40,726 nucleotides of DNA from Ignavibacteriota bacterium (GCA_016209795.1 JACQVI010000045.1:1-40726), one strand, 5' to 3'. Shown: positions 1 through 40,726, numbered from the stretch's first letter. The notes: a model not told the origin generated them from the letters alone. A program made the numbers and translations.

Positions 1-24
1 AAACAACGTTGTAAAGCGTTTCAT
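1..24 (-). CDS. start of a gene leaving the window (N-terminus only)
   Basis: An ATG at 24-22 on the minus strand is preceded by a full Shine-Dalgarno AGGAGG (29-34), one of the best in the window. The eight visible codons read MKRFTTLF, which resembles the beginning of a signal peptide and matches the MKRF start of the pilin-like gene at 37802-38368. The rest lies outside the window, so no function can be given. Confidence 0.55.
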
Positions 25-64
25 AAATCCTCCTGTGGATTAGTGAAATTTGTGGATAATCCGT

Positions 65-83
65 CAAAGGTCGTAGACCTTTG
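65..83. repeat. short perfect hairpin upstream of the left-edge gene
   Basis: CAAAGGTC (65-72) and GACCTTTG (76-83) form an 8-bp perfect stem with a 3-base loop. It lies about 40 bases upstream of the start codon at 24. The sequence has no T-tract on either side, so it looks more like a leader hairpin or repeat remnant than a terminator. Confidence 0.5.
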
Positions 84-87
84 GCGT

Positions 88-121
88 GGTGGATTAGTGG
101 ATTAAACATGATTTTTGATTT
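88..121. repeat. dispersed AT-rich direct repeat, copy 1
   Basis: Positions 96-121 match 742-767 at 24 of 26 bases. Positions 88-105 match 38401-38418, upstream of the pilin-like gene, at 17 of 18 bases. Two copies flank the broken DUF559 gene and the palindromic element at 131-256. They may be target or repeat scars, but no exact target-site duplication is visible. Confidence 0.5.
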
Positions 122-130
122 CTGATATAG

Positions 131-256
131 GGAACTCATCCCCTGCCCCTTCTCTAACAAAGAGAAGGGTGGGAATCGTCCCTCTCTTCCTAAGAGAGGG
201 ACCACAGCCTGCCCGCCGTCCGCCACGGCGGACTTTGGCAGGCGGGGGTGAGTTCC
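131..256. mobile_element. palindromic MITE-like repeat element
   Basis: The ends are near-perfect inverted repeats: GGAACTCATCCCCTGCC at 131-147 against the complement of 241-256, differing by one substitution and one indel. Inside are three hairpins: 147-155 with 161-169, 178-188 with 192-202 (11 bp, 3-base loop), and 218-224 with 227-233. A related element sits at 40639-40700. No ORF of its own is present, so if it moves it depends on another enzyme. The 3' end of the DUF559 pseudogene reads into it. Confidence 0.55.
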
Positions 257-631
257 ACGCACGAGCAACTCTGTTATCTTTCTCAACACTTCCGCCAAAT
301 TATTTTCGATGTCTTTATTCTGAAAACGCATAATCTTCATTCCCATACCTTCGATGATGTCGGTCCGTGCATCGTCATAGTCCTGCTGGTAATAGTGATG
401 CCTTCCATCAAGCTCGATCACCAACCGATGACGGTGACAATAGAAGTCGGCAATATAAAATGCTTCCTTGCCTGACGGGTTCTTGAAAAAGATCGGGAAC
501 TGCCGGACAAACTTCTCTCCAAGCAGTTTTCTGTTCCGTACCTGCTGCCACAACATCACCTCGCTTAGTGTCTGCTTTTTCCGTAATTCTCAACATCGTT
601 GTTTCGCCGCTTCGATCGTTTGTCTGTGCAT
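240..631 (-). pseudogene. broken DUF559 (endonuclease-like) gene
   Basis: Reading from ATG 631 (preceded by GGAAGA) gives MHRQTIEAAKQRC, then an in-frame TGA at 592-590, then ELRKKQTLSEVMLWQQ and an otherwise open DUF559-type domain. That domain includes KLLGEKFVRQFPIFF, an IADFYCHRHRLVIELDG core with the ExDG residues typical of the Vsr/restriction-endonuclease-like fold, and a final helix IENNLAEVLRKITELL. The stop is explained by CGA to TGA (Arg to stop), since family members usually have a basic residue before ELR. The 3' end is also abnormal: after LLVRGTHPRL the frame runs into the palindromic element (131-256) and stays open to the window edge. DUF559 proteins are small, Vsr-like and of uncertain biological role. 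A restart at the internal GTG/ATG near 556 would lose the first helix, so I call it a pseudogene. Confidence 0.7.
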
Positions 632-741
632 GCTTTCTTCCTATGCCACTGATGCTTGAAACATCTCATTTCCTTATAGTCGAGCGGGACATGCTCAACA
701 CAATTCGGTGGACTCTCTCAGAGTCTGCCAACCTCTGGCGC

Positions 742-831
742 AGTGGATTAAACATAATTTTCGATTTACCCCGTTGGATATTTATCTTCTATTTTTTTTA
801 CCCCATTGCCAACGGGTATATCCAACGGGGT
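742..831. repeat. direct repeat copy 2 plus 13-bp inverted repeat
   Basis: Positions 742-767 are the second copy of the AT-rich direct repeat at 96-121. Directly after it an exact 13-bp inverted repeat (768-780 with 819-831, core CCCCGTTGGATA) encloses a T-rich loop. The 632-908 gap otherwise holds only short self-complementary pieces, and I see no gene in it. Confidence 0.5.
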
Positions 832-908
832 GAAGATTTCAGATTTCAGATTTTGGATGTAAGTTAATGACTATCATTTATCAGTTTCAGCATTAAAAAT
901 TGTTTTGC

Positions 909-1136
909 TTACGCCAGAGAGAAGCTTTTTGAGCGGCGACCACGCCGATGTCCTGCATTGCGGGACGCAGACGAGCGGGCAATTTTGACAACTGCCCGCA
1001 GTGTCTCATTCACAATCTCAGAATTAGAAAACACCTTCGCTACATCGGGTTCGAGCACAATAATGTTCGTTCCTTTCGCGTATCGAGCGGCGTATTTTCC
1101 CCGCTCACCTTTGCTGAAATCATACTCCGGCAGCAT
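909..1136 (-). CDS. small conserved protein, antitoxin-like
   Basis: A 75-residue protein with the N-terminal block YDFSKGERGKYAARYAKGTN, followed by IIVLEPDVAKVF and NETLRAVVKIARSS. I recall this block from short uncharacterised proteins of many bacteria, often listed as putative antitoxins or found beside PIN-type toxins; this is recollection, not a search. The pattern of a short strand (TNIIVLEPDV) then a helix (SEIVNETLRAVVKIA) resembles a ribbon-helix-helix-like arrangement. The last 20 residues are basic and low in complexity. No Shine-Dalgarno is obvious before ATG 1136. It follows the aspartyl protease gene by 65 bases on the same strand. No toxin gene is seen downstream, so the toxin-antitoxin reading is tentative. 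Confidence 0.55.
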   Translation of the reverse strand: MLPEYDFSKGERGKYAARYAKGTNIIVLEPDVAKVFSNSEIVNETLRAVVKIARSSASRNAGHRRGRRSKSFSLA

Positions 1137-1201
1137 GTCTTGATTATTTTTCTTCTTTTGAAGTTTCAGGTTTTAGGTTTCTTGTTCTTACAGTTTCACT
1201 T

Positions 1202-1639
1202 TTAACTTACAGTATACAATTCCACCGCCATTTTATCGCCGTGCTCTGGATTGGGAACGACAGTCCGTTTCTGTGGATCGGGGACAAGGTCAAGCGTTTC
1301 GAGTGCGATGTACCCTACCAATGCAGGAATACCGTCCGAAAGCTCCATGACATTTACCGTGCACGTGCGTCCTAGAATCGTCAACTGCGCACCACGGAAG
1401 ACTCGCCGCTCCACTGGTCCTGCTGACGTCAGCGCAGTGCGTGTACCAAGAAGTCCTAACCCCAGCTTGGCGATAATATCCGGGGATAAACATAACAGCC
1501 TCGCACCCGTATCGACAAGAGCGCCTAGTTCCACTGCTCTTACCCGGACTGCGTCCATCTCTCCGCGTGAAGCCTTAAGGACATCCTCTAAGTTTTCGAC
1601 CCGTATTGTTGCTTCAATTCTTCCCATATGAAGATTCAC
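1202..1639 (-). CDS. retropepsin-like aspartyl protease
   Basis: A 145-residue protein with the single aspartic protease motif LVDTGA (Asp43-Thr44-Gly45), followed by the hydrophobic and helical turn LLCLSPDIIAKLGL. A second conserved block, PALVGYIALETLDLVPDP, supplies the flap or C-terminal part usual for small clan AA proteases that act as dimers. There is no signal peptide, so a cytoplasmic location is expected. The GTG start at 1639 overlaps the stop of the upstream 120-residue gene (GTGA), pointing to translational coupling. ATG 1627 is an alternative start that removes four residues. Bacterial members of this family mostly lack known substrates. The family assignment is good; the role is unknown. 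Confidence 0.75.
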   Translation of the reverse strand: MNLHMGRIEATIRVENLEDVLKASRGEMDAVRVRAVELGALVDTGARLLCLSPDIIAKLGLGLLGTRTALTSAGPVERRVFRGAQLTILGRTCTVNVMELSDGIPALVGYIALETLDLVPDPQKRTVVPNPEHGDKMAVELYTVS

Positions 1640-1998
1640 GTTGATTCGAGAACGGAACTGTGGCGCTTAGGGTTATCGAATTGCTTTTCCAATCCCGCTT
1701 GATGTCTGTAACTTCTTTCAATGAGGTCGAGAGGTTCTTTCATGAAGCGGTCGAGCCTCGTGTCAAGTTTCTCAAGCAGTGATTCCAATTTATCTAATCG
1801 CATCTCTAATTTAAACAAACGGATATCGAGATCGGCATTGCGACTTTCCCTACGCATCATTTTGATCTCAACATCATTTTTGATCGACTGCGCGTTGAGC
1901 TCAAGCCGCTTTTTCAACCGCTCTTCAAACTCACGCAATTCTTTCAGGAACATGGGGACTGTAACGTTATCGCCTACTTTTAGCCGCTGCGTTTTCAT
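1636..1998 (-). CDS. small coiled-coil protein of unknown function
   Basis: A 120-residue, highly charged protein. From about residue 15 to 100 it is almost entirely predicted helix with heptad-like spacing (FLKELREFEERLKKRLE, then LDIRLFKLEMRLDKLESLL, then EKLDTRLDRFM), so a long coiled coil is likely. The N-terminal stretch VTVPMFLKELREFEERLKK resembles VTKQVLRKELAGVKKRLDE in the 56-residue gene upstream, so the two look like paralogs. There is no signal peptide or membrane segment. It starts 30 bases after that gene and overlaps the protease gene by 4 bases, so the three are probably co-transcribed. Function not recognised. Confidence 0.65.
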   Translation of the reverse strand: MKTQRLKVGDNVTVPMFLKELREFEERLKKRLELNAQSIKNDVEIKMMRRESRNADLDIRLFKLEMRLDKLESLLEKLDTRLDRFMKEPLDLIERSYRHQAGLEKQFDNPKRHSSVLEST

Positions 1999-2028
1999 AC
2001 TGACATTCTGCCTGAAAGCTGTTATCCG

Positions 2029-2199
2029 TTAATTGTTCTTGGTTAACTGGTTCATTGTTATCGGTCTTCCGAACTCAAAGCCGTCGATCTTTTCGTCAAG
2101 CCGCTTCTTAACACCAGCAAGCTCTTTTCTGAGCACTTGTTTGGTTACATTGCTCTCGTGCGATCTTGGTTTTTGCCCCTGTCGTCTACGCACCGCCAT
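2029..2199 (-). CDS. very short basic coiled-coil protein
   Basis: A 56-residue ORF from ATG 2199 to TAA 2029. The basic start MAVRRRQGQKPR is followed by VTKQVLRKELAGVKKRLDE, a charged helix resembling the start of the next gene's coiled coil, and the ORF ends TKNN. It is first in a run with the coiled-coil gene (30 bases on) and the aspartyl protease gene. Support is the shared motif, tight spacing and same strand. No Shine-Dalgarno is evident. It might be a nucleic-acid-binding or partner protein, but that is a guess. Confidence 0.5.
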   Translation of the reverse strand: MAVRRRQGQKPRSHESNVTKQVLRKELAGVKKRLDEKIDGFEFGRPITMNQLTKNN

Positions 2200-2215
2200 G
2201 AAAAAGTGATCTTTG

Positions 2216-2223
2216 CAAACATA
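2216..2223 (-). promoter_or_regulatory. possible Bacteroidota-type -7 element
   Basis: The minus strand reads TATGTTTG, an exact match to the Bacteroidetes -7 consensus TAnnTTTG, 16 bases upstream of the 56-residue gene. No TTG is found at the -33 spacing, and the leader would be very short. Weak call. Confidence 0.25.
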
Positions 2224-2338
2224 GAATAAGGAAATAGAAAGACAGGAGAAGCGTGTGTGCTTGGAAAACTATAATGAGAGAAAACGTCGTCTCAACATTC
2301 ATGGATTAAGGTTCTCGTATTGATTGAAGAATTCACTA

Positions 2339-2451
2339 TCGCCTCAGGAACAGGCGACAAGGTTTTGTTCGGTAACTCTCTAAAATAAGAAAAGATTACC
2401 GAAGTGTCAAGGGTTTTCTTAACTTTTTAGGGGAATGAAAACACCCCTAAA
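2339..2451. other. cluster of three short inverted repeats in a gene-free stretch
   Basis: Within the gene-free stretch 2200-2694 there are three hairpins: TCGCCT/AGGCGA (2339-2344 with 2352-2357), TTCGGTAA/TTACCGAA (2368-2375 with 2396-2403) and TTTAGGGG/CCCCTAAA (2426-2433 with 2444-2451). None is followed by a clear T-tract. No ORF with convincing protein features lies in 2200-2694; the remainder holds the terminator-like hairpin and the palindromic repeat listed separately. Confidence 0.45.
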
Positions 2452-2467
2452 GAAATACGGTTATTTT

Positions 2468-2488
2468 AAAAAAGCTTGCGAGCTTTTT
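2468..2488. terminator. bidirectional terminator-like hairpin
   Basis: AAAAAGCT (2469-2476), a TGCG loop and AGCTTTTT (2481-2488) form an A/T-flanked hairpin, giving a T-run on either strand. It lies about 205 bases past the stop of the cargo gene at 2695 and would end its transcript before the small-gene cluster. The GC part of the stem is short. Confidence 0.4.
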
Positions 2489-2580
2489 CCGACCTCCTTA
2501 AAGGAGTAGGCTGGGGTTATATTAGCTTGCTAAGGTCACTATCCCCACCGTATGAGGCTGCCCGAAATGCCCCTGAATAC

Positions 2581-2667
2581 GTCATTGCGAGTCACGAAGC
2601 GACGAAGCAATCTGACATTCCGAGTCGAAATCGAAGGATGGGATTGCTTCGCTCCGCTCGCAATGAC
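2581..2667. repeat. dispersed GTCATTGCGAG palindromic repeat
   Basis: The left arm starts GTCATTGCGAG and contains CGAAGCAATCT. The right arm contains GGATTGCTTCGC and ends CTCGCAATGAC, the inverted complement. This 87-bp palindrome type is a widespread dispersed repeat in bacterial genomes, found between genes and sometimes read as false ORFs. It sits between the 2695 gene's 3' end and the hairpin at 2468-2488. Confidence 0.7.
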
Positions 2668-2694
2668 TTTTTGGACAGCGGCAACAACGCTCGC

Positions 2695-5600
2695 TTATTT
2701 CAACATCATGACTTTGCGAACACTGATGAAGGCATCGGCAGAAGCCGTAACTGGTCGAGCCATCATCCGAACAAAATAGACACCGGTTGCCGCTTGGCTG
2801 CCATCACTCGTTTTGCCATCCCACTCGATCATATGATACCCAGCTTGCCGAACCTCATCGGCGAGCGTTGCAGCCTTCTGTCCCAACAAGTTGTAGACAA
2901 CAACCTCGAGTTTCGAATCATAGGGCAAACCAACTTCAAACGCTGTCGATGGGTTGAAAGGATTGGGATAGTTCTGACCCAAGGAAAATTCCTTTGGAAT
3001 AGAACTTCCAGCTCCAACCACAAGCGTGAGCTTGAATTCTCCAGCTTTTGCATAGACGATCTGTCCGCTATTTGTAAGGTCTATTGTTTTGCCATTCTTG
3101 TCATCGTGCAGAGAGAACTTCTTCCTGTCTTTGCTTGCGATAGTCCAGCTTATCGTCATCGGTGCCTGAAGCGCCCGAACGTTGATCTCGTATGGGAGAT
3201 TCTCTTTCACGTGGGCTGGATAAGTTTCAAGCACACGTCCCGAGGTGAATTGGACGCTGAACTTTTCCGCATCAGGTGACAATGGTGGCATTTCGTAGTC
3301 CTGCAATCTGATGTTGCCTTTCTCATCCTGGCAGAACAACAGCGTCTGTCTGTTGCCTTCCTTGTCCGTGATCGTCAGCGTGTTCATTGCCTGCGGTGCA
3401 TGTGAAGGCTCATCGATTCTTGGAAAAGCTGCCAAGCCGGAAAGAATAAAGTACCCGACAGAATCAGACTTGACCCAATATCCCTCCGAAGGTTTCAGCG
3501 TATCCTCGACGTTATACCCGCCCTTATATCCAAAGAACTGTGAGAGATGGTTGTTAGGCGGATAAGCCGTAATGGAGCTGGTCAACGCCGGATCGCCGAT
3601 CGTCCCGGCGAGATTCCAGCCTGCTGCGACGTAAACTGTATCTTCAGTACGCTTTTCGCCGAGCTGGCGGATGATCTGGTCGTTACCGAACTTTATCCAG
3701 TATCCTTTCCTATGGTCCAATACCGTGTCTACGACATACGCACCTTCGTATGCAAAGGATTGAGAAATCGCTGATGGGAAAAGCGTTGATAGGTTGTACC
3801 CGGTCGTTGCGGGAAGTTGGTCTCGACCGATAGAAATGATATTCCAGCTTTTGCGATATTGATACGGTTCGCCGACAACAAAGTCGGAGTTTTGGCGCGG
3901 ATCTATTTTATAGCGTCCGTAGCTGCCATAGATGATCCCAACAAGCGTATCAACCCTATCGCCTGCATGGAGGATAAGTTTATTGCTTGCCGTATCGCCT
4001 GGCTGGTTCGAATAGCTATTTAAACCATCTCTAAGGACAAGAATGGGACCTGTACCATCGTCGACTGAGTATTCAGTCGGATCGGAGAAATATGGGTAAA
4101 CATCTGCGAGCACAGCATTGGTCAGGCGTACGAGCATCCCTTCGTACGGCTCGGCGATGGGATTTCCGTTCCCAATTGTGGGACCAAATGTTCCCGTCGT
4201 TAGATCGACCGGCTCAGGTACTTGATGACCGGAAGAATGGATAGTGACTAACGAATCAAGAATACGGGTATTTTCGAATAGGAAATTGAAGCTGTTGGTG
4301 TATTCCTGCACAGTTCCTGTAACAGTGACACTATCACCTCTTTTCATGGCGCTCAAGGCTGCATGTGTTGCAGAATCTCGACTCACAACCCAGATGCCGC
4401 TCCATGGAGTGTTACCACTTTGAATAAACCAGACGTTCGTACCCCCCGGAAGCGGTCCAAACGGCGAAAGGGCAAGATCAGACGTATCTGCCGTTACGAT
4501 GCCAGACACCGAAACGACACCACCGACATAGGCTGACCTTCCGTTAGTGTATGGCGTGTATTGAACATCATAGATAGAGAGAGGACCATCTCGAACGGTA
4601 TAAAAAAAGAGTCCTTTACTGGAATCACCTCCCAACTGAGAACTTGAATTTGCAAGGATTTTTTCATTTCCTGCTGTGTCAATACCTTTGATGAAATATC
4701 TGACGTTTGTCCCATTGGGCCAGGGGTTATGATCTACATCCCAGATGATCCCTTCGTACGTGGAATCTGGAGAAATCATTGTCATCGCCGCATCTGTCCA
4801 CGGACCATTATTGATACTCGTAAAAAGACGAGCCTCAGCAATATCGTAACCGCCAGTGGTCTTTCTGACAATAGCATTGACACGAACTGTATCTTGAGAT
4901 GTAACAACCACGGGATAACGTCGATGCTGAATAACGGTTGGAAGAGCAATACCATACACAACATCTCCCGGGTACAGAGGACAGATACGATAGCCGCGCG
5001 GATTTTCACCTCCTGCCACAGTTAACATCGTTCCTCTAATGGTGTCAATGATAGCACCGACTGGTGGATAGACAAACGATGGATCACCGGGAATATCCGT
5101 CGGCGGTGTTCCATGACCAAAGGTAAAATAATGGGAAGCATCATAGTCTGCAAGATAATTCCCTGCGTCATCATTCATGACCCATGTCCCACGACCGGTA
5201 TTGAGCTGGGCATTAACGGCGAGGTTATATAACACTACCAGACTCCCTTCATAAGGCTCACCAGTTGAATATTTCACCTGTCCACCGGGATGAGCGCCAA
5301 CGTAAAAATCCGAAACAGGCTTAAAATCAGGCTCAGGAATAGGAGCGCTACCGACAATATCAATGGAGATACCGGGATAGGGTCGAAATTGAGTCGTGCT
5401 ATTTGCCCTCTCAGTGGCAGTAGTTGGGAATTCCTCGACCCATCCTGTTATCTTTATAACATCTCCTCGCTCTGGGGTGGTAAATCCATCTAACCTTGCT
5501 TGCGACGTATCAGGACCCGCACCTGTAACGCCAGATCCAACTCGTACAAGGATGCCGCCCCATTCATTTGAGTTAACCGCAGTGTCATGGAGGATCATTG

Positions 5601-5916
5601 TCCAACCACTCTGGGTAAACGTTAATCCCGGATATGGAGGATCACCGGCAAATGGCGTTATGACAATTGCTGTGATCACAACAGTATCTCCCTCTAATGG
5701 AGATGTTTGTAACGTCCAGCGGGCATGAGGATTCGATAGGCTTTCCAATAAGAGAAGCGAATCAAGAGGAACTTCTTGAATATCTCTTATCGTCACTTCG
5801 GGATAGAGTGCCCATTGCTGAGTTATTTTGTTGTAGCGCGGAATTAATTTCTTTTCTCCTGCATGGAGGTTTATAACGTATGCGAAAAAAAGGAACACGA
5901 TGAACAAGCGCTTCAT
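2695..5916 (-). CDS. T9SS-secreted OB-fold/Ig-like surface protein
   Basis: A 1073-residue secreted protein. ATG 5916 is chosen because AAGGAG lies 9 bases upstream and a signal peptide (MKRLFIVFLFFAYVINLHAG) follows. Order of parts: an OB-fold-like N-terminal region (about 70-280, with GDTVVITAIV and YEGSLVVLYNL); an Ig-like strand region (about 345-440); a second OB-fold-like region (about 500-680, GDSVTVTGTVQEY and YEGMLVRLTNAVL) of the type attached to secreted nucleases, but with no nuclease domain here; a double WNIIS...GYWIK / WNLAG...GYWVK module (about 685-828); a degenerate LPPxPP-type module (about 843-945, MPPLSPDAEKFSVQF); and the T9SS type A sorting domain (977-1073, NYPNPFNPST, ending RKVMMLK). 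It should reach the cell surface or medium through T9SS. It has its own candidate promoter and lies behind the terminator of the upstream cargo gene. The substrate is not evident. Confidence 0.85.
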   Translation of the reverse strand: MKRLFIVFLFFAYVINLHAGEKKLIPRYNKITQQWALYPEVTIRDIQEVPLDSLLLLESLSNPHARWTLQTSPLEGDTVVITAIVITPFAGDPPYPGLTFTQSGWTMILHDTAVNSNEWGGILVRVGSGVTGAGPDTSQARLDGFTTPERGDVIKITGWVEEFPTTATERANSTTQFRPYPGISIDIVGSAPIPEPDFKPVSDFYVGAHPGGQVKYSTGEPYEGSLVVLYNLAVNAQLNTGRGTWVMNDDAGNYLADYDASHYFTFGHGTPPTDIPGDPSFVYPPVGAIIDTIRGTMLTVAGGENPRGYRICPLYPGDVVYGIALPTVIQHRRYPVVVTSQDTVRVNAIVRKTTGGYDIAEARLFTSINNGPWTDAAMTMISPDSTYEGIIWDVDHNPWPNGTNVRYFIKGIDTAGNEKILANSSSQLGGDSSKGLFFYTVRDGPLSIYDVQYTPYTNGRSAYVGGVVSVSGIVTADTSDLALSPFGPLPGGTNVWFIQSGNTPWSGIWVVSRDSATHAALSAMKRGDSVTVTGTVQEYTNSFNFLFENTRILDSLVTIHSSGHQVPEPVDLTTGTFGPTIGNGNPIAEPYEGMLVRLTNAVLADVYPYFSDPTEYSVDDGTGPILVLRDGLNSYSNQPGDTASNKLILHAGDRVDTLVGIIYGSYGRYKIDPRQNSDFVVGEPYQYRKSWNIISIGRDQLPATTGYNLSTLFPSAISQSFAYEGAYVVDTVLDHRKGYWIKFGNDQIIRQLGEKRTEDTVYVAAGWNLAGTIGDPALTSSITAYPPNNHLSQFFGYKGGYNVEDTLKPSEGYWVKSDSVGYFILSGLAAFPRIDEPSHAPQAMNTLTITDKEGNRQTLLFCQDEKGNIRLQDYEMPPLSPDAEKFSVQFTSGRVLETYPAHVKENLPYEINVRALQAPMTISWTIASKDRKKFSLHDDKNGKTIDLTNSGQIVYAKAGEFKLTLVVGAGSSIPKEFSLGQNYPNPFNPSTAFEVGLPYDSKLEVVVYNLLGQKAATLADEVRQAGYHMIEWDGKTSDGSQAATGVYFVRMMARPVTASADAFISVRKVMMLK

Positions 5917-5992
5917 GAGGAAACTCCTTGAGATTGATTGAACAAAATTGTTATTAGACAATTGCGAGCGTGAAAAGAGACGCTGCACTGTG

Positions 5993-6021
5993 AATGTACA
6001 AAATTTACGGTGAAGGTGCAA
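5993..6021 (-). promoter_or_regulatory. candidate sigma-70-type promoter for the 2695-5916 gene
   Basis: On the minus strand TTGCAC (6021-6016) and TACATT (5998-5993) are separated by exactly 17 bases, about 77 bases upstream of the start codon at 5916. It follows the terminator at 6083-6157, where a new promoter is expected. The hexamers match consensus only partly. Confidence 0.35.
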
Positions 6022-6082
6022 CAGATTTGAAAAACTTTTGCAGGACGAGTCACTTCGCAAAAAATCTTTGAATCCCACCAAT

Positions 6083-6157
6083 AAAAAAAGCGTGAGCCCG
6101 GCAAAGTCGCATCAAGGGGAGGCGACTTGATGTCGACGTGGGGCGCCGGACCCACAC
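6083..6157 (-). terminator. large structured terminator after the 6195-8534 gene
   Basis: On the minus strand, 6157-6145 pairs with 6102-6090 (13 bp, three G-U pairs) and is followed by seven T (6089-6083). This is a strong intrinsic terminator starting 38 bases past the stop at 6195. Its 42-base interior is itself structured: AAGTCGC/GCGACTT (6104-6110 with 6122-6128), or alternatively ATCAAG/CTTGAT (6111-6116 with 6126-6131). These two inner stems cannot both form. Confidence 0.75.
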
Positions 6158-6194
6158 TTGTTCGATTGATCATAGACATAACTTAGAGACTGCC

Positions 6195-8534
6195 TCACTT
6201 GATCAATACCATCTTCTTGATCTGTTGATACTCACCCTGATTGATAAGTATGCGATACACATAAACACCTGACGCTAAGGAGGAGGCATCGAAGCTGACT
6301 TCCTGACGTCCTTCATCTACTTCTTCCTGCTCAACAAGTGTAGCTACTTCTCTTCCAAGCATATCATAGATTTTCAATGTCACAATTGACGGCTCTGGGA
6401 CATCAAACTCGATCGTCGTAGAAGGATTGAAGGGATTCGGGTAGTTTTGGTATAATTCATACTGAACGGGAATGCCTGTTACCTCGATCGCATTTGGATC
6501 GAATGCAAGCGGATTTGCAAGAGGTATAGCGCCAGGCTTCAAGAATGGCACACTATCGATATGGACAACACCCGTTACGACGAGCGGTTCCTTGCTCACA
6601 ATCTTGAACGGACCGAGAAAAGCATGGTTTATTTTGCTCAGAAGAGAATCAAATCCTGCATAGTCCACCGGCTGAGGATATTTATGTCCATACGTCAGGA
6701 AATTATCAGCGAGCGCCGCAATCTCTCGGATCGATTTCCCCTTCATCGGAATTCCATTGACCGTATCCTCGAGGTCGTACGTAAGGTCGCCAAAGGTTGG
6801 AGGCGTTACCTCAGCGTCACTTGCTCCAATATTTATCCGGAGCGCTACCAACTCTCCTGCGAGATGGTTATCGTGCTTTTCTCTCTTCGGATTTTTCTTT
6901 TCTCCGATAAATGGTGCACCGTCAAACTCGTCAAAATTACTTGCTGTCCCAGTACCCGGAACAAACGCTGCAAGAGACTTACCTTTCGTGAACCGAATCC
7001 ACCCGTAGGACTTTGCGCTATCTGGGCGAGCACTCCCCAATACGAGTCCACCAGGGGCACCAGGGAATCCTTTTTTGATCTTTGGATACGCTCGAGCAAA
7101 CGCTGTATCACGTACGTTGGCGATGTTCGGATTAGACGTCTTAAGTTTTGCTCCCTTCCCTGCGAGACTATCCTGGATGAAGGTTCGGTACTTCAAGTTT
7201 TTAGGATCGACATACTTAATCGTCAGAAATTCTGAGCCTTTTGCTTTTGACTTGCTACTACCGGCAACATATATCTCCTTGTCATCCGCAGCGACAATCG
7301 CATACGGAATATCATCGCTATTTGCCGGTCCGTTGTAACGAAGGTCGAATTCCTCAGTAAAATTCGCCTTGTATCGGATGACAGCAAAATCTTTCCCTAT
7401 ACCTGCACCTGCACTGGTGGCAAGTACGTAGGGCTTGGAACCGCCTGTAACCTTCACACCGCCGTCATCGTCATTAGCAGTTCCATTGTAACTAACAACT
7501 TTAACTTGTCCAGTTCCATCTTGGTTATAGCGCAGTGTTACAACATCATTAAAACTTCCAATTTGGAGACTTGTACCTGTCACATACAGTTGACTATTTG
7601 CATTCAATGCCAGTGCATACGCGTTATCATCGCCATTTGCTTCACCATCATATCGTAAAACCCAATCTGCATTACCATCTGCCGCATCATACCTGATTGT
7701 CAAGTAATCGTATCCGCTTGTATCGGTCTGGCTGCTGCCGGTAACGTACACTTCCGTCGAGCCACGAAGAACAATGGCACGAGCAATGTCGTTTCCCGGA
7801 CCCTTGTAGCGAGCAAGCCACAGTGAATCGCCGGTTGCAGCATTATATTTGATGGTTGTATAATCATAGCTGGTGTCAACACTTGTTCCTACAATAAAAA
7901 GATCAGAAAATCCACGTAGAGCTAACCCCAAAGCGCTATCAGTGCCGTTGCCGGGACCATTGAGCCGCTTCTCCCACTGTTCTACCCCATCCGAATCGTA
8001 CTTGATCGTTGCAAAATCAAACCCGGTGCCAAAGCCCATACTCCAACCAGTAACGTAGACGTTCATCGAGTCGTTGACAGCGATAGCAACGGCTTTATCA
8101 TCAGCATCACCGGGGCCATTATATGTTTTCGCCCATCCAGAACTACCATCACTGTTAAACTTTACAGTAAGATAATCGAGTCCATTACTAGTACGAGTGG
8201 AACCTGTCACATACACGTTACGCGCAGAATCAACAGCCATGGCATAGGCTTTATCTTCATTTGTTGATTCAGAATGAAACGCTTCCCATACTTTTTCTCC
8301 ATCGGGAGAGTATTTCACGACCCCAACATCGACACCTGTGCTTAGGCGAGTAACCCATCCAGCAACATAGACGTTACCTGAATCATCAAGCGTCATAGCT
8401 GTTGCAACGTTATCTTTATTTTTGGCGCCACCTGAAAACCGTGCAACCCATTGGCGAGTTAATTGTGAAAAAACTTGTTCTGATGAGAAACAAAGAAGTA
8501 GTATAAAGAAGGCAAACAATTTCTCAACTCTCAT
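6195..8534 (-). CDS. T9SS-secreted SBBP-repeat beta-propeller protein
   Basis: A 779-residue protein. ATG 8534 has AAGGAG just upstream and opens a signal peptide ending near residue 23 (...EQVFSQ). Residues about 28-430 are repeats of roughly 50 residues reading VYVTGSS...DYLTIKYN..G...W..RYNGPGN.DD.A, the SBBP (beta-propeller) type. Residues about 440-690 hold the shared module described in the findings: NVRDTAF, KSYGWIRF, NHLAGELVALRINIGASD (about 553-572), GDLTYD, INHAFLGP (about 639) and VPFLKP. The sorting domain (692-779, NYPNPFNPST, ending KKMVLIK) sends it through T9SS. The same middle module and overall plan occur in the gene just upstream (8573), 38 bases away, so the two are partial paralogs and probably co-transcribed. 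The repeats suggest a structural or binding role; no enzyme motif is seen. Confidence 0.87.
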   Translation of the reverse strand: MRVEKLFAFFILLLCFSSEQVFSQLTRQWVARFSGGAKNKDNVATAMTLDDSGNVYVAGWVTRLSTGVDVGVVKYSPDGEKVWEAFHSESTNEDKAYAMAVDSARNVYVTGSTRTSNGLDYLTVKFNSDGSSGWAKTYNGPGDADDKAVAIAVNDSMNVYVTGWSMGFGTGFDFATIKYDSDGVEQWEKRLNGPGNGTDSALGLALRGFSDLFIVGTSVDTSYDYTTIKYNAATGDSLWLARYKGPGNDIARAIVLRGSTEVYVTGSSQTDTSGYDYLTIRYDAADGNADWVLRYDGEANGDDNAYALALNANSQLYVTGTSLQIGSFNDVVTLRYNQDGTGQVKVVSYNGTANDDDGGVKVTGGSKPYVLATSAGAGIGKDFAVIRYKANFTEEFDLRYNGPANSDDIPYAIVAADDKEIYVAGSSKSKAKGSEFLTIKYVDPKNLKYRTFIQDSLAGKGAKLKTSNPNIANVRDTAFARAYPKIKKGFPGAPGGLVLGSARPDSAKSYGWIRFTKGKSLAAFVPGTGTASNFDEFDGAPFIGEKKNPKREKHDNHLAGELVALRINIGASDAEVTPPTFGDLTYDLEDTVNGIPMKGKSIREIAALADNFLTYGHKYPQPVDYAGFDSLLSKINHAFLGPFKIVSKEPLVVTGVVHIDSVPFLKPGAIPLANPLAFDPNAIEVTGIPVQYELYQNYPNPFNPSTTIEFDVPEPSIVTLKIYDMLGREVATLVEQEEVDEGRQEVSFDASSLASGVYVYRILINQGEYQQIKKMVLIK

Positions 8535-8572
8535 GGAAGTTCTCCTTTTGAATAAAATAATGAATAGGCAGA

Positions 8573-11035
8573 TTACTTAATGAGTATCATTTTCCTGACT
8601 TGAGATCGCAGCGTCCCGCTGTTTGAGAATGGCTTTGCAATCACCTGGTAGAAGTATACTCCGGAAGATAATTCCGTCGCATCTCCGCCAGAGGCGGATC
8701 CGCCTACGGCAGAGAACTCAACAGCCTGATACCCTTCTTCCAGCGCTACTTGATCAATAAGCGTACTTACAACTTGCCCCAACATATTGTAGACCTTCAG
8801 TGTTACCAAAGCAGGTTCAGGCAGTGTGAATTCAATCGTTGTCCACGGATTGAACGGATTTGGATAGTTCTGCCCTAACAGAAGTTTTTCGGGTAATGGT
8901 TCCTCAACAAGCTGTGGGTAGGTCGCTGGAATGATTGCCGGCGGCAAAGCACTTGGAATGAGATACGGAATAGAAAACAACGGACGTGTTGATGGAATAC
9001 TCAATGGACGGGTCGATATCGTATCGAACGGTCCTGCAAATGCGGTATTGATAGCATGAAGCCAGTTTGCCAATCGTTCATAATTAATGCCTCCGTACCA
9101 CTTCCACAACGTGAGTAATGAATCTACTCTAAGGACAACCTGTCTCAATGTTCTGTTATTGATGGGATTGGTAATATCAGATGTATCTTTGAACACTAAA
9201 TCACCAAGGTTCCGTTCTGTTATCCCAGCATCACTTGCAGCAATATTGAGCCTTAACGTTAATAGTTCTCCCGCAAGTCGGTTGTTATAACTGCGCAGGC
9301 TCGGATTTCGTAACATCCGGACAAAATTCCTACCATTACGAGTGTCGAAAGCACGGGCGGTTCCGTTATGTGGCAATGCTCGTCGTACATACAAGCTTTT
9401 TGAGATGTAAATCCAGCCATACGTTCGAGCACTATCTCGCCGATCAATACCCAACGTTATACCAGCAGCAAAGAAGCCACGTCCAAAGATCGAATCTCGC
9501 ACATTGCCTTCATTCGGCATGCTTATAATGCCACTAAATCTGGTTGAGAATTTCAATGCTTTCAAACCGAAGCTTTCTTGAGTGAAGGTTCGATAGCATC
9601 CGCCGGCAAACTTTCCATTCGCACCGATACGATGTGAGAAGATATCGGTTGTCCCAACACCTCGCCTGAAATCAGCCCAGGCGATGATTGCCCCATTGAC
9701 TTGATCACTTGTCATCTGCGGTAAGAATTGATCCTGTGAAGCGTTAGAGATTGAGATCCCATTGATCGACCATTTGGGACTACCATTGAAATCAAAACTC
9801 TGAGCATACACATCGAAATCGGAATTGCGCTTATCCTGCCAGGTGAAGATCACATTCGGAGATTGAGCAACAAGCTGTGGATTATACTGATGTCCAGTGA
9901 CATTGCAGACCGACTCTCCAGAACTTGACCACAGGGGCTGGCCTAACTGATTGATGCGCTGAGCATAGATGTCGTAATCATTGCCACGACGATTATCCTG
10001 CCAGACAATAATGGCACCAGAATTCTGGTCGCTTACCATTTGGTGAGCATACTGCACGCCCGAGGAGGCTGCTACAGCAACGCCGTTCGCTGTCCATTGA
10101 GCCTGTCCCAAGGCGTTGAGGCGCTGAGCGAAGATGTTCTCATACGTTCCTGCTCGGCGATCTTGCCATGTTACGATGGTACCCCCAGCACCACTGGAAA
10201 TGATCTGAGCATTCCACTGAGTATTCGTTGCTACACATACTGCGACACCATTCGCAGTCCATGATCCTGTCCCGGAAGATGATATTCGTTGAGCATAGAC
10301 ATCTGAGAACCCTGATCCTGATCTGAAGTCCGTCCACGTAAGAATAGCACCACCGGAACCATCGGATGTAATTCTCGGATCGACCTGATCGCCAGATGCC
10401 GAAGACACAGATAACCCATTTGCTGTCCACAATACCAATCCAACTGAAGTTAACCGTTGTGCATAGATATCGTAGTTCCCAGCACGGCGGTCCTGCCAGG
10501 TTACAATGACACCACCCGCACCATCTGAAACAAGCTGTGGATTGTATTGATGTCCTGTGGCAGTACACACTGCGACGCCATTTGGAGTCCACAGTGAGAT
10601 TCCTGCCGATGAAACCCGCTGAATGTAAATATCATAATCAGCTCCTGAGCGATTGTCCTGCCAAACAATGAAGGCACCACCTACGCCATCCGACAATATT
10701 TGAGGATAATACTGGAATGCTGCAGACGATGCTAACTGTAATCCGCCGTCTGTCCATAACGTATTTCCAAATGAGTTAACTCGCTGGACAAAAAGTTTGT
10801 CCATTGTGCCTGCACGCCGATCTTGCCACACCATAATAGCACCTTGCTGACCATCAGATGCAAGACGTATGTTCCACTGGTTACCTGATTCTGTCACAAT
10901 GGGAATTGAAGTATCAGAACGGCAGGGCCATTCTCCGATCACATAGGCATTAAAAACGAGAGAGAATAGAAAAAGAATGAAGCTTATTTTTTGTATTGTC
11001 AACATTTCAGTGTTTGTTTTGTCACGATGAAACAT
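8573..11035 (-). CDS. T9SS-secreted WQDxRxG-repeat propeller protein
   Basis: About 820 residues. Start candidates are ATG 11053, 11035 and 11005; 11035 is preferred because AAGG lies 9 bases upstream, and 11005 would give the shortest signal peptide (MLTIQKISFILFLFSLVF). Residues about 35-450 contain some nine repeats of about 50 residues built on DGAGGVIVTWQDRRAG, YDIYAQR and WTANGVAV, a beta-propeller-like pattern. Residues about 460-705 carry the module shared with the 6195 gene (NVRDSIF, RTYGWIYI, RLAGELLTLRLNIAASD, INTAFAGP, IPYLIP). The sorting domain spans about 718-820 (NYPNPFNPWT, ending RKMILIK) and holds an extra glycine-rich stretch encoded by a palindromic DNA insertion (8684-8713). 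The upstream cargo gene ends at 11085, only 49 bases away, so co-transcription is likely. Confidence 0.85.
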   Translation of the reverse strand: MFHRDKTNTEMLTIQKISFILFLFSLVFNAYVIGEWPCRSDTSIPIVTESGNQWNIRLASDGQQGAIMVWQDRRAGTMDKLFVQRVNSFGNTLWTDGGLQLASSAAFQYYPQILSDGVGGAFIVWQDNRSGADYDIYIQRVSSAGISLWTPNGVAVCTATGHQYNPQLVSDGAGGVIVTWQDRRAGNYDIYAQRLTSVGLVLWTANGLSVSSASGDQVDPRITSDGSGGAILTWTDFRSGSGFSDVYAQRISSSGTGSWTANGVAVCVATNTQWNAQIISSGAGGTIVTWQDRRAGTYENIFAQRLNALGQAQWTANGVAVAASSGVQYAHQMVSDQNSGAIIVWQDNRRGNDYDIYAQRINQLGQPLWSSSGESVCNVTGHQYNPQLVAQSPNVIFTWQDKRNSDFDVYAQSFDFNGSPKWSINGISISNASQDQFLPQMTSDQVNGAIIAWADFRRGVGTTDIFSHRIGANGKFAGGCYRTFTQESFGLKALKFSTRFSGIISMPNEGNVRDSIFGRGFFAAGITLGIDRRDSARTYGWIYISKSLYVRRALPHNGTARAFDTRNGRNFVRMLRNPSLRSYNNRLAGELLTLRLNIAASDAGITERNLGDLVFKDTSDITNPINNRTLRQVVLRVDSLLTLWKWYGGINYERLANWLHAINTAFAGPFDTISTRPLSIPSTRPLFSIPYLIPSALPPAIIPATYPQLVEEPLPEKLLLGQNYPNPFNPWTTIEFTLPEPALVTLKVYNMLGQVVSTLIDQVALEEGYQAVEFSAVGGSASGGDATELSSGVYFYQVIAKPFSNSGTLRSQVRKMILIK
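8684..8713. repeat. 30-bp palindromic repeat inserted in frame within a coding region
   Basis: TCCGCC...GGCGGA (8684-8698) is followed at once by a second, imperfect TCCGCC...GGCAGA (8699-8713), making two adjacent hairpins of exactly 30 bases. It encodes ten extra residues, mainly Gly, Ala and Ser, inside the sorting domain where paralogs pass directly from the EFxA strand to ELSSGVYFY. Similar GTCCGCC/GGCGGAC hairpins occur at 218-233. Confidence 0.7.
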
Positions 11036-11084
11036 ATGGTCCAACCTTATCATCAAGAACAATACCTCTGACTCAGACCACGTT

Positions 11085-14000
11085 TCACTTTATGAAAGCA
11101 ACCTTACGCACGGTAAAAAATTCTGCTGGAGTCACGTTACGATTTTTATGAAGCAGACGTGCAGTCATACGGATATAATAAATGCCGCTGCTCACCGCCA
11201 TTCCATTGGCTCGTTTGCCATTCCACTCCAGACGATACTCCCCTTCTTTTTGAACTTCTTCAAGAAGTGTCGTGACTTCCTCACCAAGAACGCTAAATAC
11301 TTTTACATGAACATGTGCATCAGAAGGAACTGAATACCTGATATGAGCCGTCGGGTTAAAAGGATTCGGATAAATCTCATCTAACCTGAACTCACGTCGA
11401 TGCTCAGCACCTCCAATGCCTTGTTGAACCTTCAACGAATACGTCGACTGACGGGAAAGATGAGTTGTAAGACTTCCATCTTTGGTCAATCGTGTTTCTG
11501 CTACGATCTCACCACCCGACCTCTCAACCAAAATATAAGTGAAATTTTCTTCATTTTCTACACCCCAGGATAAATATATTTTCTCTGAAGCCGATTGGAT
11601 CAAAATGGGCAATTCCAGTTCATTTTTAATGATTTTGGCGTGCGTTTCAGTCATACGTTGGGATAAAAAACGTGCATCAAAACCCTGACCTGGCGGAGGA
11701 GGTGGCAGCTCGTATGCATTCAAATTAATCTCAGAATTTTCCACTCCAAAATACAGTGTCTGCGAGTTACCTCCTCCATCGCTGACTGTGAGTGTATTCA
11801 GTGTCTTCAATGGATTCATCATTGAAAGCCCCGCCAAGGGCGGGGTTGGTTGCACCCAACTACCGGAAGAAAGAACGAGTTTTCCAGGAGAATTTGTTTT
11901 CACCCAATACCCTTCTCCAGGTCGAATGGTATCGGCGGCGAAATAACCACCACCATAACCATAGAAACTTGAAATGATAATGCTCTCCGGAATGGAAACG
12001 ATCGATGAAACTGGAACCGGAGATGACAGCGAGCCGATAATGTTCCACGATTGTCTAACATCGATCGTATCAAAAGTACGAGGACACCCAGGGAGACTTG
12101 TCTGATCGGTTTTCAACCAATATCCTCTCCCATATTCTAATGTATCTTTTCGTATATACCCATTGACATAGGCAAAAGCGGGAGAAGCACTATATGGAAA
12201 AAGAGAGGACGTACGCCGATCACCAGTTTCTACAGGAAGAGAAATCAACGTCCAACCTCCGTCACCGGGATAGAAAATTTCGTTGCCTCTGCATTGTTTA
12301 ATTTCGAATGCAGTAATGGATGAATCAACTATCGTTAAGGAATTTTCTTTTCTCATATCCACACTGACGAGAGAGCCGTGTGTGAGGGTGTCTCGTAGAA
12401 TATACATTCCAGCGTGTAAACTGTCAGGATCCCACGAGAGGATAAACGGATATCCTGCAAGCCCGGGTTGAGTTTCCGCAATAAACAAATTTTCCGCATC
12501 GCTTTCACTGAGTGTATCTCGAATGTCTATTTTTGTGCCCTCAGTTCCTACAATTCTCCAGCGCACATCAAAACTTCCTTCAGGAGGCTTTGGAGGCAGG
12601 GTTGCTTCGCCGTATGCCGTATCGATGCCGTCTGTTGCACCACTCTGTGCGCCATATTCCAACGAATCATGGTTTGAACCATTATCAAAGAGATGGAGCA
12701 AAGCCCTGAACGTTGTTGATGACACGATGGTAAACAGCGAATCACCTTGATCGACAAGTGTCGTATCGATTCGACTACGAACTCGTATCTTACACGATGT
12801 CGATGGTGTATTCGGGACACTCCAAGAATATGTGCTCAATGATGCTCGCTGCTTGGTGATCCAGTTCCATGTCGATCCTGAATCAGTCGAATAGTGAAGA
12901 TCGACTGAATCAATGTTGTACGCAACCCATGAGATTGAATGTACAGAACCTGAATACCACACCTCCCCTCTTGTCGGACTCGTCAACGTCAAGGGTTCAT
13001 AATAAATCGTAAACGTCGTATCACTTATGTCTATTGCGGACGAAAACTGAACATCGGATATTCGGACACGACACTGCGATGAAGCGCTGAACGGTACTGT
13101 CCAGGAATACGAGGTCTCAGCCACCGAGATTGGATCGGCAATCAAATTCCAGTTAGCACCATTGTTTGTAGAATATTGCAGTCTCAAGTAATGTACATAC
13201 GAGGCTGTCCAAGAAATAAGGTAATCTACCCCCGCTTGAAGGAATTCACCACCATTGGGAGCCAAAAGTTGAACAGCCGCGGGATACTGCAATCTGTATA
13301 TGCCATTACTCTGCAAAGCAATCACAGCTAAGGAATCAAGGCAGAGTAAGCCGTAATTCAGGAGATTCGAATTTGTTATCCCTGAGTTAAGATTTTGCCA
13401 TGTCGAACCTGAATCCCGTGAAATGTAGATTCCTGGTGGCGAAGCACCATACGTTCCGAAATAGACATACCCGGGATCGGTCTGAGAACAAGTAATCCAC
13501 CATGTAGAACCAGCACCAATGGGAGTGGTAAGAGAAAACCATGTTTCTCCACCATCAGTTGTTTTTACCACCCCGCCGCCCCCGCTGAACTTTGTTGCGT
13601 ATGCAACACGTGGATTAAACGGATCAATCGCAATGCTTGGGATTTCGCCTAAGGTTGTATAGACTTTCATCCACGTGACACCGTAGTCTGTCGTCTTCCA
13701 GATTCCAGATGCATTATCTCCAATGTAGATTATGTTGGCACTATCGGGGCGTACCTCAGCATCACACCAGGCATTAAACAATCCCGTCACCCGACGTACA
13801 GTATCCCAACTCGTACCAAAATTTGTGCTACTCCACAGTGTATCATTACCCATTGTATATACTGTGTCGGGATGTTCAGGTTTAAACTCTACTGGTCTGC
13901 CGTAATAATTAAATGTTCCACCCCACGTCTGAGTCCATGTAAGTCCACCATCGGTTGTTTTCATGATGCGATCGTATGATGTTATGCCGCTCATTTCAAC

Positions 14001-14282
14001 GCCGACAAGCAGGTGAAGTGTATCCAACGGATTAACGGCAATCGATTTGATGACGCCGCCGCCAGGAATTGCATTCCCATACTGTTGCCATGTATACCCA
14101 CGGGTTCGACTAATATACACTCTGCTATTTCCCGGACTTCCGTACAGGATATTACGATTCAGAGGGTTATATGCCAGCGGGTTACCCAGCGCACCACCTG
14201 CAACTTTCTGAACCCACGTCTGAGAATGTACTGCATGGATACTTAGCAATAGCAGAAGTAGTACTTTTGTACATGTCTTCAT
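11085..14282 (-). CDS. T9SS-secreted Asp-box propeller protein with Ig-like domains
   Basis: A 1065-residue protein from ATG 14282 (AGGA 11 bases upstream) with signal peptide MKTCTKVLLLLLLSIHAVHS. Residues about 22-330 are a BNR/VPS10-like propeller with six Asp-box motifs such as KTTDGGLTW, KTTDYGVTW and ISRDSGSTW; catalytic sialidase residues are not apparent. Next come two related Ig-like domains (about 337-423 and 430-518) with PNGGEFLQAG / SPTRGEVWYSG and YSTNNGANW / YSTDSGSTW, of the Ser-Thr-rich GPI-anchored type. Then a full LPPxPP-type module (about 526-670, GATDGIDTAYGE, LPPKPPEGSFDVRW), the WxLIS...GYWLK / WNIIG...GYWVK double module (about 674-825), a second LPPPPPGQGFDARF module (about 829-940) and the sorting domain (965-1065, IYPNPFNPT). 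It lies 14 bases after the upstream cargo gene. A binding or structural surface role is inferred. Confidence 0.86.
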   Translation of the reverse strand: MKTCTKVLLLLLLSIHAVHSQTWVQKVAGGALGNPLAYNPLNRNILYGSPGNSRVYISRTRGYTWQQYGNAIPGGGVIKSIAVNPLDTLHLLVGVEMSGITSYDRIMKTTDGGLTWTQTWGGTFNYYGRPVEFKPEHPDTVYTMGNDTLWSSTNFGTSWDTVRRVTGLFNAWCDAEVRPDSANIIYIGDNASGIWKTTDYGVTWMKVYTTLGEIPSIAIDPFNPRVAYATKFSGGGGVVKTTDGGETWFSLTTPIGAGSTWWITCSQTDPGYVYFGTYGASPPGIYISRDSGSTWQNLNSGITNSNLLNYGLLCLDSLAVIALQSNGIYRLQYPAAVQLLAPNGGEFLQAGVDYLISWTASYVHYLRLQYSTNNGANWNLIADPISVAETSYSWTVPFSASSQCRVRISDVQFSSAIDISDTTFTIYYEPLTLTSPTRGEVWYSGSVHSISWVAYNIDSVDLHYSTDSGSTWNWITKQRASLSTYSWSVPNTPSTSCKIRVRSRIDTTLVDQGDSLFTIVSSTTFRALLHLFDNGSNHDSLEYGAQSGATDGIDTAYGEATLPPKPPEGSFDVRWRIVGTEGTKIDIRDTLSESDAENLFIAETQPGLAGYPFILSWDPDSLHAGMYILRDTLTHGSLVSVDMRKENSLTIVDSSITAFEIKQCRGNEIFYPGDGGWTLISLPVETGDRRTSSLFPYSASPAFAYVNGYIRKDTLEYGRGYWLKTDQTSLPGCPRTFDTIDVRQSWNIIGSLSSPVPVSSIVSIPESIIISSFYGYGGGYFAADTIRPGEGYWVKTNSPGKLVLSSGSWVQPTPPLAGLSMMNPLKTLNTLTVSDGGGNSQTLYFGVENSEINLNAYELPPPPPGQGFDARFLSQRMTETHAKIIKNELELPILIQSASEKIYLSWGVENEENFTYILVERSGGEIVAETRLTKDGSLTTHLSRQSTYSLKVQQGIGGAEHRREFRLDEIYPNPFNPTAHIRYSVPSDAHVHVKVFSVLGEEVTTLLEEVQKEGEYRLEWNGKRANGMAVSSGIYYIRMTARLLHKNRNVTPAEFFTVRKVAFIK

Positions 14283-14296
14283 TCAATGTTGCATCC

Positions 14297-17200
14297 TTAT
14301 TTTATCAACAACATCTTTTGAACATTTGTATATGACCCAGCAGTCAACCTGTAAAAATAAACACCGCTGGAAAAGCCGGCTGCGTTCCACTGCACAGATT
14401 TGAATCCCGCATCTTGAATCTCATCTACCAGTGCCTTAACTTCCTGGCCAAAAAGATTATAAACCTTCAACGTTACTTTACTATTAACAGGTAACTGATA
14501 ACGAATAACTGTTATTGGGTTGAACGGATTGGGGTAATTTTGTTCTAAGGAAAATTCAGTTGGTACAGTCCTGATGCTTGAAAGTCTCAGAACGATATCC
14601 GCTTGCGGTGTGGAAATATCAAGAGATCCCTTATCCTTCATAACATGTTCATTGTCGCCAACATCCAGTGATGCTAGTACTGCCGCCTCTTTAGCTTCCC
14701 AGCTCACCTTGAGTGGATAGTATGCCGACGTCACGAGGATCGGAAACTCTTTAGTTTCGCCATCCTCGACAACTTCAAGCATACGCCCGGACTTGAATCG
14801 AGCATCAAAAAGACCGGCAGGAGCACTTGGAGGAAGTTCATAGAACTCAAGTGAACGTTTACTAACCGACTGCTCACCAAAATAGAGTGTTTGCTTATAC
14901 CCTCGAGCATCTTCAACCATTAAGGAATTATAATCACTCAAGGATGACGCAGAAAGTTTATGAGGATCAAGATTTTCAAATCCGCCTCCAGATGAAAGAA
15001 TAAGTCTACCGGCACTATTGACTTTCACCCAGTATCCTTTTCCAGGTTTGATAGAATCTGATGCACTGTAACCTGCATCATATTCATAGAATAGTGACAT
15101 GATCGCTGTCCCTTGAGCCACCACTGACGATGCCAAAATAGGATTAGTGACAGAGCCAATTAAGTTCCAATTGCTTTGAACCTGTACAGTCTCCGAGGTT
15201 GTCACAAAACCATCGATGCTTACTTTTTCACTCCCACCAAATTTCAGCCAGAATCCGGGACCATTGGAAAGCGTCTCTTTAGCTTCATACGTTCCATAGT
15301 ATGCAAAGGCGTCGGTAATCGAGGTGGGGAAGAGTGCATCTTTACGATAATCGTTCACGAGAACCGGTACGGAAACAATATTCCACCGAGCATTCACATT
15401 CACTTGGGCAGTTGTGGGGACTCCTCCAAAACCAGAAACAACCACAACACCACGTCGGGCTGGGGGATCATAAGAAAAAACCATCACACCAGTCTTTCCA
15501 CCCGCACTGGTTGGCGTGAAGCTAAGAGCAAACGTTTGACTGCCCAATGGAGGGATACTTGCACTTGTTGGATCAACACTAAATTGAGAAGGATTGGTAG
15601 AAATAACAGAATCAATTGTCAATTTTGTGCCGCCAAGATTCGTCACTATCACACTGTCAACTTTCGTTGAATCAACACCCACGATACCAAATGCTCGGAT
15701 GGCAACGAGGCTATCGGGTAACATTGCAAGGGCTTGCAGTCCTACTACTCCCATCGAGCCAATGACAGTTGCAGCCCCGGTCGATGTATCTATTTGAATC
15801 AGACTGCTTTGCGTAGGGCTTGTACCAATGAGACCATAGAGATTTCCTATCCCATCAAAGACAATATCTTGTGTTGGAACACCAAGACCAGTTGATCCAA
15901 CGAGAGTTGCTACACCCGTTGTGAGATTAATCTTATAGATATTACCAGCACCTGTTGGACTTGTAGGACGAACAGATGCCCATAATTCATTAGTCCAAGG
16001 ATTAAAATCTAATCCTGCAATATTGATGCCCGTTGATGCTATCTGAGTTGCCGAGCCGGTTGCAAGATCGACTCGATACACTGCTCCATTGAACCGTCCA
16101 ATGTACAATGTATCATCTTTAAATGTCATTCCTTTGAGAGCGATGATAGGAATTGTAGACACTGGATGCGCATCCCCTCCTGCACTATTGATCCGAACAA
16201 GCAGAGCATTTAATCCCGATGGTACCAAACCGATTAACTCATGTGTAAACGGATGAACACGAACACTGACAACCTGTGTGTATCCCGTTGGACCAACTGA
16301 ATTCGTTGATCCTGTCGATACATCGACTGTTCGCAAGGCGCCTGAAGTGGCGTACATTGTACTGGGCGCAACAGGTGTAACTACAAAGCCTGTACCACTG
16401 AGATTAATCGATATCGTTGGGTTGACCGTATCATTACTACCTATCAGAATAGACCCGTTGAGAGAACCATACGCTTCAGGTGCAAAGACAACTTCCAATG
16501 TTTCACTCTCAAATGTGGCGATGGATAGTGGTAAAGATGGAGAACTAAGAAGTGCAAAGTGAGAATCAGGCAGCGTGATGCTCGCAATCTCTAATGTATC
16601 AAGACCGTTGTTCGTGATTGTGAATGACATCGTATCACTCGTCACACCAACCTCATGTGTCCCGAAGACGAGCGACGTCGGATCAGCATCGATAAAGGCT
16701 CCCGGCAACGGACCCATTTTCACTTTGCCGACGTATGTTCCCCATGTGTTTGCGGGAGATTCAGCATACTCAGTGAATGCCCAGAAGCTGCTGCTATCGC
16801 TGGGATCGAGTGCGATTCCGTTGTAATCGCCCCAACGATTTCGTCCAGAACCAAAATCTTTAAAATAATTTGCTTCACCAGCTTTCAACAGAACACTTGG
16901 GGATAACCCCGCAGGATCGGTATCGCGCCTTCCAGAGAGATATGCGCCGATGTATTCTGTCGTGCTCGAACGGCTATACGTGAGGACCACGTTTTTTTCA
17001 TGGTCAACCGAAATAGCAGGATATGAGTACCACTGCCCTTCTTGACCAAAGGCAACATCCTCAAGCGCAGTAGCAGTGAAGGGATTGATGCGTACATACC
17101 GTACATTTGAATACGTATTATTGGTTGCCATGGCTACGGAGTGCACTACCCACAACGAACTATCACGAAAGACGGGTTCATTCCTGATATTGGCACCTCC

Positions 17201-18739
17201 CGCTTCAACAAGACTTCCCCCTAACTGATTCGCATTCGGCGCAGGGAGATACGTTACCACAGGTACATTAACACCAGTGATTGAAGGAGAACCCAAAGGA
17301 TCCATAATTGACCAGAGTGAGATGAAGGTACCTGTGCTATAGGGTGCATGATTGACTAAGAACGCCTTTCCCGGAGAGCCATAATGCACGGAGGGTCTGG
17401 TACCGAACACCCGTGTCGATGCATCATCAGGATCTCTCAGATCCCAAAAATCCGTCCATGTCAAAGCTCCACCCGTATTTGCATAGAGTTCAGATTTCGG
17501 TACAATTCTGACTCTAACATACTGAAAGGTTGTTGGACTGAATCCAAACTGGTTTGAGGTGATATACAACGCTTGATCATCGAAACCGACCCCTTCATAA
17601 TCAGCCCAGTTACTGACAACCGAATCGCCAAGCGCATGTGAAGGGATAGCCCAATTATACCATGTACCAAGAGGATCAGCGTCATCGGAAACGGAAATCA
17701 AAAAATAGGCAGTATTACCGGAGCCGAAATCAAGCCATACCATGATCCAACGGTCGGAAAAATGATCATATTTGATTTTGGGATCAAAAGGTCCAGGGTT
17801 TGCTATCGTCGTTGCAAACCAGTCGTCTGCATCAATTGTTTTGAGGATAGTACCATCCTTGTCCCATATCCTGAATCGTGAATTAACACATGCCATCACA
17901 TGATCAAGTCCTGCAGCATTAATCGGGTCTGGTGGAATCGTGACACCTAGATCCGGAATACCTTCAAACTTTTTCAGCACAACCGGGCGAGAAACTGGAG
18001 GGAAAGGAGCAAAAGGTTCAGCAGTGTCCTCAAAGAAGTTTGAACCTTCCGGAGCCGTCGGCTTAGTACCAATCTTCGGTGCAATGCCGAGTGGGATCGG
18101 TGCATGTTCAGGTGGTGTTCTTCTTTGCCGTTGTTTCAGCATATTCACCATGGCAGAAAAATCATCTGTCGTGACAGTAACAGCACTATCACCAGAACCA
18201 GATTTTGGTCCCCTGATTGTTGGAGGTGGATTTTCAGGTAAGATATTGAGGATAAGATCTCCACCAGTTGGTACATCACCACTCGGTCCTCCGCCTTTCC
18301 ATTCTGCTACGTGCAAGTAATACGTTGTCCCTGATTGAACCTCATAATAAAGGACTGATTGACGCGTTCCTTCGGCGTCGTCATTACAGCGGACTTCAAC
18401 CAAACTCCCACAGGAACCTGTAAACAATGCCAATGCCACATCGTAATTTGCAGGAGTACTACCCAGAGAACTAAATTTAATATAACCTGTCGTATCAGCA
18501 GTCCACACAAACCATATTGTCTTCCCTCCTCCCCCATCAGCGCATGAAAGAACAGGATCGTTGGTGTCTGGAGTTGCAAGACGTGTATTTTGAGTTGTAG
18601 AGTATGGAAGCGATGGAATCACCGTTGCTGCAGCACATGAATCGTTGGCTGGGACTTGTGCGGCGGCTATACTGAACATGAAGAGATCAAGTGCCATGAG
18701 TATGAACACGCATAGTCCAAGATAAGTCTTAAACATCAT
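14297..18739 (-). CDS. large T9SS-secreted multidomain propeller protein
   Basis: A 1480-residue protein. GAGG lies just upstream of ATG 18739; a second ATG directly follows. Signal peptide to about residue 27 (...SIAAAQ). Parts in order: a pre-peptidase-type beta sandwich (about 28-172, NDSCAAATVIP, YYLHVAEW); a proline-rich linker; a propeller-like region (about 265-680, SDRWIMVWLDF, WADYEGVGFDDQALYIT); a choice-of-anchor/HYDIN-like domain (about 684-785, SLVFGTHEVGVTS); a second propeller resembling DUF4394 (about 794-1020, TMYATSGALRTVD); another HYDIN-like domain (about 1021-1110); the WNIVS...GFWLK / WNLIG...GYWVK double module (about 1117-1260); an LPPSAPAGLFDARF module (about 1272-1380); and the sorting domain (1396-1480, NYPNPFNPIT, ending KMLLIK). 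The 144-base gap upstream is the longest within the run of cargo genes between 34.2 and 6.2 kb, so a promoter there is possible, but I see no convincing one. Confidence 0.86.
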   Translation of the reverse strand: MMFKTYLGLCVFILMALDLFMFSIAAAQVPANDSCAAATVIPSLPYSTTQNTRLATPDTNDPVLSCADGGGGKTIWFVWTADTTGYIKFSSLGSTPANYDVALALFTGSCGSLVEVRCNDDAEGTRQSVLYYEVQSGTTYYLHVAEWKGGGPSGDVPTGGDLILNILPENPPPTIRGPKSGSGDSAVTVTTDDFSAMVNMLKQRQRRTPPEHAPIPLGIAPKIGTKPTAPEGSNFFEDTAEPFAPFPPVSRPVVLKKFEGIPDLGVTIPPDPINAAGLDHVMACVNSRFRIWDKDGTILKTIDADDWFATTIANPGPFDPKIKYDHFSDRWIMVWLDFGSGNTAYFLISVSDDADPLGTWYNWAIPSHALGDSVVSNWADYEGVGFDDQALYITSNQFGFSPTTFQYVRVRIVPKSELYANTGGALTWTDFWDLRDPDDASTRVFGTRPSVHYGSPGKAFLVNHAPYSTGTFISLWSIMDPLGSPSITGVNVPVVTYLPAPNANQLGGSLVEAGGANIRNEPVFRDSSLWVVHSVAMATNNTYSNVRYVRINPFTATALEDVAFGQEGQWYSYPAISVDHEKNVVLTYSRSSTTEYIGAYLSGRRDTDPAGLSPSVLLKAGEANYFKDFGSGRNRWGDYNGIALDPSDSSSFWAFTEYAESPANTWGTYVGKVKMGPLPGAFIDADPTSLVFGTHEVGVTSDTMSFTITNNGLDTLEIASITLPDSHFALLSSPSLPLSIATFESETLEVVFAPEAYGSLNGSILIGSNDTVNPTISINLSGTGFVVTPVAPSTMYATSGALRTVDVSTGSTNSVGPTGYTQVVSVRVHPFTHELIGLVPSGLNALLVRINSAGGDAHPVSTIPIIALKGMTFKDDTLYIGRFNGAVYRVDLATGSATQIASTGINIAGLDFNPWTNELWASVRPTSPTGAGNIYKINLTTGVATLVGSTGLGVPTQDIVFDGIGNLYGLIGTSPTQSSLIQIDTSTGAATVIGSMGVVGLQALAMLPDSLVAIRAFGIVGVDSTKVDSVIVTNLGGTKLTIDSVISTNPSQFSVDPTSASIPPLGSQTFALSFTPTSAGGKTGVMVFSYDPPARRGVVVVSGFGGVPTTAQVNVNARWNIVSVPVLVNDYRKDALFPTSITDAFAYYGTYEAKETLSNGPGFWLKFGGSEKVSIDGFVTTSETVQVQSNWNLIGSVTNPILASSVVAQGTAIMSLFYEYDAGYSASDSIKPGKGYWVKVNSAGRLILSSGGGFENLDPHKLSASSLSDYNSLMVEDARGYKQTLYFGEQSVSKRSLEFYELPPSAPAGLFDARFKSGRMLEVVEDGETKEFPILVTSAYYPLKVSWEAKEAAVLASLDVGDNEHVMKDKGSLDISTPQADIVLRLSSIRTVPTEFSLEQNYPNPFNPITVIRYQLPVNSKVTLKVYNLFGQEVKALVDEIQDAGFKSVQWNAAGFSSGVYFYRLTAGSYTNVQKMLLIK

Positions 18740-18883
18740 AGCAACCTCACTTGTTGGTTAGGAATATTCAGAGAAGCGGAGTAGCTTAGTTTGAATGTAA
18801 GCAGTTGAGAAAAAACCTTTAGCAATCGCTCCATACGCATCGAGTAACGTTGACTGTATAGTTCATAGGCACTATGTCCCTGT

Positions 18884-21800
18884 TCACTTCAAGACAACAA
18901 GTTTTCTTACTTGATTGAAAACCGCATGATTATTGTCCTCAGGTATAGCAAGAAGCTGATAGTAGTAGACTCCAGAAGGCAATTGCGAGGCATCGATCTG
19001 AACTTCATGATTTCCTGCCAGCTCTCGTCTATCGTTGTTTATTGTCTGCACAACTTCTCCCAACACGTTGAACACTTTTAGTGTGATCCGTGATGAAACA
19101 GGGAGCGAATACCTAATAGTCGTTTGTGGATTGAACGGATTCGGATAATTCTGATGCAGCGAAAACGTCGCCGGCGCGACATTCACTGGTGATACAACTA
19201 ATTCCATTGTCGGCGGCACACCCTCACTGAATACTACTTCTCCCCTACCGTTTAACTGAAACGAATTGGTCCCATCCTTCGATTTAATAGTTAGAGTATA
19301 AGAATTTGCAGATTGACTGTCGATACTCCAGCCAAGTTTTATTGAGGATTGTGACGATTGAATGAGGATTGGAAAGTGCACAGGAGTTCGAAGCTCATCC
19401 GAATAAACTTCGACAAACTTACCTGAACCAAAGCGTGCATCAAATCCACCTGCCGGAGGAACTGGAGGGAGCTCAAACTGTTCTATTGAAAACTGTCCAT
19501 CAGGTTTCGTTCCAACATACAACGTTTGCTGATGACCTCGTTGGTCGGATATCGTTATCGTATTCATTTCCCCTAACTTCTCAAGCACAGAACCCTTCGC
19601 TGAATTGCCTGTTGAGGATAGGATAATTTGTCCCGGACTCGATTTCACCCAGTATGCTTTTCCGGGCTGAATCGTATCCTCTACATCATATGCGCCATTA
19701 TAGCCGTAGAAACTCGACTGCAGAATATCCGGAGGTACCTGAATGATTGAACTCACAGCAACAGGATAGGAAATCGAGCCAATCAAATTCCACTTGTCTT
19801 TGAGAGTGATCGTATCAGATTCAATCGCATTTCCCGTGATCGAGAGTGTCGAATCAGATGGAAACTTCAACCAGTAGCCTATAGCATTAACGAGGGTCTC
19901 ACGTTGAACATATCCACCATCGTAGGCAAAGGCATTCGAAATCGACGTTGGGTAGACGATACTTTTCCTCGCATCGGATACCTGTGCTGGCAAGGAAAGC
20001 ATATTCCATCCGTCAGAAATTCCGATGGAAGTCTTGATCGTTACACTACTATCCTGTCCATCCCCCTGAACAACAACAGAATCAGGGCTGCCAGGCGCAT
20101 TGTGAGAAAAGGTGATGTAACCATTCTGTGCACCGGAGGCTGTAGGTGAAAACGTGATAAGAAATGTCTGTGAATTTGATGGTGCAATCGAGGCATTATC
20201 GGGAGCAACACTAAATCGTGGATTTGTTGAAGTGGCTGAAGTCACTGAGAGTGTCGAAGTGCCCGTGTTCGAAACGTTAACACTATCCTGCTTCGATTGA
20301 TCAACAGTAACTGTACCAAAATTGATGCTTGACGGCGAGATCGCAATTACCGGAGATAACTTCAACCGAATCGAATCGGTTCCTCCAGCTTCGTAATAGC
20401 GTGCGCCGAATTCTTGCAGATAAAGATTTGCCACACGGCTATCCTGGACGATGAGTGTGTTCTCATCATTCCTCGTTTCGGCGCTGTTCGACCAGTTGTG
20501 CGAGCCAGTGATAGTATACGGAGTTCCTGCCACATCTTCAGCATCGACAATCGCATATTTGTGGTGGAGCAATCCTGAGCCGCCTTTTAAATGAATATCG
20601 ACGCCATTCGACTGTAAATAAGAAAATTGATTTCCTGTATCGGTATTGTTATCTAACACAACACGAGCTTTCTTTCCTGCATTTTTCCTTGCGATGATCG
20701 TATCCGCAATATCCCTGCGGGTAAAGCTCAACACGGCTACTCCTACTGAATTCTGTGCCTTATTTAAGGTCGCCCGAATTCGAGTAGTTGTGCGATCCGC
20801 TGGACTGAAATAGGCTTGGACGGAATGATTATCGACAACGAAATTGTGTGGCACATTGTCGCTTTTTCGTGCCCCAAACCGAGATGCACTTTGATTAGGT
20901 GAATCGGTACTGCTTCCCCACATCTCGTTGAACTCTGCTGTGTACGCACCGGCAAGGGCAACGTCTTGAATCTCAATTGAATTCTGTCTATCGGACGTTG
21001 TTCCCTGGAAGGTCGGATTCCATGAGCCAGTCCAGACCCACACACTTTCAGGTGCACCACCTCGGTAATCGAAAATCAGAAATTTATTGTGCATCAATCC
21101 CTCACCATCCCAGACAACGTCGTAGCGATCAGTGATCAGAGGTATGCCGCTACTTGAAAGTGTCGGGAAGCTGCTTCCGGGTGAATTGGAATTATCATAC
21201 TCGCAGATGACACGAACTTTCACGCCTCGATTCTTTGCCGAGACAAGCGCACTGGCAATCACATCACCCTGATTGTTTGCACTGAGACTATACAAACATA
21301 CATCAATAGAACGTTTTGCGTTGTCGATACGCGTGACAAGCTTGGATACCAAATCCTGATTCCCAAGCGCAGCTTCTCCAGACGAGACAGATGTGTTCAC
21401 CGTTTTGTTAAAATAGACATTGATCTGACCAGTAGAGCCTGCGGGCGATGCAGTACTGATGACAAGATCAGGTGCACTGCTCGTATCCGTCCCTGAAACA
21501 GAAAACGCTTGAACGTGGTAAATCGTTGCTGCTTGCAATCCCGTCACGTCAATTGCATGATTTGTCCGAAGAATGTCATCCGGTGCGAGCACACCAAGCT
21601 CGTAGGAAGTAGTTGTGCCATACCGCAGCCGTGATGTGCCGTTATTGACCGTTGTCCAACTGATGCGGAACGACGATGTAGTGATGTTGCTCTCGACCGG
21701 CAGCGTCGCAATCATAGGACCACTGGCAAGGATATCTGCGCTTGAACGCGGCAGCAACTGGTATCCGCCAATATATGGCAATGAGGATTTGAATTGTCCA

Positions 21801-23395
21801 ACAACCCCAATGATCGTGAATGTCCCTTGCGGCGCCGGCGTATTTGCAAAATCAACGTTGTTATCGACCCGGATATCGACATTGCCAGATGCGTCTGTCA
21901 ATCGATAATTTGTTCCTGCACCGCTTACAGTCCAGCTCGCAATAGGGTTATTAAATGTATCTGTCACAACAACGCTATTGATGCGCACGAGTAAGCCTTC
22001 GTAGGCTTCAACGCCGCCAGCTCCATCGTTGAAGAGTTGTGAGCAGGTTACAACGAGCGGTGTGACTGAATTCCCCGTAGTAGGGATTGAATGGAGATAG
22101 GGTGATGTTAATTCCGATAACCCGTTGAAAGGATCGACTTTCCCCGAAACGATCACTTCATCCCCAACAGCGACCACAGATGAAAATGAACTTCCGAAGA
22201 TTCCAATCCCTCCCGAATTATCTTGCAGATACGAAGGACCTCCAAATTCATTTGCCGCTGTTACAATCCCACGAATCGTCACCAGCTGCCCTAACCGTAA
22301 TGGAACTCCGTTTGCATCGTTCCCCTTTACTTCCTCGATCGTTTGCGCAACGCCAAAGACGACAATTTGCGGCAGGGGGGCGACATTGTCATATTGAGTT
22401 TGGGCTTTGGTTTGAACTTTGATCTGATAGTATGCCGTGCTATCTGGTGCCGTGACATCAGCAATCGTAATAACCGTCGAATCGGCTGACATCGTGAGAG
22501 AAGTGAAATAAATGGTATCACCGCTGATACTTTCCGTGGCTGTCATATTGGTGAAGCTGACGTCATCCACGGAATGAGACCAGCCGAAATTCGAAGGAAG
22601 AATAATGCGCATGTCTGTGACGGTAAAAGCGTTATCGCGATAATAGACAATCGTCATGGTATAGGTATTGCCATGATTCATCGTATCGGGATCGACAGTT
22701 GCGGAGCCTGATCCATCGGCACGAAGACGCAACGAACTTATCCAGGCAGAGTTTGTTGCCGTGTTGCCGGAGCCAGCCGTTGATGTGGCTGTATTAAATG
22801 TCCAATTGGATGTTGATGTGAGTTCTCCTTCTGTGTCTTCATTAAAGTAGATGGTATTTCCACCGCTCATACCTCCGGAAAAATGAACTTTTGGTGAAGG
22901 AAGACTTCCTGCATTGTTCGTTCCCCACGATACACCAAAAATATGTGTGTCGGATGCATTACGGATTTGGACAGCATCACTCGAAGCAGCAATAGAAAAA
23001 ACGCCAGTTGCTGTAAAGTAAAGGCTGTTATTTGCTTTGATGATCAGGAGATAATCTGAGGGATCAGTATCTTCCGTAAAGGTTGTTGACGATGTACCTA
23101 CTACTATAATCGTCCCTTTGCGAACAGAACTCCAAAGACTATGAGTTGTGAACGTTAGAGGAAGTTGGGGACTTCCCGTAGAACTATGATCCCGAATATC
23201 CCAGCTTCGCAGATCAAGACTGTCTTGAACAACAAGCAGCTCAACCCACTCATCGCTCCCACTTGAGTTGTAGAGTTCGTTTATGATGATCTGCTGTGCA
23301 CTCAGTTTTCCATACACCACAACAAGATATACTAAGAGAGTGAAGAACCACCCCCGAATCGTACTACAATGTCTCATAGACGTATCTTTCAACAT
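18884..23395 (-). CDS. T9SS-secreted phospholipase D-type nuclease-like protein
   Basis: Up to 1503 residues. ATG 23395 has no Shine-Dalgarno and abuts a 13-bp inverted repeat; ATG 23377 (MRHCSTIRG) is an alternative. Signal peptide to about residue 34 (...KLSAQ). Parts: lamin-tail domain (about 35-160, IIINELYNSSGSDEWVEL); beta region (about 215-320); OB-fold-like domain (about 374-540, VTIRGIVTAANEF, GDEVIVSGKV); fibronectin III-like domain (about 561-650); a PLD-type domain (about 667-1015) with two complete HxKxxxxD motifs, HNKFLIFD (His769, Lys771, Asp776) and HHKYAIVD (His944, Lys946, Asp951), each followed by TGSxN; HYDIN-like domain (about 1022-1110); WNMLS/WNLIG double module; LPPVPPAGGFDARF module; sorting domain (1411-1503). 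Lamin-tail and OB-fold domains recur in secreted DNases, and the second site (TGSHNWS...NDEN) resembles Nuc-type endonucleases. Extracellular nucleic-acid cleavage is inferred; a phospholipase role is possible. Confidence 0.88.
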   Translation of the reverse strand: MLKDTSMRHCSTIRGWFFTLLVYLVVVYGKLSAQQIIINELYNSSGSDEWVELLVVQDSLDLRSWDIRDHSSTGSPQLPLTFTTHSLWSSVRKGTIIVVGTSSTTFTEDTDPSDYLLIIKANNSLYFTATGVFSIAASSDAVQIRNASDTHIFGVSWGTNNAGSLPSPKVHFSGGMSGGNTIYFNEDTEGELTSTSNWTFNTATSTAGSGNTATNSAWISSLRLRADGSGSATVDPDTMNHGNTYTMTIVYYRDNAFTVTDMRIILPSNFGWSHSVDDVSFTNMTATESISGDTIYFTSLTMSADSTVITIADVTAPDSTAYYQIKVQTKAQTQYDNVAPLPQIVVFGVAQTIEEVKGNDANGVPLRLGQLVTIRGIVTAANEFGGPSYLQDNSGGIGIFGSSFSSVVAVGDEVIVSGKVDPFNGLSELTSPYLHSIPTTGNSVTPLVVTCSQLFNDGAGGVEAYEGLLVRINSVVVTDTFNNPIASWTVSGAGTNYRLTDASGNVDIRVDNNVDFANTPAPQGTFTIIGVVGQFKSSLPYIGGYQLLPRSSADILASGPMIATLPVESNITTSSFRISWTTVNNGTSRLRYGTTTSYELGVLAPDDILRTNHAIDVTGLQAATIYHVQAFSVSGTDTSSAPDLVISTASPAGSTGQINVYFNKTVNTSVSSGEAALGNQDLVSKLVTRIDNAKRSIDVCLYSLSANNQGDVIASALVSAKNRGVKVRVICEYDNSNSPGSSFPTLSSSGIPLITDRYDVVWDGEGLMHNKFLIFDYRGGAPESVWVWTGSWNPTFQGTTSDRQNSIEIQDVALAGAYTAEFNEMWGSSTDSPNQSASRFGARKSDNVPHNFVVDNHSVQAYFSPADRTTTRIRATLNKAQNSVGVAVLSFTRRDIADTIIARKNAGKKARVVLDNNTDTGNQFSYLQSNGVDIHLKGGSGLLHHKYAIVDAEDVAGTPYTITGSHNWSNSAETRNDENTLIVQDSRVANLYLQEFGARYYEAGGTDSIRLKLSPVIAISPSSINFGTVTVDQSKQDSVNVSNTGTSTLSVTSATSTNPRFSVAPDNASIAPSNSQTFLITFSPTASGAQNGYITFSHNAPGSPDSVVVQGDGQDSSVTIKTSIGISDGWNMLSLPAQVSDARKSIVYPTSISNAFAYDGGYVQRETLVNAIGYWLKFPSDSTLSITGNAIESDTITLKDKWNLIGSISYPVAVSSIIQVPPDILQSSFYGYNGAYDVEDTIQPGKAYWVKSSPGQIILSSTGNSAKGSVLEKLGEMNTITISDQRGHQQTLYVGTKPDGQFSIEQFELPPVPPAGGFDARFGSGKFVEVYSDELRTPVHFPILIQSSQSSIKLGWSIDSQSANSYTLTIKSKDGTNSFQLNGRGEVVFSEGVPPTMELVVSPVNVAPATFSLHQNYPNPFNPQTTIRYSLPVSSRITLKVFNVLGEVVQTINNDRRELAGNHEVQIDASQLPSGVYYYQLLAIPEDNNHAVFNQVRKLVVLK

Positions 23396-23397
23396 GA

Positions 23398-23442
23398 ATG
23401 ATGAATCATGTTATTACTCCTGCTCCGTGCATGATTCATCAT
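23398..23442. repeat. 13-bp inverted repeat at the start of the PLD-type gene
   Basis: ATGATGAATCATG (23398-23410) and its exact complement (23430-23442) flank a 19-base spacer, between the stop of the 23481 gene and ATG 23395. In the transcript the second arm ends 2 bases before that ATG, so a hairpin would mask the initiation region, or it supports the later ATG at 23377. There is no T-tract, so it is a poor terminator. Confidence 0.65.
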
Positions 23443-23480
23443 AACGCCCGCCGCAGATTGTCAATTCCACTTTCCAGACC

Positions 23481-25391
23481 CTACTTCAACAATATCATCT
23501 TCCGGACATTCACAAAGTCTTTTTCCGGGACAGGCACTTCACCCTCCTTATCGCTTTCTTCTGCAAGAGGACGTGCTATGAGGCGATAGAAATAGATTCC
23601 CGATGGTAGCCCACTTGCATTAAAGTCAACTTCCTCCAAGCCAGAATCCATCTCTTCATGATCGAGGAGCGTTGCCACCTCCTGACCAAGCGTGTTAAAG
23701 ACCTTCAGCGTGACAAGCGCAGGCTTCGCCAGATCAAATTCAATCGTCGTCGTTGGGTTAAACGGGTTTGGATAGTTCTGATTCAATGCAAACGCTTCCG
23801 GCTCTCTGAACTCAAACGAAGATTCCGGTGAAATATTCACCGGTGAAGCTCCACTTGGATTTGGATGTAAGTACGGTACTTCAAACAGCGGCTTTACTCC
23901 CTTCATGACAACCTTCCGACAGCCCCATCGAACTGTATCAAGTGGTCCATTGAATGCATTATTGATGTTCTTAAGAACCTGAAGGGTAACTGAAGGATCA
24001 GCACTGTCTTTTGGAAAATTGTTACAGGTCAGGAACGAATCCACCTGTGCCATGATCACTCGAATCTTTTTTCCATCAAATGGTGTTGGAGCGGTGTCAT
24101 TATCGTACACCAGATCACCAAAGCCCGGCGGGAAGCAGCCCGAATCGCTCGCCAAGATATTGAGTTTCAGCGCGAGCTGCTCTCCAAACAAACTATTGTT
24201 GTGCTTCACAGGAGGCAAACTCTTTTGACGTTTGCTGATAGGCTTATCGTTCATATCAAAATTATCTAAACAGCGCGGAGGATCGTCATGAAATGTCAGT
24301 TGTTGACCCTTTATCTTGATCAACGATTTCTGCACATCTTTAAACTTTGGATGGTACACCGTATGGGCACCATTGCCCTCCGGATCTTTACTCTCGATAC
24401 CGACGACGATATTGACCCCTGTCTGTCGCGGACCGCCGTAGATGCACTCACCCACATTCACAAGGTTAGGCATTGCTGGCCTCAGCCCTGGTTTGAGTGA
24501 GTCCCTTGGTGTTACTCCCTGATTGCCAGGAAGCTGTCCCCTCACGATAATTTGTGGCTCGCCTTTCTTGACCCACGCGTACCCTACACTAACAGGTTTC
24601 CCTTTGAGTACTCTCCCATCTATTTGGATTACCTGATTAACTTGCGGAGGATCATTTGGAAATGGACAATTAAAATCAAGTTCCCACTCCTTCCCTTTTT
24701 GATCAATTTTCCGAGAAAGCACACATACAGTATCTTCCTTGGACTTGTTTTTATGAACTCGGAGATATTCCACAGATGTGTTGAATTTCAAGATCAGTCG
24801 TGTAGCAGCTCGATTAGTACCCGTGCTCTCTTCAGGCACCATGAGATTGAGCTTAAAATCATTAATGACAGGCTTACACTTGACTGCCTTCAGCTTGCCT
24901 TTCTGGTCACGTGCCAACTCGTATGCCCAATCTCTCATCGAGGCGGTGCGGTATTTGGTCGTATCATCAACTGTTGCAACGAGGAAATAGTTATCAGCGC
25001 AGACGGTGCCGTTCATAACAAAAATATCCAACGTCATCTCGTTGACTCTGATTACAGCACTGACTTCACCTCCATCGCCGGTGACAGCGGTGTATCCCGG
25101 TATGGCATCGAGCGGCACCCAGCCTGCAGGCAGGAGCGGGCGAATTCTGTAGACAGTGCTTCCGGGTAAGAAACGAAATGAAAAATTTCCGTTCGCATCC
25201 GTGACAACAGTATCCATGCCCAATCGCTCAACTGGTGTTTTAACGATCCGCCATCCAGCAAGTCCCGGACCCGATGAAGACCCTTTCAAGAGTTTACCAT
25301 GAATCTCACAATGATCTGCTATGAGTGCGGTTGTTGAAAAAAGCGTCAGGATAATAACGCCAATTGTCGAACCTTTCGTAAACAACTTCAT
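23481..25391 (-). CDS. T9SS-secreted protein, paralog of the 38505-40454 cargo
   Basis: A 636-residue protein from ATG 25391 with AAGGAG upstream; signal peptide to about residue 25. Residues about 30-85 resemble a CnaB/SdrD-type beta domain (GWRIVKTP, DANGNFSFRFLPGSTVYRI). The middle (about 165-395) aligns with the 38505 gene product: an N.TG..A...LKF...V block, KGKEW, KGK..SVGYAW, a VYHPK motif and PPVKHNN. The shared module follows: KHNNSLFGEQLALKLN (about 394), FGDLVYDN, FDGKKIRVIMAQVDSFL, INNAFNGPLDT (about 479) and VPYLHP. The sorting domain is 534-636 (NYPNPFNPTT, ending RKMILLK), with an acidic insert (EESDKEGEVPVPEKD) before the last strand. Several cysteines (for example GTVCAD, NCPFP, RCLDN) suggest extracellular disulfides. 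No enzyme motif recognised. It follows the 25422 gene by 30 bases. Confidence 0.85.
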   Translation of the reverse strand: MKLFTKGSTIGVIILTLFSTTALIADHCEIHGKLLKGSSSGPGLAGWRIVKTPVERLGMDTVVTDANGNFSFRFLPGSTVYRIRPLLPAGWVPLDAIPGYTAVTGDGGEVSAVIRVNEMTLDIFVMNGTVCADNYFLVATVDDTTKYRTASMRDWAYELARDQKGKLKAVKCKPVINDFKLNLMVPEESTGTNRAATRLILKFNTSVEYLRVHKNKSKEDTVCVLSRKIDQKGKEWELDFNCPFPNDPPQVNQVIQIDGRVLKGKPVSVGYAWVKKGEPQIIVRGQLPGNQGVTPRDSLKPGLRPAMPNLVNVGECIYGGPRQTGVNIVVGIESKDPEGNGAHTVYHPKFKDVQKSLIKIKGQQLTFHDDPPRCLDNFDMNDKPISKRQKSLPPVKHNNSLFGEQLALKLNILASDSGCFPPGFGDLVYDNDTAPTPFDGKKIRVIMAQVDSFLTCNNFPKDSADPSVTLQVLKNINNAFNGPLDTVRWGCRKVVMKGVKPLFEVPYLHPNPSGASPVNISPESSFEFREPEAFALNQNYPNPFNPTTTIEFDLAKPALVTLKVFNTLGQEVATLLDHEEMDSGLEEVDFNASGLPSGIYFYRLIARPLAEESDKEGEVPVPEKDFVNVRKMILLK

Positions 25392-25421
25392 AAATCGTTA
25401 CTCCTTTACAAATGTACTACC

Positions 25422-28400
25422 TTATTTTACCATCATGACTTTTCGTACAGCACTGAACTTGCCACTTGTCATCCGGACAAGGTACACGCCACTTGGAACA
25501 GCAATGTGGTCGTTTGACTGTCCATTCCATTCGATGGTATGGTACCCTGTTTCCTTCTCTTCATGCAGTAATGTGCTAATTTTTTGCCCAAGGATATTAT
25601 ACACAATCACATCAACAAATGCTCTCTTTGGTACTGCGACAGTCAGTTTCGTCGATGGGTTGAAAGGATTGGGATAATTCTCGCTGAGCGAAAACTCCTT
25701 CGGAAGAGCTTCACGATCTGTGATCTTCAATGCGAGACCCTGAGCTTCGTGTTCAGTGAGCGTAAGCTGACCTTCGCTGCCGAGTGCTTGGATACTTTCT
25801 GGTTTACTATTCAGTGAACGAGTCAACACAAACACCTTTTCCCCATTTGAAACAACTTGCCAGCGTATCGTGATCGGATACGAAACGGACTGAATGGTAA
25901 TTGGATACTCCTTTATCTCTCCGCGTTGTGTTGCATACGCCTCAACGTAGCGATTCGTAGCAAAACGCACATCGAAGATTCCCTTGGGAGGTAACGGTGG
26001 AAGCTCGTATGACATGGTTGGGAATTTCCCATCAGGGTCGACACCAAAGTAGAGTGTTTGCCGATGACCTTCAGCATCTGTTATTGTCAGGCTATTGAAG
26101 CGATCCAGTAAATTCATCGAGGAGGAGGCTTTGTTAGGAACAATGACCGACGATGAAAGAACCAATGTCCCTGCGGCATTTGCTTTCACCCAGTAGGCTC
26201 GTGCGGCTTCAAGCGTCTCTGCTACAGTATAGCCACCCTGATAGCCAAAGTATGAAGAAACAACAATTCCTGAAGGAACCTGAACCACATTATCTTTATC
26301 CACAGGATTGCTGATCGTGCCGATCATGTTCCACCCTTCAACCACGGGGATGGAGTCAAGCGTGCGTTCGACACCCGTGAGTGATACAACTTTACTGGCG
26401 GGAAATTTTAACCAATATCCAACACCATAATCTAATGTATCGTCTATCTGGTAGGCTTGCACATAGCGAAATGCGTTAGAGATAGCGTTTGGGAATAATG
26501 TGGTTTTCCTCTGATCGGCAACGGTTAATGGTACAGAGATCATGTTCCAGCTTGCATTGAAATTGTAGTCAACCGATGCTGCACCGAGTGGATGCGCAGC
26601 GTCAGAAGCTGTCCAGCGTGAGAGCGAATTCACACCCGTTGCATGCAAACGGTGTAAGCCAACATCCACCGTGCTGCTCTGAAATGACCATGTTGTCCCT
26701 CCATCAGTCGATTTCCAGAGTTGGAGTGTGGAAGCGTCTTGACCTGCAAGCTCGCTGTCATCATAGTAGAAATCGAGCGTCGCATTCAGCCCGCTGTTGA
26801 ATCTTGGTGAAGCATCGAAGTAGCGTAGAATAGAAGAATTTCCGCCCCCAGAAGAAGCGATACCTGTTACTCGTGTAACGATTGTCGTATCCGGTGCGGC
26901 ACTGGCGGCGTTGATGGTCAATCCTATCCCGCCAAAATTCTCATCAACACTCTGGGCAACAACACGCATTGCCTCAACAGGTCCGATGACGGTGTTGCCT
27001 GGTGTTTCCACAAGCGTTCCATTCAGTGTCATTTTGTAATATGACGGCAAATTCACATCCTGCAGAAGGTTCAAGGTATCCCCTGAGTCCACAATGATGT
27101 TGGCAAACTGCCCTACCTGAGTTCCACTAATCGTCTGCTTGGTCGAAGATGCACCAACTGGCACTCCACCAATGTACACATTATAGATACAACCGATGGC
27201 ACTGTTGGCAGCTGACCGTTGATTGTTCCTCGCTGCACCGACACGCAAATCAATGGTACCGTTGTTCGTAATACCTCCCCCATCTAAGTTGATGGAAGCA
27301 ACATTGACGCCTCCGGAAAAATCTTGATTAATCAGGCTCGCACCACTTTCTACAGTAATCCCGCCGGTGAGAGTCGGAACCCCTGAGGCAAAGGCGTTCC
27401 CGATATCATTGGCATTTAGACCAGCAGCATCGCCAATCAAGAATGTGGAACTGCTCTTAATTGTCAGACTCCTGATCGAGAGCGTCGCTCCCGTTGTTGG
27501 CGCCCACACAAGGATCTTATTACCTGCACTTTCTCCACCGATTTGAAGATTCCCGAGTCGCAACCCCGCACCGTTCTTCAAAGAGTCAGTTGTTGAGCCA
27601 ATGAGTTTGACTGTGCCTTCATTCATATTCAAGCCGGCGTTGCCATTACTTGTCGAATTGCTGGACGTCGTTCTGATATTTTTCTTAATAACGAGTGTAG
27701 CAGATGAATTTCCATTGGAGGTCAACTGTGGCCTTCCTCCGCGATCCCCGCTGCCTCCGCCTGTTCCACCGCTGATCGTGAGATTGCCGTTGATGGTCAG
27801 TTGTGGCGTACCAGTACTCATGAATTGAAGGACAGGTCCAGAATTCGATGCAGTGCCGCTGCCTGTCATCGTTAAGTTGTTGCATTGAGCATTGGAAATA
27901 TCGATCGTCACTGTAACATTTAACGTGGACATCGTGACATTATCGCTCGGACCGGGCACCTGGTGGCTCGACCACGTTAGCGTGTCGCTCCAGTTACCCG
28001 GGCTGACGGCTTCAAAGGTTGTAGGAGCACTCACACCCATGTCTGCAGCCTTCCGAGGTTTGAGTCGCTGGAAGCCACTCCGGTACGAGAGTATTCCAAC
28101 AGCATCGACAGGTGTTGAAGGAATCGTCGTCCCGACAAGTGTATTGAGAACACCGTTGCTCTCAACTCGAACGGTAATAGTGTCCGACTCACCATCGCGA
28201 TAGCTATAGCTCCGAAACGCCGTAAACGTTCCTGTGGAATCGGTTGAAAGAGCTTCAATCTTGACAACCTTCCCTTCGTTGGCATACGCTGGAGATTGTG
28301 TCGTCGGAAGTGTGATGGTGACTGGCGTTATCGATGATGTGCCTAAAGTTGTGTCCACAAATGAAAGATTCGGTGTTGAAAGCTCATACGCTCCGTCAAA

Positions 28401-29630
28401 TTCCTGAATCGTCCCTTGAACTTTTACATTTCTCCCTTCTTCGAAAACAGGCAATCCGCCTGCTTGGAACATCTGCAACCCGCCCGTTGCATCCTGAATA
28501 AAGCCTTGACCGTTTGTGAACAGGTTCGTTCTGACATTGATTGTGCCATTGATGCGAGCCCCATAACCCACAATGCTGGCAACCGAAGACGACTTTGAGC
28601 CTTGAAGTGCAGAGATTGCAGAGAGCGAATATGACTTGATGGACGAGATTGGTGCATCTCCAACAAAGAATCCTTGCGGTGTTGCGCTCGTCGATGAATA
28701 CTTCGAGGAATCATCTATCGCCGAAATGAAGTACTCAACCAAGTCGCCTGCAGTGGCATTTTCACCTACAGGAATAACTCCTTGATATTGAGTGCCCGAG
28801 ACGAACACCATTGTCGTGGATGAATCGTCTGCGCCGCCATTGATCTTGATGTGGAGACGGACAGTAACGACCGTCCCATCGATGTCGTTAACATTAGCAG
28901 TCACTGTGTCTGTGACCTCTCCAATAAACGGTGAGCGAGAAACATTTGAAATAATTGGAGGATTGTTACCGAGCGTGGGTGGTGTTTCAGTTGATGATGA
29001 AGTGTTCTGTGGCTGTGAAGTGCCTGCTGAACGAGTGATAAAATCTGTGCCATTGTCACCAGCATCCCAGCCATTCCCGTTGAATTCATCAGAACCGCCA
29101 GAACCCATAGAGCCAGCGGTTGATGTACTTTGAGCTTTACGTTCGTAAGAGGTAAGCTCTGTAGGACTTCCAGCTAACGCTGTTCCTTCCTTAATCAATG
29201 GTGAAGTTCCCCACCCAACTGCATCAACCGTCGTAGCTCCGGATTTCAAAAAGACGGAACCACCGGAATTAGTCAATGAGAAACTGGCATTTCGCATGTC
29301 CGGTGTTGGACTCGTAGTCGAATCACCAATGAGATAAAATCCATGTGCAGGGATAGAGCCAGTGAGAACGAATGTGAACTTATTTAATCCTGTTGCATTC
29401 TGCGTAATCAATGTATCGCTCGAAGTGAACGTTACAGGAGAATTTGTTGGATTATATAATTCTACAAATTCATCAAGTTCTGTACTTCCAGCCGCGTTAA
29501 TGTACACCTCACTAATCACAACATGGTTGGCAATTTGTGCGGTAGCTTCTCTCCAAAAAAACAGCACGGATAAAAAAAATAGATAAAATGCAATACTCTG
29601 CAAAGAGCTATACCGTTTTATTGTACTCAT
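25422..29630 (-). CDS. T9SS-secreted lamin-tail/OB-fold/repeat protein
   Basis: A 1402-residue protein. ATG 29630 is chosen over 29663 because TAGGA lies 8 bases upstream and the signal peptide (MSTIKRYSSLQSIAFYLFFL, cleavage near ATA-Q31) begins there. Parts: lamin-tail domain (about 33-160, HVVISEVYINAAGSTELDEF); Ser/Thr/Gly-rich linker; Ig-like domain (about 211-330); OB-fold-like domain (about 348-520, IQDATGGLQMF, VKVQGTIQEFDGAYEL); a long Gly/Ser/Asn-rich region (about 544-900) with short beta repeats, probably a right-handed solenoid; a beta domain with STDGGTTW (about 976); the WNMIS...GYWLK / WNMIG...AYWVK double module (about 1024-1170); an LPPLPPKGIFDVRF module (about 1181-1290); and the sorting domain (1313-1402, NYPNPFNPST). 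The head matches the PLD-type protein at 18884, but no nuclease domain is present; the solenoid occupies that place. Surface adhesion or matrix binding is inferred. Confidence 0.85.
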   Translation of the reverse strand: MSTIKRYSSLQSIAFYLFFLSVLFFWREATAQIANHVVISEVYINAAGSTELDEFVELYNPTNSPVTFTSSDTLITQNATGLNKFTFVLTGSIPAHGFYLIGDSTTSPTPDMRNASFSLTNSGGSVFLKSGATTVDAVGWGTSPLIKEGTALAGSPTELTSYERKAQSTSTAGSMGSGGSDEFNGNGWDAGDNGTDFITRSAGTSQPQNTSSSTETPPTLGNNPPIISNVSRSPFIGEVTDTVTANVNDIDGTVVTVRLHIKINGGADDSSTTMVFVSGTQYQGVIPVGENATAGDLVEYFISAIDDSSKYSSTSATPQGFFVGDAPISSIKSYSLSAISALQGSKSSSVASIVGYGARINGTINVRTNLFTNGQGFIQDATGGLQMFQAGGLPVFEEGRNVKVQGTIQEFDGAYELSTPNLSFVDTTLGTSSITPVTITLPTTQSPAYANEGKVVKIEALSTDSTGTFTAFRSYSYRDGESDTITVRVESNGVLNTLVGTTIPSTPVDAVGILSYRSGFQRLKPRKAADMGVSAPTTFEAVSPGNWSDTLTWSSHQVPGPSDNVTMSTLNVTVTIDISNAQCNNLTMTGSGTASNSGPVLQFMSTGTPQLTINGNLTISGGTGGGSGDRGGRPQLTSNGNSSATLVIKKNIRTTSSNSTSNGNAGLNMNEGTVKLIGSTTDSLKNGAGLRLGNLQIGGESAGNKILVWAPTTGATLSIRSLTIKSSSTFLIGDAAGLNANDIGNAFASGVPTLTGGITVESGASLINQDFSGGVNVASINLDGGGITNNGTIDLRVGAARNNQRSAANSAIGCIYNVYIGGVPVGASSTKQTISGTQVGQFANIIVDSGDTLNLLQDVNLPSYYKMTLNGTLVETPGNTVIGPVEAMRVVAQSVDENFGGIGLTINAASAAPDTTIVTRVTGIASSGGGNSSILRYFDASPRFNSGLNATLDFYYDDSELAGQDASTLQLWKSTDGGTTWSFQSSTVDVGLHRLHATGVNSLSRWTASDAAHPLGAASVDYNFNASWNMISVPLTVADQRKTTLFPNAISNAFRYVQAYQIDDTLDYGVGYWLKFPASKVVSLTGVERTLDSIPVVEGWNMIGTISNPVDKDNVVQVPSGIVVSSYFGYQGGYTVAETLEAARAYWVKANAAGTLVLSSSVIVPNKASSSMNLLDRFNSLTITDAEGHRQTLYFGVDPDGKFPTMSYELPPLPPKGIFDVRFATNRYVEAYATQRGEIKEYPITIQSVSYPITIRWQVVSNGEKVFVLTRSLNSKPESIQALGSEGQLTLTEHEAQGLALKITDREALPKEFSLSENYPNPFNPSTKLTVAVPKRAFVDVIVYNILGQKISTLLHEEKETGYHTIEWNGQSNDHIAVPSGVYLVRMTSGKFSAVRKVMMVK

Positions 29631-29679
29631 ATATGGATTCCTATCAAAATTGTTTTTAATCATAAGACTGTTTTTCAAA

Positions 29680-31932
29680 TTATCGAACAAGAATCATCTT
29701 CTTTGTACTGATGCCGTCTGACGTTATAAGCTGAGAAAAATATATTCCGCTGGGAAGTCGCCTACCTAAATTGTCCTCTCCGTCCCAGATGAATGCTTGC
29801 GCATTCCCCGGTTGGTTATCATACGTTCCCGCTGATAAGTAACCAAGATCCATTTCACGCACCTTTCTTCCAAGGATATCATAGATGATGATGACAACAT
29901 TTGTTGGGTTGGCTAATTGGAATGGAAGATATGTACTTGGGTTAAACGGATTAGGAAAATTTGTTAGTAACCTCGTTACAATTGGAATTGTAGGACGTGG
30001 CGGATTCACCTCGATAGTTTCTCCACCGCCATCGACGGTCTTCAAGATGGCACCATTGCTACCGACCACCCATCCGATAGATGCATCTACAAAACGTACC
30101 GCATAGAGATTACGGTTTGTGCCACTCCATAAAGCTGACCAGCGTTGTCCACCATCCACCGATCTAATTATTGCGCCGTTGTTTCCCACAGCCCACCCCA
30201 CGCTATCGTTGGCAAAATAGATAGCATGGTAATCGAAGCGAAATGGAGTTCCTTGCTGTAGCCAGGTAATGCCCCCGTTCGTCGTTTTTAAGAAGCTGCC
30301 TGCGCGACCGGCAGCAAAACCTGTGGTTGACGAGATGAACCTGATCGAATTCAGTCGCAACGCTGGTTGAGAATAAGAGGAAATCCACACACTGCCTCCA
30401 TCGGTACTTTTGAAGATCCTCCCAAATCCTGCTGAGTCACCTGCAGCCCACAGCGTATCGGCGTCAATGAACTGAAGAGAAGTAAATGTTATCGATGAAT
30501 CATGCGGGACAATTTCCCACGTACCACCACCGTTCGTAGTTCGGAAGATTGTTCCCTTTTCCCCCATGATAATTCCGTTTAACGGAGTGAAAAATTTTAT
30601 GTCAAACAATGCAGAAGAGGTTGGAAGTCGGCTCGGCATCCATGTCGTGCCACCATCCACCGTGAAAAGAACTGTTCCGCTATCCCCCACAGCAAACCCA
30701 CTATCTGCGTCGAGAAATTCTACTGCATGTAACCTTACAGTTGTGTTACTTCGCTGGAGAATCCAACTTTCGCCACCATTACTTGAGGCTAAGATGATTC
30801 CACTTTCGCCGACAGCCCAGCTCGTTGATGTATCCAATGTGCTCAGACCTCGCAGGTTCGGTGTGGGACCACTCGCATAGGAATCCCATGTAATCCCTTG
30901 ATTGGTTGTTTTCCACATCCGACCGTTTGTTCCGACAATCCATCCAACGGGATCCGCCTTCAACGAGATGCCCTGAAGATCGGTTGACGAATCGAGGGTT
31001 GTTGTAGACCAACGTGTCCCACTATTCGTTGTGCGAGCGACTGCACCTTCGTTACCAATGACAATGCCGGTGAACGAATCAAAAAAATCCAAGTCGGAGA
31101 CGGCTGTTTTCGGAAAGATTAGTGAAGACTCCCAGGTCTTTCCAGTATCGATCCTTCCAATCGTTCTAAAAACAAAGCCAAATCTACTCGCAGTCCACCC
31201 GATAAGCTCGCTCGTCAGGTGCAGTCCAACAAGATCTCCAGGCACCGGGAGATCAATCAGTTCCCAAGAGGATCCGCCAGTGCTCGTTCTCAAGATGGTA
31301 TGATCCGCACCGGATGACAGACAAAATTGTCCGGTAACCGCCTCGACGCGAAACAGGTTAGCCGAAAAGTCCGACGATTGTCTTTGCCAGAGGTTACCGC
31401 CGTTGGACGTTCGTAAGATGAGACCATTTTGACCCACAATCCATCCCACATTTCTGTTAACAAAATGAACGCCATAGAGTGCCTCCGACGAATTCCCGAA
31501 CGGGCGTTCCGTCCAGCTATTACCACCGTTTTCGGTGCGAAGAATTTTCCCATTGTCTCCCACGGCAAAGCCAGCCAACGTGTCGGTGAAGAAGATCGAT
31601 CGGAGATGGATACGAACATCTTTAATACCGGATTGCATACTCCAGTTCCTCCCTCCATTGGTCGTCAGCAGGATTGTGCCGGCAGCCCCGACTGCTACAG
31701 CTCTCCTTCGATCAACTGTAAAAACACCGTAGAGATCATTGCCTTGGGGCAGAGGATTCTGCCAGAACCAACCTGAGGGCGGAAGAGGTTCGGATGAGAT
31801 TGATGAAAAGATCCCTTGTCCCATAGAATACCTCGGTTGCAGAAACACTGCCATGCAGACAGCGCTAATCTTCATCAAGCAGCTATGCACATCTATCCGA
31901 ATGGCTTTCATTGTATGCGGTCTGTGCCCCAT
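29680..31932 (-). CDS. T9SS-secreted Ycf48-like repeat propeller protein
   Basis: A 750-residue protein. ATG 31932 lies 10 bases after the stop of the upstream paralog, so coupling favours it; ATG 31911 and 31875 (MKISAVCMAVF) are alternatives, and the last would give a more typical signal peptide. From about residue 50 to 640 there are about 13 repeats of 42-44 residues with GWAVG..G.I..T.DGG..W and L.AV.F, the pattern of Ycf48-like propellers. In photosynthetic organisms Ycf48 assists photosystem II assembly, but secreted FCB relatives like this one are unlikely to share that job. The sorting domain is 655-750 (FPNPFNPST, ending KKMILVR), with Phe in place of the usual Tyr. It and the 31943 product share the start of the mature region (W.W.NP.PQGN.(L/M)Y.V), pointing to tandem duplication. 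Confidence 0.86.
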   Translation of the reverse strand: MGHRPHTMKAIRIDVHSCLMKISAVCMAVFLQPRYSMGQGIFSSISSEPLPPSGWFWQNPLPQGNDLYGVFTVDRRRAVAVGAAGTILLTTNGGRNWSMQSGIKDVRIHLRSIFFTDTLAGFAVGDNGKILRTENGGNSWTERPFGNSSEALYGVHFVNRNVGWIVGQNGLILRTSNGGNLWQRQSSDFSANLFRVEAVTGQFCLSSGADHTILRTSTGGSSWELIDLPVPGDLVGLHLTSELIGWTASRFGFVFRTIGRIDTGKTWESSLIFPKTAVSDLDFFDSFTGIVIGNEGAVARTTNSGTRWSTTTLDSSTDLQGISLKADPVGWIVGTNGRMWKTTNQGITWDSYASGPTPNLRGLSTLDTSTSWAVGESGIILASSNGGESWILQRSNTTVRLHAVEFLDADSGFAVGDSGTVLFTVDGGTTWMPSRLPTSSALFDIKFFTPLNGIIMGEKGTIFRTTNGGGTWEIVPHDSSITFTSLQFIDADTLWAAGDSAGFGRIFKSTDGGSVWISSYSQPALRLNSIRFISSTTGFAAGRAGSFLKTTNGGITWLQQGTPFRFDYHAIYFANDSVGWAVGNNGAIIRSVDGGQRWSALWSGTNRNLYAVRFVDASIGWVVGSNGAILKTVDGGGETIEVNPPRPTIPIVTRLLTNFPNPFNPSTYLPFQLANPTNVVIIIYDILGRKVREMDLGYLSAGTYDNQPGNAQAFIWDGEDNLGRRLPSGIYFSQLITSDGISTKKMILVR

Positions 31933-31942
31933 CTTGACTTAT

Positions 31943-34198
31943 TTACCGTATATACAACATTTTGGTGATAGCTTGATACTTTCCGTCGCGTGAAGAGAGT
32001 CTTCCAAAATATATGCCTGATGCAAAGTTGTGTGCATTAAACGTAACAGAATGACTTCCCGCAGAAAATTCCTGATTCTCAAATCCCTTCACAACTTCTT
32101 GCCCGTAGATATTGTAGATTGTCAACGTCAACACAGTATTCTCGCTGATCGTGAAGGAGAGGACTGTCGACGGGTTAAAGGGGTTAGGATAATTGCCGAA
32201 CAGGACAATCTTGGGTTGTTGACTGATGAGCTGCTGAGAAGTAAAACCACTGGTAGAATCATATTTCATAATAGTAGAGTTCCGCCCTACCGCCCACCCT
32301 GTATTCGTGCTGGTGAAGTGTACACTCGCCAGGTGATTGGATGTCCCGAGTCCAATTCTACTCCACGATGTTCCCCCATCGGTCGTATGGAGGATGGTAC
32401 CCCAATCGCCAACGATCCATCCACTGTCAAGATCGGAAAATGACACGGAACGTAAGTTCCTCGTGGTTCCAGAATTCTGGGTAAACCAACTAAACCCTCC
32501 GTTCGTAGTAGCAAGGATGGTTCCCCGAACGCCCACAGCCCATCCCTGCTGTGAGTTTCTAAAAACGATCGAATAAAGGTTACGTGTTGTTACAGATAAC
32601 GATGATTGAGCTATCCATGTATCCCCACCGTCTGTCGTGGATATAACCATACCACCTCTCCCCGCTGCCCAACCTTGCTGCTGGTTAAGAAAAAATACAC
32701 TGTAAAGTGTATGGCGTAGTGGTGAGAATTTCTTAACCCAGGTAAATCCACCATTACTGGTTTTCAAAATAGTGCCGTAGGGTCCTCCAACTGCATATCC
32801 AGTCTGAGCATCGACAAAATAGACCGATGATAAGTTCGTTGTTGTTCCAGATGCCTGGCTATTCCATGTTGTTCCAGCGTTCGTGGTGTTGAGGATCGTG
32901 CCTCTCTTTCCGACTACCCACCCTATTAGTGGATCAACAAAACTTACACTCAAAAGGTTATTAGTCGTGTTCGATACCTGATTCACCCAAGTGCTTCCGC
33001 TATTCGTCGTCATAACAATCACACCTTTGTCTCCCACAGCCCAACCCACCTCGTTGGTCGGAAATGAGACTGATCGGAAGTATCCTGCCACGCCATTGTT
33101 GAGCATCATCCAGGAAACTCCTCCATTTTCCGTTTTCAAGATTACTCCACCAGTACCCACAGCCCACCCAAGCATAGAATTTGCAAACCGAACACCTGTA
33201 AGCCATGCAGTGGTCCCAGATGGCTGGCTCACCCACGAATTACCGCCATCACTCGTATGAATGATGGTTCCACCATAGCCGACAGCCCATCCATTGCGTC
33301 CATCGACAAAATGGATTGATTCGTAGTAAGATGCCGGGACATTTTGAAATGCCCAGGTTGTTCCGCCGTTCCTGGTTCTGCGAATTACGCCAACGTCGCC
33401 TGCAACCCATCCCGTATCTTTATGAATAAAGTCCACTGAATTCAAGTTCCGACTTGTTTGAGCATTTTGCTCAAACCAGAAGGAGCCTCCATTCGTTGTT
33501 GCGAAGACCTTTCCACCATCGCCAACAGCCCACCCCCTCAGCGTGTCAACAAAATCGACACCCCGGAGTCGGACAAAACTCGTCAGGATCTGCCTTACCC
33601 ATGATGCGCCGCCATTGGTCGTCTTGATAATGGTTCCGCTAAGTCCGACAGCCCAACCTGTCAGTGCAGTGACAAAGTCAATTGCGTGCAGATGAGCAGA
33701 AACACCTGAAGGTAATACAGACCAGGTTCCACCCCCGTCCGTAGAACGTACAATTAAGCCGAAGCTTCCTGCAGCATAAATAAGGTGCGTATCTACAACC
33801 TCGATGCTGAGAATCCGATTAGTATTGAATCCAATAGAATGTTGAACCCGCCATGAGAGACCTCGATCGAACGTTTGCAGAAATGTTCCGAATGAACCGG
33901 CGGCACACATGCCTGTATCGCGAAAAACATCGACAGTGTACATGCTGTTGCCCTGGGGATATGGATTCGACCATGACCAGGCACGCCCTGCGAGAATTTC
34001 CTCTGCCGTCAAAAGCTCATCTTCTTCGACCGAGAAGAGGCTATTGAGACTTACGGATTCCGGATCCTCGTCGGAAGTATCCACGTCAACCTGTCCTTGA
34101 AGGCCGGTAACTACTAAGAGCAGGACTATTAAAACACCAACAATTTTTCGGTACGAACCGAGCACTTTTCTCCTGAAAAATGAGTCGTTGGTCTTCAT
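31943..34198 (-). CDS. T9SS-secreted Ycf48-like repeat propeller protein
   Basis: A 751-residue protein from ATG 34198 with AGGGAG upstream. The N-terminus has a basic segment (FFRRKVLGSYRK) and hydrophobic core VGVLIVLLLVV, with cleavage near residue 35. An acidic stretch (VDTSDEDPES...EEDELLTAEE) precedes the repeats. About 13 repeats of some 42 residues fill residues 70-650 (GWAVGLSGTIIKTTNGGASW and variants), enough for one very large or two stacked propellers. The sorting domain is 664-751 (NYPNPFNPST, ending TKMLYIR). It is first of the tandem pair with the 29680 gene and starts 56 bases after the usher-like gene; a TACAAT that could serve as a -10 lies in that gap, but there is no convincing -35. 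A scaffold or binding role at the cell surface is inferred. Confidence 0.87.
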   Translation of the reverse strand: MKTNDSFFRRKVLGSYRKIVGVLIVLLLVVTGLQGQVDVDTSDEDPESVSLNSLFSVEEDELLTAEEILAGRAWSWSNPYPQGNSMYTVDVFRDTGMCAAGSFGTFLQTFDRGLSWRVQHSIGFNTNRILSIEVVDTHLIYAAGSFGLIVRSTDGGGTWSVLPSGVSAHLHAIDFVTALTGWAVGLSGTIIKTTNGGASWVRQILTSFVRLRGVDFVDTLRGWAVGDGGKVFATTNGGSFWFEQNAQTSRNLNSVDFIHKDTGWVAGDVGVIRRTRNGGTTWAFQNVPASYYESIHFVDGRNGWAVGYGGTIIHTSDGGNSWVSQPSGTTAWLTGVRFANSMLGWAVGTGGVILKTENGGVSWMMLNNGVAGYFRSVSFPTNEVGWAVGDKGVIVMTTNSGSTWVNQVSNTTNNLLSVSFVDPLIGWVVGKRGTILNTTNAGTTWNSQASGTTTNLSSVYFVDAQTGYAVGGPYGTILKTSNGGFTWVKKFSPLRHTLYSVFFLNQQQGWAAGRGGMVISTTDGGDTWIAQSSLSVTTRNLYSIVFRNSQQGWAVGVRGTILATTNGGFSWFTQNSGTTRNLRSVSFSDLDSGWIVGDWGTILHTTDGGTSWSRIGLGTSNHLASVHFTSTNTGWAVGRNSTIMKYDSTSGFTSQQLISQQPKIVLFGNYPNPFNPSTVLSFTISENTVLTLTIYNIYGQEVVKGFENQEFSAGSHSVTFNAHNFASGIYFGRLSSRDGKYQAITKMLYIR

Positions 34199-34254
34199 GT
34201 CAATCTCCCTTCTGGCATAAACTATTACATTGTATTGTTTACTCTAATTCCCCA

Positions 34255-36810
34255 TCATCGTGGGGTGAGAATAAAATTCTTATTTTCAATCACATCTCCT
34301 TCTGGTTTTGCCATCACATCAATCTCATAGGAAACGGGTTGAGCGCTATACCCCAGTAGTTCCAGTTGAGCCTCGTCCAAAGCGATGCGGTACTTCCCCG
34401 GTGGAACGGTCGAAAACTCGTACTCTCCTGTGGAGAACGTGGAAGTAGCGTATTTCCTCACCATCTTTTCTTCACGAGACTTCATGATAACATTTATGCC
34501 TGGAGCAGGATCTTCCCTGCCGTCTTTAGTAACGACTGCACCACGCACGATGCCGCCTATAACCAGTGGGATGTCCACGCGCTTAAGATAGTTCGGTTCT
34601 GCCAGGACACGAACGCTGCCACGTTCTGGCACCAGGAGAGGATTTTCGAGCGTTTTCATATCGACGTAAACATCATACTCTTCATAGTTCAACAGTCGTC
34701 CCAATCTCAGCGACGTTATTGGTATGGCAGTCGATTGGGTCTGTCGCGTGAAATTGGCAAGAAAGATCCGTGATTTCTCAAGTGTTTCCTCTCCCTTATC
34801 TGGAATACCGTTGCCATTAGCATCATAAAACGGGTTTATGACGATACCACCGTGCCCTGGTAAATCTATTCGGTTGTTAAAATACAAATATGGTGTTGTG
34901 GGATCGAAACTTATTGTTCCAGTCGCACCTGTAGAATACTCGTACTGACCGTGACCGGTATTGGCAGCACCGGCTTGTACCCTCAGATACGGAAGACGAT
35001 AGCGGATCTGTATCCCAACATGATAAAACTGTACGACAGGTATACGACGGTATGAAAGCTGAACGGTCAAACCGGCTGCGAAACCTCTGGCAACATTGGC
35101 TTCGAATGACTCGATACGGTGATGCAGATGATTGTACCCTGTCTCCATCTGCAGAACGACTCCGGCTGGCATGAATACCCCTAACGATGCGATAGACTGA
35201 TTAGAGAGTGTGACGAGGGATCCGTCAGGATTGATCCGCCACGTTATCTGACTGCTTAAACTGGGATTCACCGCTCGCGATCTGTACAGGATGGCACCTT
35301 GCAGCTCGCGTAGAACATCGTTCTCAAAACCCGTTTGACTGGCAAATGCATTAGCCCAGAGACCCCGAATAAGAGGTTGACGCAGGATAAGCTCGAGACT
35401 GTTATTCATTCTGGCCGGATTGAAAAAAGCATTCCGGGAAAACTGCGTTCCTATGAGTGTGAATTCGCTCAAGGAAGGGAAAATCCAATTCAATCCCACA
35501 CGAGAAAATGCCGACGGTGCAACAAGAGCATTAACAATCAGACCATAAAATAGTCGGGATGTCGCAGTCAGCGCAGGATACACTTTCGTTCTGACTGATG
35601 AGAGATTAAAATAGTCAAATTTTGTACCGAGCGTAAGGCCGGAGGAAACTCCCCATTGGAGGGAGCCTGATGATGCCGCCACCTCGGATCGATTGCTGGT
35701 TCTCCCAGCCGTCAAGGAGTATTCGATCTCTCCAGGCGGGATCAACGTCGTGGGCAAGTTAAGCCGGTAGCGCAATACGCGTTCCTGTCCCCACTGGTCA
35801 TACCCACGCAGCTCGATGTTACCCAGACCATAGATAAGGGGAATCTCAAATTGATAATTTCCTTCTTCGTCGGTTCGTTGGTATCGAAATCCTGTTGCGA
35901 TGTCATATCCTTCGATGTCGACATTTGGTTCCAGTTGTCCGCGGAACACCTCTGGTGAAAAAAAATATCGGGCTTGGAGAGGTCGATTCGTCACCTCGAC
36001 GCCGGTAACAAGCGTCGGCCGCAATCCCGCAGTCGTGATCTCGCCGATTCGAATTTGCTGCACGGCTTTGGTGTTTAAGAATGGATACCGGAATTGAGCA
36101 CGGAAGTCACTTCTATCCACTCCGCGGGCACGTGTTCCGACGAGCCGTGCCGTGAAGTCTCCACCTAACAGCTTGGACCCGAACGTGAGATAGTAGCGCG
36201 TACGAGGGGGATTGACCGTCGAAAAACGAGAGAAGACGTTATAGCCGAGGCGCCCAGTACCGACAAAGGAAAATCTCCGACCTATGTAAGCCTCGGGCTC
36301 CGGGATGATCTCGCGCCTCGCAAGTTGTCTCTGCAATCTGATCTGGCGTTGCCTCACAAGAATGGCTGGCAAATCGCGAACGAGCGGCAATTCAACGGTC
36401 AAGCGGCGAGGCTTATAACGAAAATTCAAGCCAAAAAAATTATTGATGAACCCGGTGCGCAAATACAGCCGACCTTCGCTCACGATAAAGTCATCAGAGC
36501 TGAGGCGAAATACTTTATCGGCGATAGATGCCTCTCCAGTTTTACAATCGATCACATACGTCGTATCAGTTGTTTTAAAAAACCCTTCCAGTCTCTGGTC
36601 TTCCGCATCAAATTCGTTTTTGATCCCGAGGAATGTGAACACAGTATCCACAGGAAGGTACGCATTCTGATCCTTGACAACTATTTCCAGAGTTTTCCTC
36701 CCCAAGCTCGCAACCCTCAATTCCACGGGAATTTTTTCCCAAAGCTGTTGCGCTACAATGCTTCCCATACTCCACCCAAACCATATCAGACAATAAATAG
36801 CCTGCCTCAT
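34255..36810 (-). CDS. usher-like outer-membrane protein (divergent FimD/PapC type)
   Basis: An 851-residue protein; ATG 36810 with AAGG 6 bases upstream, overlapping the 3' end region of the chaperone gene. Signal peptide MRQAIYCLIWFGWSMGSIVA. Residues 25-135 form an N-terminal domain (VELRVASLGRKTLEIVV, AYLPVDTVFTFLGI) like that of fimbrial ushers. About 160-660 consists of alternating hydrophobic/polar strands typical of an outer-membrane barrel, interrupted at about 311-353 by a plug-like segment (VDIEGYDIATGF, NIELRGYDQWGQE). Then GHGGIVINPFYDANGNGIPD (about 655-675) and a carboxypeptidase-regulatory-like beta domain (about 751-815, PPGKYRIALDE). Ushers receive chaperone-subunit complexes and thread the fibre through the outer membrane. 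Size and neighbours (chaperone 10 bases upstream, pilin-like gene before it) support this. There is no T9SS sorting domain, as expected for a barrel protein. Sequence divergence leaves an unrelated barrel role possible. Confidence 0.72.
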   Translation of the reverse strand: MRQAIYCLIWFGWSMGSIVAQQLWEKIPVELRVASLGRKTLEIVVKDQNAYLPVDTVFTFLGIKNEFDAEDQRLEGFFKTTDTTYVIDCKTGEASIADKVFRLSSDDFIVSEGRLYLRTGFINNFFGLNFRYKPRRLTVELPLVRDLPAILVRQRQIRLQRQLARREIIPEPEAYIGRRFSFVGTGRLGYNVFSRFSTVNPPRTRYYLTFGSKLLGGDFTARLVGTRARGVDRSDFRAQFRYPFLNTKAVQQIRIGEITTAGLRPTLVTGVEVTNRPLQARYFFSPEVFRGQLEPNVDIEGYDIATGFRYQRTDEEGNYQFEIPLIYGLGNIELRGYDQWGQERVLRYRLNLPTTLIPPGEIEYSLTAGRTSNRSEVAASSGSLQWGVSSGLTLGTKFDYFNLSSVRTKVYPALTATSRLFYGLIVNALVAPSAFSRVGLNWIFPSLSEFTLIGTQFSRNAFFNPARMNNSLELILRQPLIRGLWANAFASQTGFENDVLRELQGAILYRSRAVNPSLSSQITWRINPDGSLVTLSNQSIASLGVFMPAGVVLQMETGYNHLHHRIESFEANVARGFAAGLTVQLSYRRIPVVQFYHVGIQIRYRLPYLRVQAGAANTGHGQYEYSTGATGTISFDPTTPYLYFNNRIDLPGHGGIVINPFYDANGNGIPDKGEETLEKSRIFLANFTRQTQSTAIPITSLRLGRLLNYEEYDVYVDMKTLENPLLVPERGSVRVLAEPNYLKRVDIPLVIGGIVRGAVVTKDGREDPAPGINVIMKSREEKMVRKYATSTFSTGEYEFSTVPPGKYRIALDEAQLELLGYSAQPVSYEIDVMAKPEGDVIENKNFILTPR

Positions 36811-36820
36811 GCTGGACCTT

Positions 36821-37651
36821 TTAAGGAATTTCTATATTCATCGAGAGCCGAACCGGTGCTGTTGGAATTTGCTTTTTGTTTTTCCCATCCGACACAATTT
36901 CAACCTGAACCGTATATCTGCCCGTCGGAATCGCGTCGCGAGAAAATTTCTTCTCCAGGAAGAACGACTTAAAGACGACCAGGGGAAATGTTGACGTACT
37001 GACCACTTTACCCTCTTCATTCTCAAAACGGATTTTCCATCTGCCAGCGAAAGACGCATTGCCGGTTCTCGTGAGATTCATGGAACAGACAATATCCGCA
37101 TGTGAAGGAGTGACCCTGAAATCCGTCACCTCTACTCCGGTTGAAACGTTACCCTTACGGTAGTGCACCGGCAAGCCGATGGCTTGTGTCATGACGAGTC
37201 CCGACTTACCCTTCCCCTGTCCGGCTGCCGCGGTTGGAGGCGGCTTCCGTGGAACCCCCGTTACGATAATACGTGCCCAGTATTCGCCATCAGGAAGTCC
37301 GGGGGGCGGATAGGCAACCAAACGAACGGTCTGAATTTCGCCAAACGGTAATATGAATCGCTCTGGATACGGCTTGATCCACTCAGCCGCCGAGGTTGGC
37401 TCGCCGGAAAGTGTATCCATAACGATGGCCGGTTTGCCGCTATCATCTGAGATGACGTAGCCGTACTTTACTTCGACGCTCACCTCGAGATCCTGTGATC
37501 CTGTATTATTCACCCTGAGCGGAACCATTCTCTGAGATGCATCCAGGACGATATACCGCGGGTAAACGCTAAAGCCGGCAAAAAGACTCGAAGTAAAACT
37601 AAGGAAAATGATAAGGGCGAAAACAGTATGCAACCTCAACCGATGATCCAT
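36821..37651 (-). CDS. PapD-like periplasmic pilus chaperone
   Basis: A 276-residue protein with signal peptide MDHRLRLHTVFALIIFLSF..., cleaved near residue 25. The first Ig-like domain (27-130) has the chaperone layout: an edge strand YPRYIVLDASQRMVPLRVNN, then WIKPYPERFILPFGEIQTVR and PPGLPDGEYWARIIV. The last two correspond to the 'P..F.L..GE.QTVRL..P..LPDGEYR' signature of archaic/alternative chaperone-usher chaperones. A short Gly/Lys/Pro linker (about 133-150) precedes a second Ig-like domain (150-276). Such chaperones donate a strand to fold subunits in the periplasm and deliver them to the usher. The gene sits 10 bases before the usher-like gene and just after the pilin-like gene's terminator. 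GAGG is 15 bases upstream of the ATG, a long spacing that may mean modest translation. Confidence 0.78.
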   Translation of the reverse strand: MDHRLRLHTVFALIIFLSFTSSLFAGFSVYPRYIVLDASQRMVPLRVNNTGSQDLEVSVEVKYGYVISDDSGKPAIVMDTLSGEPTSAAEWIKPYPERFILPFGEIQTVRLVAYPPPGLPDGEYWARIIVTGVPRKPPPTAAAGQGKGKSGLVMTQAIGLPVHYRKGNVSTGVEVTDFRVTPSHADIVCSMNLTRTGNASFAGRWKIRFENEEGKVVSTSTFPLVVFKSFFLEKKFSRDAIPTGRYTVQVEIVSDGKNKKQIPTAPVRLSMNIEIP

Positions 37652-37704
37652 ATAACAATCTTTTTCCTCTGTTCAAAAAATCTGTTGATCAAGGTCTATT
37701 ATAC

Positions 37705-37748
37705 AAAAAAGGTAGCTTGCAGGTATATCGTCAAGCTACCTCTTTTTT
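37705..37748 (-). terminator. strong hairpin terminator between pilin-like and chaperone genes
   Basis: GGTAGCTTG (37711-37719) and CAAGCTACC (37732-37740) form a perfect 9-bp stem with a 12-base loop, followed on the minus strand by six T (37710-37705); six T also lie on the plus side (37743-37748). It is 61 bases past the pilin-like stop and 53 before the chaperone start, so partial read-through would give far more pilin than chaperone and usher. A TATAAT (37703-37698) follows directly but lacks a well-spaced -35. Confidence 0.85.
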
Positions 37749-37801
37749 GTGCTGCAAACGACACCCTTCAGTGCGCAGCGAGCACTGAGAGCAACCAATC
37801 A

Positions 37802-38368
37802 CTATGGTGTTGGTGTAATGTACTGCGCAGTGACAATCGCCTGACCTTCGTAGGTGATTTCCTCTAGGAGATTGGTCGGGGTACAAATATCGGGGCTTAC
37901 CCATACCAAAATTTCCCCGCTAAACAGGTTCACGACCTGTGGACCACTTTGGGGATTAAAGAAGACGAATGGGCCCCCATCCGGTCCCCAGGCTGCGGAG
38001 GTACCATCATAGCTTAAGCTGAGCGGCGGGGCTTCTAGAGCTGCGCCACCTAACAGTGTCGGGACACTGATCGACACCTGCACATCAGCACCCGGGTCGC
38101 CTGTGATTGTTGCTCCATCGTTGGTGTAAGCTTCCTCACCCGTTTTGAGCGGATTGATGTAGGTTCCGTCCCCCAGGGGATCTGCAGGGATATCGTAGCA
38201 CGTGCCCGGCGCTAAGCCCTCAACCGAAAACCCCCCTTCTCCAACCTCCAATGCCGCCGTGAGCACCGAGACCTCAAACGGATAGATCGCCTGTTGTACC
38301 TGGGCGAGCACGCTATTGATGCCACCTGCAGCAAGCACAATAAGCATAACGAACATAAAGCGTTTCAT
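37802..38368 (-). CDS. secreted pilin-like subunit (DUF4402-like)
   Basis: A 188-residue protein. ATG 38368 is chosen because AAAAGGAG lies 5 bases upstream and a clean signal peptide (MKRFMFVMLIVLAAGGINSV, cut near A22) follows. The mature part of about 166 residues is all beta: VSVLTAALEVGEGGFSVEGL at the start, TITGDPGADVQVSISVP in the middle, and ITYEGQAIVTAQYI at the end. This opening/'GdpGA.v.vs.p'/final 'G.a.VTa.Y' layout resembles DUF4402-type subunits carried by some chaperone-usher-type loci. Cysteines in GTCYD and DICTP could form a disulfide. There is no sorting domain, so it is not T9SS cargo. Being followed by a terminator and then chaperone and usher genes fits a major, highly expressed subunit. 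The subunit assignment rests on context plus weak motif likeness. Confidence 0.68.
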   Translation of the reverse strand: MKRFMFVMLIVLAAGGINSVLAQVQQAIYPFEVSVLTAALEVGEGGFSVEGLAPGTCYDIPADPLGDGTYINPLKTGEEAYTNDGATITGDPGADVQVSISVPTLLGGAALEAPPLSLSYDGTSAAWGPDGGPFVFFNPQSGPQVVNLFSGEILVWVSPDICTPTNLLEEITYEGQAIVTAQYITPTP

Positions 38369-38400
38369 ATTAACTCCTTTTAATGATTTGTTTGTGAAAT

Positions 38401-38418
38401 GGTGGATTAGTGAATTAA
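38401..38418. repeat. dispersed AT-rich repeat upstream of the pilin-like gene
   Basis: GGTGGATTAGTGAATTAA matches 88-105 at 17 of 18 bases; the latter lies upstream of the MKRF gene that leaves the window. Both copies sit in the leader regions of genes starting MKRF, so a shared leader element or a simple dispersed repeat is possible. Confidence 0.4.
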
Positions 38419-38460
38419 GAATTTGGAACTTAGAATTACAAAAACTGTACATATTCAGAG

Positions 38461-38493
38461 AAAACCTTGCAAAGGCTCTCGACCTTCGCAAGG
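38461..38493 (-). terminator. terminator of the 38505-40454 cargo gene
   Basis: CCTTGCAAAGG (38465-38475) and CCTTCGCAAGG (38483-38493) pair over 11 bp with one G-U pair and a 7-base loop, followed by four T (38464-38461) on the minus strand, 11 bases past the stop codon. It separates this gene from the pilin-like gene. Confidence 0.7.
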
Positions 38494-38504
38494 TTCACCA
38501 CATA

Positions 38505-40454
38505 CTACTTCACGAGCATCATCTTCTTGACGCTGGTGTAGAGTCTCTCCGTCGCATTGCCGTCCTCGTCAATGCCCTCGACAGCGATACGATAGAAGTA
38601 GACGCCCGAACTCAACTCTGATGCATCGAACTCAACATCGTTCAAACCCTCAGTGAATTCCTCACGATCTGCTAAGGTTGCCACTTCCTGCCCGAGCATA
38701 TTGTACACCTTCATCGTGACAATAGCGTCTTGAGGGAGTGTGAACTCAATCGCGGTAGCCGGGTTGAACGGGTTCGGATAGTTCTGACGCAGCGAGAACG
38801 CCTGAGGCAGCGATGCGATATCCACAAAGGGTCTTCGCTCTGGCGCAGGTGGTATTACCGCTGTTGGGCGATACAAATGTTGAGATAGACCAACAGCGCT
38901 ATGACCTGTGAACTTCGTGTGTCCGCCCTGGGGTGAAGGTGGACTCTTGGTGCCGCCGGCAAAGCTGATCGTATCTAATGGACCGTCGAACTCCCGATTA
39001 ATCTCCTGAATAACTGCCAGGAGTGATGTTGAGTCACCTTTATCCAGCCCGAGGCATGCTAAATAATTATCAGCCTTTGCTGCAATCTGCCTTACCGTCT
39101 GTCCATCGAACAGATTGCCAGGATTATTATATTTCATGTCGCCGAATAATCCCGGCATTTTATCCTCATCACTCATGGCTATGTTCGCCTTGAGGGCAAT
39201 TGCCTCAGCAAGCAGAATGTTGTTATGCTTCGCTGGAGGTGCGCTCTTCTGGGGTTTTGTCCACGGTTTTCCACCAATGGTGTTCAGACAGGAGGGACCA
39301 CCTGTGTGCATACCGGTCTTATCCTTCAAGGTCTTGTAAATGGCAGCCGCTTTCTTCGGATGATACACCTGATTCGGTGCACGACCAACATATAGACCCG
39401 AGTCGATATAAATCTGACCACCTTGTTGGTAGACTTCATCCAATGCGTTCCAGACATTTGGCATTGGAGGATATAAGTGGCTCGTGCCAGGATCTGGCAG
39501 TGCAGTCCCCTCACCAATCTCATCGACGCCGCTTGTCCATTCATAACTTTTGATCGTCAGCTCTTTTCCTTTATTTCCTTGGGCGTAAATGATCACAGAG
39601 CCACTATCTGCAACGTTACCGGTAAAATTCCATTCCTTCGGCTTTGCCGGATCTTTCGGACCTCCTGACATGCCGCCGGAGATACTTAAAATGGGATCTC
39701 CGAACGCGTCTTTTCGAACTTCCTGACTGAATTTGAGGTGCAGATCGAGGGCTTTCTGTCCTGTGTTATTGACTAGTGTGAAGGTGGCTTCACTAAACTT
39801 AGCCTTTTTCTTAATACCCTTTCCTTTGGCTTCTTTTCCCTTTTCGGTCTTTGCAAGGGCTAACGATTCAGGCGGGAACGAGCGCATCAGGTACGCATCG
39901 TACGTCATGATCTCCACTTTCTGATTGATATCGCTGTAAAGCGGATGCTGGTAGGACGACGCCGTTGTCATATCGAAATAGACATCGGTGGGGATATCCG
40001 GAGGATCGGCAAGGACGTGCAATATCCAGCCACCGCCACCTATGCTACCGATATTCGGGTCCCAGGAAAACATTACACCGCCTGCGCCCTCAGATGACGA
40101 TTTAAACCTGACGTAGAACGTATCGGATTGTGTGTCTCGCACGAGATCGCGGATATCGACGTACGAACCTCCAGAACGACAATCGCCGGGACTGCGACCA
40201 ATTAATCGTGCATCGAAGACGCCATCAGGTCCCGGGGGCGGTGCTTCAATTTCCGCAGGGGTGATACTGCTATCATCAAGACAGTAAGTTGCTCCCGGGT
40301 CGGTCCCAACGACTAAATCCGCTTCACCCTCTTGCCCTCCGGAGTTATCGGAAACGTGAATCGTTGTGTTCCACCCTTGAGCCAATACTGCCTGGGTCAG
40401 CAAACACGAAAGACCCAGACACAGTAACAAAGAAAACATTTTGAACAAGTTCAT
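38505..40454 (-). CDS. T9SS-secreted protein next to the chaperone-usher-like locus
   Basis: A 649-residue protein from ATG 40454 with GAGG 6 bases upstream; signal peptide MNLFKMFSLLLCLGLSCLLT, cut near A25. Residues 28-185 form a complete LPPxPP-type module (VGTDPGATYCLDDSSI, PPPGPDGVFDARLIG, SGGSYVDIRDLV, GVMFSWD). A lysine-rich stretch (about 203-222, EKGKEAKGKGIKKKAK) leads into a region aligned with the 23481 product (TLVNNTGQKALDLHLKF, KPKEWNF, NKGKELTIKSYEW, QVYHPKKAAAIYK). The shared module follows: KHNNILLAEAIALKAN (about 410), FGDMKYNN, FDGQTVRQIAAKADNYL and INREFDGPLDTI (about 491-502). The sorting domain is 553-649 (NYPNPFNPAT, ending KKMMLVK). It has its own terminator and lies just upstream of the pilin-like gene; a role as an associated surface protein or adhesin is conceivable but unproven. 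Confidence 0.86.
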   Translation of the reverse strand: MNLFKMFSLLLCLGLSCLLTQAVLAQGWNTTIHVSDNSGGQEGEADLVVGTDPGATYCLDDSSITPAEIEAPPPGPDGVFDARLIGRSPGDCRSGGSYVDIRDLVRDTQSDTFYVRFKSSSEGAGGVMFSWDPNIGSIGGGGWILHVLADPPDIPTDVYFDMTTASSYQHPLYSDINQKVEIMTYDAYLMRSFPPESLALAKTEKGKEAKGKGIKKKAKFSEATFTLVNNTGQKALDLHLKFSQEVRKDAFGDPILSISGGMSGGPKDPAKPKEWNFTGNVADSGSVIIYAQGNKGKELTIKSYEWTSGVDEIGEGTALPDPGTSHLYPPMPNVWNALDEVYQQGGQIYIDSGLYVGRAPNQVYHPKKAAAIYKTLKDKTGMHTGGPSCLNTIGGKPWTKPQKSAPPAKHNNILLAEAIALKANIAMSDEDKMPGLFGDMKYNNPGNLFDGQTVRQIAAKADNYLACLGLDKGDSTSLLAVIQEINREFDGPLDTISFAGGTKSPPSPQGGHTKFTGHSAVGLSQHLYRPTAVIPPAPERRPFVDIASLPQAFSLRQNYPNPFNPATAIEFTLPQDAIVTMKVYNMLGQEVATLADREEFTEGLNDVEFDASELSSGVYFYRIAVEGIDEDGNATERLYTSVKKMMLVK

Positions 40455-40525
40455 AACTACCTCGCTATGTAATGGATGATAAAGTTAATGGAGTTAAAGT
40501 TTTTGAATTCAAATTTGGAGATCCC

Positions 40526-40562
40526 GCTCTCTCCTCCCCACGTCGTGAGAACAGGAGAGAGC
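40526..40562. repeat. 10-bp inverted repeat in the leader of the 38505-40454 gene
   Basis: GCTCTCTCCT (40526-40535) and AGGAGAGAGC (40553-40562) form a perfect stem with a 17-base loop, about 70 bases upstream of ATG 40454. No T-tract follows on the minus strand. It may be the end of an upstream gene's transcript or a structured leader. The rest of 40455-40726 contains no gene. Confidence 0.55.
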
Positions 40563-40638
40563 AGGACGCTATACTATTACTTATTTACCGATGTTACGCA
40601 CTGAACGTATAATGATAATCTGCTATCATACGACTGTC

Positions 40639-40700
40639 GGAACTCATCCCTCTGCCCCCTTCTCTTTTAAAAGAGAAGGGGGATCGAGGGGGTTGAGTTA
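40639..40700. mobile_element. palindromic repeat related to the element at 131-256
   Basis: It begins GGAACTCATCCCTCTGCCCC, nearly the same as the left end of the 131-256 element, and ends ...GGGGGTTGAGTTA, a decayed inverted copy of that end. The centre is a perfect 14-bp inverted repeat with no loop, CCCCCTTCTCTTTT (40655-40668) with its complement (40669-40682). Probably a shorter member of the same repeat family. Confidence 0.55.
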
Positions 40701-40726
40701 GGATATATTTCACAAAGAAAGTTCGT

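Follow-up and report, generated by a model that had tools for sequence, protein, structure and literature searches.

Chaperone-usher pili, for which three classes are recognized, are usually treated as a mostly proteobacterial trait. In the type 1 and P pili, which depend on FimC-FimD and PapD-PapC, the outer-membrane usher is a plugged 24-strand barrel with two C-terminal domains, the chaperone consists of two Ig-like domains, and the genes run in the order subunit, chaperone, usher. A penultimate Tyr and a Gly at position -14 from the C-terminus are known marks of chaperone-usher pilins, the plug of PapC sits between barrel strands 6 and 7, and the N-terminal domain of FimD recruits chaperone-subunit complexes. 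Strand exchange also assembles Bacteroidota surface fibres of another kind, the type V pili of Bacteroidia (FimA, Mfa1); to our knowledge, that pathway uses neither an usher nor a PapD-like chaperone. Chaperone-usher systems outside the Proteobacteria are already known, the archaic type occurring in Cyanobacteria and Deinococcus-Thermus (PMC4654587). Proteobacterial plasmids, such as those of Polaromonas and Sphingopyxis, carry operons annotated as encoding a DUF4402 protein, a 'molecular chaperone' and a protein with a 'carboxypeptidase-like regulatory domain'.

Here we analyse a locus from an Ignavibacteriota bacterium, contained in a stretch of 40,726 nucleotides (GCA_016209795.1 JACQVI010000045.1:1-40726), the whole of which is referred to below as the window. 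It shares the architecture of the usher, the two-domain chaperone and the gene order with the type 1 and P pili and, at the level of its family, both pilin marks. It departs from them in that the ushers of the family are not matched by PF00577, have another N-terminal domain and, in many relatives, end in SPOR or TPR domains, while the subunits are of the DUF4402 type and a T9SS-sorted protein is often encoded next to them. With the archaic Csu pili (CsuC-CsuD), the family has in common the chaperone fold, a conserved Pro, an IPVF-type strand and occurrence beyond the Proteobacteria, but its ushers form a separate branch and its subunits are not spore-coat-U proteins. The Polaromonas and Sphingopyxis plasmid operons belong to the family of the window by usher tree and profile, and have the same gene order; they differ in that the usher is annotated by its last domain only and that no T9SS cargo is annotated there.

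Three consecutive genes between T9SS-sorted neighbours

The subunit, chaperone and usher ORFs are consecutive on the minus strand (38368-34255), and only 10 bp separate the chaperone stop from the usher start. The features of the locus, in window coordinates, are:

38505..40454, minus strand: T9SS type A sorting domain protein of 649 aa (PF18962, 38.1 bits, and TIGR04183), directly upstream of the subunit gene
37802..38368, minus strand: putative fibre subunit (pilin), DUF4402-like, 188 aa with a signal peptide; ATG start preceded by AAAGGAG
37705..37749, minus strand: hairpin resembling an intrinsic terminator, with a T-run (-22.1 kcal/mol, z -4.3)
36821..37651, minus strand: PapD-like periplasmic chaperone, 276 aa, containing LPDGEY
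34255..36810, minus strand: outer-membrane usher, 851 aa (AlphaFold2 model and structure matches to FimD/PapC)
36388..36738, minus strand: N-terminal periplasmic domain of the usher, residues 25-141, Cu_amine_oxidN1-like (PF07833, 25.1 bits, above the cut-off)
34906..36264, minus strand: usher barrel, strands at residues 183-274 (6) and 362-635 (18), from DSSP on the model
35755..35964, minus strand: usher plug domain, residues 283-352, between barrel strands 6 and 7, from DSSP on the model
34258..34851, minus strand: usher C-terminal domains 1 (about residues 654-750) and 2 (about residues 752-851), from the model, PF17210 and PF13620
31943..34198, minus strand: YCF48-like beta-propeller protein with a T9SS sorting domain (PF14870, PF18962), directly downstream of the usher
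29680..31932, minus strand: second YCF48-like protein, with a FlgD_ig/T9SS-like C-terminus (PF14870, PF13860)

An earlier note, made from the sequence alone, had proposed that a subunit, a chaperone and an usher lie in order on one strand, without T9SS sorting domains of their own and flanked by T9SS cargo. The coordinates bear out this arrangement, and in a Pfam search the sorting domain is absent from all three products and present in the genes on either side. The three-gene order is also kept in relatives. In the nearest of them (G172), the entire block of T9SS protein, subunit, chaperone, usher and two YCF48-like T9SS proteins is syntenic, with identities of 34% for the 649-aa protein, 39-41% for the subunit, and 50% and 41% for the first and second YCF48-like proteins, respectively. 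The part of the block available in a second relative (G255) is syntenic as well (38% for the first YCF48-like protein). Within the window, positions 2695-31932 hold a run of large minus-strand genes (636-1503 aa), nearly all T9SS-sorted at the C-terminus, several of which are mutually homologous across their C-terminal halves.

Predicted structures and family hallmarks

In single-sequence Pfam searches, no window protein matched PapD, Usher or DUF4402, and single-sequence searches of PDB sequences, the usher and subunit among the queries, returned nothing meaningful. The first call must thus have drawn on features to which the standard profiles are blind; the profile check proposed with it fails for the window proteins themselves, and their membership is supported instead through structures, profile comparisons and relatives.

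An AlphaFold2 model of the usher, built from an alignment of 31 sequences (pLDDT 86.8), contains by DSSP six barrel strands, a plug, 18 further strands (24 in total) and two C-terminal beta domains. FimD is likewise a 24-stranded barrel with a plug, NTD, CTD1 and CTD2 (PMC12122975). When the model was compared with the PDB by Foldseek, ranks 1-18 were all FimD or PapC (E 2e-27 to 3e-13); the first unrelated match fell 17 orders of magnitude short of the best, with large barrels of other kinds (LptD and BtuB, for example) at only about 1e-6 to 1e-5. VIA-align gave Z scores of 19-23 against ushers and of at most 17.6 against other barrels, over residues 176-848; its alignment did not cover the N-terminal domain, for which no alignment to FimD was obtained. 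A structure search of BFVD with the usher produced matches at the domain level only. The 851-residue usher-like barrel of the earlier note is therefore upheld, the outcome that would have refuted it, a model without a 24-strand barrel and plug, not having materialized. The C-terminal regulatory-like beta domain that it had also remarked upon is present, as an SdrD_B/CarboxypepD_reg-like domain, but is no addition: it is the second C-terminal domain normal in ushers. Many relatives have SPOR or TPR domains appended to the usher C-terminus, which fits a periplasmic location of this end.

The chaperone model (AlphaFold2, pLDDT 90.6) comprises two Ig-like beta-sandwich domains, and its top Foldseek matches are CsuC, CfaA and FimC. 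The PapD-like assignment, noted together with the LPDGEY motif, thus stands, and the absence of an Ig fold, which would have contradicted it, is not what the model predicts. With VIA-align, Z is about 14 against these chaperones and equal against Enterococcus WxLIP, another two-Ig protein, so that the fold alone is not decisive; the identity of the chaperone is decided by gene context and by PapD_N matches in relatives (8 of 29 chaperones, best 1.2e-6). The proline that does not vary across the superfamily is found here as Pro96, and all 29 aligned chaperones have it. Archaic chaperones have, in CsuC numbering, Pro59 and the carboxylate-binding Arg89, 30 residues apart (PMC4654587). Here the family differs from the archaic Csu type: the window chaperone has Trp at Pro+30, within a YWxR motif, and Arg two residues on, and most members have either W or F followed by Arg in the same way, with only a few retaining an archaic-like YRSH. 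Weak matches to the T9SS sorting-domain model were seen in 5 of the 29 chaperones (best 5e-5; for example, G286:C33:126861-127070); we rejected these Por_Secre_tail matches as true sorting domains, as they probably reflect the shared Ig-like fold.

The fold of the subunit is not among the features established by computation, and its assignment is less direct. Pfam gives no DUF4402 match for the window subunit, and the DUF4402-like character claimed for it survives only by way of profile-profile comparison and relatives. Aligned with a disjoint set of DUF4402-type subunits, the window subunit and its ortholog gave an hhalign probability of 88 and a score of 38, against a maximum of 7.7 in 40 column shuffles, and DUF4402 is matched by 24 of 35 family subunits. 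Spore-coat-U models matched none of these 35 at E 0.01. Searching the genome of the window for DUF4402 yielded no match, but the control gave no signal either. Among 252 distinct family subunits, the penultimate Tyr is found in 161 (64%, versus 8% in other similar-sized ORFs) and Gly at -14 in 146 (58%). Both marks are carried by the ortholog in the nearest relative; the tail of the window subunit runs four residues beyond the usual after the penultimate-Tyr position.

Occurrence in FCB genomes and the T9SS neighbourhood

With the window usher as query, usher relatives were found in 59 of the 296 genomes sampled from the phylum, so a system that the earlier note had considered unusual for an FCB genome is in fact common in this group. 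A contig search with a closer family alignment found it in Balneolaceae (Aliifodinibius, Gracilimonas, Rhodohalobacter, Balneola), Cyclobacteriaceae (Algoriphagus, Cecembia, Aquiflexum), Bacteroidales, Neomarinimicrobiota and Ignavibacteriota. By comparison, PF00577 has no match in the genome of the window, and none of 395 genomes of the phylum passes its curated cut-off; its four sub-threshold matches all fall in genomes of one Balneolaceae-type family (f30), three of them coinciding with loci that the window usher had also detected. A literature search revealed no description linking chaperone-usher systems with FCB taxa, and another no mention of DUF4402; both results are weak, subscription journals lying outside the coverage. 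Two contigs labelled as archaeal and actinobacterial (L092, L094) also carry FCB-family ushers and are probably mis-binned or mislabelled MAG contigs.

In 83 loci of relatives, 1.5 kb or more of sequence is available upstream of the usher; the chaperone gene directly adjoins the usher gene in 72 of them and lies one gene further away in another 8, placing it within two genes in 80. The subunit-chaperone-usher order is far beyond chance. A typical operon of the relatives contains three to five subunit genes, a chaperone and an usher, compared with a single subunit gene in the window. In Balneolaceae (L038:11089-14293 and the corresponding block in others), a conserved gene set encoding a FliG-domain protein, a TPR protein and a MotA/ExbB-type proton channel lies downstream of the usher.

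The proximity to T9SS cargo is not peculiar to the window. A same-strand gene lies directly upstream of the pilins in 58 non-redundant loci, and in 29 of these it is T9SS-sorted, whereas entire genomes of 3.2-4.8 Mb contain about 5-144 such genes. At the highest genome-wide rate (4.2%), the binomial tail for this count is ~1e-24, although relatedness among the loci means that they are not independent. In one 4.8 Mb genome (G286), a T9SS-sorted gene, one of only five above the cut-off, sits in the fibre operon. Several of the upstream proteins in Balneolaceae, Neomarinimicrobiota and Cyclobacteriaceae are large and adhesin-like, with Invasin_D3, Big_1, MBG, laminin-G or Gly-rich domains, and T9SS-sorted genes take the same place in Bacteroidales and in the family of the window, which has them on both flanks in conserved synteny. 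These observations leave room for a mixed appendage, in which the chaperone-usher fibre and the neighbouring giant adhesin-like T9SS protein would be joined or cooperate. We hold this to be possible, though only tentatively: half of the loci have no T9SS gene upstream, many Balneolaceae have a different gene of 345-500 aa there, adjacency is not interaction, and genes for surface proteins cluster anyway. The genome of the window, moreover, encodes SprA and 144 T9SS-type C-termini, which makes linkage in this one window weak evidence. Somewhat more doubtful is the narrower proposal of an FCB two-pathway appendage, in which a DUF4402 fibre would be joined extracellularly to a giant adhesin that is encoded in the same operon, exported by the T9SS and not a tip pilin. 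A functional link between the T9SS and chaperone-usher assembly is plausible but unproven. The 345-500-aa Balneolaceae genes were considered as members of the system and set aside, one of them being DUF4900/bactofilin-like and apparently part of a separate cluster.

Branch position, assembly and the intergenic hairpin

A maximum likelihood tree was built from the classical ushers of K-12 and one of Variovorax, six archaic ushers and the FCB-centred family; the archaic sequences came from rhizobial and other plasmids and were recognised by their spore-coat-U neighbours. The tree splits classical plus archaic ushers (SH-aLRT 100) from the family of the window (100), which includes plasmid copies from Polaromonas, Sphingopyxis and Pseudoalteromonas. 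Usher profiles score 405 between archaic and classical, whereas the family of the window scores 159 to classical, 121 to archaic and 41 to EcpC. Profile-profile probabilities for the family are 98.8 against K-12 ushers, 97.9 against archaic ushers and 19-30 against EcpC, the sole alternative usher compared. Together, the split and the profile scores set the family apart from both classical and archaic ushers, as a separate branch with its centre in the FCB group. That it forms a class of its own beside the alternative ushers is not established, few alternative and archaic sequences having been compared. Ushers of three loci from one family of the Bacteroidota phylum (L051, L052 and L058; f24) group with the proteobacterial plasmid ushers, and the f24 chaperones seen retain the YRSH form, which suggests horizontal transfer.

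The chaperone, which is closest to CsuC by Foldseek and whose profile lies nearer to archaic (71) than to classical chaperones (55), would be compatible with a diverged archaic (sigma) chaperone-usher system. We consider this improbable, as the tree sets archaic and classical ushers together opposite the family, the usher profiles divide in the same way, and the family subunits are of the DUF4402 rather than the spore-coat-U type.

Our preferred reading, held with high confidence although no experiment supports it, is that these genes specify a pathway of the chaperone-usher type for secretion and assembly, belonging to an FCB-centred branch. It rests on the computed folds of usher and chaperone, the gene order, the conserved hallmarks, the branch position and the hairpin. 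Once in the periplasm, the exported subunit would be bound by the two-domain Ig-like chaperone, which would lend it a strand; the complex would then be delivered to the outer-membrane usher, whose periplasmic domains would swap the chaperone for the N-terminal strand of the next subunit, and the fibre would grow out through the pore of the plugged barrel. Both donor-strand complementation and exchange are inferred, as is the fibre on the surface. Counting against this assembly pathway are the usher N-terminal domain, which is unmatched to that of FimD and resembles a different Pfam domain; the window subunit, with its tail four residues longer and itself unmatched by DUF4402; and the Trp that replaces the archaic carboxylate-binding Arg, with Arg two residues on. 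That a barrel with Ig-like neighbours merely secretes or anchors proteins and builds no fibre is most unlikely, for although the single subunit gene of the window could specify a short or capsule-like polymer (the F1 antigen is built from one subunit), the plug, the size of the barrel, the fold of the chaperone and the C-terminal marks of the pilins are all in keeping with chaperone-usher assembly, and most relatives have several subunit genes.

A further branch that is missed by the standard usher model, in about a fifth of the sampled genomes of the Bacteroidota phylum, changes both the census and the evolutionary picture of these systems. The FCB bacteria would gain an unstudied adhesion fibre, and one may ask whether they combine two routes of export across the outer membrane. 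For mechanistic work, the family offers ushers in which the N-terminal domain is a different one and SPOR or TPR tails occur. Current annotations list the plasmid copies as 'carboxypeptidase regulatory-like domain', 'SdrD B-like domain' or 'hypothetical' proteins, and one new profile could correct many of these entries.

The hairpin between the subunit and chaperone genes is probably a leaky terminator, which would determine how much subunit is produced relative to the machine; leaky termination is itself inferred, and would allow many subunits to be made for each assembly machine. A hairpin lies between the same two genes in the nearest relative (z -4.5), and subunit-chaperone gaps of 60-300 bp contain one in 44 of 52 cases, compared with 2 of 45 gaps between subunit genes and 29 of 247 among the remaining same-strand gaps.
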